Of a stretch of 64,000 bases of DNA, positions 1-64,000 are shown piece after piece. This DNA is from Fibrobacterota bacterium. Lineage in GTDB: Bacteria; Fibrobacterota; Fibrobacteria; UBA11236. Made by a program: the position numbers and the translations under genes. Where the stretch lies: positions 62,001-126,000 of the forward strand of contig JAEKLQ010000022.1 in assembly GCA_019509785.1 (NCBI GenBank). Direction: 5' to 3'. Positions within the stretch are counted from its first letter, which is position 1, and each line of letters starts with the position of its first letter. The notes beneath the pieces were generated by a model that saw only the letters and a list, made by a program, of their open reading frames with translations, had not been told where the DNA came from and did not search any database.

Positions 1-1
1 G

Positions 2-793
2 GCACTGAAGCGGGTCCTGATTCCCTCGCCTTCGGGGCAACAGGTGCCGCTGGGGCAGATCGCCGAACTGACGCCCACGCGGGGGCCCATGGTCATCCGC
101 ACCGAAGGCGCCCGCCCCAACGCCTGGGTGTTCGTGGACATGCGCGGCACCGACATCGGGTCGTACATGAAGGAGGCCCAGAAGGCCATCGGGGCGCACT
201 TGAGCCTTCCGCCGGGCTACAACCTGGTCTGGAGCGGCGAATACGAATTCATGCAACGCGCGCAGAAGCGCCTCATGCTCGTGATCCCGTTGACGCTCTT
301 CATCATCCTCATCATCCTGTACCTGAATACCAAGTCGATGGCCAAGACGGCCATCGTGCTGTTGGCGGTACCCTTTTCCCTGGTCGGCGCGGTATGGTAC
401 CTGTACCTGCTGGGCTTCAACATGAGCCTGGCGGTATGGATAGGCCTGATCGCCTTGGCGGGCCTGGACGCGGAGACCGGCGTGGTGATGCTGCTTTACC
501 TGGAGCGCGCCTACGAGGCGGCCAAGGGCAAGGGCCTGATGAACAATCTCAAGGACCTGAAGGCCGCCATCGATCATGGCGCGGTCATGCGGGTGCGCCC
601 GAAGATCATGACCGCCTCGGTGATCTTGGCGGGCCTCATCCCCATCATGTGGAGCCACGGCACGGGCTCCGACGTGATGAAGCGGATCGCGGCCCCCATG
701 GTGGGCGGCGTGCTGACTTCGGTACTAATGGAATTGGTGGTTTATCCGGCGATTTACAGGTTGTGGCGAGGCAGAGGTTTACCGAGGGGCTGA
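2..793 (+). CDS. cusA: CusA/CzcA-type RND heavy-metal efflux pump, C-terminal part (5' end outside window)
   Basis: This is the C-terminal end of an inner-membrane proton-driven RND pump of the CusA/CzcA heavy-metal group. The reading frame is open from base 2, so the gene starts upstream of the window. After a short porter-domain remnant it shows the closing membrane helices: a hydrophobic block around LTLFIILIILYLN, the IALAGLDAETGVVMLLYLE helix typical of CusA proteins, and a last pair around residues 200-240. The A-x-x-D-A-E-T-G-V-V-M-L segment is the feature that separates CusA types from the HAE1 drug pumps. The stop codon overlaps the convergent propeller gene by 15 bp. The transported metal cannot be read from this fragment. 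Confidence 0.9.
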   Translation, partial: ALKRVLIPSPSGQQVPLGQIAELTPTRGPMVIRTEGARPNAWVFVDMRGTDIGSYMKEAQKAIGAHLSLPPGYNLVWSGEYEFMQRAQKRLMLVIPLTLFIILIILYLNTKSMAKTAIVLLAVPFSLVGAVWYLYLLGFNMSLAVWIGLIALAGLDAETGVVMLLYLERAYEAAKGKGLMNNLKDLKAAIDHGAVMRVRPKIMTASVILAGLIPIMWSHGTGSDVMKRIAAPMVGGVLTSVLMELVVYPAIYRLWRGRGLPRG

Positions 794-3661
794 TTCCACA
801 AGATGGACGATCCAAGGCCCGGGTCCCGGCGTTGCTACGAACCAATCATTCGGACCGGCGAGCACATTCCTGGCGGCCGTACGCATACGGACGCGCCCCT
901 GGATATCCTGAAAAACCAGGACGGCGGACATGGGGAAGGGCGAATTGAATTGCAAATGCAGGCCGCCGAAAGCCTCCGGCCGGATCAAGCTCGTAGGGAA
1001 TTGGATCGCGCCGCGGGTACCCTTTGTGATCGATGTCGTAAAAGTACCTGATGGGAAGGCCGCCCATTTCAGGCTATCGGCGGTAAAAGCGTAAAACCGG
1101 TTCCCGAGCACCGCGATGGATTGCGGCATCCCTGCATTGGCCTCGACCGGGGAGGCGTTGCCCGGGAAAATCCAGTTCTTCGAAGTAAACACCCAGGAAT
1201 TATTTCCGGATGCGATGCCGGAGTAGCTAGCGCGCAAGGACGGGAATACCGAAGTGTCCGGACGCGCCCAAGTCTTTCCGCCATCCGTGGAGATTTGATC
1301 CTTGGCATGCGCCACAGCCGGATCGATGCATCCGAACTCCAGCGGGTGCGCGAGCAGCGCGGCGCCAACGGGCAGGACCTGCCAAGTCCCTCCCGGACAG
1401 GAAGTCGATAAAGGCTGCTGCCAAGTCGCGCCCGCGTCCCTGCTCGCATACAACTTTCCCTGGGCCTGGGCGAAAAGGGAGTTTCCGATTGCCGCCATAA
1501 TGCTGCCCGGCAGATTGCCGAGCATCCGCCAGGTGGAATCCAGGCGGTTCCGCAAGTAATATTCCGAAGGCCATCCCCTTACCGCCAATGAATCCGTGGC
1601 GAACAGCAAACCGCCCAAGCTGGTTTTCCCGAGGGTATCCAACGCCCTCCAGTCTTCGCCGGCATGGGCGCGAAACCAGATCCAATTCGCGGTGGATAAG
1701 AATATCCCTCCCAATCCCCGGGCCAAACCGGCTGGCACGGAAAAATCCAGCGGCGCCGGGGTCGGACTCCACGAGGCTCCCGAGTCGGCGCTTTCGAAAA
1801 GCCCGATACCCGTCAGGCAACTCAACCGGCCATCTTGTGCGACAAAAGTTCTTCCCAAGCCTACCGGAAGCTTTCCCGCATTTCCATGGATCTGCGGGAA
1901 CCATCGGGCAACGGAATCGCGCATGCGGGCGCCGAAAACGCCTTGGGTCGAAATCCACCGGGCTTCCTTTCCGATCAGCGCGACGCGGGAACCGCCATTT
2001 CTGTTAGGCAAGCCGTATGGTTGCTGCGTACTGTCGAAAACCCAGGCACCCATCTGAGCGATCCCATCCCCGATTTGAATCGGTGTTGGATCGATATGAC
2101 CGAAGGACAACAGGGTGCTCATTTTCGATCCGGCGCCGGTGCCGAGGTAAAATCCGTTCCGGGCCAGGATGAATATGGAGTCGCCGCGGGTTTCCAGATT
2201 GTAGACCGGTACGCCGGAGGGATCCGGGGATTCGGATTTCCAACTCGCGCCGGAATAGGAACTGGAATAGAGCCCATACTCGGTAGCCGCCCACCATTGG
2301 CCGCTCCAAACGATTTTGTCGTGCACGACTTGAGGCAGAGTGGGCAGGTATTCCCAGGTTTTCCCTTCATCCGGGGATAGCGAGAGGCCGAGGGATCTAC
2401 CGGCCGTAATCAGGCTGTCCTGCGCCCCAAGGTTGCCTGCGGTATAGAGCGTCGAATCCAAGGGCGTCCAGGTGGTCCCCAAATCGCCCGACCGATAATC
2501 GTGGCCGGCATTGGTGGTCAGCCAGAGATAGTCTGTCGAGCCGACCATGCTGTAATACTGATGCGTTGGAAGGATGGATTCGGGGAGGGGTTTTTTCTGC
2601 CAATGCCGGCCGGAATCCAAGGTAACATAGAGGGTACTATTGTCGCCGAGCAAGGCGTACGCCGTTCCCATGCGCTGGAAACCGCCCAATTGCGCGGTCT
2701 CTTGAATGTCCGCAGGGGTCCGATCCGACCAATGCGCCCCGTTATCCACCGAGAAATAAAGCCAGGGTTTCCCGTTCCTGAGGAACCATGCCACCCAAGG
2801 CCCATAGTAGTCCAACAGCTGGAATCCTTGCGAGAGGGGTTGGGCAGCAACGGGATTGACCGGAAGGGTCGACCATGTGCGGCCCAGGTCTTTGGAAACG
2901 GCGAGGGTTTGGGACGTGTCCGATTCCTTGCATATCCAGGTTCCCTGGGACTCGACGGCGGTCATGCAATGGGATTGCGCGCGGGGGACGGGCCTCCAGG
3001 TGGCGCCCCCGTCGGTGGACCGCAACGCCAGCCGGTTATTGGGAACCATTTCGCCCCCGCCGCGATCCGTATACATTACGTCGCCGATGGCGAGCAGGCC
3101 GCGGGCATCCTTCTGCAAATTCAAAACCTGGTCACCCCAACCCATGGCGGCTACTTCCCAGGCTGATTGATCGTTCCGCGTCACGCGACGTAAAACCGCG
3201 CCGGGGACGGACATCAACAAACCGGATGGACTGGGAAGGTATTTCACTTGAGCCAGAAGCACGCCGGCGTCGCCGTATGCCGAGGAGTCGCTGGGAAGGA
3301 GAAACGGGTCCAGGCAAGCCGCGCCGCAAGCGCTCCAATGGCTTCCGGAATCGTCCGTGACCCACCAGGCTTTTTTCGCCGTGGCCGCGAAGATGCGCCC
3401 CATGTGCATTTTCAAACCGGACAACTTTCCCGAGGGGAAAGGCGTCGTCAACCATTTGCGCGCCAGGCCGGCCGTATCGGTGACCAGAATGCCGCTGTCC
3501 TCGGCGACCCATAGTTTCGCGCCCACGCCCAATAGCAAACTGTCGGTAACGGGTTTGGAGTACGGCAGGGATTGCCAAACGGGAGCCGAATGAACGGAGG
3601 CGGCGGTCCCGGCCAATACCAGGAGGCTGATTTTCAAGGGCCCATATCGGGTAGGGCGCAT
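779..3661 (-). CDS. Exported Asp-box (BNR/Ycf48-like) beta-propeller protein
   Basis: A 960-residue exported protein. The N-terminus has basic residues, a hydrophobic stretch (ISLLVLAGTAASV) and a likely cleavage after HSA. Along the chain are at least ten Asp-box motifs of the S-x-D-x-G-x-T-W kind (STDGGATW, SKDLGRTW, SVDNGAHW, SGDLGTTW, SPDEGKTW, SADSGASW, SRDAGATW, STDGGKTW). These mark blades of sialidase-like or Ycf48-like propellers and probably form two propellers. No sialidase catalytic set (Arg triad, Tyr/Glu) is evident, so an enzyme activity is not claimed. The C-terminus (VLVFQDIQGRVRM ... WIVHLVE) resembles the FlgD-like sorting tail seen on other exported proteins here. A GAGG Shine-Dalgarno site sits 5 nt before the ATG. 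The gene converges on the RND pump. Confidence 0.85.
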   Translation of the reverse strand: MRPTRYGPLKISLLVLAGTAASVHSAPVWQSLPYSKPVTDSLLLGVGAKLWVAEDSGILVTDTAGLARKWLTTPFPSGKLSGLKMHMGRIFAATAKKAWWVTDDSGSHWSACGAACLDPFLLPSDSSAYGDAGVLLAQVKYLPSPSGLLMSVPGAVLRRVTRNDQSAWEVAAMGWGDQVLNLQKDARGLLAIGDVMYTDRGGGEMVPNNRLALRSTDGGATWRPVPRAQSHCMTAVESQGTWICKESDTSQTLAVSKDLGRTWSTLPVNPVAAQPLSQGFQLLDYYGPWVAWFLRNGKPWLYFSVDNGAHWSDRTPADIQETAQLGGFQRMGTAYALLGDNSTLYVTLDSGRHWQKKPLPESILPTHQYYSMVGSTDYLWLTTNAGHDYRSGDLGTTWTPLDSTLYTAGNLGAQDSLITAGRSLGLSLSPDEGKTWEYLPTLPQVVHDKIVWSGQWWAATEYGLYSSSYSGASWKSESPDPSGVPVYNLETRGDSIFILARNGFYLGTGAGSKMSTLLSFGHIDPTPIQIGDGIAQMGAWVFDSTQQPYGLPNRNGGSRVALIGKEARWISTQGVFGARMRDSVARWFPQIHGNAGKLPVGLGRTFVAQDGRLSCLTGIGLFESADSGASWSPTPAPLDFSVPAGLARGLGGIFLSTANWIWFRAHAGEDWRALDTLGKTSLGGLLFATDSLAVRGWPSEYYLRNRLDSTWRMLGNLPGSIMAAIGNSLFAQAQGKLYASRDAGATWQQPLSTSCPGGTWQVLPVGAALLAHPLEFGCIDPAVAHAKDQISTDGGKTWARPDTSVFPSLRASYSGIASGNNSWVFTSKNWIFPGNASPVEANAGMPQSIAVLGNRFYAFTADSLKWAAFPSGTFTTSITKGTRGAIQFPTSLIRPEAFGGLHLQFNSPFPMSAVLVFQDIQGRVRMRTAARNVLAGPNDWFVATPGPGPWIVHLVESAPR

Positions 3662-3871
3662 AGGACCTCATTCGGGCCGCGGGAAGATTCCGGAGGACGG
3701 ATTAAACCTAATCCCTTGGTCCTTTTTCCAGGGGGAGATTCGGAGGGGAAAGCGGGGTTCGGAAGGGGCCCGCCACGTGGGACGAATTGCTCAAGATCCG
3801 GCGGACCGGCGCGGGATCCTGGTTTTGATTTAAATTAGGGGTGCCGGCGTTGCGGGAATCGGGGGAGCACC

Positions 3872-4804
3872 ATGGAAAAAGGTCATAAGCGGAATTGGCC
3901 CATCGCGATTTTCGCGTTCATTTTGATCGCCCAGGATGCGCCCGCGCGCCTCCAGATGGTGCTGCATTATTACAAGACCGGCTATAAGGAGTGGGCCGGC
4001 GGGGTGGCCGCCTGCCGGGCCGCCTTGGACAGCTTGGGGAACGAGTACCACTTCACGGTCAAGCATAGCGCGGATACCAACGATTTGATCAAGGTGGCGG
4101 ATTACGACCTGGTCGTATTCGACAATGCCACCGATGCGGGAGGGGTAACCGGCGTTCCGGGCGCCCCCCAGATGGCATTAAGGAAATACATGGAGGCGGG
4201 CGGAAAGTTCCTGGCTTTCGGCGCCGCCGCCGATCACCGCGGCAAATGGGACTGGTACGATACGGTCTTGTTCAGCGGCGCGCGGTTCCAGAGTTTCGGC
4301 TTGGACAATTGGGCCGGCTTGTACAGGCCTTTCCCGCCCCCGTCGGGCTGGGATCCGGAGTTGCTCGGCATGTGGGGATTCCTCCGGGATTCCCTGAAAA
4401 TCCCCGTGGATTCCGTTTTGGTCGGATCGGCCGTCGCGCATCTCAACATCGATATCGCGGCGGCGCCGGGAATAAAGGTCCTCCAGGAAGTGCGAGGCGC
4501 CAACGCCTGGAACACGTACGGGGAGGGATTTACCTGGACCAGGCAATTCCCCGCCCATGGCGGCCGCATGCTGTATACCGCGTTAGGCCACCAGGCCAAC
4601 GATTGGACCGATAACGGCGCCTGGCTCAGGAAGGCCACCTACGGATACATGAAATACCTGATGGGAGATTTCATCATCGACCTGGCTCTCGCACCGCCCG
4701 GCATCCATGCCAGGGGATCGAGGCTGGAAGTCCGCCGGGATCGCAGAGGTAGCTTGCGTGTTACGGATGTCCGGGGGCGGCTGGTGCCTTCCGCCCCATT
4801 CTAA
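3872..4804 (+). CDS. Exported ThuA-like domain protein
   Basis: A 310-residue protein with an N-terminal signal sequence (IAIFAFILIAQDAPA). The body resembles the ThuA-like class I glutamine-amidotransferase fold, found in proteins linked to sugar metabolism: LHYYKTGYKEW at the start, YDLVVFDNATDAGG in the middle, an LRKYMEAGGKFLAFGAA strand-loop, and FTWTRQFPAHGGRMLYTALGH near the end, matching the family's closing strand with its His. The last 25 residues (RGSLRVTDVRGRLVPSAPF) look like a very short form of the FlgD-like exported-protein tail. A GGGGGAG ribosome site precedes the ATG, and a TTAAAT stretch upstream could be a -10 element. The stop overlaps the convergent Big2 lipoprotein gene by 4 bp. 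The substrate is unknown. Confidence 0.75.
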   Translation: MEKGHKRNWPIAIFAFILIAQDAPARLQMVLHYYKTGYKEWAGGVAACRAALDSLGNEYHFTVKHSADTNDLIKVADYDLVVFDNATDAGGVTGVPGAPQMALRKYMEAGGKFLAFGAAADHRGKWDWYDTVLFSGARFQSFGLDNWAGLYRPFPPPSGWDPELLGMWGFLRDSLKIPVDSVLVGSAVAHLNIDIAAAPGIKVLQEVRGANAWNTYGEGFTWTRQFPAHGGRMLYTALGHQANDWTDNGAWLRKATYGYMKYLMGDFIIDLALAPPGIHARGSRLEVRRDRRGSLRVTDVRGRLVPSAPF

Positions 4805-5352
4805 TCGGGGCAGGAATTCGCGGCGTCCCCGCCGTCGCCGTTCCCTTTATCCTTCCCCTTGCCGTCGCCCGCCAGCTTACCCAGGCAAAGGCAGGGGAGA
4901 AGCAAGCAGCCATCCAAAATCGCATCGACGATCACGTGGAAATGCGTGGTCTTGCCGCTCCCGTCCAGGGCATGCACCGTTATGGTCGCCGATCCCGCGC
5001 CCGACCCATGGATGCCGTTCGCGGTCACCTCGGCCACGCCCGGTTTGCTGCTTGTCATTTCATAGAGAGGGGATGACGCGTTGGAGGGAAGCACGCTCAC
5101 CGGCGCCGACTTGGTTTCGCCTACGGAGAGGCGCAGGTCCGTGGCGGAAAGCGATTCTATGAGGATAGTCGTTCCCACATGAATCGAAACGGTATCCTTC
5201 TTTTCCTTTGGCGGCGACACGGGCTTGGCGGCCACCACCGATCCGGAGTCGGATGGCGTCGACGGCCAGGGCGAGGAGAAATCCCGTTCGTTACACCCCC
5301 ACAATACCACGAGTCCGAAAAATGCCGTGTAAACGCGTTTTAAAACGACCAT
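4801..5352 (-). CDS. Lipoprotein with Big2-type Ig-like domain
   Basis: A 183-residue predicted lipoprotein: AFFGLVVLWGC is a lipobox with the modified Cys at about residue 20. After a Pro/Ser linker, residues 60-140 fit a Big2 bacterial Ig-like domain (TDLRLSVGETKSAPVSVLPSNA, then SSKPGVAEVTANGIHGSGAGSATITVHA, the usual xATITVxA ending). The C-terminus is unusual: a Cys/Leu-rich patch (DGCLLLPCLCLG) followed by a Gly/Lys/Asp tail. It begins 13 bp inside the end of the CsgG-like gene and has a good GGAG site, so the two form one operon and probably act together at the envelope. No enzyme activity is indicated. Confidence 0.8.
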   Translation of the reverse strand: MVVLKRVYTAFFGLVVLWGCNERDFSSPWPSTPSDSGSVVAAKPVSPPKEKKDTVSIHVGTTILIESLSATDLRLSVGETKSAPVSVLPSNASSPLYEMTSSKPGVAEVTANGIHGSGAGSATITVHALDGSGKTTHFHVIVDAILDGCLLLPCLCLGKLAGDGKGKDKGNGDGGDAANSCPD

Positions 5353-6689
5353 ACTACCACTCCAAGCGCCAAGGACAAGCCTCCCAGAAGCCCGAACTTA
5401 CGCGTCTCCGAGTCCTTTTCGATCACGCGGGAGCGGGCCGGATCGGCTTCGCTGCGGACTTTCGCCGCTTTGAAGTCGTTGTATGCCTGATCCGCCTGGG
5501 CATGGGATTGCCAGGCCATGTAACCGAAGGCGCCGGCCCCGAGGACGGCCAAACCGACGGTCGACCCCTTGAAGAACGATTTCCACGGATGCCGCGTGGG
5601 CGGGACCGGGCGGGCGGCCACGGGGCCTTCTTCGCCCAAGGCCGTCATGAAGCGATCCTCCAGGTTCAGCAAGGACGCGTAGTCGGTGGTCTCGCGGGAG
5701 GGCCAGGCGCGGATTTTCCTCCCCGCGGATACGTCGTAAAGCGATAGATCCATCGCGTATTGGCCGCCTTCGTTGCGGACCTCGGAACGCAACAGATAGC
5801 GCACCCCCATTTGCTTGCCTAAGGCCAGCATGTCCGAGCCGCCGGATTCGGAAAATGCCGAACCCCCCAGGCCATGCGCCGAGGACGGGCCGGTGCCGGA
5901 GGCCGCGGCTTCGTCGCCGCCGGCCGTGGCCTTGGAATGGTCCAGGTCCAAGGCCGCCACCAGGGCATCCAACTCCGCCGGGCCGAGCATGTCGTAGGAC
6001 CGGGACGCGTAGGCATGCGCCAAGGCGCGGTGCAAGGCCACGCGCGATTGCGGGGTGGACTGGCCGCCATCAATCACCCCCAATAGCCCGAGGCTGGGAT
6101 GCTTGCGCAGGTCGAGGCTGGCCGGCTCCAGGTCGGAAACGGCGAATTTGAGCGGGCCTTCCAGGATGGTTCCGCGGCGCGCATGGCGGGTATCGCCGGG
6201 ACGCTTGGGGGCTTGCCCGACCCGCGACCAGACCATTTGCGAAGAGGGGATATGCGCCAGCCCTATGGTATAGGCGTTCACCTCGGGCAAATCGGTGGAG
6301 GTTCCGAACAGGACGAATTCGCTTTGCAGCGCGTTGCCAGCGTCGAATGCGCATTGGAATTCGGAACATGGATGATCGGGATCCATCCCCAGGTCGCGCA
6401 GCTGTTTCTCGGCGCTGTCCGCGGAAAAGACCTTCCAGGCGGGATTCTCCGCCAGGCTATGGCGCAATAATTTCCCGGCCACTGGATCCGGCATGCCGGT
6501 GGTCAAATCGACGGGATCGAGGACCGTCACCGTGCGGGGGCCGGTGGCGGAGGCTTCCGGGACGGGCGCGTTCGGGGCGCCTGCGAAGGCCGCGGGGATG
6601 CAGAGCATCCATAAGGCTAAGGCCGCGGCGGCGGGCCTCTTCGGAAAGAGGCATCCGACGCGGCCGGGTTGCGGGTTACCGGCACGCAT
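5340..6689 (-). CDS. Exported CsgG/LpoB-like protein with two repeated halves and C-terminal membrane segments
   Basis: A 449-residue protein with a signal sequence (AAALALWMLCIPAAFAG). Two related segments follow. Residues ~50-165 (TVTVLDPVDLTTG ... VFSADSAEKQLRDLGMD ... ALQSEFVLFGTST) and ~215-335 (ALHRALAHAYASRSYDML ... LALGKQMGVRYLLRSEV ... MDLSLYDVSAGR) both read like CsgG/LpoB/TolB-N folds, which sense or build envelope complexes. The second half carries a Ser/Gly/Ala-rich insertion. Near the C-terminus are two hydrophobic stretches, VGLAVLGAGAFGYMAW and LGLLGGLSLALGVVVWSF, separated by a charged helix, which is odd for a CsgG protein. The ATG at 6689 is preferred to the TTG just before it; neither has a clear ribosome site. 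First gene of an operon with the Big2 lipoprotein. Confidence 0.7.
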   Translation of the reverse strand: MRAGNPQPGRVGCLFPKRPAAAALALWMLCIPAAFAGAPNAPVPEASATGPRTVTVLDPVDLTTGMPDPVAGKLLRHSLAENPAWKVFSADSAEKQLRDLGMDPDHPCSEFQCAFDAGNALQSEFVLFGTSTDLPEVNAYTIGLAHIPSSQMVWSRVGQAPKRPGDTRHARRGTILEGPLKFAVSDLEPASLDLRKHPSLGLLGVIDGGQSTPQSRVALHRALAHAYASRSYDMLGPAELDALVAALDLDHSKATAGGDEAAASGTGPSSAHGLGGSAFSESGGSDMLALGKQMGVRYLLRSEVRNEGGQYAMDLSLYDVSAGRKIRAWPSRETTDYASLLNLEDRFMTALGEEGPVAARPVPPTRHPWKSFFKGSTVGLAVLGAGAFGYMAWQSHAQADQAYNDFKAAKVRSEADPARSRVIEKDSETRKFGLLGGLSLALGVVVWSF

Positions 6690-6874
6690 CAATTCTGAAA
6701 AAAGAACATTACAGGAACCAGCGCAATGCCGCGTTTGTCCAAGGAAAGAACCTTGTGAATTCGCGAACAGGAACCCATCAGTGCCCTTGGGAGCGCTAGT
6801 ACCGAAGCGCGACCCATATTTTGCGCTTCCCCCGGTTTGCTAATTTACAGCTTCGGATTCCCCAAGGAGCGCCT

Positions 6875-8092
6875 TTGTCCAGACCCGTCGGCCGCATTTC
6901 CCTGATCGTCGTCGCTGTTGCAATCGTAGGGGTTTTGATTTACGTGAAGCCTAAAAAGAGCGATGTCGCCGGCGCTCCCGGAGGAGCGGGCGCTCCAGTA
7001 GGAGCGGGCGCTCCTCCGGCAGCGGGCGCCCCAGCGAACGCTTCTGCCGGGGCGGGGTCCGCCAAACCCTCCGCCCAGCCTGTTGCGTCCGGTGCGGGAA
7101 GCGCGACCTCCGCTGCGGGAGGCGGTTCCGCGGCCCCAGGCCCCGGTGGGCCCGCGGTTTCGGTAACGGGCCGGATCATGCGCGCCGATCGCCTGGAAAA
7201 CTCCATTACCAGCTCCGGAAACGTGCTCGCCAATGAGGACGTGGAGATCCGCAGCGAGGTGCAGGGGAAGATCATCCGCATCGCCTTCAAGGAAGGCGGC
7301 CGCGTCAAGAAAGGCGATCTGCTGGTCAAAATCGACGATTCGGAGTTGCAAGCCCGCTCGCTGCAGGCCCAGGCGCATCTCAAGCTCGCCCAGGACAATG
7401 AATTCCGCATGCGCAAGCAGCTGGAAATCGAAGCCGTCTCACAGAAGGATTACGATCAGACGGCGAGCGAGCTGACCCTGGCCAAGGGGGACGTGCAACT
7501 CTTAAAGGCCCAGCTCGCCAAGACCGAGCTACGCGCGCCTTTCAACGGGATGGTGGGCCTGAAGCAGGTCAGCGAAGGCGCTTACGTCAGCCCCAACACC
7601 TTGATCACCACTCTGCAGGAGATTGATCCCGTGAAGATCGATTTCACCGTGCCGGGCAAGTATTCGGGCTTGATGAAGCCCGGGCAGATCATCCGCTTCA
7701 CCATCCAGGGCTCGGATGCCCGCTTCCAGGGCAAGGTCTACGCGGTGGATCCGCGCATCGATCCCGAATCGCGCACCTTGCGCCTACGCGCGGTCAGCCC
7801 CAACGCCGAAAGCCGCGTCCTCCCCGGGGCCTTCGCCACCATCGAAGTGCCTTTGCAAACGGTGGAGTCCGCCCTGACGGTGCCCAGCGAGGCCCTGTCC
7901 GCCGATGCCCGCGGGGCCAAGGTCTTCCTGTTCCGGGGCGGCAAGGCCGAGGCTCGTCCCGTGCAGGCCGGCCTGCGCACCGACTCCCTGGTCCAAATCA
8001 CCAACGGCCTCGCCGCCGGCGATACCGTCATCACCTCGGGCGTGGTCCAGATCCGCCCGGGGGCGCCCGTGACCCTGGCGCATGTCGATTAA
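6875..8092 (+). CDS. RND efflux periplasmic adaptor (membrane fusion protein)
   Basis: The periplasmic adaptor of a tripartite efflux pump, linking the RND permease to the outer-membrane channel. An N-terminal membrane anchor (ISLIVVAVAIVGVLIYV) is followed by an ~80-residue Gly/Ala/Pro linker with repeated GAP units. The conserved core comes next: barrel-sandwich half-motifs (ENSITSSGNVLANEDVEIRSEVQGKI ... FKEGGRVKKGDLLVKID), a short alpha-hairpin, then LRAPFNGMVGLKQVSEGAYVSP and the beta-barrel region (VDPRIDPESRTLRLRA). I place the start at the TTG at 6875, which has AAGGAG five nt upstream; a longer open frame beginning at another TTG (6821) has no ribosome site. First gene of an operon with the pump and channel. 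Confidence 0.93.
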   Translation: MSRPVGRISLIVVAVAIVGVLIYVKPKKSDVAGAPGGAGAPVGAGAPPAAGAPANASAGAGSAKPSAQPVASGAGSATSAAGGGSAAPGPGGPAVSVTGRIMRADRLENSITSSGNVLANEDVEIRSEVQGKIIRIAFKEGGRVKKGDLLVKIDDSELQARSLQAQAHLKLAQDNEFRMRKQLEIEAVSQKDYDQTASELTLAKGDVQLLKAQLAKTELRAPFNGMVGLKQVSEGAYVSPNTLITTLQEIDPVKIDFTVPGKYSGLMKPGQIIRFTIQGSDARFQGKVYAVDPRIDPESRTLRLRAVSPNAESRVLPGAFATIEVPLQTVESALTVPSEALSADARGAKVFLFRGGKAEARPVQAGLRTDSLVQITNGLAAGDTVITSGVVQIRPGAPVTLAHVD

Positions 8093-8128
8093 GCGTCCCA
8101 GCCTTCCCTCCGCCATGGAGAACGTATT

Positions 8129-11100
8129 GTGAGTCTTTCTTCTACAAGCATCCGCCGTCCCGTCCTCGCGACGGTCATGTCCATCCTGATCACGGTCTTC
8201 GGCATCATCGGCTACCTCTACCTGGGCGTGCGCGAATTCCCGGCGGTGGATCCGCCCACCATCACCGTCACCACTACCTATCGGGGCGCCGCCGCCGACA
8301 TCATCGAAAACCAGATCACCGAGATCCTGGAAGAATCGATCAACGGCATCTCGGGAATACGCGACATCAGTTCCATCAGCCGCGAGCAGCAGAGCACCAT
8401 TACGGTCGAGTTCGATCTGGGGACGGATCTGGACGTGGCCGCCAACGACGTGCGCGATCGCGTTTCGCGCGTGGCGCGCAGCCTGCCGGTGGACGCCGAT
8501 CCGCCCACGGTGGCCAAGGCCGATGCCAACGCCTTCCCCATCATCATGGTCACGGTGCAGAGCGATAAGCGGGACATCCTGGACGTAACCGCCATCGGAT
8601 CGCGCCTGAAGGATCGCTTGCAGACCATCGCCGGCGTGGCCGAAGTGCGCATCTGGGGCGAGAAGAAATACGCCATGCGGCTGTGGATGGATCCGAAGAA
8701 GCTTTCGGCGTACGGCCTCACCGTGGTGGACGTGAAGAACGCCCTCAACGCCGAGAACGTGGATCTGCCTTCGGGGCGCATCGAGGGCCAGAACACCGAG
8801 TTGGCGGTGCGCACCATGGGCCAGCTCGCCACCGTGGAGGACTTCGACAACCTCATCGTCAAGACGGACGGTTCGGCCATCGTGCGTTTCAAGGATATCG
8901 GGCATGCCCAGCTGGGCGCCGAGAACGAGCGGACCATCCTGAAGAACAACGGCATCCCCATGATCGGGCTGGCGCTTACGGCCCAGCCGGGGGCCAACAA
9001 CCTGGCCATCGCCAAGGAATTCTACAAGCGCTTCGAAAAGCTGAAGGACGACGTTCCCGACGACGTCAAGATCAGGCTCGGGTTCGATAGCACCCGTTTC
9101 ATCCAGCGGTCCATCGACGAGGTGAAGGAGACCATCATCTTCGCCTTCCTGCTGGTTTTGCTCATCATCTTCCTGTTCCTGCGCGACTGGCGCACCACCA
9201 TCATCCCCGTGCTGGCCATTCCGGTTTCACTCATCGGCACCTTCTTCTTCATGTGGCTGGCGGGGTTCACCATCAACGTGCTCACCTTGCTCGGCATCGT
9301 GCTGGCCATCGGCCTGGTGGTGGACGATGCCATCGTGGTGCTGGAGAACATCTACGCCAAGATCGAGCATGGCATGGATCCGGTGGAGGCCGGGCATAAG
9401 GGCGCGGCGGAAATCTTCTTCGCCGTCATTTCCACCACCTTGGTGCTGGGCGTGGTCTTCCTGCCCATCGTGTTCCTGCAAGGCTTCACGGGCCGCCTGT
9501 TCCGCGAGTTCGGCGTGGTGGTGGCGGGCTCGGTGTTCATCTCCGCCTTCGTGTCGCTGACCCTCACGCCCATGATGACCTCCCGCATCGTGAAAGGGCA
9601 CGCGCGCCATAGCCGCTTCTACGAATGGACCGAACCGTTCTTCACCCGCTTGCAGGACGGCTATCGCGATAGCCTGGCCTCCTTCCTGCGCGTCCGCTGG
9701 ATGGCGCCGATCATCCTGGTGGCCGCCTTGGCCGGAGGCGGCTGGTTCTTTTCCCACCTCAAGGAAGAGCTGGCGCCCATGGAAGATCGCAACATGTTCA
9801 TGATCAACGCCACCGCCCAGGAAGGCGCCACTTTCGATTACATGGACAAGTACATGGACAAGCTGATCAAGCTGACCACCGCCGAAGTCCCGGAATCGGA
9901 CGTGATGCTTTCGGTCACCGCACCCGGCTTTTCCGGCTCGGCCGGCGTCAATTCGGGCTTTATCCGCCTGTACCTGATCGATCCGGAGAAGCGCACGCGT
10001 AGCCAACACCAGATCGCCTCCCTCATGTTCGCCAAGGCCAAGGGCCTGACCGGCGCGCGCATCAACGTCGCCGAGGATCAGACCATCCAGGTCGGGGCGC
10101 GCTTGGGTTTGCCTATGAACTTCATCATCGAGGCCCCCACCTTCCAGAAGCTGAAGGAAATCCTCCCGAAGTTCCTGGAGGAGGCCCGCCAGGATCCCGC
10201 CTTCTCCGTGGTGGACGAGAACCTGAAGCTGAACAAGCCCGAGTTGCGCGTGGAAATCGATCGCGATAAGATGCGCACCCTGGGCGTGAACGTGCTGGAC
10301 GTGGCCACCGCCCTGCAACTCGCCTTTAGCGATCAACGGTTCGATTATTTCGTGAAGGACGGGAAGCAATACCAGGTGATCGGCCGCGTGGCCAAGGAGT
10401 TCCGCAAGGAGCCGAGCGATCTGAAGAACCTCACGGTCCGCAACAAGCGCGGGGAGCTGGTCAGCCTGGACAACCTGGTGAGCTACCGCGAGCAGATCAA
10501 TCCGCCCCAGCTCTATCGTTATAACCGCTACGACTGCACCACCATCTCGGCGGGCCTGAATCCCGGCTACACCCTGGGGGACGGCATCGTCGCCATGCGG
10601 CGCATCGCAGCCAAGGTGCTGGACCCCAGTTTCTCGACCGAGCTGTCGGGCCCGGCGCGCGATCAGGAAGAAGCCTCGGGCGGTATCGCCTTCGCGCTGG
10701 TGCTGGCCCTGGTTCTCGTCTACCTGGTGCTCTCGGCCCAATTCGAAAGCTATCTCGACCCCTTGATCGTGATGTTCACCGTTCCGCTGGCCTTGTGCGG
10801 GGCCGGCCTCGCGCTCTGGTACTTCAACCAGACCCGGAACATCTTCAGTAACATCGGGGCCATCATGCTCATCGGCCTGGTGACCAAGAACGGCATCCTG
10901 ATCGTGGAGTTCGCCAACCAACGGCGACGACATGGGCTGGACAAGCTAGAGGCGGTCAAGGACGCGGCCGCCTCGCGTTTCCGCCCCATCGTGATGACAA
11001 GCCTGGCCACGGTGCTGGGGACCTTGCCCATCGCCCTGGCCCTGGGCGCCGGCGCCAAGAGCCGCATGCCCATGGGCATCGTCGTGATCGGGGGCCTGCT

Positions 11101-11290
11101 CTTCTCCCTGGTCCTGACCTTATACGTGGTGCCCGCCATGTACAGCTACCTTTCCCTGCGCAAGGACCTGGGGCCCGAAGGCCCGGACGACCTCTTGGCC
11201 AGCAACGGGGTTCCCGCGAAACCCGGAACCGCCAATCCGACTGAAGCGGGCCGCGTGCTTCCGGCGGGTCGCTTTCGCGAGCACGGATGA
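8129..11290 (+). CDS. RND multidrug-type efflux permease (HAE1 family)
   Basis: A full-length 1053-residue proton-driven inner-membrane pump of the AcrB/MexB (HAE1) family. The N-terminus (STSIRRPVLATVMSILITVFGIIGYLYLGVREFPAVDPPTI) is the classic first helix and entry to the porter domain. Porter and docking domains alternate with two six-helix bundles. The proton-relay pair is visible in helix 4 (GLVVDDAIVVLENIYAKIE), with a partner Lys in the late helix (MLIGLVTKNGILIVEFANQ). GTG start with GGAG eight nt upstream. It lies 36 bp after the adaptor, and its stop overlaps the channel gene by 4 bp, so the three are translationally coupled. Substrates cannot be predicted. Confidence 0.95.
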   Translation: MSLSSTSIRRPVLATVMSILITVFGIIGYLYLGVREFPAVDPPTITVTTTYRGAAADIIENQITEILEESINGISGIRDISSISREQQSTITVEFDLGTDLDVAANDVRDRVSRVARSLPVDADPPTVAKADANAFPIIMVTVQSDKRDILDVTAIGSRLKDRLQTIAGVAEVRIWGEKKYAMRLWMDPKKLSAYGLTVVDVKNALNAENVDLPSGRIEGQNTELAVRTMGQLATVEDFDNLIVKTDGSAIVRFKDIGHAQLGAENERTILKNNGIPMIGLALTAQPGANNLAIAKEFYKRFEKLKDDVPDDVKIRLGFDSTRFIQRSIDEVKETIIFAFLLVLLIIFLFLRDWRTTIIPVLAIPVSLIGTFFFMWLAGFTINVLTLLGIVLAIGLVVDDAIVVLENIYAKIEHGMDPVEAGHKGAAEIFFAVISTTLVLGVVFLPIVFLQGFTGRLFREFGVVVAGSVFISAFVSLTLTPMMTSRIVKGHARHSRFYEWTEPFFTRLQDGYRDSLASFLRVRWMAPIILVAALAGGGWFFSHLKEELAPMEDRNMFMINATAQEGATFDYMDKYMDKLIKLTTAEVPESDVMLSVTAPGFSGSAGVNSGFIRLYLIDPEKRTRSQHQIASLMFAKAKGLTGARINVAEDQTIQVGARLGLPMNFIIEAPTFQKLKEILPKFLEEARQDPAFSVVDENLKLNKPELRVEIDRDKMRTLGVNVLDVATALQLAFSDQRFDYFVKDGKQYQVIGRVAKEFRKEPSDLKNLTVRNKRGELVSLDNLVSYREQINPPQLYRYNRYDCTTISAGLNPGYTLGDGIVAMRRIAAKVLDPSFSTELSGPARDQEEASGGIAFALVLALVLVYLVLSAQFESYLDPLIVMFTVPLALCGAGLALWYFNQTRNIFSNIGAIMLIGLVTKNGILIVEFANQRRRHGLDKLEAVKDAAASRFRPIVMTSLATVLGTLPIALALGAGAKSRMPMGIVVIGGLLFSLVLTLYVVPAMYSYLSLRKDLGPEGPDDLLASNGVPAKPGTANPTEAGRVLPAGRFREHG

Positions 11291-12663
11291 ACAACATGAA
11301 GATGATCTTGATCGGCGCCGAGCGCGCCCCTAATGCCGCCATTCAATGCATTCCGACCATGCTAACCGGAGTCCTTCTCCCCGCCGCCTTGGCCCTGGCT
11401 ACCGCCGTCCAGGCCGCGCCGGTGCTTACCTTGGATCAGGCCCTGGCCATCGCCCTCGATTCCAACCGCAACTACCGCATCTCCGAATTGGATGCCCGCA
11501 CCGCCGCCGAGGCCGTATCCTGGGGCCGCGCCGGGGCCTTGCCCTCCGTGGATGCCAGCGGGTCTTACGTCAAAAGCGTCAACGACACTCGCCAGGTGCG
11601 CGTGGGCTCGTCGCCGGAAAGCGTGTCCGGGGCCGAATCCAGCACCAAGCTGGCCGGCATCAACGGGACCTGGACCGTGTTCGAGGGTTTGTCCTCCTTG
11701 GCGGCGCACAAACGATTGGAAGCCAGCGCCGCCCTTTCCGATGCGGGTCGCGAACAGGCCCGCCAGACCTTGGCCTCCCAGGTCATCCTCGGCTATAGCG
11801 ACGTGGTGCGGCAGAGCCGGGTGCTGGCGGCGATGGATTCCACCGTGGCCCTCTCCCGCGAGCGCGTCAAGATCACGCAAGGCAAATACGGATTCGGGGG
11901 CACCTCCAAACTAGAACTGCTGCAAGCGCAATTGGATCTGAACTCCGATCGGGCGGATAGCCTGAAACAGTCCTTGGGCCTGGACGCTTCCAAGCGCCTG
12001 CTCAACCGGTTGTTGACCCGCCCCGACACCCTGGCCTTCGAAGCGGAGGATTCCATCCCCTTGGCGGCGGCTCCCGATCTCGAGGGCCTGCGCGGGCGGG
12101 CCATCGAAATCTCCCCGTCGCTCCGCCAGGCCGCCCTTACCCGCAGCGTTTCCGATGCGGCCTTCCGCGAATACGTGGGTAAGCTCTTCCCGGCGGTGGG
12201 GCTTTCGCTGGGCTACAATTACAACCTGGCCGAATCCCAAGCGGGATTCCTGCGCACCAACGAAGCCGAGGGCGTCAGCTACGGCATCAACGTGAAGATG
12301 AACCTGTTCGACGGGTTCACCTTGCGGGACGATTGGCGCGCGGCCAAGCGCTCCATCGCCAAAGCCGACCTGCAATACCAGGAAGCTCGCGCCGCCTTGG
12401 AAGCGGCCTTCTCGGAAGCGGCCCAGGCCTATCGGGCCAGCATGAACCAGCTGGCCCTGGAGACTTCCAACGTCGCCTTGGCGCGGGAGAACATGGGCAT
12501 CGCCATGCAGCAATTGCGCCTGGGCACGATCGCCTCCTTGGAGTTACGGGCCGCCCAGGAGAAATTCGTGGCGGCCGAAACGCGTCTGGTCTCGGCCCGC
12601 TTCGAGAGCAAGCGCGCGGAGACGGAGCTATTGCTTTTGGCGGATGGGCTGGCGCCCAAGTAA
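11287..12663 (+). CDS. TolC-family outer-membrane efflux channel
   Basis: A 458-residue outer-membrane channel of the TolC/OprM family, the exit duct of the preceding RND system. It has a signal sequence (LTGVLLPAALALATAVQA) and then two related halves of long amphipathic helices and beta hairpins. The first starts LTLDQALAIALDSNRNYRISELDARTAAEAVSWGRAGALPSVDASGSY, in which each run is typical OEP. The second starts around LRGRAIEISPSLRQAALTRSVSDAAFREYVGKLFPAVGLSLGY. A C-terminal run (RLGTIASLELRAAQEKFVAAETRLVSARFESKRAETELLLLAG-like) closes the second OEP repeat. The ATG overlaps the pump's stop (ATGA), which indicates coupled translation. Confidence 0.93.
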   Translation: MNNMKMILIGAERAPNAAIQCIPTMLTGVLLPAALALATAVQAAPVLTLDQALAIALDSNRNYRISELDARTAAEAVSWGRAGALPSVDASGSYVKSVNDTRQVRVGSSPESVSGAESSTKLAGINGTWTVFEGLSSLAAHKRLEASAALSDAGREQARQTLASQVILGYSDVVRQSRVLAAMDSTVALSRERVKITQGKYGFGGTSKLELLQAQLDLNSDRADSLKQSLGLDASKRLLNRLLTRPDTLAFEAEDSIPLAAAPDLEGLRGRAIEISPSLRQAALTRSVSDAAFREYVGKLFPAVGLSLGYNYNLAESQAGFLRTNEAEGVSYGINVKMNLFDGFTLRDDWRAAKRSIAKADLQYQEARAALEAAFSEAAQAYRASMNQLALETSNVALARENMGIAMQQLRLGTIASLELRAAQEKFVAAETRLVSARFESKRAETELLLLADGLAPK

Positions 12664-12748
12664 GCAGAGGGCCGATCGGAGATCCGTCGCCCTTTTCCCG
12701 CTTGGGTTTTCCGATTCCGGTTTAGTAGCCTTTTCCCGGAGGCTGCTT

Positions 12749-14155
12749 ATGCGAATCCCAGGCTTATGCGCAATGCCCCTCGCCCTGGCGGTCTTCATAG
12801 CGCACCCGGCTGCCTCCGCCGCGGGCGTGGATGCTTCCAGCATGAATGGCAAGGTCCTGGTCGGATACCAGGGCTGGTTCGATTGCCCCATGGGCGGCGC
12901 CGGCTCCTGGATCCATTGGACCCGCGGCGGCGTCCCGACGGCCGCCAACCTCACCGTCGACATGTATCCCGATTTGCGCGAGTTCGGCGGGGCCGACTTA
13001 TGCGCCTCGGCCGGCATGACCGTGGGCGGGAAAACGGCCGGATTCTATTCGGCGCGGACCTCGGCGGTGGTGGACGCGCATTTCCGCTGGATGGAGGCCT
13101 ACGGGATCGACGGCGCATTGGTACAGAGATTCGTGACGGAAATCGCATCGAAACGCCGGGGCGGCGATATCGTCCTCAAGAACGTCATGCGCGCCTGCGC
13201 GGCGTCGGGGCGCGCTTGGGCCGTCGAATACGACGTTTCCGGCGCGCCGGATCCGGGCTTCGCCGCCCTCATCGAAGAGGACTGGCGCTATCTGGTGGAC
13301 AGCCTGGGGATCGGCGCCGATCCCCGTTACCTCCACGAGGGCGGACAGCCGGTCATCGCGGCGTGGGGAATGGGATTCACCGACGCGCATCCGCCCGCCG
13401 ATCCGGCCGCGGCTACCGCCTTCATCCGCTGGTTCCACGCCGACGCAGACGCCCGCTACCGCGCCTGGTTCATGGGCGGCGCCCCGGCCGGATGGCGCCG
13501 GCTCGAACAGGATGCCCGCACGGATTCCGGATGGAAGGCGGTGTACGCGTCCATGGACGCCGTCCAGCCTTGGACGGTGGGACGTTACGTCGACATCGCC
13601 GGAGCGGACGGATACCGGCAGAACTCCCTGGCGCCCGATCTCGCCCTCGCCGCCGCGGACGGGAACGCATACTGCCCGGTCATCTTCCCAGGGTTCTCCT
13701 GGAAGAACCTGAACGCCGGCCCGGCCAACCAGATCCCGCGCCGCGGGGGCCGGTTCCTATGGCGCCAGGCGATGAACGCCAAGGCCGCCGGAGCGCAATC
13801 CGTGAAGATCGCGATGTTCGACGAGGTCGACGAAGGCACGGCCATTTTCAAGCTCGCGCCCACGCGCGCCGACGCTCCCGACCAGGGATATTGGCTTACG
13901 CTCGATGCCGATGGGGAAGCCTTGCCGTCCGATTGGTACCTGCGCTTGGCCGGAGAGATCGCCAAGGTCTTCCATGGCCAAGCGCCCATGGCCGATAGCA
14001 TCCCCATCAAACCCACGGATCCCAGCCCCATCCATGCGCCCCGGGTACGGGCCGTTCCCTTGCGTTCCGCGGAAAACGGCCGCGCGGAGTTCTTCGATTT
14101 CCTCGGCCGCCGCTGGGCCTTACCGCTTCAAACCGAAATCGAATCGCCCAGGTAA
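12749..14155 (+). CDS. Exported glycoside hydrolase family 71/99-like protein
   Basis: A 468-residue exported protein (signal [22 protein letters not shown]) whose body matches GH71/99-like TIM-barrel proteins, often annotated as xylosidase-like. Landmarks are [11 protein letters not shown] at the start, [62 protein letters not shown] and [18 protein letters not shown] near the end; the last E-V-D-E-G segment is highly characteristic. The substrate is not established for most members. The C-terminal [12 protein letters not shown] resembles a minimal FlgD-like tail. The ATG at 12749 has GGAGG six nt upstream and directly begins the signal peptide; an open frame extending 35 codons upstream overlaps tolC and is rejected. 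It overlaps the convergent kinase gene by 28 bp. Confidence 0.82.
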
Positions 14156-16518
14156 GGGGTCAGGGTCCTGCGCAGGATTTCGAGGATGATGGGTTTGCTC
14201 AGGTAATCGCTCATCCCCGCTTCCAGGCAGCGGTCGCGGTCGCTGGCCATGGCATTGGCGGTTACCGCGATGATGGGCATGGGAGCCGTTCCCGTTTCCT
14301 TTTCCCAAGCGCGGATCCTGCGGGTCGTTTCGTATCCGTCCCATCCCGCCATTTGCACGTCCATCAAGGCGACGGCGTAACCGCCGCGTTTCGCCATCTC
14401 CACCGCGACTTCCCCTTCGCCGGCCACCTCCACGATGCAACCCATTTTTTCGAGCATCTGCGCCGCGACTTTCTGGTTCACCACATGATCTTCGACGAGG
14501 AGGACCTTCGGAAAGCTTTTGCGCGCGGGCGCCTGCAGGGGTCCGTCACCCTGAGGGGCCGAACCGTTTTCCCCGGAGGACGGTTCCTTATCCACCTTCC
14601 GGAGCGGCAGGGAAACGATGAAGGCGGAACCGAAGCCCGCGCTGCTTTCCGCGCGGATATCCCCATCCATCAGCAGCGCGAGGCGCTTGCAGATGGCCAG
14701 GCCCAACCCGGTTCCCCCGTAACGTCGGTTGAATCCGGAGTCGACCTGCGAAAACGGCTGGAACAAGAGGGCCAGCTTATCTTCGGGAATGCCGATGCCG
14801 GTATCGACGACGCGTATTTCCACGGCGAGCTTGCCTTCGGAAATGGGCCGCCCCGCGACTTTGACGCGCACCGAGCCTTGGTGGGTGAATTTGACGGCAT
14901 TGCCGCAGAGGTTCGTCAGGATCTGGCGGATACGGCCGGCGTCGCCGAAGAAATATTCGGGCAGGTGGCCCGGGTAGTCCAGCGAAAGCTCCAGCCCCAT
15001 CTCCATCGCGCGGGGCCGGAACAGGCCGCAAACCTCCATCATGACGATCTTCAAATTGAAAGGGGCCGGTTGCAAACCGATCCGGCCGGCTTCGATTTTG
15101 GAGAAGTCCAGGATCTCGTCCAGGATCCGCAGCAAGGCTTCTCCCGAAGTCTGGATGGTGCGCAAACCGTCCTGCTGCTGGGGATCCAGCCGCGAACCTT
15201 GCAACAGGGACACCATGCCCAATACGCCGTTCATCGGCGTGCGTATTTCATGGCTCATCGTAGCCAGGAATTCGCTTTTCGCCCGGCTGGCGTTCAGGGC
15301 TTCGTCCTTGGCTTTTACCAAGGCATCGAAGGTTTCCCGTAATGCATGGGTCCGTTCCTCCACCAAGGCTTCCGCATGCGCGTGCCGCCCGGTCAACATC
15401 CACAGGAACAGCGCCAAGAGGGCCGTGAAAAGCAATCCCGTCACCAACACCACCCATACCGTCCAGGCCCGGCGCGCCTTCATGAAGCCGGGCGTAGCGG
15501 CGAATTCCATCACCCAATTCCGGCCGCCCACCTGGATTTCGCGCGTCCATTTCAGGGGCGACGTCCCTCCGGCCAGCCCGAACCCGCCTGGAACGGCCCC
15601 CTCCCTGAAGGCAAGGTTGGAAGAAAACAATTCGCGCGCCTCCGGCGGCGCGGCGGAATCGATGAGGCGGAGGGCGATGCCGGCCGTTAGATCAGGACCG
15701 CAGGCCTTCCCCAATATCTCCGGGAGACGGAACGCGGCCACCAGCAAACCGCGAACGCTATCCCGGTCGGCGGGGGACCAGGTCATGGGTAACAGGCTGC
15801 GATAGGCCGCCGCCGCGCGCAGGGGACGGAAGGCGTAATGTCCCGCGGGCCTTTTGATCCGGGATTCCATTTCGGTATTGCTGGCCGAGTCCAGGCGCTT
15901 GCCGGCGTTGCGCGAGAAGTAGAGGCGGGAGGTCACGCCCGTGCCTCCGCTTTCCAAGGCGTATGCGATGGCCGCTTGGCGCAAGGGTTCGTGGGTCAAG
16001 GTCATGCCCACGGCGTAGGAGAGCTTGTCGGGGGCGACGTAGAACAGGGGATATTGCTCGGCGCGGGGCCGGGGTTCCGTCGGGAATCCGATGCTGTCCA
16101 AATCGTAAATGCGCCAAGGGACCACTCCCTGCCTGGCGGCTTCCTTCGTCCAAAAGGCCTTGGTCGCCTCCGTGATCCTGGGCGCGTATCCCATCCCCAC
16201 CAATCCCGGCGTACGCGCCATCAATCGCATGGCGAACAGCCGGAATTCGTCCTTGTCGACCGATTGCGAACCCGCGAAGAAATCCTCCACGTCGTCCAAG
16301 CCCGACAGCAAGGTTTCCACCTCGCGTTGGATGGAATTGGAAAGCACCAAGGAACGATGTTCGAATTCCGTGCGCAAGTGCTGCCGTTCCCAGTTTTCCG
16401 CCCATGCGAAGCAGATCGCTACCGTCGCCAAGGTGGCCGCGACGGGAAGCGCGACGGTCAGCCATCGCGATCGCCACACCTGCCTGTTTTTCCGGATGCT
16501 ATTTGTCGGGTCGGCCAT
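14128..16518 (-). CDS. CHASE-domain hybrid sensor histidine kinase with C-terminal receiver
   Basis: A membrane sensor kinase of about 796 residues. Helix 1 ([21 protein letters not shown]) and helix 2 ([25 protein letters not shown]) flank a ~280-residue periplasmic CHASE sensor ([12 protein letters not shown] ... [11 protein letters not shown] ... [23 protein letters not shown]). Then come a coiled-coil linker, a HisKA domain with the phospho-acceptor in [16 protein letters not shown], and a HATPase with N, G1 and G2 boxes ([39 protein letters not shown]). The C-terminal receiver has its Asp in [13 protein letters not shown] and the Lys in YLSKPI. No HPt domain or output protein adjoins, so the signal and partner are unknown. 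I use the ATG at 16518; no start has a strong ribosome site, so the N-terminus is uncertain by about 20 residues. Confidence 0.9.
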
Positions 16519-16712
16519 GGGATCAAAGAGTATCAAACACGGGAGGAGCATAGGTAATCCGGGGCCGTTTTTCAAACAAACCGGCCTTGGCGGACGGCCA
16601 TGATCGCGCGAAACCGGGCATGCGCCCGGGTTTCCATCTTGGAACGGGGCCTGGGCCAGGGTACCTTTCGGGTACCCGGGCTTCCGCCTGCCGAATCGAA
16701 AACGAGGGGAAT

Positions 16713-17510
16713 ATGATAAGACATTGCGCCGTGCTGGCTATTTTCTTGGTCGGCTGCGCATCGACGTATTCGACGAACAATTACCAGGAGGATGCGAAGG
16801 CGGAGAAAGCCGTCTTCAAAGGCGAGAAGCTCTTCATCGCTCCCTTATCTTCGATTGCCGTCTCGGCAGGGAACTCGTCCGCCAAGGTGGATAGCGGCAA
16901 GCAGGCCCTTCTCATAAATAAGGACACCCTCGCGCGCGTCTACAATGAGGGCCTCAACGCCCGCTTCCGGAAATCGTTCCTCAAAGTGGAGATCGTACCC
17001 GAACCCGACTTCGCCCGCTATAACGCGGCCCTCACCGATGCCGCCCTGGAAGAGAGCATCCATTACTACGGGAATGGCAAGGCGGAGTACTATTTCAAGC
17101 ATCCGAAACGCGAGGTCCTCGATTCGCTTGGGATCCGGGCCGATCTCATCTTATACCTCACCAGCCTCACCGTTTCCATCAAGGATGTCCCGGCCTCTTC
17201 TTTCAGAAACGAGGGCGGAGGCGGATCATGGCAGACTACGGGGGTAAGCTTCCACGGCGGGAGCGCGCCTACGGTGAACCAGACTTTCGTAGGCGGCGGC
17301 GGGATCGAGATCCTTGCAGAAGGGTTTAAGCCGAAGCTGACCGCCTTCGCGAAGTACATCCTGTGGGATTACGGGAAGTCGGCGGCGATCGCCTATGGGC
17401 AATTCCAGATCGAAAGCGGCGTGAACGCGGACGATATCCGCGGGCATTGGGAGGACATCTCCCGCACCGTTACGGACCGGATAACGTCCCACGTCTTCAA
17501 TCTGGATTAG
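16713..17510 (+). CDS. Predicted lipoprotein of unknown function
   Basis: A 265-residue protein starting with a short lipoprotein signal ([14 protein letters not shown]), so it is likely anchored in the envelope by the Cys near residue 15. The body is alpha/beta with phrases such as [51 protein letters not shown] and [20 protein letters not shown]. This order recalls lipoproteins of the CsgG/GNA1162/LpoB kind, but I do not recognise a named family. The ATG at 16713 is preceded by GAGGGGA; a longer frame to 16587 lacks a ribosome site. A small perfect hairpin (GGGTACC-TTTCG-GGTACCC, 16659-16677) lies in the leader. It is divergent from the hybrid kinase. Confidence 0.75.
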
Positions 17511-17728
17511 GCGCGGTCGATCCCCACTAATAAAAGATCGGATACCGGAACCCGCGCCGCCCTCTCCGTGCCGAGCGGAATTTCCCGGGAATCGCGGTTC
17601 CGGTCCCGCGGTTCTCCGCGAATTTTCCAAATCTGACGGCGCATCCCGCACCTCAATTTTCTCTTGTCCTCGCTTTGGCCTAAAAAGAGATTAGTAGGGC
17701 TCGGAAGCACCCTAGCGAGGAGATCACC

Positions 17729-18733
17729 TTGAACGAACTCAATTCATCCACGGAAATCCCCTCCTCCCTCGAAGACATGGGGATGGCCCCGGAAGAGAGA
17801 GCGACGGGCGAAGACGGAACTCCCGTCCGCGGGCCAAGCGTAAAGAAGACCCTGGCCCCGAAAAAGGAAAAGAAGAGCGGATCGGATCGGAACCTGCGTT
17901 TCCTAGGCGATGATTCGGGCCTGGCGACCTACCTGCGGGAGATCAGCCAATCCCAGAATCTCACTTTGGCGCAGGAGGCGGAACTGGCCCGGAATATCCG
18001 CGCCGGCGATAAGGACGCCCTGAACACCTTGGTGCAAGCCAACCTGAAATTCGTGGTGGCCGTGTGCCGCAATTACCAATACCAGGGCCTGCCGCTCGGC
18101 GATTTGATCAACGAGGGCAACCTCGGCCTCATCCGCGCCGCCAAGCGCTTCGACGAGACCATGAACTTCAAGTTCATCTCGTACGCGGTGTGGTGGATCC
18201 GCCAGGCCATCCTTTCGGCCCTGGCCGATCAATCGCGGGTCATCAACATCCCTCCCAGCCGCGTAGGCACCATCCACAAGATGGGCAAGACCAGCGTGAA
18301 GCTGGAACAGAAGCTGGGCCGCGCCCCGACCATTTCCGAATTGTCCGAGGAGATGGGCGTATCCATCAACGAAATCCACGAGAGCCTGCAATTGAGCTCG
18401 TCGCCGATGAGCCTGGACGCCCCGGTCAAGGACGGGGAGGACGGCCGCCTGGAGGACGTGCTCGAGGATCATAACGTGGATAGCCCCGACAAGAGCACGG
18501 TGGCCTACACGCTCCGCGAGGAGATGAAGGGCATCCTCTCCTCTTTGGATGAGCGCGAGGAAAAGGTGGTGCGCTTGTACTACGGCATCGGGCTGGATAC
18601 CACCTACACCCTCGAGGAGATCGCCCAACGCTTCAACCTGACGCGCGAGCGCGTGCGTCAAATCAAGGAGAAGGCCCTGAAGCGCCTGCGGCATCCGTCG
18701 CGGCTCCAGAAGCTGGAACGGTTCAAGGCGTAA
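17729..18733 (+). CDS. rpoD: RpoD/SigA-type primary-like RNA polymerase sigma factor
   Basis: A 334-residue sigma-70 factor. After a disordered charged leader of ~55 residues come region 1.2 (GLATYLREISQSQNLTLAQEAELARNIRAGD), region 2 with the core-binding and -10 recognition helix (NLKFVVAVCRNYQYQGLPLGDLINEGNLGLIRAAKRFDETMNFKFISYAVWWIRQAI), region 3 (RVGTIHKMGKTSVKLEQKLGRAPTISELSEEM) and region 4 with its helix-turn-helix (TLEEIAQRFNLTRERVRQIKEKALKRLRHP). There is no region 1.1 or large non-conserved insert; this compact build is normal for primary sigma factors of the Bacteroidota/Fibrobacterota group. TTG start with GAGGAG upstream. The REC gene begins 8 bp after the stop, so the two are co-transcribed. 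It may be the housekeeping sigma factor or a close group 2 relative. Confidence 0.92.
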   Translation: MNELNSSTEIPSSLEDMGMAPEERATGEDGTPVRGPSVKKTLAPKKEKKSGSDRNLRFLGDDSGLATYLREISQSQNLTLAQEAELARNIRAGDKDALNTLVQANLKFVVAVCRNYQYQGLPLGDLINEGNLGLIRAAKRFDETMNFKFISYAVWWIRQAILSALADQSRVINIPPSRVGTIHKMGKTSVKLEQKLGRAPTISELSEEMGVSINEIHESLQLSSSPMSLDAPVKDGEDGRLEDVLEDHNVDSPDKSTVAYTLREEMKGILSSLDEREEKVVRLYYGIGLDTTYTLEEIAQRFNLTRERVRQIKEKALKRLRHPSRLQKLERFKA

Positions 18734-18740
18734 TCGCCCG

Positions 18741-19226
18741 ATGCTACCGTTCAACTACGAGAACGACCCCGGCGGCCCCAAGGGCGCCGGGGTTCCCTAT
18801 AACGGCTACACCATCCTGTTGGTGGACGACGACGATCAGGTGAGCGCCCTGGCGCAAGACAGCCTCGCGGCCCAGGGTTACCGGGTACTCGCCGCCCGCG
18901 ATTCGGATCAGGCCCTGCGTCTGTCCGACGAGCACCCCGGGCCCATAGACCTGTTGATCACCGATCAGGTGATGCCGCCTTTCATGAGCGGGCATGAGCT
19001 GGCCACCTGCCTAAGGCTGTTACGGCCCGACCTGAAGGTCCTCTACATTTCCGGCTACGGCGCCACCGACGGGGTGGTCGACGAAGTGGGCGACGCCTTC
19101 GCGGGATTCCTGGCCAAGCCCTTCTCGCCCCGGAACCTGGTCGACAAGGTGGAGGACCTGATCGCCGCCGAAGACCCCGATGAGGTGGAAGCGGAGGAAG
19201 AAGAAGTCGAGACCGAAGAAGAGTAA
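18741..19226 (+). CDS. Stand-alone response-regulator receiver protein with acidic tail
   Basis: A 161-residue single-domain receiver. The REC fold is complete: acidic cluster in TILLVDDDDQVSALA, phospho-acceptor Asp in DLLITDQVMPP, Ser in VLYISGYGA and Lys in FLAKPFSPRNLVDKV. There is no output domain. The last ~20 residues are almost all acidic (PDEVEAEEEEVETEEE). It starts 8 bp after the sigma-factor gene, so it is probably translated from the same message; whether it modulates that sigma factor is only inference. Its 3' third (19055-19226) is overlapped on the other strand by the methyltransferase-like gene. Confidence 0.88.
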   Translation: MLPFNYENDPGGPKGAGVPYNGYTILLVDDDDQVSALAQDSLAAQGYRVLAARDSDQALRLSDEHPGPIDLLITDQVMPPFMSGHELATCLRLLRPDLKVLYISGYGATDGVVDEVGDAFAGFLAKPFSPRNLVDKVEDLIAAEDPDEVEAEEEEVETEEE

Positions 19227-19870
19227 CGGCCCTTCCGCCTCCGCGCCCCTCCGAGCGGTTTCGCCGCCACGACGATGAGCAAGCCGGAAGGCTTTCCCGG
19301 CCCCCCGCCGTCCCAGTCGCCATAAGCCCGTTCCAGTTCCAGTCCGGCCGTCCGCAACAGAGCCTTCACTTCGCCTAAGTTCCAGGTTTGCGCGCTGGCC
19401 GCCGGAGCCTTTATCCTTCCTCTTTCCCCTGCCACCCGGGCGATGAGCCTGCCGTTGTCGGGATCGAAGTCCACCTTGGCGTTTACGGGCGCGCCGCCGG
19501 CTTGGATGGAACGGGTCCCGGTCCTTTCCCAAGCGCGATCGCGATCGAGCAAGTGGAAGCATAAGAGCCCTCCCGGCCGCAGGGCGCGGCGCAAGGCCCG
19601 CAGGCGTTCCGCGGGATCGGCTTCGAACCCCAGGGCTCCCGCCAGGAAAATCCGATCCAGCCCGCCGACGTCGGGAAAAGCGCCGGCCACTCGATGGCCC
19701 AGCCGGGTTAACTCGGCGGTTACCCCTGCCGGGGCCCCATGGGCGGCGATCGATTGGCCGCCGAACAAGTACAAGGCGTTGACCAGGAAAGAGACCAGGG
19801 TCGGCGTATCCCCCGGGATTTCCGGATCCAGTGCCGCTTGCGCGGCGAGCGCTTCGATTGCGATGTCCAT
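19055..19870 (-). CDS. Degenerate SAM-methyltransferase-like protein overlapping the REC gene
   Basis: A 271-codon frame whose residues ~60-215 look like the second half of a class I methyltransferase: LDRIFLAGALGFEADPAERLRALRRALRPGGLLCFHLLDRDR (post-motif helices and strand), a beta region, and QTWNLGEVKALLRTAGLELERAYGDWDGG ... LLIVVAAKP (the usual ending). Motif I, normally a Gly-rich GxGxG loop, reads IAAHGAPAGVTAEL, so SAM binding is doubtful. The final ~57 codons run antisense through the REC gene and give a low-complexity Ser/Thr tail with no family resemblance. That suggests the native stop was lost by mutation or a sequence error. Ribosome site GGAGGG lies before the ATG, but a strong terminator sits just upstream. 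Possibly a decaying gene. Confidence 0.5.
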   Translation of the reverse strand: MDIAIEALAAQAALDPEIPGDTPTLVSFLVNALYLFGGQSIAAHGAPAGVTAELTRLGHRVAGAFPDVGGLDRIFLAGALGFEADPAERLRALRRALRPGGLLCFHLLDRDRAWERTGTRSIQAGGAPVNAKVDFDPDNGRLIARVAGERGRIKAPAASAQTWNLGEVKALLRTAGLELERAYGDWDGGGPGKPSGLLIVVAAKPLGGARRRKGRYSSSVSTSSSSASTSSGSSAAIRSSTLSTRFRGEKGLARNPAKASPTSSTTPSVAP

Positions 19871-19899
19871 CTTGCCCTCCGTGAAACGAAAAACGAAAC

Positions 19900-19932
19900 A
19901 AAAAAAGAAGCCCGCTCGGAGGAGCGGGCTTC
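19900..19932 (-). terminator. Intrinsic terminator or attenuator between the MBL gene and the methyltransferase-like gene
   Basis: A perfect 11-bp stem (19907-19917 with 19922-19932) closes a 4-nt GGAG loop. Read on the minus strand it is followed by seven T residues (19900-19906), the classic rho-independent form. It lies about 230 nt after the stop of the ferredoxin-MBL gene and only ~20 nt before the ribosome site of the methyltransferase-like gene. It should stop read-through transcription between them, or act as an attenuator in the leader of the latter. Confidence 0.85.
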
Positions 19933-20160
19933 GGTAAGGCGAGGTTGATTCCCCGAACGCCTATAAAGACCCGCTCCTCCCGTTCCCATGTTTGCCGGTC
20001 ATGGCATCCGGGGTCCGGACGCAACGCGCGCATACGCGCTGGCACGGCCGGGCCGGAATGGGAGCGAGGATTGATTGGGTGGATCGCCAGGAAGTCATAT
20101 CCGAATTATACGTAAAAGCCGCGATGCGTCAAGGCCCCGGGGGAGGGGAGGAAACGGGAT

Positions 20161-21069
20161 TTAACGCGGTTTTCCTTTGAAATCGCCTTCCCTGATCCAT
20201 CGCAAGCATTCCCGCATGCTCTCCCGCATGGCCTCATGCGGCGCATGGAAACGCCGGCCATGCCCGGGCAGCACCCATTCGAAGGGGTAACCGGCGAGTT
20301 TCTCCATGGAACGCGCCAGCTCCTCCCAGGAATGCCAGCAAGCGTCGCGGAAAGCATAGAGGTGGCCGCGACGCTCGGACCAGGCGAGGTGATCCCCCGT
20401 GAACAGGAAGATATCCCGGTAAAGCAGGCAACAGCTGCCTTCGGTATGGCCCGGAACGGGAATGATGCGCAGGTCCGGGGCCAATTCCAGGTCCTGCGAT
20501 CCTTCCAGCAGGCGTTCCATCCCCCGGGCGCCCCAGCCCGCGTCCGCGGCATGCATGATGCGATCGCAACCCAGGCGGTCATGCCAATAAACATGGTCGG
20601 CCACGTCGTCGCCATGGGTCAGGAACATCCAACGGGCCCCGCCCATGGCCTCGATGCGGCCCGCCAGGGTTTCGGACCGCCGCGGCGAATCCACCAGCAC
20701 GTTGCCCTCCGGCCGGACGATGAGATAGGACGCGGCCCCGTAGGACTTCTCGCTATGGTAGCCGCAGTAGAAGACCTCGCCATCGATCGGCACGGGAAAG
20801 GCGGCGCGGGCGGACGGCATTTCCGGATCGGGAGCCAGGGTGCCGATGGATGCGGTCGGGCAGGCGACCGCGGCCAAACGGGCCCTATGCCGGGCTTCCG
20901 GATCGGCGGGTTGCGTCCCTACGGCGCTTTGGCCCGCCTTGCGCACGAAGGTTTCCGGGGCCAGCCATCGGCAGGTATCGCAATCGATGCAAGTCTCGTC
21001 GACGTAGAAATCGCCTTGGGCATTACCGGGGAGACGGCGTTCGGGATGGGCCATGGGAGGAAAATACAT
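20161..21069 (-). CDS. Ferredoxin-metallo-beta-lactamase fold fusion protein
   Basis: A 302-residue cytoplasmic protein. Residues ~18-75 are a single-cluster 4Fe-4S ferredoxin-like unit (YVDETCIDCDTC ... AVACPTASIG), giving C-x2-C-x2-C plus a later C-P. A metallo-beta-lactamase domain follows (GAASYLIVRPEGNVLVDSPR, MFLTHGDDVADHVYW, IPVPGHTEGSCCLLY, FLFTGDHLAWS, WVLPGHGRRF). The first metal motif is the H-x-D-D-V-A-D-H variant instead of H-x-H-x-D-H. That variant is conserved in a subfamily shared with cyanobacteria and plants, so it is a family trait, not damage. A redox-linked hydrolase or oxidoreductase is plausible; the substrate is unknown. The true start may be the second Met, six codons in. 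Confidence 0.85.
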   Translation of the reverse strand: MYFPPMAHPERRLPGNAQGDFYVDETCIDCDTCRWLAPETFVRKAGQSAVGTQPADPEARHRARLAAVACPTASIGTLAPDPEMPSARAAFPVPIDGEVFYCGYHSEKSYGAASYLIVRPEGNVLVDSPRRSETLAGRIEAMGGARWMFLTHGDDVADHVYWHDRLGCDRIMHAADAGWGARGMERLLEGSQDLELAPDLRIIPVPGHTEGSCCLLYRDIFLFTGDHLAWSERRGHLYAFRDACWHSWEELARSMEKLAGYPFEWVLPGHGRRFHAPHEAMRESMRECLRWIREGDFKGKPR

Positions 21070-21103
21070 GGACGAGGGAATCTCGGGCGGGGGCGTATCC
21101 CGT

Positions 21104-22735
21104 TCAGCCCTTGGCGCCCAACCATCCTCCCAGGGCGGCCGAGGCCCCGGAGAGCGCGGATATGGCGAGTAGCCAGCGCGCGGAGGAAGCCGCCAGGGAA
21201 CGGACGGAAGCCTCTTCGGCCTCTACGGAAAGGCGGGCTTCGTCGCGGCGCCGGGCGATTTCGGCGTGCAAACGGCCGGCGGACTCCTCGGCGGCGCGGA
21301 AGGCCGCATCGGCGGCCTCGGCCATCTTCTCGGCATCGGAACGGGATATGCCCTGCTTGGAAAAGAACAAGGATTGCAAGGCGGGTTTATCGAATTCCCG
21401 CAGCTCCTTGTCGAGGGCCGGGGCGGCGGCCAGCCGCTCTTCGAGCAGCCTTTCCAGGGCGCGGCGGAACGAGGCGTAGTCGCGTTCGGGCCGGGACAAG
21501 GCGTAGAGGCGATCGCGCAAGCGCGACAGGGCTTGATCGGTGGCCTCCTGGCGGCGATGCTCGCGGATCTCGCTGCGCGACAGCATGCGGGTGCGCGCCG
21601 AATCGATGAGATCGGCGATGGAATCGGCTTCACGCGGGGAGATGTCGCGGCGTTGCTTGAGCTCGCGGGCCACGTCCTCGCGGCGCAAGGAGCGGGCTTC
21701 CTTGTCCACGATCTCCCGGCCGTTCTCGCTTCGCAGGACCAAATGCGCCAGTTCCCGTTCCAACCGATCGGGATTCAGCGCGCTGCGATCGGATTTGCGC
21801 AGGAAATCCTTGAATCCCTGCAAGCGTTCGCGATAGCCGGCCCCCTGTGCTACCGCCGTGGCGGCTTCCAGCTTTTCCCCGCCGCCCTCGAAGGGTTTGC
21901 CCGCCGGCGCCGGCGGGGGCAGGGCGATGGGGCCGGACGGGGAAACGTCGGCGCCTCCCGGGGCGCCCTCCTTGGGTAACACATCGGTTACGGTGGATTC
22001 GGCCGGATGGGCAGGACCGGCCTCGCGCAGGGCCGTCCATCGCGCGTATAAGGCTTCCGTCCACTGGGCCACCTCTTCCGCGGTCAAATCGTTGCGGCTG
22101 GATGCCATCTCCCGGAAGCGCGCCTTATCGAGGCGCAGCAGGTCGTCCCGCCGCGCGGCCTCGCGCAGGGCCTCGTCGTCGAAGAAGGCATCCGCTTCGC
22201 GATCGATCTCGAAGCGGTCCGGGCCTTGGGATCCCAACCGCTCCAGGAATTCCTTGAGGCTTTCCCGCAGGGTTTCCCCGGTCCGGCGGGAACGGAACGA
22301 TTCGCGAACTTCGGATTCCAAACGCGCCTGGGTGGACGTATCCCAGGCGGGAACGTGCAGTGGAGGGACGGAGTAATGGGCCAGGGAGCGGCGGAAGACC
22401 CTCACGACGGCCCCGAACCAGGAGGCGCGCCCGGAGGTTTCGGAGAGCGACATCACGGCGAGGAATCCGGCCCATACCACGAGGGCGATCCAGAGACCCT
22501 GCCGATGGGTAACGGATCGGTTACTGGAGGCGGCGATCCAACAGGCTACGAAGAGCGGAAGGCAGGCCCCCAAGGTCGCTCTCCAACCCAGGCGCAGGCC
22601 GATCTGGCGCGCGGTCGCCGGGGGGCGCGCATGACGAAAGGCTCCTAGGGCGATGGCGGAACCAGCTAAAATGGTTTGCAAGCCGAAGGCCAAGGCGAGA
22701 CCCAACGCGATAGCGGACAGGGAACTGCCTTCCAT
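21104..22735 (-). CDS. Membrane protein with three internal helical repeats
   Basis: A 543-residue protein. The N-terminal ~130 residues hold three or four membrane helices (LSAIALGLALAFGLQTILAGSAIALGAF, ATLGACLPLFVACWIAA, GLWIALVVWAGFLAVMSL). A long charged helical region follows, and the C-terminus ends in a last hydrophobic helix (WLLAISALSGASAALGGWL). The helical region contains three copies of a ~15-residue motif: SSRNDLTAEEVAQWTEAL, KQRRDISPREADSIADLI and SKQGISRSDAEKMAEAA, each preceded by a run of charged helix. Similar motifs occur in uncharacterised membrane proteins of cyanobacteria and Chloroflexota; I do not recognise a named function. The start at 22735 has AAGGAGG; a frame extending to 22906 is rejected. 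It lies 34 bp upstream of the ferredoxin-MBL gene, so the two may share a message. Confidence 0.75.
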   Translation of the reverse strand: MEGSSLSAIALGLALAFGLQTILAGSAIALGAFRHARPPATARQIGLRLGWRATLGACLPLFVACWIAASSNRSVTHRQGLWIALVVWAGFLAVMSLSETSGRASWFGAVVRVFRRSLAHYSVPPLHVPAWDTSTQARLESEVRESFRSRRTGETLRESLKEFLERLGSQGPDRFEIDREADAFFDDEALREAARRDDLLRLDKARFREMASSRNDLTAEEVAQWTEALYARWTALREAGPAHPAESTVTDVLPKEGAPGGADVSPSGPIALPPPAPAGKPFEGGGEKLEAATAVAQGAGYRERLQGFKDFLRKSDRSALNPDRLERELAHLVLRSENGREIVDKEARSLRREDVARELKQRRDISPREADSIADLIDSARTRMLSRSEIREHRRQEATDQALSRLRDRLYALSRPERDYASFRRALERLLEERLAAAPALDKELREFDKPALQSLFFSKQGISRSDAEKMAEAADAAFRAAEESAGRLHAEIARRRDEARLSVEAEEASVRSLAASSARWLLAISALSGASAALGGWLGAKG

Positions 22736-22897
22736 GCTTTCCTCCTTCAGGCGGGGGCCGCGCCGCCGCGGAGGCCGAGCCTGCCTCTCACGAAAATAAA
22801 TCCCTACGGGGCCACGGAAAGCGATAAGAATCCCGATTGTCGGGGGATCTAATGGAAGGGGTTGAAAAGCGGAGTTTGCCGCGAAAAGCGGCGGAAT

Positions 22898-22924
22898 GGC
22901 GGACACATCAGGGATGTGCCCGCC
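22898..22924 (-). other. Stem-loop downstream of the small exported-protein gene
   Basis: Two 5-bp stem halves separated by a single mismatch (GGCGG-a-CACAT and ATGTG-c-CCGCC) around a 5-nt loop, ending 14 bp past the stop of the minus-strand gene at 22939. A second small stem with a GAAAA loop lies at 22878-22892. There is no strong T-run on the minus strand, so this may be a weak or rho-aided terminator or a 3'-end stabilising structure. Confidence 0.45.
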
Positions 22925-22938
22925 CGGCTAATGCAGGA

Positions 22939-23451
22939 TTAGCTCCCGACGAGGACCGAAATCCCGCTAAGGAACGATGAACCACCCGATAACCCCGAGG
23001 CTTTAGGAATGGTGCAGGAGACGTTTAAATAAGTGACGTTAATCGGGGGTGACCCGATAGACTGGGTGTGCGGAGGGGCATTTTGCGCGCCGGTCGGGAA
23101 GGTCGTAGTCCCGGAGTTCCACACGTTATTCCCCGATTGGTCCAATCCAGCGACCTTGCAGGTGTAAGCGCCCGGAGTGGTGCTACGATTCCAAAAGGTG
23201 GCCTGAATGACATAAAGCTGGGAGCCGCTGAGGGCGCCCTGAGGCCTGGCCCATTGGATCCCGCAATTTACGGTTGCCGAAGAACTGGTGGACTGATTGT
23301 TGGCGCCGAATGTGCTCTGTACGACGCCGCCACCGATACAGGTATTACCGTGAACCCAGATATCGTCGAAAGTTTGCGCGCTCGCCGCCCCGGCGAACGC
23401 CAGTATGGCCGCCCCGATTGCCGACATCCGAACTTGTCGCGTTAATTTCAT
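22939..23451 (-). CDS. Small exported protein of unknown function
   Basis: A 170-residue protein with a clear signal peptide (MSAIGAAILAFAGAASA, cleavage before QTF). The mature part is Ser/Thr/Asn/Gly-rich, contains four Cys (HGNTCIGG, ATVNCGIQW, AYTCKVAG, NVSCTIP) likely to form two disulfides, and appears all-beta, with a QLYVIQATFWNRSTTPGAY stretch in the middle. I do not recognise a family; a small secreted beta-sandwich is the safest description. AAGGAAC precedes the ATG. The flanking DNA is noticeably more AT-rich than elsewhere in the window (23452-23560), which could reflect its promoter or a recently acquired segment. Confidence 0.7.
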   Translation of the reverse strand: MKLTRQVRMSAIGAAILAFAGAASAQTFDDIWVHGNTCIGGGVVQSTFGANNQSTSSSATVNCGIQWARPQGALSGSQLYVIQATFWNRSTTPGAYTCKVAGLDQSGNNVWNSGTTTFPTGAQNAPPHTQSIGSPPINVTYLNVSCTIPKASGLSGGSSFLSGISVLVGS

Positions 23452-23650
23452 GATTGTTCCTTGTGATCATGGTGATGCAACCGAATAAATTTCGATCGCT
23501 ACCATTGAGACGAAGACTGGGCGGGGAATGTCGCACCAATTTAATTGGCACTACAGAAAAAATATTTCAGGGAGTCGGATCCGAAACTGGATCCTTATCC
23601 GCATCCTGGGGGTTCGGCAAGTCCTGCCAAGAAGCAAAGATCGCTACGGA

Positions 23651-25657
23651 CTATCGAATCGTTATCCGGCTTCTGGTTCGCGCTCCATTCGCGTCGATAA
23701 CCGCGTAAAGGAATTGCGCGGGCAGCCCGGGAAGGTCCCAGCGAATCGTTTGTGATCCTGCCGGAACGGAACGGCGCAGCATCGGCCCGGCCTTCCTGCC
23801 GCGGCCGTCGTAAAGTTGCAAGGAAATGATCTGGCCGCGTACCGCAGTAAGATGCAACGTCAGCGCAACAAAATTGCCTGCGCGGCGTTCCAGCCATAAC
23901 GGCATATCGCCGCTCGGCCTTGCCATCCTCTCGCGGATCGAAGCCGGTTTCCAGGTGGAGGCCGCATTGACCCGGAGCCGGACGGCGAAGGTCGTAGCCG
24001 TGGAGGGCCGAGTCAAAGTGATTTTCCAACCGGAGGGAAATTCATCCTTCCATCCCGCGTCGCTCCGGGCCTTGCTCCATTCCACGATGCGTACTTGGGC
24101 GTCCGCGTCGAGGGGAGTTATCGCCAGGGCGCCGGCGACGATGGAATCGCCTTGAATGAGAGGTTGAACCGGCGTATTCAGTTGCCAGGCCGCGGTTACG
24201 CCCGTTTGCGCGGAGAAGGTGTCGCGCACGGTGACGAGGTTCGCCGGGCGATCGAACACTACGGAACGGCGCCAGGCTTGCACCTGCTTGGCCTTGCGGT
24301 ACATATTGGAAAGATCGGCGGAGGCGGTCAGTATCGCGCCGTCGTCCCGGAAATCCAACCTCGCCGCGCTGTCGCTCTGCTCCTGCCGTACGGTATCGGC
24401 TCCGCCGTTCGCCAGGAAGAGGAGGACGTTATGGACTTCCGTGCCCTGCTCGATGCCGCTATGGGAATTCATGTTTTCGGTCACCGCCAGCCAAGTCTTG
24501 TTGTAGATCTCGACCGAACCCTGATCCTGATGGGCGTGCGACTGGTTGAAGAGGCCGGCTTTCACGTGCAGCCAGGTGGCGGCCGTATCCCACGAGGCGC
24601 GGGCGAAAAGATCCCCCACCCCCGGCGAATGGTATGCGAGCGCCGTAGGCTTTTGCGGGGCGTCCGGAAGCTTGAAGATGTTGTCGCGGAGATTGAAGGT
24701 CCCGCTCATCTGCCGGATGGAAATATTGTTCAGCCACCACATCCCGCGACCCGCCTGGGGCGTGCCCGGATTGAGAAGCACCGCGCGCTCCACCAACGCG
24801 CGCTGGTAATCGTATAACGGCGCATCGGAGACGCGCGCTTGATCGCCGATGGGGGCGAATCGCTGGAGGGTGGGAACCGTGGCGTGTATCCAATAGTCGA
24901 TGGTGTTGGCGCAATGGGTGGATTGGGCGGAGAGATCGGCCCCGGTCGCGCTCTTCCAGAATCCGTAGATTTCGAACAGGCCCTTATGCGAAGTGCCGTA
25001 GCCGGTGCCTTCCAGGCTGCCTCCTCCGGGCAACTGCGCGAAGTACGCGGTGAGCGGAGGCGCCTTTTGCAGGCGCACGAAATCCAGCCATTGCTGGTTC
25101 TGGCTCGCGACGGCCCAGTACATGGTGGCCCGCAGGAAACTGTAGTGGTAGTTGTTCCCGGGATCGTTGATGCTCCAACCCGACCAAGGCAGGGAAGCGC
25201 CTCCCCAGCTGGCCAGGGTGGGATTCCAGACATTGTAAATGGTCTGATCGGCGAACGCCTTCCAGCGCGTTTTCTGGGACGCCGTAAGGCGGGCGGATGC
25301 CCAATCGTAGGCGAGCGCCAGGGAAGCGATCTGCTCGCCCACGTAGAGATACGAATCCCCGGTGACATCGGGGGCCTTCTTGGCGGCGATCAGGGCCTCC
25401 TCGGAGGCGACGGTGGAATCGATTCGGGCTATCGCGAAGTCGGCGTATTTCGCATCCCCGCCCATGCTATAGCGGATCATCGCATCGTAGGGGCTGAAGC
25501 CGTAGTCGGGGTTCCCGGCCAAGGCATGATCGATGTAGGTGACGAAACGTTTGTATTCGGAACCAGTCGTATCGATGGGGAAAAAGGGGATGTTGGCGGC
25601 GCGCGGAACCGCGGAAAAGAACAAGACGCAGGCAGCGGTGGCGAAGGGGGATTTCAT
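23651..25657 (-). CDS. Exported heparinase II/III-like polysaccharide lyase
   Basis: A 668-residue exported protein (signal FATAACVLFFSAVPRA). The N-terminal ~350 residues form the alpha/alpha toroid expected of heparinase II/III and alginate lyases (VGEQIASLALAYDWASARLT, LPWSGWSINDPGNNYHYSFLRATMYWAVA). The anti-parallel beta part starts near residue 365 and carries the family signature FNQSHAHQDQGSVEIYNKTW, where the His is metal- or substrate-binding. The last ~75 residues (LQLYDGRGRKAGPMLRRSV ... LYAVIDANGARTRSRITIR) fit a FlgD-like C-terminal tail. It cleaves or binds an acidic polysaccharide by family analogy; the actual substrate is not clear. No transporter or other lyase genes adjoin it. 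Confidence 0.82.
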   Translation of the reverse strand: MKSPFATAACVLFFSAVPRAANIPFFPIDTTGSEYKRFVTYIDHALAGNPDYGFSPYDAMIRYSMGGDAKYADFAIARIDSTVASEEALIAAKKAPDVTGDSYLYVGEQIASLALAYDWASARLTASQKTRWKAFADQTIYNVWNPTLASWGGASLPWSGWSINDPGNNYHYSFLRATMYWAVASQNQQWLDFVRLQKAPPLTAYFAQLPGGGSLEGTGYGTSHKGLFEIYGFWKSATGADLSAQSTHCANTIDYWIHATVPTLQRFAPIGDQARVSDAPLYDYQRALVERAVLLNPGTPQAGRGMWWLNNISIRQMSGTFNLRDNIFKLPDAPQKPTALAYHSPGVGDLFARASWDTAATWLHVKAGLFNQSHAHQDQGSVEIYNKTWLAVTENMNSHSGIEQGTEVHNVLLFLANGGADTVRQEQSDSAARLDFRDDGAILTASADLSNMYRKAKQVQAWRRSVVFDRPANLVTVRDTFSAQTGVTAAWQLNTPVQPLIQGDSIVAGALAITPLDADAQVRIVEWSKARSDAGWKDEFPSGWKITLTRPSTATTFAVRLRVNAASTWKPASIRERMARPSGDMPLWLERRAGNFVALTLHLTAVRGQIISLQLYDGRGRKAGPMLRRSVPAGSQTIRWDLPGLPAQFLYAVIDANGARTRSRITIR

Positions 25658-25789
25658 CCCCCAATCATAAGACCCGATTAACCGGCGGATCGTGATTCGT
25701 TAAACCCGAATTCGGGGCTTTGGGTCGCGAAAATCCCCTAAGGTGGCGCCCGGGTTGGGACGCCATCGATGCGATTCCCTGCCCGCTTA

Positions 25790-27136
25790 TTACAGCGGTT
25801 GTATCCCCGGATTGGGAATCCGGTACAGGGCGCTATACTGGTTGTTGGCAAAGGTTCTCCAGACGATCGGAGTGTTGCAAGTGCCGAAACCCCAATCGCC
25901 GTCCGAACCGGAACCCAGCTTGCAGGACGCGGTGCCGGGATGATCGATCCGGAATTGGGCGTCTACGAAGGCCCCGATGATGTAGGGCCTTAGATCCTTG
26001 TTGGGGTCCCCGTGGGCGGCTCGCAATTCGGTGGGAGTCCTCCCGACATTGCAGTCGATATCGCCCATGGAAATCGGGGTTCCCGCGTCGTTCGAGATGT
26101 TGTAAGAGCTGCCGCAGCGGCTTCCCGATTCCCGATCGCCCGACATAAACCCGATCACGCCCGCGCGGTCCGGAACGGTGTTCGAGGTGACCTTGCCGAG
26201 CGAGATGGCTTGCGTGAAGCGGGAGGGAGCGCTGGAGGGATCATCGTTCACGAGCTCTCCGACCACTCCCCCTACCGGTCCGTATCCCGTGACGGGCCCG
26301 GCGCAATTGATGTCCTGGATGATCGCGCCTACGGCGAATCCCACCAGGCCGCCGGCCTGGAGTTCGCTCGCGATACCAGGCTTGGTCGGAGTCACGTTGA
26401 CGTTCGTGAAGATTTCCTGGATTTTCACCCGGGGATCGGTACTGCTGATCTGGCCGGCGCCGCGGATCTCGCCCACGAACCCGCCGGCGGTGTAGGCCGA
26501 CCCCTTCACGGTTCCCGTGGCGTAGCACCGGTAGATCTCGGAGTAATCCGCGGCCGTGCCTACGGCGAGGCCCAAGGAGTACCCGAAGTCATTGGAATTG
26601 CTCGAGCCCGATAGCGTTCCCGTGACGTAGCTGTCGGTCAGTATGGTATTGATCATGTATCCGACGATGGCCCCGGAAATGGAGCCCGCCGTGATATTGA
26701 CGTTGGCGAGCTGGACCTTGCTCAGGATGGCGCCGTTGGCCGCGGAAAAGAGGCCCTGGTAAAACGCGTTACCGCCGTTGATGCGCAAACCGGTGATGGT
26801 GAACGTGTTCCCATTGAAGGTTCCGTGGAACGGGTTGGATGAGGAACCGATGGGAATGAAAGCGGCATCCGACGAGGTCATGGTGATATTCGCCCGCAAC
26901 CGATAGTTTCCCGAAACGGTCATGCGCCTCAAATCGGAGAGGTTCCAGATGTCCGAGACCTGTTGGGTCGATCCCCGGGCCGCGACGGCCAAGGTATTGG
27001 TTTCCTGCGACTCCAACGGGGCTTCCCGCAAGCAGCCCTGGAGACCGAGCCCCAGCCCTAGCCCCATGAGGGCGATAGGCGCCCATCCGCCATGAAATCC
27101 CGCGCCTTTGGAGTCGTTCCGCCTCTTCGTATCCAT
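25790..27136 (-). CDS. GLUG-motif lipoprotein
   Basis: A 448-residue predicted lipoprotein (WAPIALMGLGLGLGLQGC is the lipobox). After the linker, ISDIWNLSDLRRM-like residues (SDIWNLSDLRRMTVSGNYRL) and a run of GLUG-type repeats follow: GLFSAANGAILSKVQLANVNI, GAIVGYMINTILTDSYVTGTL, GGFVGEIRGAGQIS, GGLVGFAVGAIIQDINCAGPV and GGVVGELVNDDPSSAP. Each repeat is a beta turn of a right-handed solenoid, typical of surface adhesins and IgA-peptidase-like proteins and very common in Fibrobacter. The C-terminal domain holds four Cys and ends WRTFANNQYSALYRI. The start at 27136 is set by the Lys/Arg-rich signal. A 1570-codon open frame that continues upstream is antisense to uvrA and is not coding. Confidence 0.82.
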   Translation of the reverse strand: MDTKRRNDSKGAGFHGGWAPIALMGLGLGLGLQGCLREAPLESQETNTLAVAARGSTQQVSDIWNLSDLRRMTVSGNYRLRANITMTSSDAAFIPIGSSSNPFHGTFNGNTFTITGLRINGGNAFYQGLFSAANGAILSKVQLANVNITAGSISGAIVGYMINTILTDSYVTGTLSGSSNSNDFGYSLGLAVGTAADYSEIYRCYATGTVKGSAYTAGGFVGEIRGAGQISSTDPRVKIQEIFTNVNVTPTKPGIASELQAGGLVGFAVGAIIQDINCAGPVTGYGPVGGVVGELVNDDPSSAPSRFTQAISLGKVTSNTVPDRAGVIGFMSGDRESGSRCGSSYNISNDAGTPISMGDIDCNVGRTPTELRAAHGDPNKDLRPYIIGAFVDAQFRIDHPGTASCKLGSGSDGDWGFGTCNTPIVWRTFANNQYSALYRIPNPGIQPL

Positions 27137-27355
27137 TATCGACACCCCTTTTTTAGCGTAAGGCTTGGTTTCGCTTACGATGCAGGTTGGATGTTGCTGG
27201 CGATTCGTTTGCTTCAACCCTTCTGGATTCAGGGAGGGTGGTAGCCGCTTCGCCGTCCTGTTCCGCAGTGGGGTGGTTGAGGGGGAGAGCCACCCTTTCG
27301 CTGCACAAATTTTCACTATCTTTCCCAAGACACCTTCGTTTGGGTTCTTATCTCT

Positions 27356-30300
27356 ATGGCTGACAACTACATCCGCGTCCGGGGCGCCAAAGCCCATAAC
27401 CTGAAGAACGTCAACGTCGACATCCCCAAGGACAAGCTGGTGGTCATCACCGGGCTCTCCGGTTCCGGGAAATCGTCGCTCGCCTTCGACACCATCTATG
27501 CCGAGGGTCAGCGCCGCTACGTCGAATCGCTTTCGGCCTACGCCCGCCAGTTCCTGGGGCTGATGGAAAAGCCGGACGTCGATTTGATCGAAGGGCTCTC
27601 GCCCGCCATCAGCATCGATCAGAAATCCTCGGGCCATAACCCCCGTTCGACGGTGGGCACCATCACCGAGGTTTACGACTACCTCCGCCTGCTCTACGCG
27701 CGCGTGGGCCATGCGCGCAGCCCGGCCTCGGGCAAGCGCCTCAAGAGCCAGACCGTGCAGGAAATCGTGGACGCCATCCTGGCGCTGCCGCATCGGAAGA
27801 GCAAGGACAAGAAGGACGCGAAGGCGGCGGAAGGAAAAACCCTCGCCGACGAAGTGAAGATCATGCTCCTGGCGCCCTTGGTGAAGGATCGCAAGGGCAC
27901 CTACGAGGAATTGTTCGAGCGCTACCTGGCCCAGGGCTTCGTGCGCGCCCGCGTGGACGGGCAGGTGTACCAGCTCGAAGAGAAGATCAAGCTCGATCGC
28001 TACGTGAAGCACAACATCGAATTGGTGGTGGATCGCCTGATCATCAAGCCGGATACGCGGCAGAACGCGGAGGCGGTGAAACGCCTGACCGATTCGGTGG
28101 AGATAACGCTCAATCTGGGCGAGCGCGAGATGCTGGTGAACCTGTTGGACGAGAAGGAGGACGTGTTCTTCTCGGAACGCCTGGTCGATCCCGCCACCGG
28201 CCAATCCTTCGCCGAGATCGAGCCGCATTCCTTCTCCTTCAATTCGCCCCATGGCGCCTGCCCGGCCTGCAACGGCCTTGGCTTCATCAAGGAAGTGGAC
28301 ACCCGCGCGGTGTTCGATCCCGAGCTGTCCATCAACGACGGCGGCATCCTTCCCTGGGCCCGCTCCGCGGACAACGAGGCCTCCTGGCCCATGCAATTGC
28401 TCAAGCAAATCTCCAAGTCCGAGGGCTTCTCGCTGGACATGCCTATCAAGAACCTGTCGAAGAAGGCCGTTGACATCATCCTCAACGGCACCGGCGAAGC
28501 CCGCTATAAGGTGAAATGGGGCGGGGACGGATCGAATACCTGGGCCGCCCGCTTCGAAGGCGTGATCAGCAGCCTTAAGCGCCGTTACGAGCAGACCGAT
28601 TCCGATTTCGTCCGCCGCGAGATCGAAGAGTACATGGACGACAAGCCTTGCGGGACCTGCAAGGGCCTGCGCCTCAAGTCGGAAGCCTATACCGTCACCA
28701 TCCGCGGCCTGAACATCGCCGATCTCGGCGAGATGTCCATCCAGGACGCCTACGATTGGACCCGGGCCCTGCAAGAGGCCCGCCCTCCCGCCGAGGCCGC
28801 CGATTCCTGCCTGTACCGCTTCTTCAAGATCCCGAAAATCGATCCGACCGAAGATGATCTGGGCGAGAACGAAAGGATCATCGCCAAGCAGGTCTTCAAG
28901 GAAATCCTCGCCAGGCTGACTTTCTTGGTCAGCGTGGGCCTCAACTACCTTAGCCTCAGCCGCAGCGCCCGCACCCTGTCGGGGGGCGAATCGCAGCGCA
29001 TCCGCCTGGCCTCGCAAATCGGGACCGGCCTTTCCGGCGTGCTCTACGTGCTGGACGAGCCCTCCATCGGCCTGCATCAGCGTGACAACGATCGGCTGCT
29101 GACGACGTTGAAGCGCCTTCGGGATCTGGGGAATACCGTCCTCGTGGTCGAGCATGATGCGGACACCATCCGGGACGCGGATTGGGTGATCGACATCGGG
29201 CCGGGGGCCGGCGAGCATGGAGGCCGGGTGGTCTTCAACGGGTTGCCCGCGGATCTGATCGCATCGGGCAATACCGATACGGGGGCCTTCCTTTCCGGCA
29301 AGCGACGCATCGACCGCGACGAGATCCTGGAAGAGATCCGGGGGCTGGGGATACGCTTCGCGGAAGGCCGCAGCGATAAGACCCTGAAGCTGATCGGGGC
29401 CGGGCACAACAACCTGAAGAACGTGGATCTGGAAATCCCCCTGGGCCGCTTCCTTTCGGTCACCGGCGTTTCCGGCTCGGGCAAATCCTCCCTGATCAAC
29501 GACGTGCTCTCGCGAGTATTGGCCAAGGAACTGCATGGCGCCAAGGCGAGGCCGGGGGTCTTCAAGTCCATTAAGGGCCTGGAGCATATCGACAAGGCCA
29601 TCGTCATCGATCAGTCGCCCATCGGGCGCACGCCCCGATCCAATCCGGCCACTTATACGGGCTTGTTCACCGAGATCCGCAATCTCTTCGCGATGACGCA
29701 GGAGTCCAAGGTGCGCGGCTACAAGCCGGGCCGCTTCAGCTTCAACGTGAAGGGCGGGCGCTGCGAGAATTGCGAAGGCGACGGGCTCATCCGCATCGAG
29801 ATGCAATTCCTGCCGGACGTGTACGTGACCTGCGAAGTTTGCAAGGGGAAGCGTTACAACCGCGACACCTTGCAAATCGATTACAAGGGCAAGAACGTCG
29901 CCGACGTGCTGAACATGACGGTGGAAGAGGGCTACGAGTTCTTCAAGAACCTTCCCGCGCTTTCCAACAAGCTGAAGACCTTGCTGGACGTCGGGCTGGG
30001 TTATATCCGCCTGGGGCAATCGGCCACCACCCTTTCGGGCGGCGAATCCCAACGCCTCAAACTCTCCTCGGAACTGTCCCGCCGTTCCACCGGCCGCACC
30101 TTCTATATCCTCGACGAGCCCTCCACGGGACTTCACTTCGAGGACGTGCGTAAGCTGCTGGTGGTGTTGCATTCGCTGGTGGCCCAGGGGAATACCGTCC
30201 TCGTCATCGAGCATAACCTCGACATCATCAAGAATTCCGATTGGGTCGTGGATTTGGGCCCTGAGGGCGGCGAAGCCGGCGGACGCATCATCGCCCAGGG

Positions 30301-30607
30301 CACGGTGGAACAGGTAGCCGCCGTGACGGGATCGTATACCGGCGAGTGGCTGCGGAAGCTGGCGGAGATCGAAAAAGCCTTGCCGCATGCGCGGCAGCCG
30401 CGGGCTAAAACGGCCTCGCCTGCGGGGGGACCGGCCGGTTCGAAACCGGGCCAAGCGAACGGGTCCGCCAGGAACCCTTCGGCGCCGGACAATGGGAGCC
30501 AAGCGACGGGCGAACCGAAAATCCCAGAAGTATTCCGCGCCAAGCCCGGGAAAGAAGAAGAGACGCCCAAACGCCGGGGGCGTCCGCCGAAGACGGTCCG
30601 TGTCTGA
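27356..30607 (+). CDS. uvrA: UvrABC nucleotide-excision repair subunit A
   Basis: A 1083-residue UvrA, the DNA-damage-scanning ATPase of nucleotide excision repair. Both ABC modules are present: Walker [14 protein letters not shown] and [14 protein letters not shown], and signatures [16 protein letters not shown] and [15 protein letters not shown] with their Walker B strands ([24 protein letters not shown]). The C-terminal zinc module is intact (CENCEGDG ... [10 protein letters not shown]). The first zinc module keeps only its second pair ([10 protein letters not shown]); the usual leading C-x-x-C is replaced by VDPATGQSF. After the conserved end there is a ~75-residue low-complexity Pro/Gly/Ala tail ending [13 protein letters not shown], an AT-hook-like motif. 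No strong ribosome site precedes the ATG. The next gene overlaps its stop. Confidence 0.97.
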
Positions 30608-31461
30608 TGCGCGTCGTCCCGCGAATCCCTCCTGATCGCGGCGGAGTCGCGCCTATTGCTTTAGCATCGTTTTTCCTCTGGGCCGGCCTCATTGCCGGTC
30701 ATGAACGGGCATGGGGCGCGTCGGCTCCTGCCGGTCCGGACCCGGTCCCACTCTCGGAAAAGGATCAGGGAGCTTGGCTCCCGCAAAGGCCCGATTTCAT
30801 GGGGATCGAATGGAAAGGGGACCTGGATTTTGGCCATGCTTTCAACGAATTGCAAGGCCTTTCGGGCGCGGAACTGGGCAAACGCAAATGCACGCGCGCA
30901 TGCGTTCTGGCCATCGACAGGAGTGCACCCCCGAGTCCTTTCGTGCTATGCAGCCGCGCCTGCCTGGAATCCGTCCTTCCGGAAAAATGGAAGTCCGCTT
31001 GGAAGAGCGCCCTCCCCGGCGCGTATCGGACCGATGTAAAGCCGATTTCCTACTCCTTCTCGGAATCCCTTAAGTTTTTCCCGGACTCGGTCGTTTCCAC
31101 CATCGATACGACTTGGACCACGTGTTCGTCGATCGATACCGCCAAGAACCGGATCAGGGGCGCTTTCGATGCGCTCAACCAATTCGAACTTTCGAAATCG
31201 GTGCGGGACGTTTATCATGGCTGGCGGGTCGGCCGCGACACCTTATATCTGGCCGCTGGCGTAAGGAGAACGACTACCGCCTACCCGCCCACCCATCGTT
31301 TCCGTCCCCGGTACGATCGGGATACCGCTGCTTTGCCCGATGTCGGCCTACGATTCCAGATGTCGCAACGACACTTGAATGCCCAAGGCGGATTGGAATC
31401 CGGAAGAGTCCTGGTCCTTCCGGGCAAGACCTGGCGCGAGCCTGTCTATCGCGGCTTGTAA
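30607..31461 (+). CDS. Exported protein of unknown function, coupled to uvrA
   Basis: A 284-residue protein with an N-terminal hydrophobic segment (PIALASFFLWAGLIAGHERAWGASA) that looks like a signal peptide. The mature part has an early Cys pair region (RKCTRACVLAI ... FVLCSRACLESVLP), a C-x3-C arrangement repeated twice, and a later single Cys (TTCSSID); the rest is charged alpha/beta with WRVGRDTLYLAAGVRRTTTAY. I do not recognise a family. Its ATG shares the A of uvrA's TGA (TGATG), which suggests coupled translation, though an exported protein has no obvious link to excision repair. Confidence 0.65.
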   Translation: MRVVPRIPPDRGGVAPIALASFFLWAGLIAGHERAWGASAPAGPDPVPLSEKDQGAWLPQRPDFMGIEWKGDLDFGHAFNELQGLSGAELGKRKCTRACVLAIDRSAPPSPFVLCSRACLESVLPEKWKSAWKSALPGAYRTDVKPISYSFSESLKFFPDSVVSTIDTTWTTCSSIDTAKNRIRGAFDALNQFELSKSVRDVYHGWRVGRDTLYLAAGVRRTTTAYPPTHRFRPRYDRDTAALPDVGLRFQMSQRHLNAQGGLESGRVLVLPGKTWREPVYRGL

Positions 31462-31526
31462 GCCTTGGAGCGGTGGTTGGGGGCCTGCTATCGGCGCCTT
31501 CCGCATAGGATTGCGAGTTTTCGGTT

Positions 31527-31612
31527 GGGCGGCAACCCCGTCATCCCGTTGCTCCGCCCTTAAAGCAACTTCATCTTTCCCATTTTTCCCAAGGCGGGAT
31601 TGGGTTCCCGCC
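31527..31612 (+). other. Two stem-loops in the gap after the uvrA operon
   Basis: The 251-bp gap from 31462 to 31712 has no gene. It holds a long stem (GGGCGG and CAAC at 31527-31536 pairing with GTTG and CCGCCC at 31548-31559, with two unpaired bases) and a second perfect 7-bp stem (GGCGGGA 31593-31599 with TCCCGCC 31606-31612). Neither is followed by a good T-run, so I call them only possible transcript-end structures. Confidence 0.4.
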
Positions 31613-31712
31613 TCAATCATCGCCGCTTCCTCATGGCCGATGCGATTTTTCTGGAACCATCCGACCCGACCCGATACCATCTAATGCTCAACCATTGCAT
31701 GGGAGGGTTCGC

Positions 31713-32651
31713 ATGGAATTTCGAGGGAAGCCGTTACGGATAGTACATATGGCAATTTGCGGCCTTGCGTGCATGGCGGTTTTGCCGGGATGCATCGCCG
31801 GGCCGGAAGCGGTCCAATCGGGAACGGATTCCGATAACCATTTAGCCTTGAGCGCTTCGATCTCCAATCCCGGCCCGGCTTCCAAATCCTGCCCCAAGAC
31901 TTCCCTGCGGCAATGCGAAGATGGCTTTCTCCCCTTGGAAGCGGACGCATGCGTGCGCCGACTGGTTTCGGAACCTTGGGATGCTTTCGATGCGGGCCTA
32001 TGGCGAGGCGATGGCGATCAGAGGGTTGTGAACGGGAATTTCACCGCTGCGGAAGGGGCCGAATCGGCGACGGCGGATTGGCTGGCGGGGAAGGAAGGCG
32101 CGCTTTCTGATACCCGTACGCTCCGCTTCTCCAACCAATTGGCCATGGACGAAAGCGTGGCATTCGATTCCTCGCTTCGCGAAGGCTTGTTTTTCCTGTC
32201 GGGAGATTCGGATGCGTCGTTCTCGAATTACCTCTTCGTATCGATCCAGTATTCCCGCGCCCAGCGCAGGGTTTTGCTGGAATCGTTCGGGGCCAGCGAC
32301 GGCGTCGAATTCGATAATGTCGTGGAAGCGCCCTGGAATCCCGCCCCCCGCGCGCCCCTCTCGCTGCAGACGGAAGCCGCTCCCGGATTCTACCGAGTAC
32401 TATTGGACGGGATGCTGGCCGACAGCATCCCTGTATCGAAGCCATTGGCCTGCATTACCGTGGCCGAAGTCGGCGTCCAATCCGGGGAATTCGGGCGCTT
32501 CGGTTTAATCGACAACACTACCATCGAAATGGTCATGCCGCTTGCGGCGGCCGCCCCCGGACATAAAGGACGACCCGGCCTCCGGAATTGCCGTCGCCAC
32601 CACGGCGACGCGATCCATCGGAAGGATTGGAGACGGAAGGCCCGGTTCTAG
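31713..32651 (+). CDS. Predicted lipoprotein of unknown function
   Basis: A 312-residue predicted lipoprotein with lipobox ACMAVLPGC near residue 27. A Cys-containing linker (KSCPKTSLRQCEDGFLPLEADAC) follows. The main domain, residues ~85-280, reads as a beta-rich lectin or concanavalin-like sandwich (WDAFDAGLWRGDGDQRVVNG ... LFVSIQYSRAQRRVLLESFG ... CITVAEVGVQSGEFGRFGLIDNTTIEMV). The tail is Arg/His-rich and overlaps the end of the antiporter gene by 4 bp. The ATG at 31713 is chosen because GGGAGGG lies 5 nt upstream; a TTG six codons earlier lacks one. No family assignment. Confidence 0.65.
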   Translation: MEFRGKPLRIVHMAICGLACMAVLPGCIAGPEAVQSGTDSDNHLALSASISNPGPASKSCPKTSLRQCEDGFLPLEADACVRRLVSEPWDAFDAGLWRGDGDQRVVNGNFTAAEGAESATADWLAGKEGALSDTRTLRFSNQLAMDESVAFDSSLREGLFFLSGDSDASFSNYLFVSIQYSRAQRRVLLESFGASDGVEFDNVVEAPWNPAPRAPLSLQTEAAPGFYRVLLDGMLADSIPVSKPLACITVAEVGVQSGEFGRFGLIDNTTIEMVMPLAAAAPGHKGRPGLRNCRRHHGDAIHRKDWRRKARF

Positions 32652-34225
32652 GCCTCCGGGGCGGGCCGCACCCGCGCTTCCGCGGTCAACTCCAATAGAT
32701 CAATCTCCTCTTCCACTACGTGGAAGGCATCGTCGCCGATCACGTCGCGAGCCCGCAGGTCGCGAAGCGATTCGCGTTGGGATTGCACGGCCAGCCTTTG
32801 CAGCCCCGGCAGATCCTGGCCCGCGCCCTGGGTCGATGGTTCCGAGCCGGCGGCCTCTTCCAGCAGGCGGGCCCGGTACTCGCTTTTCAGCAAGGCGGCT
32901 TCCGGTGAATCGCCTCCGCGTTCTTGCAAAACGCGCAGCGCCGCTTGCGCGGTCTCGGCCCGCGCGACGGCGATCTCGCGATCCACGGAGCCGTCGTCGT
33001 GCAATTTCAGCAGGCGCATCAATGGCGGTAGGGTGAGGCCTTGCAGCACCAAGGTGAAGAGGACAACCGAAAAGGCCGAGAAGACGATGAGATCGCGGAA
33101 GGGAAAGCCGGTCGGGCCATCGGGAAGGGCCAGGGCGGTGGCCAAGGTAACGATACCGCGCATGCCGCACCACGAGGCCAAGGCCGCGTTCCGGAAGGTG
33201 GGCATGAGCTCCGGGTCCCTGGGGCCGAAGCGCATCCGCTTCCAGCGAACTACGCCTACGAATACCGGCGCCCAGACGAGGCGTACCAGCACCGCGGCGG
33301 CGCATACCGCGCCCGCGCACGCGGCATAGGACCCCCACTCGCGGCCATGCATGCGCGAAACGATGCCGCGCAATTGCAGGCCGATAAGCACGAAGGCCAG
33401 TACGTTGAGCACCAGCACCGCCACGTCCCACACGACATAGGACGCGATGCGATGATGCGCATCGGTCCGCCCGCCGATCTGCCGCGCCAGGGTCATGGCG
33501 AAGGCGACCATGGTGATGATGGGGGAGAGGCCCAGCCGATCGGCGATGAGCCACACCGCGAAGGTCCCGACGAATTGCAGCAGCACGCTGATGGGGATGT
33601 CGCGCACTCGCCCCGCCAGCAGGATCTGGAGGCGCGCGAGCGCCCAGCCAACTGCCAAGCCCCCGCCGCAGGACAAGAGCAAGAGAGGCGCGACCTTCCA
33701 GGCGGAGAAGCTGCCGGTAAGGGCGGCTCCCACGGATAAGCGGTAGATGAGCAGGGCGGTGGCATCGTTGAAAAGGCTCTCGCCTTCGAGGATGACCATC
33801 AGGCGATGGGGCGGGCGTAACCTGCGTAGTACGGCCGCGGCCGCCGAAGCGTCGGGCGGCGCGACGATGGCCCCCAGGGCGATGGCCGGGGCCCAGCCCA
33901 TGCCGGGAACCGCCAGGCGCGCGGCCCAGGCCACCGCGGCGACGGTCACGATCACCAGCACGATAGCCAGGCCGACGACGGAAACCAGGTTGCGCTTGAG
34001 GTCGCGGGGGGAGGCATCGTAGGCCGCATCCAGCAAGGTCGGCGCGACGAAGAGGGCCAAGGCCAGATCGGGCTGCAGGATAATGCCCGGACCGCCGGGG
34101 ATGAGGGCGATGAGGGCGCCGGCCAAGGCCAAGAGGGCGGGATATGGCACGCCGAGGCGATCGGACCAGATCGCGAACAGGGCGCCGGCGAAGAGAAGGA
34201 CGAGGACGATTTCGAATAGGGCCAT
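32648..34225 (-). CDS. CPA1-family Na+(or K+)/H+ antiporter
   Basis: A 525-residue inner-membrane antiporter with about 12 predicted helices. The NhaP/YjcE-type signature is clear: the GAIVAPPDASAAAAVLRRLRPP helix, with the paired Pro-Asp of the transport site, then VILEGESLFNDATALLIYRLSV, containing the conserved E-G-E-S-L-x-N-D-A motif. Later helices include GMRGIVTLATALALP, another conserved stretch. A ~130-residue cytosolic helical tail follows (HDDGSVDREIAVARAETAQAALRVLQ ... VVEEEIDLLELTAEARV). Physiological role: cytosolic pH and salt homeostasis. The start at 34225 leads straight into the first helix; an open frame 21 codons longer has no support. Confidence 0.92.
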   Translation of the reverse strand: MALFEIVLVLLFAGALFAIWSDRLGVPYPALLALAGALIALIPGGPGIILQPDLALALFVAPTLLDAAYDASPRDLKRNLVSVVGLAIVLVIVTVAAVAWAARLAVPGMGWAPAIALGAIVAPPDASAAAAVLRRLRPPHRLMVILEGESLFNDATALLIYRLSVGAALTGSFSAWKVAPLLLLSCGGGLAVGWALARLQILLAGRVRDIPISVLLQFVGTFAVWLIADRLGLSPIITMVAFAMTLARQIGGRTDAHHRIASYVVWDVAVLVLNVLAFVLIGLQLRGIVSRMHGREWGSYAACAGAVCAAAVLVRLVWAPVFVGVVRWKRMRFGPRDPELMPTFRNAALASWCGMRGIVTLATALALPDGPTGFPFRDLIVFSAFSVVLFTLVLQGLTLPPLMRLLKLHDDGSVDREIAVARAETAQAALRVLQERGGDSPEAALLKSEYRARLLEEAAGSEPSTQGAGQDLPGLQRLAVQSQRESLRDLRARDVIGDDAFHVVEEEIDLLELTAEARVRPAPEA

Positions 34226-34352
34226 GGACGTTTCCCGACCGTGGGGAAAATAGGTTTTGCGGATTCGATTTTGGGTTCTACCTTGCACGAAGGCGGTGGA
34301 TATCCGTTCCCCGTAGCCCTAAAGAACGGTAACCCCAGGTGAAGGAGAGTTT

Positions 34353-35339
34353 ATGCGTGGAAGCTTGAAGATAGGTTCCTGTCTCATCGCCATCCTGTCC
34401 CTCCCGGCGCTCGCCCGGGCCTTTTCCTCCGATTCCCTGCTGCTGGTCCGCATCGACCATTTGGGATCCGGCGGGGACACCCTGAATCATCAAGAATTTT
34501 CCTATTCCCTGGATAACCAGGGATTGTGGTATGAAACCGATGCCACCCGCAGGCATGATTCCGTGGTGACGACGGAGAAGAAGACTTACGACGCCACGGG
34601 GAGGGATATATTCGACACCCTCTTCGCCCTTCTCCCCGGCGGGACCGCCTATCGCCTTTCGACGCGATCGGAGTACGACGGGACGGGCCGCCCGGTCCAT
34701 GCCGTCCTCAAGTACAATGATTCGCTTCTGTACGATTACGGATACCAATACGACGCCTCGGGGAGGCTCTTGAAATGGACGATTGGCTTGTGGCCCCTCG
34801 ATTCGGCCGGCTCGTCCCTGATATCCGAATACGATTACGTCTACGATGCGCAGGGACGCTTGCAAACCCGGACCCTTACATCCAACGGCGCCTTGAAGGA
34901 AAACGTCAGCTATGTCTACGGCTCCGACGCCCGTCCCGCCTCCCGCCTGTCCTTGAAGGCCAATGGCGATACCATATACGCCAAGACATTCGCCTATGAC
35001 GGCGAGGGGAGATTGATCCGGGAAATCAGCGCATACGGAAACGATACCCTTGCGTTGCTCTACTCGGACGAACGAACCGAGTACGATGCCGACGGGAATG
35101 TGAAGACCAAGAAGCAGTACGATAAGAACGGGTACCTCATGTCCGCCGATGCGTATTCCTATGGGACGGTGCATGTCCCGGTCTCCCTGGCGCCCTTCCG
35201 ATCCAGGCGGCGTACCATCTTCCCGTCTCCTCTCGCGGATGGCCCCGTCCGCGATGCGCTGGGACGGCAGCTTCGGTCGCGTGGCGCCGGGGGAGCCTTC
35301 GCGTTCCGGCAATCCCCGGCCGGCCCCAGGATTCCGTAG
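34353..35339 (+). CDS. Exported YD-repeat (RHS-like) protein
   Basis: A 328-residue exported protein (signal IGSCLIAILSLPALARA). Six or more YD-type units follow, each a Tyr-containing strand then D-x-x-G-R: KTYDATGRDI, EYDGTGRPVHAV, YQYDASGRLLKW, YVYDAQGRLQTR, FAYDGEGRLIRE and EYDADGNVKTKK. These are the carbohydrate-binding repeats of RHS and teneurin shells, but the protein is far too short to form a toxin cocoon and has no C-terminal toxin domain. It may be a small surface protein. The last ~60 residues are Arg/Gly-rich and unlike the repeats. GAAGGAGAG precedes the ATG. The Fpg/Nei gene follows after 17 bp. Confidence 0.78.
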   Translation: MRGSLKIGSCLIAILSLPALARAFSSDSLLLVRIDHLGSGGDTLNHQEFSYSLDNQGLWYETDATRRHDSVVTTEKKTYDATGRDIFDTLFALLPGGTAYRLSTRSEYDGTGRPVHAVLKYNDSLLYDYGYQYDASGRLLKWTIGLWPLDSAGSSLISEYDYVYDAQGRLQTRTLTSNGALKENVSYVYGSDARPASRLSLKANGDTIYAKTFAYDGEGRLIREISAYGNDTLALLYSDERTEYDADGNVKTKKQYDKNGYLMSADAYSYGTVHVPVSLAPFRSRRRTIFPSPLADGPVRDALGRQLRSRGAGGAFAFRQSPAGPRIP

Positions 35340-35356
35340 GCCGCGGGAATCCGGGC

Positions 35357-36307
35357 ATGCCCGAGCTCCCCGACATCACCGTCTACGTGGAACGCCTCGA
35401 AGCGCTCGTTGCGGGCCGCACCTTGCAAGGCATGCGTCTGTCCAGCCCCTTCCTGCTGCGCACGGTCGATCCGCCCTTGGATTCCTTCTCCGGGAGGGAG
35501 GTAACGGGCGTGTTACGAAGGGGAAAGCGCATCGTTTTCGCCTTCGCGGGCGGGTCCCGCCTGGCCCTGCACCTCATGATCGCTGGGAGATTGCATTGGA
35601 AGGCGGCCGGGGCGCCTGTTCCCAAGGGGAATGGGCTTATGGCCATGGATTTCGCCGAGGGGAGCCTCATCCTCACCGAAAGCGGCATCAAGAAGCGCGC
35701 GGCGCTATTCGCTTTTCCCGATCAGGCCGCTTTGGAGGCGAAGTTCCCGGTGGGACTGGAGCCGCTGGATGCGGGCCTCCGGGAGTTCGCGGCCAGGTTG
35801 CGCCTGGAGAACCACACCTTGAAGCGCGCGCTTACCGATCCGCGGCTTTTCAGCGGCATCGGCAACTCCTATTCCGATGAGATCCTCCATCAGGCGAAGC
35901 TTTCCCCGGTGATGCTGACGGGGAGGATGGGCGACGCGGAGATCGCGGCCCTGTACGCCGCCACCCGGGATGTGCTGTCGCGCTGGACCGAAGCATTGAG
36001 GGAGGAGACGGGCGAGGGCTTTCCGGAAAAGGTCACGGCTTTCAGGAAGGGGATGGCGGTGCATGGACGGTACGGCCAGCCCTGCCCGGTTTGCGGCAGC
36101 CCGGTGCAGCGCATCCGCTACGCCGAAAACGAAACCAACTATTGCCCGACTTGCCAGACGGGCGGCAAGCTCTTGGCCGACCGCGCATTGTCCTCGTTGC
36201 TCAAGAAGGATTGGCCTCGCAGCCTGGAAGACATGGAAAAGATGCTGGCGCGCCATAAGGAAACCATCGCCGGCGGCGAGGCCGGAATGGGGGCCGGAAC
36301 GGCCTGA
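35357..36307 (+). CDS. Fpg/Nei-family DNA glycosylase
   Basis: A 316-residue base-excision-repair glycosylase/AP lyase. The catalytic N-terminus is MPELPDITVYVE: Pro and Glu after the removed Met, the two essential residues, are present, while the next acidic position is Asp instead of the usual Glu. The helix-two-turn-helix region (RLFSGIGNSYSDEILHQAKLSP) is well conserved, as is the C-terminal zinc finger (CPVCGSPVQRIRYAENETNYCPTCQ, split here only for its C-x2-C pairs). A 40-residue extension follows the finger. It belongs to the MPELPD subgroup of Fpg/Nei relatives, so substrate preference (8-oxoguanine or oxidised pyrimidines) is not assigned. Confidence 0.9.
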   Translation: MPELPDITVYVERLEALVAGRTLQGMRLSSPFLLRTVDPPLDSFSGREVTGVLRRGKRIVFAFAGGSRLALHLMIAGRLHWKAAGAPVPKGNGLMAMDFAEGSLILTESGIKKRAALFAFPDQAALEAKFPVGLEPLDAGLREFAARLRLENHTLKRALTDPRLFSGIGNSYSDEILHQAKLSPVMLTGRMGDAEIAALYAATRDVLSRWTEALREETGEGFPEKVTAFRKGMAVHGRYGQPCPVCGSPVQRIRYAENETNYCPTCQTGGKLLADRALSSLLKKDWPRSLEDMEKMLARHKETIAGGEAGMGAGTA

Positions 36308-36401
36308 ACCGGGCCCCTTCGGAACGGGTGGCGCCGAAGGGAGTCGCCTTAAGACCGGACGACCTGTTGCCGTACGGGCCGCAAAAACCTATCTCCCGGA
36401 C

Positions 36402-36734
36402 ATGGGATTCCTCGTTCGCCTAATCGTCAGCATGGTCAGCTTAGGCTTGGCCGCCCGCATCATCCCGGGCATTTACGTGAGCGACTGGGTGACCCTGCTA
36501 CTGGCCGCCTTGCTCTTATCCGTGGTCAACGCGATCATCAAACCCATCTTCGTCCTCCTCACCCTGCCATTCACCATCCTCACCTTGGGGCTTTTCCTGC
36601 TGGTGGTGAACGCGGCCATGCTCGGCCTGGTAGCGTGGCTGTTACCCGGATTCTCCATCGCCGGGCTGGTGCCCGCCGTGTTGGGGTGGCTGGTCATGGC
36701 GGTGGTGGGCGGGATCCTCAATACCCTTATCTGA
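36402..36734 (+). CDS. Small four-helix membrane protein of the YvlD / phage-holin-like family
   Basis: A 110-residue inner-membrane protein with four hydrophobic helices: LVRLIVSMVSLGLAARIIPG, WVTLLLAALLLSVVNAIIKPI, LLTLPFTILTLGLFLLVVNAAM and LVPAVLGWLVMAVVGGIL. The V-N-A-I-I-K-P-I and LTLPFTILTLGLFLLVVNA phrases are hallmarks of the YvlD/PF04020 family, annotated as phage holin-like but found as ordinary chromosomal genes. It is probably not a holin, since there are no lysis or phage genes nearby. The role is unknown; relatives are linked to envelope stress. A longer frame beginning at 36063 overlaps the glycosylase gene and is rejected. Confidence 0.85.
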   Translation: MGFLVRLIVSMVSLGLAARIIPGIYVSDWVTLLLAALLLSVVNAIIKPIFVLLTLPFTILTLGLFLLVVNAAMLGLVAWLLPGFSIAGLVPAVLGWLVMAVVGGILNTLI

Positions 36735-36846
36735 GATTTAGGCATCCGGGGCGGCCCAAAGCCGGCCCCGGTGACGGTCGTTCATTCCGCGACCGGGGCA
36801 GCCTGTAACGTACAGGGTACGGTCGAGCGGTTTATCTAGACTGCGC

Positions 36847-38208
36847 TCACTTCTCCAGGAAGATGTTGCCGGTCCAAGCGGTATTCCCATCCAGGGCCAG
36901 GGAGGCGATGTACCGCCCGGCCTGCGCCCCTTTGGCGTTCCAGAACGCTTCGTGGCTACCGCTGGATACTACGCCTTTCACGAGGGTGGCGACCCGCTTG
37001 CCCTGGGTATCGAATACGGCCAGGGTCAGGCGCCGGGATTCGCTTAGGCGGTATTGGATGGACACCTGGGCCAAGGCCGGATTGTAGCGGACCTTGAAGG
37101 CGGTCGCGCCTGGGACCTTGGTTTGAGGACCTTCGCCGATCGAGATCACGCTGCTCCCGAAACCCGCGGACTGTACGTTCTTGAAAATCGCGGCGTCGGT
37201 GGTATCCGAAGGCCTGCCGGCGGTAATGACGCCTTCATAGAAGGTGCCCCCGCTCGAGTTGCTATTGTCGCCGCCGATGCCGAGGACGATGGCGCCTTTC
37301 AGGGTCCAATGCAGGACTGACGGAAGGGCGCCGTCGTAGGCGGTGTTCAGAACTCCGGATTGCGCGTTCCCGGATTTGATCGCGTAGTTGGTCGAACTCG
37401 TCTTGAGGATGCCGAAGGCGAAATCGACGGGCAAGGAGATGTTTTTAGTATTCGCCGGATGCGCGCCATTGAGCTCACCCCAACCCGGATCTCCCGACTT
37501 GGCGCCTCCCGCCCAGACGCCGGCCTCTAAATCGGCAGCGAACCAGGGGCCTTTTCCATCGCCCTGTCCCCAAAACGATTCCCCGAAAAGCAAGGTGGCC
37601 ATGTTCCCGGTCCCCCCGCTGCAATTGTCCGTCGATGCGTTTCCGAAGTCCCAGCAGCATGAGGCGCCCGGGTTATGCTTCCCGTCCGCGATCTCGTAAA
37701 TGCCCTGGGGCTGGCTGCCAGTCGGCATCCCTTTGGTAGCGTCGTTCCGGTAGCCGTCTTGCACGATCATGTAAAGCCCGTAAATCTTATGCCCCGCGAT
37801 CATCTGGGTGTGGCCTTTGATATTGGCCTCGTTATCCGGCAGGGCGGCGGTTCCCGTGTAGCATCCCTTCGGGCCTTTGATGAGATCGTTGCCCTTCCCG
37901 GACTGATCATACATGATGGAAACCGTGCAGTTGCCGGAGCCGCAGAACGTCTCTTGAGCCGTCGTGTTCGCGTATCCGTCCTTTACGGTGACGTCCTGGG
38001 TGGCGCCAGCCGCGTTACGGACCTGATAGAGGGGCCCGGTGTAAGAATTGAGAAGGGGACGCGCCATGCTATATGCGGCGACGCACGGCGTGGCTCCGGT
38101 GGCGTAGATATCGCAAGGTCCGGCGGACGGGGAGGATTGCGATATCAAAAGACCGATTCCGACAGACAGGCCCGCATGGAGGGGGTTAAACCGGAAAAAT
38201 CTTGCCAT
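36847..38208 (-). CDS. Exported GH54 alpha-L-arabinofuranosidase with C-terminal sorting-type domain
   Basis: A 453-residue exported enzyme likely to release arabinofuranose from arabinan or arabinoxylan. After the signal peptide, residues ~30-355 match the GH54 (AbfB) catalytic domain from end to end: GPCDIYATGATPCVAAYSMAR, YTGPLYQVRNAAG, YDQSGKGNDL, a vicinal Cys pair (GASCCWDFG), WFAADLEAGVWAGG and GIGGDNSNSSGGTFYEGVITAG. From family knowledge, the nucleophile is the Glu of ADLE and the acid/base is the Asp of GGDNSN; both are present, as are the expected disulfide Cys. The C-terminal arabinose-binding CBM42 of fungal GH54 enzymes is absent. Instead a FlgD-like tail occurs (LAVFDTQGKRVATLVKG ... 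GRYIASLALDG). GAGGAG lies before the ATG. Confidence 0.9.
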   Translation of the reverse strand: MARFFRFNPLHAGLSVGIGLLISQSSPSAGPCDIYATGATPCVAAYSMARPLLNSYTGPLYQVRNAAGATQDVTVKDGYANTTAQETFCGSGNCTVSIMYDQSGKGNDLIKGPKGCYTGTAALPDNEANIKGHTQMIAGHKIYGLYMIVQDGYRNDATKGMPTGSQPQGIYEIADGKHNPGASCCWDFGNASTDNCSGGTGNMATLLFGESFWGQGDGKGPWFAADLEAGVWAGGAKSGDPGWGELNGAHPANTKNISLPVDFAFGILKTSSTNYAIKSGNAQSGVLNTAYDGALPSVLHWTLKGAIVLGIGGDNSNSSGGTFYEGVITAGRPSDTTDAAIFKNVQSAGFGSSVISIGEGPQTKVPGATAFKVRYNPALAQVSIQYRLSESRRLTLAVFDTQGKRVATLVKGVVSSGSHEAFWNAKGAQAGRYIASLALDGNTAWTGNIFLEK

Positions 38209-38515
38209 GCAATGCTCCTCTGAAGTTTTAGAAGTAAGACCCGAATGGAGGCCGAGAAGGAATCGCTCTTAAAGTAACGGGAATGGCCCGTTTACGCCGA
38301 AAGAAAGTGGCTTCGGTGGATGGCATGTTTCCATGATTTCCGGCTAATACTTCCCTAATTAGGGAGCTTCCGTAACGTAAGGGCGGGCGTACGCGAAGTC
38401 GCGGCGAGGAAATACCCGGCCTTGTCGAGGGAATACTCCGCCTTTACCAGGCGCGTTCCACGGACAAACCGAGGCTGAATTCCAGCCGCCGGTCCGCAGT
38501 TCCGTCCAGATATCG
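38209..38515. other. 307-bp intergenic gap between GH54 and the lone REC gene
   Basis: No supported gene. It contains a perfect 14-bp palindrome TCCCTAATTAGGGA (38352-38365) about 145 bp upstream of the GH54 start, an ACGGG/CCCGT stem near 38280, and AT-rich stretches that could hold the GH54 promoter. At the REC end, the frame of the REC gene continues after its stop for 23 sense codons ending in LEFSLGLSVERAW and a stop (38444-38515), which resembles the end of an outer-membrane beta-barrel protein. Confidence 0.5.
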
Positions 38516-38938
38516 TCAAACGGTTTTGGCGGTCACTTGCCGCCAGGTGCGCCCGACGGCCAAGAGCTTTTTGACCCGATCGGTAAGCTCGCCGGTCTTG
38601 AAAGGCTTCCGCAGGAAATCGGCTCCCGTGGGCGCTACGCCCAGGTCGATAAGCAGATTCGCCGAATAGGCGGAGATGAAGAGAACCCGGATGTCGGGAC
38701 GGATGATGCTGGCCCGGGTCGCCAATTCGCGGCCGTTCATGAACGGCATCAAGACGTCCGTAACCAGCAGTTCGATCGGCGTGTTCCGATCCAGGATGAG
38801 CTGGATGGCCTCGCGACCGCCAGGGGCTTCCAGGACGGGATACCCCGCTTCCTCCAATTGGAGGCGGATCAGGGTCCGCACCACTTTCTCATCGTCGACT
38901 ACGAGGATTGGGGGGAGGCTTTGCAGGTAATTTGGCAT
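38516..38938 (-). CDS. Stand-alone response-regulator receiver protein
   Basis: A 140-residue single-domain receiver. All key residues are present: acidic pair in ILVVDDEKVVRTL, phospho-acceptor Asp in ELLVTDVLMPFMNG, Ser in VLFISAYSANL and Lys in FLRKPFKTGEL. There is no output domain, so it acts through protein contact or by phosphotransfer. The ~20 residues after the domain are basic (VGRTWRQVTAKTV). It resembles the sigma-linked REC protein at 18741 in layout (LLVTDVLMPFMNGRELA versus LLITDQVMPPFMSGHELA), so the two may be paralogues. No kinase adjoins. There is no clear ribosome site; an AT-rich stretch near 38960 may be its promoter. Confidence 0.87.
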   Translation of the reverse strand: MPNYLQSLPPILVVDDEKVVRTLIRLQLEEAGYPVLEAPGGREAIQLILDRNTPIELLVTDVLMPFMNGRELATRASIIRPDIRVLFISAYSANLLIDLGVAPTGADFLRKPFKTGELTDRVKKLLAVGRTWRQVTAKTV

Positions 38939-39277
38939 TGGCGCACCGAAGACTCTAATCCGAATATAATCGGTACTTCGGCTCCCGGCTTGAAAAGATT
39001 GCTAGGACGTTGGGTTTATCGGGTGATGAGGCAGTTGAATCCGGTTTCCTTTTATTTTCCTTGCGGAACGAAACCGGGGAAACCTTATTAGAAGGTTGCT
39101 CCGAGTCCAAGTAGATCGCTTCGGGCCCGAAGCCAGGCGCGTTTCCGGTAACGCCGGCGCCCCTTTCCCCGACCCATGCTATGACCTTCCCCGGGCTGGC
39201 GGGCTTAATGCGAAGCAATAAAGTAAATTCGGACGAAATCCCCTGGACCGGAGGAGGACTCAATCGCGAGGAGAAGC
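38939..39277. other. 339-bp intergenic gap between the REC gene and a lipoprotein gene
   Basis: No supported gene; the open frames here are shadows. Features seen are a perfect 16-bp palindrome GCTTCGGGCCCGAAGC (39118-39133), an AACCTT/AAGGTT hairpin (around 39081-39097) and an AT-rich patch at 39207-39228 that may be the promoter of the lipoprotein gene at 39278. The REC gene is read away from this gap on the minus strand, so it is a divergent promoter region. Confidence 0.5.
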
Positions 39278-39766
39278 ATGCGGAATATCGAACGGGCCCG
39301 TAAAGTTTTCTTGGTTTCTGCAATTCTGTTACTGGCTTTGGGATGCTTGCTTTCGGGCTGCGCCACCAATTCCGAGCCGGACCCCACGGTTCATTTCGAT
39401 TCACCCAAGATGAACGATAGCGTTGTCGGCCCGAACGTCTTCGTGAAATTGGCGACGACCCATTTCCAGTTTGCCGGCGCGGCGGCGGCCAAGCGGGCCG
39501 CGACCTCCGAAGCGGCAGCGGCCGCTGGGACAGCGGCGTACGGATCTTCCTCATCGAGCGATGTGGTTGGCCACATCCATCTGTTCCTGGATAAACCGGT
39601 GGGCCTGGATGTCGATGCGGTGGAACAATTGTCCAAGTCCGATACGGTGACCCTGACGGGCTTAACCGCCGGCAAGCATTACCTGATCGCCGAAGGGGCG
39701 AATGCCAATCACGATGATATCGAGAGCATGGAAGATTCGGTGGCCTTCACCGTCGTTATCCACTAA
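39278..39766 (+). CDS. Small lipoprotein with DUF4399-like domain
   Basis: A 162-residue predicted lipoprotein (LLALGCLLSGC lipobox). After an Ala-rich linker containing a run of Ala and Ser, the C-terminal ~80 residues read VGHIHLFLDKPVGLDVDAVEQL ... TLTGLTAGKHYLIAEGANANHDDI. The G-H-x-H-L-F-L-D and A-G-K-H-Y-L-x-x-x-x-A-N-x-N-H motifs match the DUF4399-like beta-sandwich, in which His residues often suggest metal binding. The start is supported by GAGGAG. The haem-c lipoprotein gene begins 43 bp downstream in the same direction, so the pair may be an operon of periplasmic redox or metal proteins. Confidence 0.7.
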   Translation: MRNIERARKVFLVSAILLLALGCLLSGCATNSEPDPTVHFDSPKMNDSVVGPNVFVKLATTHFQFAGAAAAKRAATSEAAAAAGTAAYGSSSSSDVVGHIHLFLDKPVGLDVDAVEQLSKSDTVTLTGLTAGKHYLIAEGANANHDDIESMEDSVAFTVVIH

Positions 39767-39809
39767 GCAGAGACTTCCGGGGCGCCGCCGCCCCGGGCCT
39801 TTCGACCCC

Positions 39810-40283
39810 ATGTCCTTCCGCCGCGCGCGCCTGGCCCGCCTTCCGATGGTCCTTCTGTCGTTGGCCCTTCTCCCGTCGGCACTGGCGGGATGCCAGTTCG
39901 GTACCACCCATTCCCCCCCGAAGCCGATCGTGACCGAGGGTTGCCTGGTGGATTGCGCCTATGAACCGGCCCGCCGCCTGGTGAGCCTTTACTGCGCCGA
40001 TTGCCATGCCCAAGCCGGGAACAACGAGTCCCATGACGATGCCTGGGGGCATGCCATCCGCCTGGACACCTATGAGGAATGGGCGAAAGGCAGCGGGAAA
40101 TTGCTGGAGCGACTGGATTCCAATGTCGCCGCGGCCCAGGATCCCCCGGTCGATCCCATGCCCTCGACGGGGTTTCCCTATCAGCCCTCCCAGGCCGAAC
40201 GCGATACCCTGCTGGCGTGGCTAAAGCGCGGCTCGCCCAATACCCCGGACGGTCTGCCCGATTCCGCCGCGACGGGACCCTAA
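39810..40283 (+). CDS. Lipoprotein with one c-type haem site
   Basis: A 157-residue predicted lipoprotein (LLSLALLPSALAGC lipobox) with a single haem c motif, SLYCADCHAQ (C-x-x-C-H), about residue 70. After it comes a polar stretch with Trp and Tyr, then DPMPSTGFPYQPSQAERDTLLAWLKRGSP; the Met of DPMP is a candidate axial ligand, and the ERDTLLAWLKRG helix is the usual last helix of cytochrome c domains in planctomycete- and FCB-type proteins. It probably carries electrons or acts as a redox tag in the periplasm. The longer upstream frame to 39702 overlaps the previous gene and is rejected. Confidence 0.78.
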   Translation: MSFRRARLARLPMVLLSLALLPSALAGCQFGTTHSPPKPIVTEGCLVDCAYEPARRLVSLYCADCHAQAGNNESHDDAWGHAIRLDTYEEWAKGSGKLLERLDSNVAAAQDPPVDPMPSTGFPYQPSQAERDTLLAWLKRGSPNTPDGLPDSAATGP

Positions 40284-40330
40284 CTACTGGGGCCGTCCCT
40301 GGACTTAAACCCCTGAAGCCAGGGCCCTCC

Positions 40331-41335
40331 TCAACCCGGCCCTGAACCCGCGGCGGCCTTACGCAAGCGATCCATGATGGCCGCCCCGAGACCCCGTTCC
40401 GGCACGGCTTCGGCCAGGATCAGATCCAAGCCTGCGGCATCCAGACGGTGCAGGCATGCGAACAGGCGGGCGGCGGCTTCGCGCAGATCGCCGTCAGGGG
40501 AAAGCGTTTCCGTCGCCGCATAGGGCCCATCCGGGGCGCGACGGAAGGCCAGGTAACCCAGGCGTAACGTGGCATCGGAGGGAATCTCTTCGCCCGCATG
40601 GATCCGCAAGGGGGTGCGCGGGGCATAATGGCCGGGGAGTTGGCCCGGGGCCTGCGGCCGGGCCGCCGCCGCGGGAGCCATGGCGATGGCGCCGATGGCC
40701 GCTTCGATGGCTTCGCGCGGCACGCCTCCCGCCCGCAGTAACACGGGAGTTTCCCCCGCCAGGGATACTATGGTCGACTCCACCCCCACCGTGCAAGGTC
40801 CGCCGTCGAGGATGAGATCGATGCCCGCCTCGCCGGCTTGGAAAGGGGCTTGAAAATGGGCCTGCACGTGGGCGGCCGTGGTGGGGCTCAGGCGTCCGAA
40901 GGGATTGGCGCTGGGGGCCGCCAGGGGGAAGCCCGCGGCGCGGATGAGCGCGAGCGCCACCGGATGGGCGGGCATACGCACCGCCACGGTGGGCAGGCCC
41001 GAGGTGGCCAGGTCCGGCACGTCGGAAGCCTTGGGCAGGACCAAGGTGAGAGGACCCGGCCAAAAGCGATCCATCAGGTCCGTGGCGCGCGGGTCGCGCC
41101 GCGCCTCCGGGGCGATCAGGGCTTCGAATTGGGACCTTTCCGCCACGTGGAGGATGAGGGGATCGAAGAATGGGCGGCGCTTGGCCTCGAAGATCTTGGC
41201 CAGCGCCAGGGGGTCATGCGCCTTGGCGCCCAGGCCGTAGACGGTTTCCGTGGGGAAGGCGACGAGCCCGCCCGCGCGCAGCGCATCGGCGGCGCGGCGT
41301 AGCGCATCGGGCGTCGCGGGGGAGAGGGGGATCAT
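40331..41335 (-). CDS. tsaC: L-threonylcarbamoyladenylate synthase (TsaC/Sua5 type)
   Basis: A 334-residue enzyme that makes threonylcarbamoyl-AMP from Thr, bicarbonate and ATP for the t6A37 modification of tRNAs. The YrdC/TsaC domain occupies residues 1-215: GGLVAFPTETVYGLGAKA, EAKRRPFFDPLILHV, FWPGPLTLVLPK, VAVRMPAHPVALALI, AAPSANPFGRLSPTTAAHV and VGVESTIVSL. The longer Sua5-type C-terminal domain is present (APGQLPGHYAPRTPLRI), so it is the long Sua5/YwlC form and not the short TsaC. It follows flgM on the same strand with a hairpin between them. Confidence 0.94.
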   Translation of the reverse strand: MIPLSPATPDALRRAADALRAGGLVAFPTETVYGLGAKAHDPLALAKIFEAKRRPFFDPLILHVAERSQFEALIAPEARRDPRATDLMDRFWPGPLTLVLPKASDVPDLATSGLPTVAVRMPAHPVALALIRAAGFPLAAPSANPFGRLSPTTAAHVQAHFQAPFQAGEAGIDLILDGGPCTVGVESTIVSLAGETPVLLRAGGVPREAIEAAIGAIAMAPAAAARPQAPGQLPGHYAPRTPLRIHAGEEIPSDATLRLGYLAFRRAPDGPYAATETLSPDGDLREAAARLFACLHRLDAAGLDLILAEAVPERGLGAAIMDRLRKAAAGSGPG

Positions 41336-41401
41336 CGCGGGAAAGATAGGAACCGCTTTTTCCGGGAAGGAGGCCGGCTGGGAAGCGGAGACGGAAACGC
41401 A

Positions 41402-41424
41402 AACGCCTCCGGGGAGGAGGCGTT
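41402..41424 (-). terminator. Probable terminator after flgM
   Basis: A perfect 9-bp stem AACGCCTCC/GGAGGCGTT (41402-41410 with 41416-41424) around a 5-nt loop, about 80 nt past the flgM stop on the minus strand and ~65 nt before the tsaC start. The minus-strand tail after the stem is T-rich but interrupted, so efficiency may be modest. It would separate flgM transcription from tsaC. Confidence 0.65.
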
Positions 41425-41501
41425 CGGTCTGAAAGTGCGGGTCCGTTACGCGGGTATGCCCAGATTATAGGACCCGGCCGCGCCGCAATGCAAGCGGGAC
41501 C

Positions 41502-41804
41502 CTACACGAGCATGTTGGCGATGCGCTCCGCGATGGTTTCCACCATCTTCGGGTCCATGTGGTAATTACCGGAGTTGACCAGCGATTTCAGCCTGCCAAC
41601 CTTAAGGTATTGCTCGTTTTCGTAGTCCGATCCGGATTCATGTCCGGCGAGCGCCTTGGCCGAATCCGAAAGATCGACCTCGTCGTGGGCTTCGGGCGCG
41701 GCCTTTTTGGCCTTGACCGCTTTGCCATCCTTGGGATCCTTGAGGCCGAGATCCCGTTGCGCCACCAGTCGGGCGACTTCGTTTACGATATCCGTGCTGT
41801 TCAT
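41502..41804 (-). CDS. flgM: FlgM-like anti-sigma-28 factor
   Basis: A 100-residue protein matching the FlgM family: DEVDLSDSAKALAG in the middle, then the sigma-binding C-terminal helices EQYLKVGRLKSLVNSGNYHMDPKMVETIAERIANML, a good match to the usual ...VARLKAAIASGxYxVDxxKIAxxLL. The N-terminal half is charged and Lys/Ala-rich, as in unstructured FlgM proteins that pass through the flagellar export channel. FlgM holds FliA (sigma-28) inactive until the hook is complete. A sigma-28-type promoter lies ~77 nt upstream, which is the usual autoregulatory arrangement. No other flagellar gene is in the window; the neighbouring upstream genes are the glycosyltransferases. Confidence 0.87.
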   Translation of the reverse strand: MNSTDIVNEVARLVAQRDLGLKDPKDGKAVKAKKAAPEAHDEVDLSDSAKALAGHESGSDYENEQYLKVGRLKSLVNSGNYHMDPKMVETIAERIANMLV

Positions 41805-41880
41805 ACTATACCTGCTTTTGCCTGTTTGGCTTCTAGATTAAGTCTAAGAAGTCATATTCCCCCATGGTGTTCCTACCCCT

Positions 41881-41909
41881 AATATCGACAAAGTTATGAA
41901 CGCACTTTA
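41881..41909 (-). promoter_or_regulatory. Sigma-28 (FliA/SigD) type promoter upstream of flgM
   Basis: On the minus strand the sequence reads TAAA, 16 nt, then GTCGATATT (TAAA at 41909-41906, GTCGATATT at 41889-41881). The accepted SigD/FliA pattern is TAAA, 14-16 nt, GCCGATAT/GCCGATAA, so the -35 is perfect and the -10 matches at 7 of 8 positions. The predicted start, near 41875, leaves a leader of ~70 nt before the flgM ATG at 41804. It overlaps no gene, since the preceding glycosyltransferase stops at 41991. Confidence 0.75.
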
Positions 41910-41990
41910 ACTCTGATTTAATCGCCATCCCGCGCCATTTCGTCATTGACGCAAACTTCGCAAACGGGAATGAGTCTAAACGCCGGCGGT

Positions 41991-44627
41991 TCAGCCGGAT
42001 AAGCCGTGGGATCGATAGAGCGCGGCCAACGCCGCTCCCGTTAGGTCCCGGCCTTCTTTGATCCCTAAGCCCGCCTTGAGCAGGGCCACGGCCAGATCGC
42101 GGCGTCCCTGATCGAACCAATATTGCCCCAGCCATTGCAGGGCCTGGATCTTGAGGAGCTGGAAGTCCACCGGCAGGAAAGTCCCTGCTTCTACGAGATC
42201 GAGAAGGCGTTCGTAGAAAGGCCTGGCCGAATCGGGGCGGCCCGCGGCAGCCTCGATTTGGGCCTTCACCAGCATGGCCTCGGGGAGCGGGGAAGCAACG
42301 GCCAGGGCGGGCGCCAATTCTCGCAGGGCCTCGGCATGCCGGCCCAGGGCGGCCAAGGATGCGGCGGCCTTGGCGGGCGCGCCGTCGCGCACGTGGGGGT
42401 CGGAGCCCGTCGCGGCGGCCAACGAGGCGGCCCGCCGGAACCACTCCACCGCGGCCAGGTGCTCGCCCAGGTCGGCGCAAGCGCAGCCGAGGGTGTATAG
42501 GGTAACCGGCGTGATACCCCGATCGGTCCCCACCTGGGCCTCGAGGATGGCCTTGTTGCGTTGCTGCTTGGCTTTGGCCAGGGCCGGGTCGGCGTAACCG
42601 GTGTGGAGGATCTTGGCGGCCAGGTATTCCACCGGGATGCCGGCGGCCTCGATGGCGGGCAGGATCTGCTCGTGGACGGGGGCCCGGAAGCGCAAGGTGG
42701 GGCGGTTGGGGAAGACGCGGATCTGGTTGAAGACGCTGCCGGTGAGGCCGCCATCGCGGCTGTTCTTCACCCTTAGCCCATAGGCCTTGGGCGCGAGGTC
42801 CGGATCGCCATCGGCGAGGGATCGGATGGCCCGCTTATCCTCTTCCAGGAGTCGATCGTCGGCGTCCAACCAGAGGATCCACCGGCCGGTGGCGGCGTCC
42901 AGGGAGAGGTTGCGCGCGCGACTGAAATCGCCCGTCCAATCGGATTGGATCAATTTCGCGCCGAAGCGTCGGGCGATGTCCTGGGTCCCGTCGTCGGATC
43001 CGGTATCCACGATGATGGTTTCGCCGGCGAGGCCGCGCACCGATTCCAGGCAGGCAGGCAGGTTCTCCCGTTCGTTCTTCACGATCATGCATAGGCTTAA
43101 CGCGGGACGCGTTGAAGCCGGGGAGAGGTCTTCCCATTCCGGCAGGCGGCGCTGGGGAAACAGGGCCCGGGCGGCCGCCAAAGCGTCGCGGAAATCCTCG
43201 CGCCGATCCAGTTTGCGCAGCAGGACCAGGCGTTGCGCGTGCAAATCCGGGACCGCGGTGGGATTGAGCAGGATGGCCTTGGCCCAGCATTTCTCGGCGG
43301 CCTCGGTTTCGCCCTGCGCCAATTTGCATTTGCCCAGCAGTTGCCAAGCCTCCACCACTTGAGGATGCCCCGCGAGCAAGGCCTCAAGCAATTTCCGGGC
43401 GGCCGCCATCTCGCGCCGTTCGAAGGCGAACTGGGCCAGGTAATAGCGGCTATAGATCTGGATCAGATCGTACTGGTTGCTGGTGGTGGTGAAGCTTACC
43501 GGCATGGAGACCAGCTTGGCGTAGAGGGGCTCGGCGTCGCGCGGGCGGCCCATCTCCATCAGGCATTGCGCTTTGTGGAAATAGGCCTCGTGCTTATCGG
43601 GCTGAAGGGCGATGGTCTTGTCGAACCAGCCCAGCGCTTCTTCGCGGCGGCCCAGGCGCTGGTATCCCTGCCCTATGCAAGAGGGCAGTTCCCGGTAGAT
43701 GTCGCGGTTGATGGTCTCGCAATCCGGCATGGCCATGGTCCGCTGATAGGCTTCGATCCCCTTCTCGAACTCGCCGAGGATGTAGTACGAATCGCCGATG
43801 GCCATGGCCAGGGAAGGCTCGCGCGCCACGCGCGCGGGATCCTCTTGCAAGAGGAGCAGGTTGCGGAGGGCTTTCTTCTTCTTGAGTTCCGGATCTTCGT
43901 AGCCGGTGTGGTGCACGGTGGTTTCGGTCCAGAAGGTATGCAATCCCAGCAGGGCCACCGCGTGCAACAACTGCTCGTGGACTTGATAGCGGAAGCGCAA
44001 GGCGGGATGGTTGGGGAACATGCGCAATTGCATGAAGCGACCGCCGATGGGAAGGCCCCCCTGCGTATTGATCACCTGGAAGCCGAAGGCGCGGTCCATG
44101 GGGGCGGTCTTGAGCTTGCGGAAGTTCTCCAACTGATCGGCGGGAATGCGATCGTCCGCGTCCATCCATAGGATCCACGCGCTGCGGGCCGTTTCGATGG
44201 AACGGTTGCGGGCCCAGGCGAAATCGTTCCGCCACTCGCCCTGGATCCAACGCACCCCGAGGGAATCCAGGATGGCCTGGGTCCCGTCGGTGGAACCGGT
44301 ATCGTAGACAAGGATTTCATCGGCGATGGGCCGGAAGCTTTCCACCGCGTCCCGGATGTTCTTGGCCTCGTCCTTGACGATCATGGCGACGGTCAGGGTC
44401 CCGGGAGGCCATGGGGTTTTCAAGACGCCGCGGATGGTGCCGAACCGCTTGGCCATTTCCGCGGCGGGCATATCGTCGGGAAGGCCCGCCCAATCGAGGG
44501 ATGGCGCCTTCGGGGCGGGCGCCTGAGAGGCGGGCGCCTGGGAGGCGGGCGCCTGGGAGGCGGGCGCCTGGGAGGCGGGGATGGGATCCCTTTCCTTCCG
44601 CTTGGCTTTCTTGCCGGCTTTGGACAT
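41991..44627 (-). CDS. Tandem GT2-TPR glycosyltransferase
   Basis: An 878-residue cytoplasmic protein with two GT-A family-2 domains and helical repeats. After a basic N-terminus and four PASQA repeats comes GT2 domain 1 (residues ~75-280): LTVAMIVKDEAKNIRDAVESF, YDTGSTDGTQ, WILWMDADDRI (DxD) and RYQVHEQL. TPR units follow at ~300-500 (GDSYYILGEFEKGIEAYQR, LGRREEALGWFDKTIALQPD). GT2 domain 2 is at ~510-700: LSLCMIVKNERENLPACLESV, VDTGSDDGTQ, WILWLDADDRL, APVHEQILP. The C-terminal ~170 residues are TPR-like. The K-N/D-E, DTGSxDG and DADDR set defines the SunS-like/Geobacter-type branch. Third glycosyltransferase of the operon. Start at 44627, with a distant GAGGGAG; a 41-codon longer frame overlaps the neighbouring gene. 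The donor sugar is unknown. Confidence 0.88.
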   Translation of the reverse strand: MSKAGKKAKRKERDPIPASQAPASQAPASQAPASQAPAPKAPSLDWAGLPDDMPAAEMAKRFGTIRGVLKTPWPPGTLTVAMIVKDEAKNIRDAVESFRPIADEILVYDTGSTDGTQAILDSLGVRWIQGEWRNDFAWARNRSIETARSAWILWMDADDRIPADQLENFRKLKTAPMDRAFGFQVINTQGGLPIGGRFMQLRMFPNHPALRFRYQVHEQLLHAVALLGLHTFWTETTVHHTGYEDPELKKKKALRNLLLLQEDPARVAREPSLAMAIGDSYYILGEFEKGIEAYQRTMAMPDCETINRDIYRELPSCIGQGYQRLGRREEALGWFDKTIALQPDKHEAYFHKAQCLMEMGRPRDAEPLYAKLVSMPVSFTTTSNQYDLIQIYSRYYLAQFAFERREMAAARKLLEALLAGHPQVVEAWQLLGKCKLAQGETEAAEKCWAKAILLNPTAVPDLHAQRLVLLRKLDRREDFRDALAAARALFPQRRLPEWEDLSPASTRPALSLCMIVKNERENLPACLESVRGLAGETIIVDTGSDDGTQDIARRFGAKLIQSDWTGDFSRARNLSLDAATGRWILWLDADDRLLEEDKRAIRSLADGDPDLAPKAYGLRVKNSRDGGLTGSVFNQIRVFPNRPTLRFRAPVHEQILPAIEAAGIPVEYLAAKILHTGYADPALAKAKQQRNKAILEAQVGTDRGITPVTLYTLGCACADLGEHLAAVEWFRRAASLAAATGSDPHVRDGAPAKAAASLAALGRHAEALRELAPALAVASPLPEAMLVKAQIEAAAGRPDSARPFYERLLDLVEAGTFLPVDFQLLKIQALQWLGQYWFDQGRRDLAVALLKAGLGIKEGRDLTGAALAALYRSHGLSG
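44516..44575. repeat. Four tandem copies of a 15-bp unit inside a glycosyltransferase gene
   Basis: The unit CGGGCGCCTGGGAGG occurs four times head to tail (44516-44530, 44531-44545, 44546-44560, 44561-44575); only the first copy has a single difference (GAGAGG for GGGAGG). It keeps the reading frame and encodes the PASQA repeats near the N-terminus of the minus-strand glycosyltransferase. The near-perfect identity suggests recent expansion by slippage. Confidence 0.93.
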
Positions 44628-44650
44628 AGTCGTTCGCGCTCCCTCAGAGC

Positions 44651-47239
44651 CTAGGCCGCGCCCTGGCCGTATCCCAAGGCCTCCATCTGGCGCAGGAAGT
44701 CCCGCATCGTTTCCGACGGGCGGGCCATCGCCTTGAGATCGGCGTAGCATTTGGCGTAGAGCTTATTATGGTTCACGAATTCGGAGAAGTAAACCAGCAG
44801 GGTGGGATCCTCCGGGAATTTGCGCAACGCTTCGCGGTAGTTGGCGTAGATCTCTTCCACCGGGCGGCCGGCAGACTCGGCGCATTTTCCGCGAAAGGCT
44901 TCCAACACCCCGGATCGCAGCCGGAGGAACGGGCGGGATTCGAACAAGGCGAGGACGTCGCGATGCTTGCCCCTCTCGTACAAGGATTCCAGCAGGTCTT
45001 CCCATAAGCCTACGTCCCCGGGAGCCAACGCCAGGTAGGCCCGCGCATAGCCCTCCGCTTCGGCATCGCAGTCGGTGGCTTTGAAGAAATCCCAGGGTAC
45101 GCGCGGATCCAAGGGGAAGTCGCGCAGCCCGCCGGCGATCAGCTCGCGCAGGGCTTCGCGCGCGCGGGGCGCTTTGCCGGGGCCGAAGAGTTGCAGTTCG
45201 CAGAGAACGGCCAGGGCCAGGGAATTCCGGCGCACCGTATAGGCATCGGTGGCGACCCGGCCCACGGTTACGGGCCGATCCAGGGCCCCATACAGGAATT
45301 CCAGGGCTCCGCGCAGATTGTTGGCCGCCAGGGCCCGTTTGCCCAGCCAGTACAAGGGTTTGGGGTCGGAGGCGTCCCAGCGCGCGGCCAGACGGAACCA
45401 TTCCTCCGCTTCCGCATCGCGCTCCTGCTTGGCGAAAGTCTCGGCGAGAAAAGCCGGGTAATGCCGGAGCGCTTCGTCCGCGGGGGCATCGCCCAGCGCG
45501 CGGGGATCGCGCCCGGGCAATAGCGACAGGTAGGCTTCGGTGGCCCCGGCGTATTCCCCGCTTTGGTACAGGCAATTGCCGTATTCCATGATCACTACCG
45601 GATCGGCCGGGAATTCCTGGCGCTCCTTTTCCAGCAAAGCGCGGTTGCGCTTCAGCTTGGCGCCGCGCTTGGCCGGCGTATCGTACCCCAGGTGCAGGAT
45701 TTCCAGATCGGTCGCGCCGATGGGCACCTTCAGGCGGCCCAGGGAAGTCCCGAGTTGTTCATGGATGCGGCCTTCGAAAGCGGCGCCCAGATGGTTGGGG
45801 AACAAGCGGATCTGCCGGAAGCATTCGCCGCGGGAATTCTCCCGCGGGCTCCGCACCACGAAGCGGTAAGCCCGCTTGGGGCCGTCCAGCAAGGGCGCCA
45901 GGGCTTCCCAGAAATCCTCGTCCACGCGGTCGTCGGCGTCGAGCCACAATATCCAGCCTCGGGTGGCCGCGGCCAAGGAAACGTTGCGGGCCGCCGAGAA
46001 ATCGTCGCACCAGGAAAATTGGCGCGCCTGTATGCCCGCCTCCTGCAAGGCCTCCACCGTGCCGTCGGTCGAACCCGTATCCACGACGATCCATTCCGCG
46101 CGGCCCAAGGGCAGGCAAGCCAGCAGGCCCGGCAGATTGGCGGCTTCGTCCTTCAGGATCGAGCAGATGGACAGGTCCAGGCGCGGCCCGCCGCCTCCGC
46201 CTCCCGGCGGGGCCAAAGGATCTTCCGGTGGAGGCGACCCGCGTTCCGGGTCATCGCCTTCGCGCGTGGTTTCCAAGAGGGTAGCGGACGCGTTACGTAT
46301 GCCTTCCCAGTCGAAAGGCACGCCGCCGTATTCCGGCCCGGCGTTCAGGCACCGGGTCCATAACGAACGGGCTTCGGCCTTGAGGCCGGTGAGCCAAAGG
46401 GCTTTGCCGCATTCGAGTAGCCAAGGCGCATGCGCCGACCCACGCGGGCAGGCCAGGAAGGCTTCCAGAGCTTCGGCTGGCCGATCCTGGAAGCAAAGGG
46501 ATTGGCCCAGCCCCACGTAGGCGGCCAGCAGGACGTCATGGGTGGCGGGGTGCGCGCTTGCTATAGCCCGCCGAAACGAGATCGCGGCGTCCGCCCAGCC
46601 TTTCTCGGCCATCCGCATGCGGCCTTGGGCCAGCCATAAGGCCGCCGAGGCATCCGGGGCCATCAGCGCTTTTTCCAAAAGGGCGCGGTTGCGGGCGCGC
46701 TTGCGTTCCACGGCGGCCATGTCCCGGTACCCGGTGTGCAGGATTTCCGCGGGCGCGGCGCGCACGGTCAGCCCGGCTTCCGCCACGGCTTCGCCCAAGG
46801 TCTCGTGCACGGGATTGCGGAAGCCCAGGCTTTTGCCGTTGGGTACGAGGCGGATTTGCGACCAGGTGGTTTCGGCGCCGTCCGGCCCGGGGGATCGCAC
46901 GCGAAAGGCGTAGGCCTCGGAGTGGTCCAAGAGCGGCAGGCGGGTCGCGAGCCAGTCCCGTGCTTCCGGCGTCAGTTCGTCATCAGCGTCCAGCCACAGG
47001 ATCCATTCGCCCCGGGCCAGCGAAAGCGAATGGTTGCGCGCGGCGGAGAAATCGCCCGTCCAGGGGAAATCGTGGACCTCGGCGCCGTAGCCTCGGGCGA
47101 CTTCCCGCGTGCCATCGCGGCTCCCGGTATCGACCAGGATGCGCTGGGCCGATAGCCCGTCGAGGGACCGGAACAATGACGGCAAGTTCCGTTCCTCATC
47201 GCGGGCGATGACGGCGACGGATAGCCGCGGGTGGTTCAA
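44651..47239 (-). CDS. Tandem GT2-TPR glycosyltransferase, coupled to the 1498-residue protein
   Basis: An 862-residue protein. GT2 domain 1 starts at once (LSVAVIARDEERNLPSLFRSL, VDTGSRDGTRE, WILWLDADDEL, NPVHETLG). TPR-like helices follow (GRMRMAEKGWADAAISFRRAIA), a Pro/Gly linker, then GT2 domain 2 at ~350-550 (LSICSILKDEAANLPGLLACL, VDTGSTDGTVE, WILWLDADDRV, GRIHEQLG). The rest is a long TPR array (GNCLYQSGEYAGATEAYL, WDASDPKPLYWLGKRALAANN). I place the start at the TTG (47239) that overlaps the preceding gene's TGA in TTGA, with GAAGG upstream: the family similarity begins exactly there, whereas the open frame that continues to 47833 is antiparallel nonsense in Arg/Gly-rich sequence. Second of three glycosyltransferases, translationally coupled. 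Confidence 0.88.
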   Translation of the reverse strand: MNHPRLSVAVIARDEERNLPSLFRSLDGLSAQRILVDTGSRDGTREVARGYGAEVHDFPWTGDFSAARNHSLSLARGEWILWLDADDELTPEARDWLATRLPLLDHSEAYAFRVRSPGPDGAETTWSQIRLVPNGKSLGFRNPVHETLGEAVAEAGLTVRAAPAEILHTGYRDMAAVERKRARNRALLEKALMAPDASAALWLAQGRMRMAEKGWADAAISFRRAIASAHPATHDVLLAAYVGLGQSLCFQDRPAEALEAFLACPRGSAHAPWLLECGKALWLTGLKAEARSLWTRCLNAGPEYGGVPFDWEGIRNASATLLETTREGDDPERGSPPPEDPLAPPGGGGGGPRLDLSICSILKDEAANLPGLLACLPLGRAEWIVVDTGSTDGTVEALQEAGIQARQFSWCDDFSAARNVSLAAATRGWILWLDADDRVDEDFWEALAPLLDGPKRAYRFVVRSPRENSRGECFRQIRLFPNHLGAAFEGRIHEQLGTSLGRLKVPIGATDLEILHLGYDTPAKRGAKLKRNRALLEKERQEFPADPVVIMEYGNCLYQSGEYAGATEAYLSLLPGRDPRALGDAPADEALRHYPAFLAETFAKQERDAEAEEWFRLAARWDASDPKPLYWLGKRALAANNLRGALEFLYGALDRPVTVGRVATDAYTVRRNSLALAVLCELQLFGPGKAPRAREALRELIAGGLRDFPLDPRVPWDFFKATDCDAEAEGYARAYLALAPGDVGLWEDLLESLYERGKHRDVLALFESRPFLRLRSGVLEAFRGKCAESAGRPVEEIYANYREALRKFPEDPTLLVYFSEFVNHNKLYAKCYADLKAMARPSETMRDFLRQMEALGYGQGAA

Positions 47240-50200
47240 GCGTAAGCCTTCAGGGCCGCCTTTACATCCGCCAAGGCCGGGTTCTTGTCCACCGATTGGC
47301 GGAGCTTGGGCAGCACGTCGCCCGTACGGCCCAGGGCCTGGGCGCATTGCCAGAGGTTGAGGAGGATGTCCTGATCCGAGGGATGCAAGGTCGCCGCCAA
47401 CTCGAACAGGCCGAAAGCGTCCGTCGCGCGTTTTTCGGCGAAGGCGATGACTCCTAAGCCGTTGTAGGCCTGCGGATTTTCCGGGAAGGCCTTGACGGCA
47501 TCCAGGTAGGCCAGGATGGCTTCGCCCTGCTTGCCTTGTTCCATCAGGCGTTCGGCATCGGCCAACCGGCGCGCGTTCGCTTCCAGGGCCTCGAAGGTCC
47601 GGAACATGCAGATGGACGGGCCCTGCGCCTTGAGATGGCGGCGCATGGCCAAGGCCTGGGCATGATTGGGGTTGACGGCCAGGGCATGGTCCAGGAGCAC
47701 GCCGAGCGAATCCGGATCCGACAATGACAAGCCGGTATCGAAAGCGTTGATGAGCGCATCCGTCCAGGCGGGACGCACCTCCAAGGCCAAGCAGAAGAAG
47801 TTCCAGGCCGCGTTGGCGCTGCCTTCGTACCACGAAGCGATCCCGAGGTTGTTATAGGCGCGGAAGTCCTCCGCATCGGATTCGACGGCCGCTTTCAGGT
47901 ACTCGACGGCCCCCGCGACATCCTTGCGTCGTAGCAGCGCTTCGGCCTGTTGGTTGGCATCGCGCGAGGCCAAAAGATCCGCGGCGTTCAAGCGTCCCCG
48001 GGATAGGGCATGCCGGACTTGCTCGGCCATGGCCGCCAGATCGGGGCCCTCGCCGGCGGGAATAGGGTTCTTGCCGGCCGCGTCCTCGAGCAGGCGCAAG
48101 GCCTCTTCGCCGCGGCCCATGGTCAGCAAGGTATCGGACAAGTTGAAAATGATGTCGGCTTCCGCCGGCGCATGGCCCAAGGCGGTGCGGAAATGGGCCA
48201 GGGCCATGCCGGCGTCGCCGCAAGCGTGCGCGATGATGCCCAGGTAATTGGCGCACGCGCCCGCGTCTTCGCCGCGCCGCATGCGGCTTTCGAGTTGATC
48301 GATGGCCGCGGAGTACTTGCCGTCGCGGATATGCGCTTCCACGGCGGAGCGCCAGGCGGGAAGGGCGGGGGCGGCCGGTACGGTCGGGGCCGCCGACTTG
48401 CCGGCTTCCAGGCCGGACAGGAAGCGGCGGAAAACGGGATTGTCCGGAAAGCGATGGGCCAGGGCGGAGGCGTCATCGCGGGTAACTTGCCCGCTACGGG
48501 CCGAGATCGCGTCCAGCAGGTTCTGGGCGGCGTCCGCATGCGCGCCATCCAATTCCAGGCTGCGGATGAAGAAAGACATGGCCTCGGTGGAGAGGTTCTC
48601 GGAAAAAAGGACCACGCCCAGACTGCAATAGGGTTCGGGATTGCCCGGTTCGGCGGCTTGTGCCTCCAGGAAAAGGGTGCGGGCCTTATCCAGATCGCCG
48701 GCTTCGTAGGCGGCCTGTCCGTCCTTGAGCTTGCTTTGCGCCGCCGGCTTCAGGGCCTGGGTCGGAGCCGCCGCTTGCGCAGCCGGCTTCAGGTCGGCGG
48801 GGGCAGGGTCGAGGTAGGTGTCGTGTACGGCCGCCGCCCCTTTGGCCCATTTGGCCTCGTATTTTTTCTGGTTCTCGATCATGAGGGCGCGCCAATCGTT
48901 GGATTCCTGGTTGAAGGAGACGCTGCCGAAATGATGGATGAAGCTGTCGTTGGCGAACAGCGCGCGGTAGCCGCGGTAGCGCACGCGCAGGCAATAATCA
49001 TCGTCCTCGAAATTGCCTTTGCCGTAGCGCTCGTCGTAGAAGCCCACCTCCGCGAAGACGCGGCGCGGGATGAGATGGCAGAAGCCCTTGATGAAACCGA
49101 ATTCGCAGGCCGAGAGATCGTGCTCCGCTTGCCATTTGCGGATAAAAGGGGCGATGCCTTGCTCGTCGTATCCGGTTGAGCCCTTATAGGGCACGTCGGC
49201 CACCACTTGGGGCCCGGCGATGTAATTGGAACGCGGGCCCACCAGTCCGATGGACGGATCGCTCTCGGCCAATCGCACCATGTTCTCCAGCCAATCCGGC
49301 CCGACGATCACGTCGTTATTCAAGATCAGGATGTACTCGCCGTCGGCCAGGCGCATGCCCTGGTTCCAGCCCTTGGACACGCCCAGGTTGGTCGCGTTCC
49401 GGATCGTCTTCGCCCCCGGCACCGAGCGGAAATATTCCCAGGTATCGTCCTTGCTGCCGTTGTCCACCAGGATCAATTCATGGTTCTGGCGGGTATGCTT
49501 GCGGATGGAGTCGATGCATTTCTTGGTATACGCCATCTGGTTGAAGCCCAGGATGACGATGGAGACCTTCTTGGACAAGGCGTGCGCGGCGGCGCGGGGC
49601 TTGGCTTCGATCTGGATCCAGCCCGGTTGCGGATCGGCCTTCCCGGAATTCCCCTGGGGAAATCCCAGGTACGGCCTTTCGCCGGTGACGGCGAAGCCGG
49701 CTTCCCAAAGCACGCGGCGGATGCCATCGGGCGTGAGATCGATGGCCGCCAAACCGTTCCGGGGAGGCAGGCCCTTGGCTTCCTTGACGTCGATGATGGC
49801 GACCAGGCGCTTGAGGCGTTCGCCTTGCCGGCGGATGTTGGCCAAGCGCTCGGGCAGCTTATCCAGCAGATCCGGCGTGATGCGGAAGATGAAAAGGTCT
49901 TGCTCGGTGAAGCGCGAGGGTTTGCCCGCCACGTCGAAAACGGAGATGGGACCGCTGACGCCGGGGGCTCCGGCCTTGCTGCCGGCGAAACAGACGTGCT
50001 GCGAATCGCGCAGGATGGGGCGCAGGCTTTCGGGATAAAGTTCGATGCCGTCGCGCATGGTTTGCGCCGGGGAGTCCTTGACCGGGGTCCAGGTCTCGCG
50101 GGCGGGCGCAGGGGCTCTATTGGAGGATGCGGCGATCCGTACGGCCAAGCCGATGGGCAGATCGGCGGCGCGCGCCGACAGCCAGGGCGGATCGATGGGT

Positions 50201-51732
50201 TTACCGGCGGACTGGGCGCGCGCACCCGAAGCGCGATCCCCCAATCCGGCGAAGAATCCGTCGGCGGGCAGCGATGCGAGGGCTCCGCGCAGCCAATCCT
50301 TACGGCACAGGACCGCCGCGCCGGGAGCGGCCTCTCCCTCCCCGATGCGCAGGGGCAGGGGCAAGGCCGCATCCAGCGTGGCCATATCGCGCTTGTCGAG
50401 CCAATGATTGAAGAGCGCCGAGGCTTCCACGCCGGCGGCGCAATAGAAGACGTGCGATCCCGAGGCCAGGGCCAGGGCCATTTCCAAGGCCTGCCGGGCC
50501 GGGAAGGCCGGGCCCAAATCCAGTTTGCGCAGATCGGCGCCCGAGGGGGCCTCGACCGTGATCGAGCCGGCGCAATTAAGCACGATGATCCCGAGGCCGG
50601 GACGGGCCGGAAGCGAAGCCAGGGTGCGATCCAGCCGGGCCGCGACCGTTTCGTCATCCGCCGGGCGCGCCGCGCCCGCGTGTACGATGACGGTTACCGC
50701 CTTCCAGGCTCCCCCGGCGGCATCCGCCTTGTGGGCCTGATCGTCGCGTTCCATCCGTTGTCCATTGATCATAGAGCCTCCCGCGTGCGTGGGCGCGGAT
50801 GGGCCATGGGCCAATCCGACGGCGCCTTCATCGAGTCCTGCCACTAGCGAAGGGGACGGGTTGAACCACCCGATCCCCCAAAGTTCCAAGGCGGGCGGAA
50901 CCTGGTTCCGTCCGCCGTAATGCTTCACCAATTTCCGGTAGAGCGCGTCGGTCGATTCCTGCGTGAGTCGGTCGACGTGCGATTTCTTTTCGGTCTTGAA
51001 ACTCTTCTGCCCTTCGTGGAACACGAAGGCGTCCGAGGCGACGACGAGCTTGAGGCCGGCATTCCGAAGCCGCCAGCTTAAATCGAGATCATCATTACCC
51101 AGGAACAAATCCTCGTCCATGCCGCCCATCGACAGGAACAGCTCGCGCCGCATCATCAGGCAGAAACCGATCAGCAATTTACTCTCGACCCCGCGGCCGG
51201 CATTGGCTTCGCGCAAGATGCGCGCGATGCTTTCGGCCACCTCCGGCACCCCGTTCCCCGGGAAAGACTGCGCCTGCGCCCAAGCCGGGGGCAGGTTCAC
51301 GTCCAGTCGTTGCAATCCGGCCACGTAATTGGATACGGGACCCACCGCGCCGACTCCTTTGAATCCGTCTTTGGTTTCGCCCTTAGTCTCGAAATGGCGG
51401 GCCATGGCATCGGTCCAGCCTTTCGTGACCCAGGTATCGGGATTCAGGAAGATGACGAATTCGCCCTTGGCGATGGCCGCTCCCTGGTTGCAGCCTTTGG
51501 AAAACCCGTTGTTGCCCCCGTTCAGGATCATGCGGATGTCGCCCTGCGACCGCAGGTATTCCTGCGTCCCGTCGCGCGAGTCGTTATCCACCACGATCAC
51601 CTCGTGGGATCCATCCGCGCCTAGCGCGGCCGGGCCGCATCCCCGCAGCGAGTCCAGGCAGGCCCGGATGTTTTCGCGCGAGTTATAGGTGACGATGACT
51701 ACGGAGTAGCGTGGTTTCCCGTAAGGTAACAT
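47236..51732 (-). CDS. Giant GT2-pseudoGT-GT2-TPR glycosyltransferase
   Basis: A 1498-residue protein with several modules. Residues ~8-300 are a GT2 domain of the rhamnosyl/WbbL type (YSVVIVTYNSRENIRACLDSL, VIVVDNDSRDGTQEY, NGFSKGCNQG, FVIFLNPDTWV, LGNDDLDLSWRLRNAG). Residues ~345-505 have the outline of a GT2 fold but lack a DxD (YCAAG instead). Residues ~560-720 resemble the last half of a methyltransferase without SAM motifs. A second WbbL-like GT2 domain follows at ~728-990 (VSIVILGFNQMAYTKKCIDSI, LVDNGSKDDTWEY, ILNNDVIVG, GNFEDDDYCLRVRYRG). The final ~480 residues are TPR repeats (AYEAGDLDKARTLFLEAQAAEPGNP). It starts 12 bp after the MerR gene and overlaps the next gene by 4 bp. Soluble; no membrane helix seen. 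Confidence 0.88.
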   Translation of the reverse strand: MLPYGKPRYSVVIVTYNSRENIRACLDSLRGCGPAALGADGSHEVIVVDNDSRDGTQEYLRSQGDIRMILNGGNNGFSKGCNQGAAIAKGEFVIFLNPDTWVTKGWTDAMARHFETKGETKDGFKGVGAVGPVSNYVAGLQRLDVNLPPAWAQAQSFPGNGVPEVAESIARILREANAGRGVESKLLIGFCLMMRRELFLSMGGMDEDLFLGNDDLDLSWRLRNAGLKLVVASDAFVFHEGQKSFKTEKKSHVDRLTQESTDALYRKLVKHYGGRNQVPPALELWGIGWFNPSPSLVAGLDEGAVGLAHGPSAPTHAGGSMINGQRMERDDQAHKADAAGGAWKAVTVIVHAGAARPADDETVAARLDRTLASLPARPGLGIIVLNCAGSITVEAPSGADLRKLDLGPAFPARQALEMALALASGSHVFYCAAGVEASALFNHWLDKRDMATLDAALPLPLRIGEGEAAPGAAVLCRKDWLRGALASLPADGFFAGLGDRASGARAQSAGKPIDPPWLSARAADLPIGLAVRIAASSNRAPAPARETWTPVKDSPAQTMRDGIELYPESLRPILRDSQHVCFAGSKAGAPGVSGPISVFDVAGKPSRFTEQDLFIFRITPDLLDKLPERLANIRRQGERLKRLVAIIDVKEAKGLPPRNGLAAIDLTPDGIRRVLWEAGFAVTGERPYLGFPQGNSGKADPQPGWIQIEAKPRAAAHALSKKVSIVILGFNQMAYTKKCIDSIRKHTRQNHELILVDNGSKDDTWEYFRSVPGAKTIRNATNLGVSKGWNQGMRLADGEYILILNNDVIVGPDWLENMVRLAESDPSIGLVGPRSNYIAGPQVVADVPYKGSTGYDEQGIAPFIRKWQAEHDLSACEFGFIKGFCHLIPRRVFAEVGFYDERYGKGNFEDDDYCLRVRYRGYRALFANDSFIHHFGSVSFNQESNDWRALMIENQKKYEAKWAKGAAAVHDTYLDPAPADLKPAAQAAAPTQALKPAAQSKLKDGQAAYEAGDLDKARTLFLEAQAAEPGNPEPYCSLGVVLFSENLSTEAMSFFIRSLELDGAHADAAQNLLDAISARSGQVTRDDASALAHRFPDNPVFRRFLSGLEAGKSAAPTVPAAPALPAWRSAVEAHIRDGKYSAAIDQLESRMRRGEDAGACANYLGIIAHACGDAGMALAHFRTALGHAPAEADIIFNLSDTLLTMGRGEEALRLLEDAAGKNPIPAGEGPDLAAMAEQVRHALSRGRLNAADLLASRDANQQAEALLRRKDVAGAVEYLKAAVESDAEDFRAYNNLGIASWYEGSANAAWNFFCLALEVRPAWTDALINAFDTGLSLSDPDSLGVLLDHALAVNPNHAQALAMRRHLKAQGPSICMFRTFEALEANARRLADAERLMEQGKQGEAILAYLDAVKAFPENPQAYNGLGVIAFAEKRATDAFGLFELAATLHPSDQDILLNLWQCAQALGRTGDVLPKLRQSVDKNPALADVKAALKAYA

Positions 51733-51744
51733 TAGAGTTACCTA

Positions 51745-52128
51745 TCAGAACTGGTAATGGAGTTCGTTCTTGACCATGGCCAGGATTTTCTCGGCCATTT
51801 CCGCGCTCAGGCTTTCGAGGGTGCCGCTGGCCTGGCTATTGGCCAAGTTGGCGGCTTGGTTCTGCTTCGCCAAGGCGCGCTTCGCGCCGGCGATCGAATA
51901 CCCTTCTTCCTTCAGCATGCGGAAGATGGTGCGCAGCTTGTTGATCTGCGCGTCGCCGTAACGGCGCTGTTTCCCCATGGTGCGCGGGGCCACCAGGAAA
52001 TCGGAAAACTCCTTCTCCCAATACCGGATGGTATGGGGCGGCACGCCTATGATGCGCGCGGCATCGCGGATGCTGATAAGGGGTTCCTGGGTCTTCTTCT
52101 CGGTCATTTCCATCGTGTCGGCAAACAT
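51745..52128 (-). CDS. MerR-family transcriptional regulator
   Basis: A 127-residue DNA-binding protein. The winged-helix MerR head is complete: ISIRDAARIIGVPPHTIRYWEKEF, then LVAPRTMGKQRRYGDAQINKLRTIFRMLKEEGYSIAGAKRAL. The tail is short (~40 residues) and has no Cys cluster or drug pocket, so effector binding is unlikely; this looks like the small MerR type common in Deltaproteobacteria and Bacteroidota/Chlorobiota. The start at 52128 has AAGGAG. A 20-codon longer frame is ruled out because it runs into the sigma-54 promoter. It is the first gene before the giant glycosyltransferase (12-bp gap), so it probably regulates or is co-expressed with that operon. Confidence 0.88.
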   Translation of the reverse strand: MFADTMEMTEKKTQEPLISIRDAARIIGVPPHTIRYWEKEFSDFLVAPRTMGKQRRYGDAQINKLRTIFRMLKEEGYSIAGAKRALAKQNQAANLANSQASGTLESLSAEMAEKILAMVKNELHYQF

Positions 52129-52170
52129 AGACGCTCCTTCGGAAAGCGATATGGTTCTGCCGGGGTAGTT

Positions 52171-52188
52171 AAGCAAGGCCGGTGCCAA
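52171..52188 (-). promoter_or_regulatory. Sigma-54 (RpoN) -24/-12 promoter before the MerR-glycosyltransferase operon
   Basis: The minus strand reads TTGGCACCGGCCTTGCTT (52188 to 52171). The RpoN consensus is TGGCAC, five nt, TTGC(A/T), with GG and GC exactly 10 nt apart; every defining base and the spacing are satisfied. The predicted start, near 52161, leaves a ~33-nt leader before the MerR ATG at 52128, with AAGGAG in between. Sigma-54 promoters need an enhancer-binding activator (FlgR/FleQ/NtrC type); I found no such gene in the window. Confidence 0.85.
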
Positions 52189-52201
52189 GCGCCGGAACCC
52201 C

Positions 52202-52228
52202 TAAAAACCGCCCTATTCATGCCGATTT
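52202..52228 (+). promoter_or_regulatory. Possible sigma-28-like promoter in the same gap, opposite strand
   Basis: On the plus strand TAAA (52202-52205) is followed after 15 nt by GCCGATTT (52221-52228), which matches GCCGATAA at 6 of 8 positions with the preferred spacing. A stem-loop (52257-52278) lies just after the predicted start. No plus-strand gene follows: transcription would run antisense into the 3' end of the amidohydrolase gene. This could be a short RNA, or a chance match. Confidence 0.35.
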
Positions 52229-52342
52229 TGAAGTTGGAGTCGAAGATTCGCGGTAGGGATGGGAAGGAATTTCCATCCGGGCCCGGCAGAAACTTCGAGT
52301 GATAGCGGATGGAAAATACCAGCAAGACGCTAAGGTTGCCGT

Positions 52343-53713
52343 CTAACTGCGGGCTTCGCGCCGTTCTCCGCGTAGCATCGCTAAAAACTCCCGCCGCGTC
52401 CGCGGGCCCCAGCCGAAATGCGGGCGATAAGGGGCTTCGCCCGCTTCCACCAAGGCCCGCATGCGCGCCAGCCCATCATCCGATACCGCTTTCAGGGTTG
52501 CCTTCGGATCGATTCCGTAGATGCGCGCGCTGTTGAGCCCTAGGATCTTGGCCTTGGCCTGCGCGGTCAGGGCGGGATAGCCATGCTTGTCCTGCAAGGC
52601 CTGGGGGATCTGGAAGGCGTTGAAGGACGCGATCTGCGGCGCCGGTTGGCCCACCACCAAGGCGTCGGTTCCCCAGCAGATGCGATCCTCGCCCAGATGC
52701 TTAAGGAGTTTACCCAGCAGATGCCCGGCCGCATCCGCCGAGCCGACGGAATAGGTGTTCCATATGGAACCCAGATCCGCGTACACGTTGCCGGGATTGC
52801 CGGCGGCCTCGAAGGCGGCTATCAGGCGATCCATGCCCTTGGTATTGGCCGGATCATATTCCCCTTCCGTATAGTCGCTATCCACGCCCGCATGGAAGAC
52901 GTTGAAAACGCAATCGGGATAAAGCCTGGCTGCGGCGGGCACGTCGACGGGCGAACTGGTGCCCAGGCCCTTGTGGATCGAGAATACCTTGATCCCCAGT
53001 TGCCGCCCCCGTTCGATGAAAGGGATGCCGATGGCATCGTCGTCCAGGCGCCAATTGTCCGCCTCATGGGGATAGGTTTTCCAGGCCGCCACCTTCCACA
53101 GCCTGGCCATGGTTTCCATGCCATCGAGTTGGGCCTGATCGAGGATGGCGACTCCAGCGCGCTTGGGCCATACCTTGCCTTGGATGACGACGCGCTTGCC
53201 GCCGGAGATGCGGTTGGCCAATTCCCTTACGGCGACGTGCTCCGCCCATCCTTGCGTATCGTCGGGCCCGGTCCCGGCGCCTTGCCCCACGGTGATGCAG
53301 GCCAAGGTGGTGGTGCTGTTGATGAACATGGCCCGCAGGAAATCCTCGATGCCGAGCTGGTCCCGGGGATGCGTATGCCCGTCGAAGATGAATTGTTCCG
53401 GCGCCAGCAGGTTTTTCGCGCGATCGGGATCATACGTATGCTCATCATCCACCCCGTATAGGCGGCAACCCATCACCTGGTTCAGGACAACCAGGGCGGT
53501 GGCCATGCCGGCGGCGCTCTCGATGAATTTCCGCCGCGACATCCCGAGCCTCTTGGCCTTCTCCGCGGCGGTGGCATGGAACAATCGATCGGCGGCGATT
53601 TCCCGGGGCGTGGGATCCCATGCCGGGAACTCCCCGTTGGAACGCGGATGGAATTGCAATGGCGATTGGGGCTCCGCTTCGGGCCGGGATTTCCGCGGAG
53701 GTAAGGTCCACAT
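52343..53713 (-). CDS. Tat-signal amidohydrolase (amidohydrolase_2 type)
   Basis: A 456-residue metal-dependent TIM-barrel hydrolase. A ~55-residue leader precedes a twin-arginine-like signal (MSRRKFIESAAGMATALVVLNQVMGC), so it is probably exported folded and may be lipid-anchored by the Cys. The barrel contains an H-x-H metal motif (FIFDGHTHPRD), a later His in VFSIHKGLG and NVFHAGVDSD, and the closing Asp in ICWGTDALVVG. These are the features of amidohydrolase_2/decarboxylase-like enzymes. The C-terminal LRGERREARS tail is short. The substrate is unknown. The flanking exported gene starts upstream on the same strand with an 18-bp gap. Confidence 0.85.
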   Translation of the reverse strand: MWTLPPRKSRPEAEPQSPLQFHPRSNGEFPAWDPTPREIAADRLFHATAAEKAKRLGMSRRKFIESAAGMATALVVLNQVMGCRLYGVDDEHTYDPDRAKNLLAPEQFIFDGHTHPRDQLGIEDFLRAMFINSTTTLACITVGQGAGTGPDDTQGWAEHVAVRELANRISGGKRVVIQGKVWPKRAGVAILDQAQLDGMETMARLWKVAAWKTYPHEADNWRLDDDAIGIPFIERGRQLGIKVFSIHKGLGTSSPVDVPAAARLYPDCVFNVFHAGVDSDYTEGEYDPANTKGMDRLIAAFEAAGNPGNVYADLGSIWNTYSVGSADAAGHLLGKLLKHLGEDRICWGTDALVVGQPAPQIASFNAFQIPQALQDKHGYPALTAQAKAKILGLNSARIYGIDPKATLKAVSDDGLARMRALVEAGEAPYRPHFGWGPRTRREFLAMLRGERREARS

Positions 53714-53731
53714 GGCGAACTCCTTAAGAAG

Positions 53732-54355
53732 TCAAGGGCGCGCGCCCGGTACCGCGGCGCCCGCGCCGGTAGGGGGACGTAGCGCGGCGGATATCAAAGC
53801 GTCCCAGCCCGGAAAGGTTCCGGCCGCGGAAAGGACGGCCGCGGAAAAGCGCATCTTCATGGGATAGTAAAGCGAGGCATAGGGATTCCCTACCCAGACG
53901 GCTCCTCCGGGATCCACGGGAACGCCGTACGCGTCTTGCAAGATGACGATGATGCGGGCCGGCCGGACCGGCCAGGACAGCGTGGGAGACCATTGGGACA
54001 GCGGGGCGGACCATGCATAGGTCCCGGTATCGGAAAGCATCTGCGCCGGCGCGCAGGACCGCATGCCTCCATGGTCCGCATCCTGTTCCAAACAAGGCTG
54101 TAATCGAAGCGCCGCCTGCGTGGGCTTTTCGCTCACCTGTATGCGAAGCCATACGGCTCCATGGGAATAGTCCACCGGAGCGGCCCAATCCGCCGGCGTG
54201 CTTCCGGAAAGCGAAAAGGAGGCTTCGGGCCGGGTCACCGCTTCGGATCCATGGGCATAGCTGGTATCGATCAGGAGCAAGGCCCCTCCCTGCGCCCACG
54301 GGCGACCGCAGAGGGCGAACAGAAGGGGAATGATCGAATGGGAAAACCTAGCCAC
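53732..54355 (-). CDS. Exported protein of unknown function
   Basis: A 207-residue exported protein (signal HSIIPLLFALCGRPWAQ). The mature part is mainly beta: ALLLIDTSYAHGSEAVTRPEASFSLSGS, VDYSHGAVWLRIQVSEKPTQAALRLQPCLEQD, then two further Cys, and ARIIVILQDAYGVPVDPGGAVWVGNPYASLYYPMKMRF. It may be a small secreted beta-sandwich. I do not recognise the family. It is followed after 18 bp by the amidohydrolase gene on the same strand, so the two may be co-transcribed. Confidence 0.6.
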   Translation of the reverse strand: MARFSHSIIPLLFALCGRPWAQGGALLLIDTSYAHGSEAVTRPEASFSLSGSTPADWAAPVDYSHGAVWLRIQVSEKPTQAALRLQPCLEQDADHGGMRSCAPAQMLSDTGTYAWSAPLSQWSPTLSWPVRPARIIVILQDAYGVPVDPGGAVWVGNPYASLYYPMKMRFSAAVLSAAGTFPGWDALISAALRPPTGAGAAVPGARP

Positions 54356-54438
54356 AAGCGCCTCCCGGCCCCGGAGCCCGACGGTTGTGAATCTAATCCT
54401 TCTTTCCGATATCCAAAGCCCGGAATCGGAACTTCGGC

Positions 54439-54846
54439 CTACGGTATCCCGTATTCCAAGATGAAGGGATACTCCTTATCGTGGCCGGCGGTGATTTCCG
54501 TCTTTCCGGAAATGCCGGCCAAGCCGCCTGTGCCCGAACCCTCGACGATGACGGTGGTCTGAACCATGCGGTCATGGGCGTAGGTCCCGGTATGGCGGAA
54601 CACCAAGCTTCCCGTCGACCCATTCAACTTGCCGGTTACGCGTTCATATCCCACGTACTCCGCCGAACCGTCGCCCTGATAGGCCAACAGGTATTCCAGG
54701 AACCCTTCGCCTTCCAGGTCCCCGGAATAGGTTTTCCTCACGCTGGCCTTGGATAACTTGCCGGCATGGCCCGGGCCCGAAACGTCCGCCTCGGAAAAGG
54801 TTTTTTCATCCCATCCCGCGATTTTATAGCTCGCTTTGCATCGCAT
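54439..54846 (-). CDS. DUF3224-family beta-barrel protein
   Basis: A 135-residue cytoplasmic protein matching DUF3224: YKIAGWDEKTFSEADVSG, then ASVRKTYSGDLEGEGFLEYLLAYQGDGSAEYVGYERVTGKLNG, in which S-x-x-K-x-Y-S-G-D-x-E-G-E-G is the signature, and GSLVFRHTGTYAHDRMVQTTVIVEGSGTGGLAGISGK. The fold resembles allene-oxide-cyclase-type barrels; no biochemical activity is known to me for this family. The start is placed at 54846 because AGGAGG is immediately upstream; a Met nine codons earlier has no ribosome site. Confidence 0.85.
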   Translation of the reverse strand: MRCKASYKIAGWDEKTFSEADVSGPGHAGKLSKASVRKTYSGDLEGEGFLEYLLAYQGDGSAEYVGYERVTGKLNGSTGSLVFRHTGTYAHDRMVQTTVIVEGSGTGGLAGISGKTEITAGHDKEYPFILEYGIP

Positions 54847-54994
54847 GGAACCTCCTGCTTCGCCGTGCTTCATCCAATAAACATTTTGCCATTGCGGGAG
54901 GTCGATGGAAACCAGGCCGACCGGGAAGACGGGATCCGGCCGCGGAGGGACGCGGGCGGGAAAAGGCGCGGGGGAGGGCCCGCGCCTTCGGAGT

Positions 54995-57085
54995 TCAGCG
55001 GCCGCTTACGGCCTGCGGCACGGAAATGCTCCGTCCCGCGGCGTTGTACATGACGGAGCCGGGCACGGGATGCCCGTTGTGGTCGAGGCGCACGAAGAGG
55101 CTGCGGGCGCGCCCGGCGGCGGAGGCGGAGGTATGCGGCGATTTGATTCCCACGATGACCGGTACGACCCAGCCGGGCAAATGGATTTCATCGACGCTGA
55201 TATCCCCCTTATCGCCCGTCACGCCTTTATCCGTGGTCTGCCAGGCGATCTTGGTGGCCTTGGTCAGATCCATCTTGGATGGTTTCGCCCAGGTGGCCTG
55301 CGCGAAATCGCTCCACTTGAGCGAAACGAGCGTCCAATCCGCGGCGGCGGGCAAGCGTTTGAAGAAGAATCCGAAATCGGTGATGCCCAGGTTCTCCACG
55401 CGCACGTCGCAAGTCGAACCTTTCATATAGAAGGTGAGGCCCGAGGAGGTGCTGATGTCCACCGGCGTCGAATCGCCGAGCGGGTTCAAGGGAAACCCCA
55501 TGCCGACGAAGGGGTTATTGGTGTTGCTCCCTTTGTCCAAGGAGTAACTGATCTTAGCGGATTTGGCCGTGCCCGCGGCCCCGCCGGCTGCCATGGTGAA
55601 CAGGTTCGTCGTAGAGGTCTTGGGCGTGACCACGGATGCGCCTTTGTTCAGGACGTCGTCGTAGGTGAACCATTTGGTGCCGAGCCGGGTGTAATTATCG
55701 CCATCCTCGGCGTCATCGATCAGATCGGTCGCGCCCGCGTTGAAGTAAGCGGTGACGTTCATGTCGCTGGTCACCGTGACGGTCTTGGTGATCGTCGTTC
55801 CGGTGACGTCCCCTCCCCAGGAGGTGAAGGTGTTGCTGCCGGTGGGGACGGCTTCCAGGGTCACTTGATCGTTCAAGGCATAGGTGGCCTTGGCCGGGGT
55901 GAGCTTGACCGAACCGGCGCTCGCCGGGGACACGCCCGCGGTGATGGTGAAAGCGGACTTGGGGGTCGCGCTGGAGAAGTCCAGCATGTTGCCCGTCATG
56001 GTGAGCAGACTGATCAACTGCAAGGATTCGTTGTAGTAGTTGTCGTCGTCGATGAAGCTGGCCAGCTTCTTGTAGCAAGCGTCCAGCCAGGCCTGGTTGG
56101 CGGCGTCCACCATGGCGCCGGCGCCGAAAGGCCCCAGGTAGGCGGGCAGGTTGTATTTCTGGACGGCGGTTCCGTTGAGCTGGTAGCCGGACATGATCAG
56201 GGCGGGATCGCCGGCGGTGCTGGTCTTGATCCAGGAAGTCATCTTGTTGGCGATGGTCTTGGCGCTGGCATCCCCGTACCAGGCATAGGCCAGGCCCATG
56301 CGCCAGGGTACGCGGGCGGCATCGTAGGTGTAGTTGACGCCACGGCTGTCCGGCTGGCCGGCATCATTGGTCCAATCCGCCACCAGTCCCGTGGTCGCGT
56401 TCTGTGCCCCCGATACCATGGCGTAATTCGCCGTGAGCACGGAAGCCCAGTCATTGCTATCCCACTTGAGCTTGTTGAACAGGCCGATGGCCGCGGCCAC
56501 GAAGTAGGAGGGGTTCTTGGGACTGTCGAAAGCGTCCCCCGGCTTGAGTACCTTGGAGGCGCTCACCTCGTTCGCGTACAGCTTGTTGATCATGGTGGTG
56601 GCGGCGGTCTTGTATTTCGCGTCCCCCCATTGGAAGTAGGCCAGGCACAGGGCGAGCGTCGCGTCGAAGTCGCCGTCGGTGGCCCCGTTCTGTTCCGCTG
56701 CGCCCGAGAAGCCGTTGATCTTCCAGTTCATGAAACCGGCGCCGTTGGCGAAGTTCTGGTAGTATGCCCAGAGCTTATCGAATTTCGCCTGCGTATTGTT
56801 GGTCGCGTTGTCCATATAACACATGATGAGCATGCCGTAGCCGATGCCCTCGCTCACGGTCTGCGTGGGTGTGTCCCACTTGATGCGGGCCATGGCGCCG
56901 CTCTCTTCGTAATAATTGGTGACGAAGATTTTATAAGCGGCCTGCACGTCATTGTGGTCGGCGCCGGCGGGCTTGATGCCGAATGCGTACTTCTGATCCT
57001 GGGGGAAGGGGAATTTGGGGGCGGCCATGGCCGATCCCGCCGCCAGGCATAAAGATCCGAGAGCAAGTAAGTGGGTTCGCATCAT
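54995..57085 (-). CDS. Exported modular GH8 endoglucanase-type hydrolase
   Basis: A 696-residue exported enzyme (signal LLALGSLCLAAGSAMA). Residues ~25-375 form the GH8 (alpha/alpha)6 barrel. The catalytic acid region TVSEGIGYGMLIMCYM and the aspartate region NGATDGDFDATLALCLAYFQWG are both intact. Next, residues ~380-450 are a bacterial repeat domain (ITAGVSPASAGSVKL ... FTSWGGDVTG ... MNVTAYFNAG), and ~455-645 fit a CBM11/CIA30-like carbohydrate-binding domain (LIDDAEDGDNYTRLGTKWFTYDD ... IDEIHLPG-like strand). The end (VMYNAAGRSISVPQAV) is a short FlgD-like tail. It probably acts on cellulose, mixed-linkage glucan or xylan. Start at 57085 (ATGATG, weak ribosome site); earlier frame sequence has no signal peptide. 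Confidence 0.9.
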   Translation of the reverse strand: MMRTHLLALGSLCLAAGSAMAAPKFPFPQDQKYAFGIKPAGADHNDVQAAYKIFVTNYYEESGAMARIKWDTPTQTVSEGIGYGMLIMCYMDNATNNTQAKFDKLWAYYQNFANGAGFMNWKINGFSGAAEQNGATDGDFDATLALCLAYFQWGDAKYKTAATTMINKLYANEVSASKVLKPGDAFDSPKNPSYFVAAAIGLFNKLKWDSNDWASVLTANYAMVSGAQNATTGLVADWTNDAGQPDSRGVNYTYDAARVPWRMGLAYAWYGDASAKTIANKMTSWIKTSTAGDPALIMSGYQLNGTAVQKYNLPAYLGPFGAGAMVDAANQAWLDACYKKLASFIDDDNYYNESLQLISLLTMTGNMLDFSSATPKSAFTITAGVSPASAGSVKLTPAKATYALNDQVTLEAVPTGSNTFTSWGGDVTGTTITKTVTVTSDMNVTAYFNAGATDLIDDAEDGDNYTRLGTKWFTYDDVLNKGASVVTPKTSTTNLFTMAAGGAAGTAKSAKISYSLDKGSNTNNPFVGMGFPLNPLGDSTPVDISTSSGLTFYMKGSTCDVRVENLGITDFGFFFKRLPAAADWTLVSLKWSDFAQATWAKPSKMDLTKATKIAWQTTDKGVTGDKGDISVDEIHLPGWVVPVIVGIKSPHTSASAAGRARSLFVRLDHNGHPVPGSVMYNAAGRSISVPQAVSGR

Positions 57086-57249
57086 GTTGGGTCCGTGGCT
57101 GGAGTGAATAAGAGGCACCCGGTTGGTCGGTAAAAACGGGTGTCCCGTTCGCGGAAACATCCGGGTCGCGAAAAATCCCCGGTTCGGCACAATTTTTCCC
57201 GGATAGGCATCCTACCAGAGACCCGAATTCAGCCCGTGAAAGGATATGC

Positions 57250-58311
57250 ATGAACCCGTTCTCTTTTTCGCCGTCTTTCACCGTTTTACCCGCGGCCCTC
57301 GCCATCAGCCTCGGATTGGGGTTGATGGGCTGCAATCAACCTGAAACGCCAGTGGCGGCCGCCCCTTCCCCGGCAGAACAGCCGGCGGATTCCCCACGGG
57401 CGGCGACGGCCTTCGAACACGATTGGCTGGCCTTGAAGGCCCAGGGCCTGTCTCCCAAGGCCATGGCCGAGGCCGCACCCGGCCTGAGGGCCAAATATGG
57501 GCTTCCGCCCATTGAGTTAGCCCCTGGACAGGACGAGGCGGCGCCGGCGGGAGTTCCGGAAGCCGTGGCGCCGCAAGGGTTGGGCAAAACCGAAGTCGTG
57601 TTCAAAACTTTCGCGGCTAAACTCAGCCGCATCAACTTCTTTTTCGTGCATTTTCGCGATGTGAACGTAGGCGATGGCCAGACGATCACCATCCACTCCG
57701 GGGCCGTGGACCCTGGCACGGACCCGGCGGTCATCGCATTCTATAAGACGACGGGGAGCGCGGATCCCGCCGCCTACCAGGTCAAAATCGTGGCATGGAA
57801 TGATGACTTTTCGCCTTATGAGGGGGTTAATGCTTCTGCTACCTGGGTGAACAATACCGGTTCCGCCAAAATGGTGCGCGTCCTAGGCTATAACTATCTG
57901 GGTGAGAACGCAGGGAAAACCTCCTTTTCGGTCATGGTTACCGAAAATTCCGGCGCCATTGATTACCTATCCTCGGAAAGCCGGTTTACCAGCGCCGCCC
58001 CCATTTACGACAATAATCCGCCCCACGGTAGTTCTTGCCAGGGGCCTTTCCTCAGCACCATCCGCTTGACAAAGGACTACAGCGCGGGATACGGTTCAGG
58101 CATCCTGGCATTCAATTACGGGAGCATGACGGGAGCCTATATCCGGGAAACCACCGCCAGCCTGAATCTGGACGCGGTACTGCCGGGTGTGTATCCCAAC
58201 ATGGTACTCGGATTCTATGAAGGCAAGAATTTCACCATCGATGACATCAACAATCTTCCCTACAGCGAATTCATGTGGGACCAAGAAGATAAATACCTCT
58301 GCCCTTTTTAA
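57250..58311 (+). CDS. Predicted lipoprotein of unknown function
   Basis: A 353-residue predicted lipoprotein (LAISLGLGLMGC lipobox). A ~60-residue Pro/Ala linker ends in HDWLALKAQGLSPKAMAEAAPGLRAKYGLPPIE, a short helical stretch. Residues ~120-345 are beta-rich (TEVVFKTFAAKLSRINFFFVHFRDV ... DGQTITIHSG ... NNTGSAKMVRVLGYNY) with two C-terminal Cys (GSSCQGP and YLCPF) that may pair. Possibly a surface-exposed beta-sandwich. Family not recognised. It is divergent from the GH8 gene. Confidence 0.65.
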   Translation: MNPFSFSPSFTVLPAALAISLGLGLMGCNQPETPVAAAPSPAEQPADSPRAATAFEHDWLALKAQGLSPKAMAEAAPGLRAKYGLPPIELAPGQDEAAPAGVPEAVAPQGLGKTEVVFKTFAAKLSRINFFFVHFRDVNVGDGQTITIHSGAVDPGTDPAVIAFYKTTGSADPAAYQVKIVAWNDDFSPYEGVNASATWVNNTGSAKMVRVLGYNYLGENAGKTSFSVMVTENSGAIDYLSSESRFTSAAPIYDNNPPHGSSCQGPFLSTIRLTKDYSAGYGSGILAFNYGSMTGAYIRETTASLNLDAVLPGVYPNMVLGFYEGKNFTIDDINNLPYSEFMWDQEDKYLCPF

Positions 58312-58552
58312 TCGCAATTCGGGAGGTGGGGCCGATCCCGGAGCAGGTAACTTCGCCGTTACTGGAGCCGGGCTTGCCCCGTCCTTGGGGATTATAGGCC
58401 ATTCGCGCCTCGCCCCGGCATGGTACCCGTCTCATTACCGTTCTGTTGGGCCTAACCGGATCCAATCCCCCCGCGGTCCGGCAGGTAGAATCCCGGCCTT
58501 AGCATTATGATAAGGGATTCCTATGCCTTAGGGCTTTGCAAGGAGACCGGTT

Positions 58553-60280
58553 ATGGCCGATATCGGACGGAACGGAAGCTCGATAAAATACCAGGCCCGG
58601 AAAATAGGCATGCTCGTGTTTGCCTGCGTCGCTTTTCCCCATGCCCAAGCTACGTGTCCCGCTCCTGCCGCCTCGGATTTCCACGTCGTGGATCTGACCA
58701 TGACCGGCTTGAGCACGCCCACGAATATGGTATTGGCCCCGGATGGGCGCATCTTCATATCGGATATCTACACGGGCGAGATCCTGATTTTCCGGGATGG
58801 CGGGACCCCCAGATTGGCGGTGGCGGGGAAAATTTCCGTCGCCAACAGCAATGAGCATGGGCTCCAATGCTTCACCCTGGATCCGAATTTCGCGAGCAAC
58901 GGTTGGATCTACATCCGCTTCTCGCCCAAGGCGGGCGGGAACGACGTAGTGGCCCGTTTCAAGATGACCGGCGATGTCCTCGACGTGAGTTCGCAGAAGA
59001 CCTTGTTGACGATCCCCAAGGAAACCAATGCCCACCTGGGCGCGGGCATGGCCTTCGACAGCCATGGCAATCTCCTCATTTCTTCGGGATGCGATACCAG
59101 CCCGCAGTCGAATAGCGGATACGGATCGATCGATATCCGGACTCCCATCAAGGACGCCGGGCGGTCCGCCGCCAATACCATGGACTTCCGCGGGAAAATC
59201 CTGCGCGTAACCCCCATGCCCTTTCCCGACACCCAGACCCCGACCCCCGGCGTCGGTACGACCTACCAAATCCCGGCCGGGAACTTCTGGGAAACGATCG
59301 CCGCGACGTTGCCCGCGACCGATATGACGCTCGTGAAGAAGGAGATTTACGCGATGGGTTTCCGTAACCCCTACCGCATCTCCGTAAAACCGAATACCGA
59401 CTGGGTCTATTCCGCCGAGGTCGGGCCGGACGCGACCGTCGATAACAGCACCAAGGGCCGCGCCGGGCACGACGAAATCAACCTGACCAAGCCGGGAGGG
59501 GGCTTTTACGGCTGGCCCTATTGCAACGGCAATAATTTTCCGTACAACAAGGTGGACTATTCCGGCGGCGGCGAGGTCCATCTCGACGAAAAATTCGATT
59601 GCGCCAATCCCGTGAACGACTCCCCCAACAACAAGGGTATCACGAAATTGCCGCCCTCCACGGCGCCGGTCGCGTGGTATTCCATCGCCAATACGAAAGA
59701 CTTCCCGGACTTCGGAACCGGCGCCGAGACCGCCATGATAGGGCCCTTCTATCAATACAGCGCCGCGCTGGTTTCCGACGTCAAATTCCCCCCTTATTAC
59801 CATGGGAAAATGATCTTCTGGGACTGGAGCCGGAACCTCACCAAGATGATCAGCCTGGATGCGCTCGGGGGCGTCGCGAAAATCGAGGACATTCCCCTCA
59901 CCGGCCATACTTGGGGGTCGGATATCAGTATCATATTCGGCGCCAACGGGGCGATGTACGTTTTGCAGTGGAGCACGAGCGGGTATAACGGCGGCGCGAA
60001 GGCCTTTTACAAAATCGAATACCGCGGCCCGCTGAACGAAGCGAGCTGCGCGGTCGGCTTGAAGGCGCCGCAGGAGTCCGCCCCGCGGTATCGCTCCTTC
60101 CAGGCCATCATGGGTATATCCGGTTTCCGGCTTCCGGCGGGCGCGACGGGCGCCGATGTCTACGGTCTGGATGGCCATAAAATATGGTCCTATTCCCGGA
60201 GCGGCGATTCCCGCCTGGAAGAACGGGTGGAGCTGCCGAAGACGGCCGGCTCCGCGGTGGTCCAGATCCGGGTCCGGTAA
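58553..60280 (+). CDS. Exported PQQ-dependent sugar dehydrogenase-like protein (GSDH family)
   Basis: A 575-residue exported protein (signal ARKIGMLVFACVAFPHAQA) with a six-bladed propeller of the glucose/sorbosone dehydrogenase type: LSTPTNMVLAPDGRIFISD, LQCFTLDPNFASNGWIYIRFSP, HLGAGMAFDSHGNLLISSG, MDFRGKILRVTP, YAMGFRNPYRISVKP, VYSAEVGPD, HDEINLTKPGGGFYGWPYC and FIFWDW-type strands. These residues line the PQQ site in known members, and the enzyme would oxidise aldoses outside the cytoplasm. A ~65-residue FlgD-like tail follows (VYGLDGHKIWSYSR ... AVVQIRVR). AAGGAG precedes the ATG. Electron acceptor and sugar are unknown; no PQQ synthesis genes are here. Confidence 0.88.
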   Translation: MADIGRNGSSIKYQARKIGMLVFACVAFPHAQATCPAPAASDFHVVDLTMTGLSTPTNMVLAPDGRIFISDIYTGEILIFRDGGTPRLAVAGKISVANSNEHGLQCFTLDPNFASNGWIYIRFSPKAGGNDVVARFKMTGDVLDVSSQKTLLTIPKETNAHLGAGMAFDSHGNLLISSGCDTSPQSNSGYGSIDIRTPIKDAGRSAANTMDFRGKILRVTPMPFPDTQTPTPGVGTTYQIPAGNFWETIAATLPATDMTLVKKEIYAMGFRNPYRISVKPNTDWVYSAEVGPDATVDNSTKGRAGHDEINLTKPGGGFYGWPYCNGNNFPYNKVDYSGGGEVHLDEKFDCANPVNDSPNNKGITKLPPSTAPVAWYSIANTKDFPDFGTGAETAMIGPFYQYSAALVSDVKFPPYYHGKMIFWDWSRNLTKMISLDALGGVAKIEDIPLTGHTWGSDISIIFGANGAMYVLQWSTSGYNGGAKAFYKIEYRGPLNEASCAVGLKAPQESAPRYRSFQAIMGISGFRLPAGATGADVYGLDGHKIWSYSRSGDSRLEERVELPKTAGSAVVQIRVR

Positions 60281-60425
60281 ATCCGGGGCTTTCCTCGTCC
60301 CTTGTTTTAATAGCGCTTCATAAGCTGGGGCCGTGCCGGGAGTTCCGTCCGGAACGGTTCTGGCATTTGCTCCCGCCCCGGCCCAAACCTAGTTTCCCCT
60401 TGGACCCGCCTCCGAGGAGATGCCC

Positions 60426-61304
60426 ATGCCGACAGCCTGGAAAGGAACCATCAGCTTCGGCCTCGTGAACATCCCCATCACCCTCTATCCGGCGTTCAAA
60501 TCCAAGGATCTCGAATTCCATCTGCTGCATAAGCAGGACCATGGCCGCATCGGCTACCAGAAGGTTTGCAAGCGCTGCGGCAAGATCCTCAGCGCGGACG
60601 AAATCGTCAAGGCCTTCCAACAAGAGAAGGACGTGTATGTCCCTCTCGAGAAGGAAGACTTGGAGACGGGCCAGGCGCCCAACACGCGCAATCTCGAGAT
60701 CTCCCTGTTCGTGAAGGAAGAGGAGATCGATTCGAAATTGTACGAGCGGCCGTACTACATCATGCCGGCGCGCAATGCCGAGAACCTCTACGTGCTTTTG
60801 CGCGAGGCCATCCGCGCCTCGGGCATGGTAGGCGTGGGCAAGATCCAATTCGGCAACCGGGAGCATCTGGCCGCGCTCAAATGCGATGGGCCCGCCATCC
60901 TGCTTAACCTGATGCACTTCGCCGAAGAGATGGAGGATCCCAAGCTCCTCCAGTTCCCCGCCGAAGGCGCCGTGGTGGGTAAGAAGGAACTCGATCTCGC
61001 CAAGCAATTGGTGGGCACTTTGAAGGGGCATTTCCGGGCGGAAGAATTCGCCAACGCCCATCGGGAAGCCTTGGAAGCGACCATCCGCAAGAAGGCGGGC
61101 TCGCTGGCGGGCAAGCGCGGCAAGGGCGCCGCCGGTCCGGATCGCAAGGTGATCGATTTGATGGAACGCCTTAAGCAAAGCCTGGAGAAAAGCGGGAAGG
61201 CGGGTCCCCAGCGGGGGGCGGAGAAAGCCGGGAAAGCCGCGCGGGCCGAAGTCGAGGATCATGCCCACTCGGAGCGGCATTACCATCGTAAGAAGGCGGG
61301 ATGA
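60426..61304 (+). CDS. ku: Ku DNA-end-binding protein (NHEJ)
   Basis: A 292-residue bacterial Ku, the homodimeric ring that binds DNA double-strand ends and recruits LigD. The beta-barrel core is typical: WKGTISFGLVNIPITLYPAF, DLEFHLLHKQDHGRIGYQKVCKRCGKIL (with its C-x-x-C), DEIVKAFQ, LEISLFVKEEEID, YYIMPARNAENLYVLLREAIR and VGVGKIQFGNREHLAAL. The C-terminus is Lys/Gly/Ala-rich and ends in HSERHYHRKKAG, the usual basic DNA-binding tail. The ATG at 60426 is spaced 7 nt from GAGGAG; the ATG at 60420 would be too close. ligD begins 3 bp after the stop. Confidence 0.96.
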   Translation: MPTAWKGTISFGLVNIPITLYPAFKSKDLEFHLLHKQDHGRIGYQKVCKRCGKILSADEIVKAFQQEKDVYVPLEKEDLETGQAPNTRNLEISLFVKEEEIDSKLYERPYYIMPARNAENLYVLLREAIRASGMVGVGKIQFGNREHLAALKCDGPAILLNLMHFAEEMEDPKLLQFPAEGAVVGKKELDLAKQLVGTLKGHFRAEEFANAHREALEATIRKKAGSLAGKRGKGAAGPDRKVIDLMERLKQSLEKSGKAGPQRGAEKAGKAARAEVEDHAHSERHYHRKKAG

Positions 61305-61307
61305 GCC

Positions 61308-64000
61308 ATGCCCAAAGGATCCCTGGTCAAATACCGGAAGAAGCGCGATTTCTCGCATACGCCGGAGCCGCGGGCGGAAATGGGGGTGGGCCGGGGCGGC
61401 CGCTTCGTGGTGCATGAGCATCATGCCAGCCGATTGCATTACGATCTGCGCATCGAGATGGGCGGAGTGCTGAAGTCGTTCGCGGTGCCCAAGGGGCCGA
61501 GCCTGGATCCCGAGGTGCGCCGCCTGGCGGTGGAAACCGAGGATCATCCCGTCAAGTACCTGGAATTCCAAGGCTCCATCGCCGACGGCAATTACGGAGC
61601 GGGCCAGATGGTGATCTGGGATCGGGGAAGCTATCGCGTGCCTACGGGTGAAGAGCCGATGGAGGCTTATCGCAAAGGCAAATTGCACCTGGAATTCCAT
61701 GGGGAGAAATTGCGCGGCGTTTTCATGCTCATCCACGGCGCGCACGGCGATCGCCAATGGCTCTTTTTCAAGAAGCATGACGAGGACGCGCAGCCCGGCT
61801 GGGAGACTCCGCGCATATTGCCTTATGGCTCCCGCTCGGAACGGCCGCAGGGGTTCGAGATCCCGAAATCGGCCCTGCGTAACGTGAAGGATTGGACTCC
61901 CGTGCGAGACCGCGAGGATCGCGGGCGGGGAGCAAGGGGCCGGGCGGGGACCGGAGCCGGAGCGCCGGAAAACGCGTCAACGGGTGCCTCGGGCCGGTGG
62001 CCAGCTGGCGCCAAGAAATCCCCCCTGCCGGTTTTCGTAGAACCCATGTTGGCCACTCTCGCCGATGAACCCTTCGATCATCCCGATTGGGTGTTCGAAA
62101 GCAAGTTCGACGGTTGGCGCGCCCTGGCGCGCGTGGACGCGAGCAGCCTCCATCTCATCTCGCGCAACCGGCACAGCCTGGACGATATGTTTCCCGAACT
62201 GCTGGCCCGCGATAGCCTCAAGGCCAAGTCCTGCCTCATCGACGGGGAAATCGTGGCCCTGGATGATCAAGGCGCGCCGCGTTTCCAATTGCTGCAGAAC
62301 CGATTGAAAGGGAAAGGCCGCGATAGCGCGGGCATCATCGTTTATTACGCCTTCGATCTTTTGCATTTGGACGGCCAGGATCTGACCGGATGTACCCTAT
62401 TGGAACGCAAGGCCTTGCTTAAGCGCATCCTGCCCGGGGGCGGCGCCTGGCGCTACTCGGAACATTTCGCCCGCGACGGGAAGGAAATCTTCCGTAATGC
62501 GGTGAAGTTGGGCCTCGAAGGCATCGTGGCCAAACGCTCGGGTTCGGTTTACCGCGCCGGACGTTCGGATGACTGGCTCAAGATAAAGTCCAAGCTCCGG
62601 CAGGAAATCGTGATCTGCGGCTATACCGAGCCGCGCCGTAGCCGCATCCTGTTCGGATCCCTGGTCGCAGGCCTGTACGGCGGAGGCGAACTCCGCTTCG
62701 CCGGCCATGTAGGCGGCGGCTTCAACGCCAAGCTGCTGAAGGAGGTCCACGGGTTCATGAAGCCCCTGGAAACCGCCAAGTGCCCCTTCGCCACGGTCCC
62801 CAAAACCAATGAGAAGGTGCAATGGATCAAGCCCAAATTGGTGGCCGAAGTCGAATTCGCCGAGTGGACCGAAGACGGACGCATGCGCCAGCCCATATTC
62901 ATGGGGCTGCGCCCGGATAAGGATCCGAAGGCGTGCGTGCGTGAATTCGCCCGGCCCACCGACGAGGTGGTGGAGGAAGCGGAAGCCGGGCGCGAACGGG
63001 CCGAAGGCGGGACCCGGTCCAAGGCGGGCGGCTCCAAGGCGGGCGGACGCGGCGCCAAGGGAGGCCATAAAGGCGCCGGGCCTAAAACCTCGAAGACCCG
63101 GAAACGGCAACCGGATCGCCAGGGTAACACCCAGGATACCCCCGGGATCACCCATCCCGACAAGGTCTACTGGCCCCGCGACGGATACACCAAGGGCGAT
63201 CTCATCGCCTACTACGATGCGGTTTCCGATTGGATCCTGCCGCATCTCAAGGACCGTCCCCTGATCCTGAAGCGCTTCCCGAACGGCATCGGCAAACCGG
63301 CCTTCTTCCAGCATGACGTGAAATCCGCCCCGTCCTTCGTGACGCGCGCCCCCCTGAAGGAAGAGGACGGAAGCCTGGTGCATTATGCGCTTTGCCAGAA
63401 TAGAGAGTCTCTGCTCTGGTTGGCCAACATGGGCGTTATACCGCAGAACCCCTGGCTCTCGCGCCTGCCCCATCCCGAGCGGCCCGATTTCGCGGTCTTC
63501 GATCTGGACCCGCAGGACAGCGTGCCTTTTCCGGAAGTCTGCTCCTCGGCCTTATTTATCAAGGAAGTGCTCGACGGCCTGGGCCTTTCGGCCTGGGTCA
63601 AGACCTCCGGGTCGCGCGGTATCCATATCTACGTGCCCTTGAAGCCGCGCTACGATTTCACCCAAGGCCTGGCCTTCGCCGAAATGATCGGGGCCTATGC
63701 GGCCAAGCTGAAACCGGATACCTTCACGGTGGAACGCAGCATCAAGGCGCGCCCCAAGGGCCGCATCTACCTGGATTGCATGCAGAATTCGCGCGGCAAA
63801 TCGGTGGCCTCGGTGTATTCGGTCCGCGAAAAGCCGGGCGCCCCCGTGAGCGCCGCCTTGGAATGGGGCGAGTTGAAGAAGAAGTTCGCCATGGAAGACT
63901 TCAACATGAAGACCATGCCCAAGCGCCTGGAGAGGAAGGGGGATCTCTTCGCGGATGCGCTGAAGCAGGGGAACGCCATGGACGGGGCGTTGAAGAAGCT
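61308..64000 (+). CDS. ligD: ATP-dependent DNA ligase D (PE-LIG-POL order), 3' end outside window
   Basis: An open frame of at least 897 codons with no stop to the window edge. Domain order is as in Pseudomonas LigD. First is the 3'-phosphoesterase (residues ~30-195: FVVHEHHASRLHYDLRIEMGG, with the catalytic His/Asp set, FAVPKGPSLDP, GNYGAGQMVIWDRG). The ATP-dependent ligase (~235-545) has motif I VFESKFDGWRALAR, with the nucleophile Lys, then DGEIVALD, EGIVAKRSGSVYRAGRSDDWLKIK and GGGF-type OB-fold residues. A Lys/Gly-rich linker (~560-610) leads to the primase-like polymerase (~615 on): THPDKVYWPRDGYTKGDLIAYY, FDLDP with its metal Asp pair, and TSGSRGIHIYVPL. It fills gaps and seals ends with Ku. 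Confidence 0.96.
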   Translation, partial: MPKGSLVKYRKKRDFSHTPEPRAEMGVGRGGRFVVHEHHASRLHYDLRIEMGGVLKSFAVPKGPSLDPEVRRLAVETEDHPVKYLEFQGSIADGNYGAGQMVIWDRGSYRVPTGEEPMEAYRKGKLHLEFHGEKLRGVFMLIHGAHGDRQWLFFKKHDEDAQPGWETPRILPYGSRSERPQGFEIPKSALRNVKDWTPVRDREDRGRGARGRAGTGAGAPENASTGASGRWPAGAKKSPLPVFVEPMLATLADEPFDHPDWVFESKFDGWRALARVDASSLHLISRNRHSLDDMFPELLARDSLKAKSCLIDGEIVALDDQGAPRFQLLQNRLKGKGRDSAGIIVYYAFDLLHLDGQDLTGCTLLERKALLKRILPGGGAWRYSEHFARDGKEIFRNAVKLGLEGIVAKRSGSVYRAGRSDDWLKIKSKLRQEIVICGYTEPRRSRILFGSLVAGLYGGGELRFAGHVGGGFNAKLLKEVHGFMKPLETAKCPFATVPKTNEKVQWIKPKLVAEVEFAEWTEDGRMRQPIFMGLRPDKDPKACVREFARPTDEVVEEAEAGRERAEGGTRSKAGGSKAGGRGAKGGHKGAGPKTSKTRKRQPDRQGNTQDTPGITHPDKVYWPRDGYTKGDLIAYYDAVSDWILPHLKDRPLILKRFPNGIGKPAFFQHDVKSAPSFVTRAPLKEEDGSLVHYALCQNRESLLWLANMGVIPQNPWLSRLPHPERPDFAVFDLDPQDSVPFPEVCSSALFIKEVLDGLGLSAWVKTSGSRGIHIYVPLKPRYDFTQGLAFAEMIGAYAAKLKPDTFTVERSIKARPKGRIYLDCMQNSRGKSVASVYSVREKPGAPVSAALEWGELKKKFAMEDFNMKTMPKRLERKGDLFADALKQGNAMDGALKK

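Follow-up and report, generated by a model that had tools for sequence, protein, structure and literature searches.

FlgM normally blocks the flagellar sigma factor, and a sigma-28 promoter before flgM makes the textbook feedback loop. In Salmonella and E. coli the gene sits within the flgAMN operon. The part of the Salmonella literature that was available to us describes FliA as a positive regulator of flgM, and FlgM as an exported protein that binds FliA; it also gives the Salmonella and E. coli gene an additional class 2 promoter (PMC5809477). Two FlgM proteins in one cell have been described for dual-flagellum bacteria, namely FlgM and FlgML/LfgM in Plesiomonas and Vibrio, and flgM2 in P. 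fluorescens F113; in the available text of these papers each FlgM comes with its own flagellar system (PMC4481668, PMC3986905). Our literature searches, whose coverage leaves subscription papers largely outside, found no published case in which one FliA goes with two FlgM types and no paper on FlgM in the Fibrobacterota, and a search joining FlgM with CsrA leaders likewise gave no such case. As the published two-FlgM cases that we found belong to dual flagellar systems, finding two FlgM types beside just one FliA is less common.

The locus described here lies in a 64,000-nucleotide stretch (the window) of a Fibrobacterota MAG. As in the Salmonella and E. coli circuit, an anti-sigma-28 gene stands under a sigma-28 promoter. 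However, the genome has two FlgM types, and the window gene, which we call flgM-B, stands by itself, with a GT2 gene on one side and tsaC on the other. The two FlgM proteins per cell recall the dual-flagellum bacteria, but here they accompany one FliA and one FlhA (genomes G000 to G003 of the genus, G002 being without a FliA match). The features of the locus, in window coordinates, are as follows.

41991-44750, minus strand: two-domain GT2/TPR glycosyltransferase gene, the upstream neighbour of flgM-B
41881..41909, minus strand: predicted sigma-28 (FliA) promoter, with -35 box TAAA at 41906-41909, an N16 spacer and -10 box GTCGATATT at 41881-41889 (exact match, genus conservation, phylum enrichment)
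41805..41880, minus strand: untranslated leader of flgM-B, reaching from the -10 box to the ATG, its start placed from the promoter
41859..41863, minus strand: purine run GGGGG, separated from the ATG of the leader element by exactly 3 nt; Shine-Dalgarno-like, or the 5' arm of a weak 5-bp hairpin with CTTCY
41844..41855, minus strand: leader element ATGACTTCTTAG, ATG-ACT-TCY-TAR in six genomes, recognised by block conservation
41502..41804, minus strand: flgM-B, 100 aa, second clade of the FlgM family (sub-threshold to Pfam FlgM, clade profile matching 1rp3_B, five genus orthologues)
41402..41424, minus strand: perfect 9-bp inverted repeat 3' of flgM-B, read by eye; a possible weak terminator with no T run, not called by a terminator scan
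40331-41335: tsaC/Sua5, the downstream neighbour of flgM-B

The gene order GT2 - flgM-B - tsaC is found in the window and in five relatives, although in G001 the contig starts within the GT2 gene (by eye).

A sequence-only reading of the window had proposed a sigma-28-type promoter about 77 nt before flgM, fitting the consensus at 11 of 12 positions. The string TAAAGTGCGTTCATAACTTTGTCGATATT is present exactly at 41881-41909 on the minus strand, and it is the sole match in the 64-kb window to TAAA-N16-GYCGATAWT with up to two mismatches. It falls in the 186-nt gap that separates the GT2/TPR gene from the 100-aa ORF, all on the same strand, and GTCGATAT indeed ends 77 nt before the ATG of flgM. 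The position and type of motif were therefore right, but the fit was not: scored against TAAA plus GCCGATAA the site agrees at 10 of 12 positions, the earlier count having probably used a -10 consensus with a terminal T. The E. coli FliA consensus, as given in the available part of PMC2859248, is TAAAGTTT-n11-GCCGATAA, which places N15 between TAAA and the -10 box. The window site thus has the boxes of a FliA promoter with a spacer one base longer, and the same N16 spacing was found again before a flagellin gene and fliD in a pattern scan of the genome. Judging from the promoter, the flgM-B transcript would start about 7 nt into the leader, 3' of the -10 box.

The motif by itself proves little: among 5000 dinucleotide shuffles of the 200 nt preceding flgM-B, 140 score at least 10, and TAAA-N14-17-SYCGATAW has 12 matches in the whole genome against nine for a reversed control. 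Both figures speak for a chance match, with flgM-B transcribed from another promoter. We regard this as very improbable: no sigma-70-type promoter was found in a scan of 41300-42050, and it is conservation and position, rather than the string, that make the sigma-28 promoter convincing. All six members of the genus have AGTTAAAGT and TGTCGATA in their leaders at one and the same spacing; the G002 leader reads GTTAAAGTA after the -35 box with both boxes intact. Further upstream of the promoter only 8 of 110 aligned columns are invariant among the six genomes.

The pattern extends to the phylum. We sampled 167 genomes, which gave 88 FlgM-family rows. One of these (G100:C107:13-177) has just 12 bases upstream and was left out, so that 87 were read for sites, 84 of them with a full 200 nt upstream. 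Among these 84 genes a site scoring at least 10 precedes 79, and one scoring at least 11 precedes 46. The same threshold of 10 was reached in 7/84 antisense stretches, 1/80 downstream stretches, 2/84 of the first 200 nt of the gene, 2/80 of the stretches from -600 to -400, and 57/1680 shuffles. Several start codons were set mechanically and some are too late (e.g. G101_C92 and G111_C33), therefore distances from site to start are upper values.

The identity of the gene is less simple than its promoter. The window protein scores 21.9 bits with PF04316 (cut-off 25) and 27.9 bits with NCBIfam TIGR03824 (cut-off 40.75), hence curated HMMs do not place it in the family on its own. Orthologues from the genus, one in each of five further genomes and 52-65% identical to it, all reach the Pfam cut-off at 25.0 to 31.5 bits, while 8 of 20 FlgM-B members have no Pfam FlgM match at E 0.01. 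A profile built solely from 20 of the 25 FlgM-B proteins nevertheless finds FlgM 1rp3_B, an anti-sigma factor of solved structure, at E 3.9e-6, so FlgM-B is FlgM by homology and not by name alone; it also matches 9wsf_B (E 9.2e-5). Against a profile of 21 of the 51 FlgM-A proteins, 92 columns are aligned with 97.2% probability. The features LS..A and SGNY.MD...IA..I are retained, and the conserved region aligns with structurally characterised FlgM. A structure model of FlgM-B (mean pLDDT 70, pTM 0.32; helices at 3-17, 47-53, 60-77 and 85-99) is too weak for a fold search, yet compatible with a partly disordered FlgM.

A canonical-type FlgM (FlgM-A) is coded on another contig (C34:76249) and, at 36.7 bits, is above the Pfam cut-off. 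Both genes belong to the FlgM family and each has a candidate sigma-28 promoter, that of flgM-A being TTAA-N16-TCCGATAA about 22 nt from the start, which scores 10 as TAAG-N15. On the FlgM-A side, however, the clade is a separate one, the leader is short and the neighbours are different. Read by eye in L040:9721-12432 (plus strand), flgM-A does not belong to a flgK/flgN cluster: it follows sensor-kinase-like and STAS-like genes, and after it come a pair of SpoVG-like genes and a flagellin of unusual type.

A tree of 85 FlgM rows resolves 51 into group A (canonical), 25 into group B (with the window gene) and nine into group C. With few alignment columns the deep forks are moderately supported, and the A/B backbone stands at a modest 94/95 on 109 columns. 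The window gene is a member of a separate paralogous clade and is not the canonical flgM on this tree. Of the 23 genomes of the class that carry FlgM, 21 have group B, as does one genome from outside the class. A and B are found together in 19 of 53 FlgM-bearing genomes, a count in which two fragments outside the tree (G104_C134_9 and G101_C34_2452) were taken as type A by default; the first of these resembles type B by eye. The sequence-only reading had seen here the standard late-flagellar circuit. Given a sub-cut-off protein in a separate clade, and a canonical FlgM elsewhere, this was half the story: the sigma-28 promoter stands, the standard flgM does not.

That reading also held that the organism is probably motile at some stage. 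We looked for an absence of fliA and of flagellar genes, and found fliA, flhA, flagellins and fliD. FliA is single-copy (C65:20312, 271.7 bits, cut-off 189.6) with Pfam regions 2, 3 and 4, and its gene adjoins others that read as fliR, flhB, flhA and flhF. FlhA was confirmed at 891.8 bits, placing FliA and the export apparatus of the checkpoint in the same genome. There are also six Flagellin_N genes and a FliD. Four of the 12 genome-wide pattern matches lie 12-77 nt before flagellar genes, namely flgM-B, two flagellins and fliD. The suggestion that fliC and fliD homologues would carry the same motif was thus correct for fliD and two of the six Flagellin_N genes; the other four, one of them FlgL-like, have no match to TAAA-N14-17-SYCGATAW. 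Together, these genes and the motif before fliD and the two flagellins support motility.

FliA is above the cut-off in 57 of the 167 phylum genomes, and never twice among the matches listed. FlgM and FliA occur together in 48 genomes, FlgM without FliA in five, FliA without FlgM in nine, and neither in 105 (p 8e-27). In G002, which has both FlgMs, no FliA match was found; its FlhA is 2061 bases away from the end of a contig, and an assembly gap is therefore the likely cause. The idea that the second FlgM goes with a flagellar system of its own was considered and rejected, as G000 has one FliA and one FlhA. FlhA is likewise single in G001 to G003, but G004 has two copies and G005 three of full length. 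As a side observation, the extra full-length FlhA-like genes (G004:C73:185784, G005:C218:8 and G005:C250:33274) score about 700 bits, compared with about 890 for the main copies, and may belong, in some species, to an additional flagellar apparatus or a related export system. Relatives retrieved with the protein are deposited as Fibrobacteres/Fibrobacteria MAGs. Among the members listed of the large genus g4 there are no FlgM or FliA matches. The absence from g4 agrees with a 2016 study whose available text describes flagellar motility as ancestral in the Fibrobacterota and lost in the Fibrobacteraceae (PMC4704652).

As we infer it from the conservation of the promoter, FlgM membership, the one FliA, the export genes and the two FlgM types, the circuit would run as follows. 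Being under a FliA promoter, flgM-B would be transcribed by sigma-28 RNA polymerase as a late flagellar gene, only once sigma-28 is active. FlgM-B would bind the only FliA of the genome, alongside FlgM-A, whose gene lies elsewhere and has a candidate sigma-28 promoter too. Flagellar export would lower both FlgM-A and FlgM-B and so free FliA, which would make FlgM-B a second negative-feedback brake on sigma-28. We consider it probable that the site at 41881-41909 is a real FliA promoter and that flgM-B is a second sigma-28-controlled, FliA-binding and export-cleared brake.

A different fate for FlgM-B seems rather unlikely to us but has several points in its favour. The promoter could be sigma-28-dependent while the protein is no FliA inhibitor, and instead stabilises FliA, acts as an export chaperone or binds an RpoD-like sigma factor. 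The deep, if modestly supported, separation of FlgM-B from FlgM-A fits such a divergence, as do the scores of the window protein below both curated cut-offs and the many RpoD-type sigma factors among the 16 sigma rows of the genome. There is also a precedent, as the FlgM of Treponema denticola stabilises FliA according to the available part of a review (PMC12655853). Against this, FlgM-B keeps the two sequence features of the family and its alignment with characterised FlgM, and the distribution of FlgM-family genes follows that of FliA among the genomes. In itself the promoter is nothing unusual, and confirms that the FliA-FlgM loop is in use throughout the flagellated Fibrobacterota. If both FlgMs bind FliA, the question of why one sigma factor has two brakes becomes testable, as does the possibility that their leaders let different signals release the late flagellar genes.

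The leader of flgM-B contains a conserved element, ATGACTTCYTAR, with two variable bases. A 12-column block, TATGACTTCYTA, starts one base before the element and is invariant in 11 of its 12 columns among the six genomes, versus the 8 of 110 upstream of the promoter. Read as a three-codon ORF, both variable bases of ATG-ACT-TCY-TAR are synonymous (Ser TCC/TCT and stop TAG/TAA) and the stop codon closes the block; in all six genus members a purine-rich run is found 3 nt before the ATG. The Thr codon ACT never varies, however, an indication that the nucleotides matter more than the peptide. The element is possibly a mini-ORF (M-T-S-stop), or else a binding or pairing site. With six sequences from one genus it is a lead only.

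Several other forms of this element were rejected. GGGGG can pair with CUUCY (5 pairs, one changed on both sides), but at -2.49 kcal/mol the hairpin is too weak to be preferred over a mini-ORF or pairing site. A longer ORF in the frame TAT-GAC-TTC-YTA does not keep its start codon in all six genomes, and a family of such elements is not apparent, the motif with its G run having one exact site in the genome. CsrA is present in the source genome, but ANGGAN is absent from all six leaders and two have no GGA in the conserved block, therefore control by CsrA is not indicated.

Could flgM-B be controlled mainly after transcription, through the leader element, by a mini-ORF, a small RNA or an RNA-binding protein? 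The sigma-28 promoter would then set just the time window, which is compatible with the two-brake circuit preferred here. The invariant columns, the synonymous changes and the fixed spacing of the purine run all speak for it, and small RNAs are known to target the flgM mRNA in C. jejuni (PMC11187230) and E. coli (PMC7549644), according to the available parts of these papers. On the other hand, the element is absent from the other FlgM-B leaders examined, the hairpin is weak and CsrA is unsupported, and we think it unlikely that control lies mainly there.

The leaders of FlgM-C genes are of another kind. Seven of the nine group C rows have leaders of 92-138 nt; the remaining two are short and outside the count. 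Just upstream of the starts, these seven have a sigma-28-type site and then repeats.

L121:974-1089, plus strand: FlgM-C leader
L122:1023-1114, plus strand: FlgM-C leader
L123:923-1060, plus strand: FlgM-C leader
L137:959-1083, plus strand: FlgM-C leader
L138:989-1120, minus strand: FlgM-C leader
L144:944-1067, plus strand: FlgM-C leader
L146:906-1031, plus strand: FlgM-C leader

Each contains two to three copies of CCARGGANGG, in many cases bordered by TTCC/GGAA, as CsrA hairpins are, and four to eight ANGGAN sites (shuffle p from 0/2000 to 0.016). ANGGAN as a hexaloop is a published CsrA/RsmE site (PMC7652899, available part), and CsrA is present in all seven genomes. In some single-sequence folds, not every ANGGAN site forms its own hairpin.

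We tentatively raise the possibility of a two-brake checkpoint in the Fibrobacterota, with one sigma-28 and at least two sigma-28-controlled FlgMs, in which the lineage-specific leader of the second brake might be tuned post-transcriptionally (mini-ORF-like here, tandem CsrA-like in FlgM-C).

Some minor observations remain. G010, an order-level relative that is 79% complete, has three FlgM-B genes (L034, L037 and L095), each with a sigma-28-like site, and no FlgM-A row among its FlgM-family matches. RpoD-like paralogues are many (the window copy and L003-L009), and the 16 sigma rows listed include FliA and partial matches. One RpoD-like sigma factor gene is preceded at 21 nt by TAAA-N17-CCCGATAA (L020:1501-1529, minus strand), which may be chance. 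The copy in the window (17729-18733, plus strand) is an RpoD-type sigma factor with regions 1.2, 2, 3 and 4.

Follow-up and report, generated by a model that had tools for sequence, protein, structure and literature searches.

A conserved sigma-54 promoter ahead of a merR-glycosyltransferase operon with a likely flagellar role in Fibrobacterota

Introduction

In Pseudomonas, Vibrio and Campylobacter, sigma-54 serves the rod and hook genes and some flagellin genes, and sigma-28-type sites serve flagellin genes and flgM. Helicobacter pylori needs the glycosyltransferase gene jhp0106 for its flagella and transcribes it together with flaB under RpoN control (PMC5368276). In Caulobacter, the TPR part of FlmG binds flagellins, which are O-glycosylated in the cytoplasm (PMC7591256).

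We analysed a stretch of 64,000 nt (hereafter, the window) of a 5.4-Mb Fibrobacterota genome, in which a merR gene and three glycosyltransferase genes lie behind a sigma-54-type (-24/-12) site. As at flaB-jhp0106 of H. pylori, glycosyltransferase genes with a likely flagellar role stand behind an RpoN promoter, here a predicted one. There, however, the promoter is that of the flagellin gene flaB and one glycosyltransferase follows, whereas here MerR comes first, followed by three GT2/TPR enzymes and no flagellin. The enzymes resemble Caulobacter FlmG in joining a TPR part and a glycosyltransferase part in one protein, but FlmG has a GT-B fold, whereas the enzymes here belong to GT2 and mostly carry two catalytic domains, and flagellin is their putative substrate. 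Like the hierarchies of Pseudomonas, Vibrio and Campylobacter, this genome has sigma-54-type sites at rod/hook genes and some flagellin, and sigma-28-type sites at flagellin and flgM; unlike them, it belongs to Fibrobacterota and appears to have a MerR gene in the middle class. We found no report in the open-access literature of a MerR regulator of flagellin or of flagellin glycosylation. Thus, the kind of control is known from H. pylori; the MerR component appears to be undescribed, and the phylum is a new one for it.

Fibrobacterota are best known from non-motile Fibrobacter. Motile members with a polar flagellum exist, and Chitinispirillum has motility and flagellar genes (PMC4814513). The present analysis offers a promoter-level view of the flagellar hierarchy in this phylum. 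Our main reading, to which we give a probability of roughly 0.87, is that a genuine sigma-54 promoter drives a middle-class flagellar operon, which would encode MerR and three flagellin-glycosylating GT2/TPR enzymes, with MerR as a filament-stage regulator.

The promoter and the operon

The initial annotation described a -24/-12 match with GG and GC 10 nt apart, located about 40 nt upstream of an ATG, and proposed that this site corrects the start of MerR and puts MerR, and probably three glycosyltransferases, under RpoN control. The features are as follows.

52171..52188, minus strand: sigma-54 (-24/-12) promoter TTGGCAC-N5-TTGCTT, predicted from the sequence and from its conserved orthologous position
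51745..52128, minus strand: MerR-family DNA-binding protein, 127 aa, ATG at 52128 (PF13411, E=7e-20; start conserved)
47236..51732, minus strand: glycosyltransferase A, 1498 aa, two GT2 domains and TPR (PF00535, E=1e-50, and TPR models; position kept in relatives)
44651..47240, minus strand, start approximate: glycosyltransferase B, two GT2 domains (PF00535, E=3e-31)
41991..44627, minus strand: glycosyltransferase C, two GT2 domains and TPR (PF00535, E=7e-40, and TPR models)

The minus-strand sequence of 52188-52171 is TTGGCACCGGCCTTGCTT, i.e. TTGGCAC CGGCC TTGCTT, and the spacing from GG to GC is exactly 10 nt (TGGCAC-N5-TTGCW context), as described. Compared with the longer textbook consensus TGGCACG-N4-TTGCW, it has C, not G, after TTGGCAC. 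It is the only match without mismatch to TTGGCAC-N5-TTGCWT, both in the window and in the whole genome. The other 17 matches in the window have 2-3 mismatches each, and the total of 18 is at chance level (21 expected). When up to one mismatch was allowed, the genome gave 20 matches, against 4 with a reversed control pattern.

The promoter sits in the 214 bp that separate the MerR gene from an amidohydrolase gene, and its distance to the ATG at 52128 was measured as 42 nt. Counted from the GC, the predicted +1 is 52161, which would give a leader of 33 nt, with GAAGGAG ahead of the ATG. The mechanical ORF call for MerR begins farther upstream, at a TTG at 52188, and would run over the promoter. 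All five congeners share the ATG at 52128 but not the codons upstream of it; therefore, the correction of the MerR start was right. Some MerR-family proteins consist of a DNA-binding domain only. This also applies here: Pfam detected no C-terminal effector-binding domain, and the DNA-binding domain stands alone in the 127 aa.

The merR stop codon and the start of glycosyltransferase A are 12 nt apart. The order of MerR and glycosyltransferase genes is kept in all congeners, and also in distant lineages with one or two glycosyltransferases (roughly 27-41% identity). The single operon is thus well supported. In comparison with relatives, homology sets in near residue 163-202 of the long ORF of glycosyltransferase B and at residue 42 of glycosyltransferase C, and this late onset indicates that the mechanical starts of both are too early. 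For glycosyltransferase B, this moves the start from the GTG at 47833 to a position near 47240; glycosyltransferase C probably starts at 44627, not at 44750.

Conservation of the promoter

One perfect match per genome is close to what chance would give, and therefore conservation is the decisive test of the promoter. A near-consensus -24/-12 site was found 50-125 nt 5' of the MerR orthologue in all 13 loci with a clear MerR start. These loci comprise the window, five congeners, one genome from another family of the order, other Fibrobacterota and Ca. Raymondbacteria. By a simple consensus weighting of our own, used in place of a calibrated matrix, an equally good site occurs in 0.3-4.4% of random 150-bp pieces of the same loci. 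Outside the 13, locus L055/L083 has TTGGCACGCTTTTTGCAT near a MerR gene whose start codon is uncertain. Among the congeners, about 200 bp of promoter DNA is conserved although the flanking gene differs. No relative of the upstream neighbour gene in the window was found at the congeners' loci, which assigns the conserved block to the MerR operon.

If the match were a chance string in intergenic DNA, the operon would be read from a sigma-70 promoter. The near-chance number of perfect matches fits this explanation, but the site is conserved in every usable relative despite differing flanking bases, and the same class of site is found at flgB and flgJ. We therefore regard a chance origin as extremely improbable. 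The site at 52188-52171 is very likely a genuine, evolutionarily conserved sigma-54 promoter.

RpoN, activators and other flagellar promoters

RpoN control, which the initial annotation proposed, presupposes an rpoN gene and a suitable activator. The genome has one copy of rpoN (E=2e-62) and about 20 strong matches to sigma-54 activator (AAA+) genes. The lack of an rpoN gene, which the annotation had named as grounds for refutation, does not apply. Farther upstream there is more conserved DNA, including the following block.

52276..52302 (approximate limits), minus strand: upstream block CTCGAAGTTTCTGCCGGGCCC, candidate activator-binding site (six-congener alignment; putative function)

This block is conserved in congeners about 110 nt ahead of the -24 element. 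A similar motif, AGTTTTTMCCSG, occurs in the flgB/flgJ promoters. With up to 2 mismatches it was found in 13 of 15 congener flgB/flgJ promoters, whereas 300 shuffled motifs averaged 0.7 such promoters and reached 9 at most; the motif was picked by eye from the promoters of this genome and the test promoters are related to one another, so this is a lead only. A strict motif taken from the merR upstream blocks, CGAAGTTT-N3-CCGG, had 48 matches in the genome against 37 for a reversed control, i.e. chance level, and was dropped. We also searched for the flagellar activator by neighbourhood. There were two candidates, one near flgJ (L037) and one on the contig of flgB1 (L033), and neither could be settled on.

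A search for further -24/-12 sites near flagellar genes, which the annotation had proposed as a check, gave sites ahead of one flagellin gene, a flgJ-like gene and two copies of flgB. The two flgB paralogues are on different contigs (L185, 9669-10091; L177, 13732, minus strand), each with its own sigma-54-type site, and both copies are present in most congeners. The sites of flgB1, flgB2 and flgJ recur in congeners. Our expectation that all flagellin promoters would be of the sigma-54 type failed: one has a -24/-12 site, and among the others, which have sigma-28-like sites or no visible site, one carries a sigma-28-type site.

The gene that follows the operon, together with its own promoter, was absent from the initial annotation.

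41502..41804, minus strand: flgM, anti-sigma-28 factor, 100 aa (PF04316, E=2e-4, narrowly short of the cut-off, which two of the three orthologues tested reach)
41882..41909, minus strand: sigma-28-type promoter of flgM, TAAAG-N15-GTCGATAT (pattern search; conserved in congeners)

flgM is directly downstream of glycosyltransferase C. The sigma-28-type pattern TAAAG-N15-GTCGATAT has 3 matches in the genome and none in the reversed control, and the site about 98 nt before flgM is kept in the four congeners that could be read. This two-sigma arrangement is as in other flagellated bacteria and places the merR-glycosyltransferase unit in the middle class.

Linkage to flagella

This genome has six flagellin-type genes and represents a flagellated member of Fibrobacterota. 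In relatives, the operon adjoins flagellar genes. Two Chitinivibrionales loci have the order flgK-flgL-fliC-fliW-csrA-merR-glycosyltransferase, and G055 has flgK-flgL-fliC-fliW-merR-glycosyltransferase, followed by another glycosyltransferase gene and hook genes. Taken with or without csrA, this order was seen in Chitinivibrionales and in a further member of the class, at L082, L101 and L102, and in part at L103 (fliW-csrA-merR-glycosyltransferase). Among 61 genomes, a strong MerR orthologue was found in 9 of 12 that bear flagellin (above the family cut-off) and in none of the 49 flagellin-less ones. The count by genus, 4 of 5 flagellated against 0 of 8 without flagellin, is a partial guard against counting relatives many times. 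All 61 genomes have rpoN, so rpoN is not the factor that separates them. Three flagellated relatives (G012, G014 and G057) have no recognisable MerR orthologue, which indicates that MerR is not essential for flagella.

The promoter could be real and the glycosyltransferases could still act on another surface product, such as cell-wall or capsule polysaccharide or pili, the flagellar linkage being incidental. GT2 is a very broad family that can modify other substrates, sigma-54 serves pili and other surface functions too, and in the genus of the window the operon is far from fliC. However, in several lineages the operon comes directly after fliC-fliW-csrA, flgM is directly downstream in the window, strong orthologues are confined to flagellated genomes, and flagellin and MerR genes are adjacent in KSB1-type bacteria (see below). 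We consider another surface product improbable. The flagellar role that was at first a guess is supported by the synteny in relatives, the flagellated-only occurrence and the position of flgM. On these genomic grounds, the merR-glycosyltransferase unit is likely a middle-class flagellar operon, and flagellin is the likely substrate of the three glycosyltransferases.

MerR relatives and the role of MerR

Beyond Fibrobacterota, a related MerR gene lies directly before fliC in KSB1 and four other bacterial MAGs (L104, L105, L106, L109 and L110). The KSB1-type cluster also contains a second fliC, an apparent fliD, and genes that appear to encode glycosyltransferases and an asparagine-synthase-like protein; except for fliC, these functions were named by sequence appearance and not by a profile test. 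No good sigma-54 site was found before the KSB1-type MerR in the three scorable loci.

A tree was built from 45 MerR proteins. Three groups separate in it: the operon-linked proteins, with moderate support (82/51), those of KSB1 type (100/99) and the paralogue of this genome (100/97). The alignment has about 100 columns and some branches are long; the tree does not establish a tie between the operon-linked and KSB1-type groups, and a long-branched Desulfamplus sequence falls inside the operon-linked group. Weak MerR matches in G006-G009, G012 and G014 were rejected as orthologues: those included in the tree group with the paralogue or sit inside its branch, and G009 was left out of the tree.

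The operon-linked MerR is akin in sequence to the housekeeping MerR linked to pheT/ihfA and shares its small, DNA-binding-only architecture. This kinship would be expected if the operon MerR were no flagellar regulator but had hitchhiked as a copy of the housekeeping MerR, whose gene follows pheT-ihfA. However, the operon MerR has another genomic home, its branch lies apart from the housekeeping group with the moderate support given above, the genome has a separate paralogue, and even in highly divergent lineages merR still heads the operon. A hitchhiking copy is thus unlikely, and we retain MerR as a plausible filament-stage regulator. In Fibrobacterota its gene stands behind a sigma-54 promoter, and in KSB1-type bacteria it immediately precedes the flagellin gene. 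A tentative extension, which we hold at somewhat less than even odds, is that this DNA-binding-only MerR regulates flagella in the wider Fibrobacterota/FCB group, a role not described so far, and couples rod-hook completion to flagellin production and glycosylation.

Proposed mechanism

An NtrC-type activator of the flagellar hierarchy would open RpoN-RNA polymerase at the promoter; this assignment of the activator is a prediction. merR and the three GT2/TPR glycosyltransferase genes would then be transcribed as one unit, at the same stage as the rod/hook genes flgB and flgJ. The glycosyltransferases are expected to O-glycosylate flagellin, their putative substrate, in the cytoplasm before export, and their TPR parts probably hold flagellin. 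MerR would most likely tune its own operon and/or the flagellin genes. Under this model, Fibrobacterota would have a conserved flagellin-glycosylation module under RpoN, with a MerR-type regulator whose link to flagellin genes recurs in separate phyla. Motile members in culture, such as Chitinispirillum, would allow a direct test of the role of MerR, should the operon be present there.

Additional sites

In this genome, near-consensus sigma-54-type sites also precede an apparent small heat-shock protein gene and a SpoVG gene (PF04026), at L177 7674 (plus strand) and L183 12576 (plus strand), respectively. The third sigma-28-type match of the genome is at G000:C35:12552-12579 (L246). In the leader of flgM, at about 41840-41860 of the window (minus strand), congeners share a short conserved stretch around TATGACTTCYTAGA, which contains a three-codon frame, ATG-ACT-TCY-TAG. 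This stretch may encode a leader peptide or act as an RNA-binding site.
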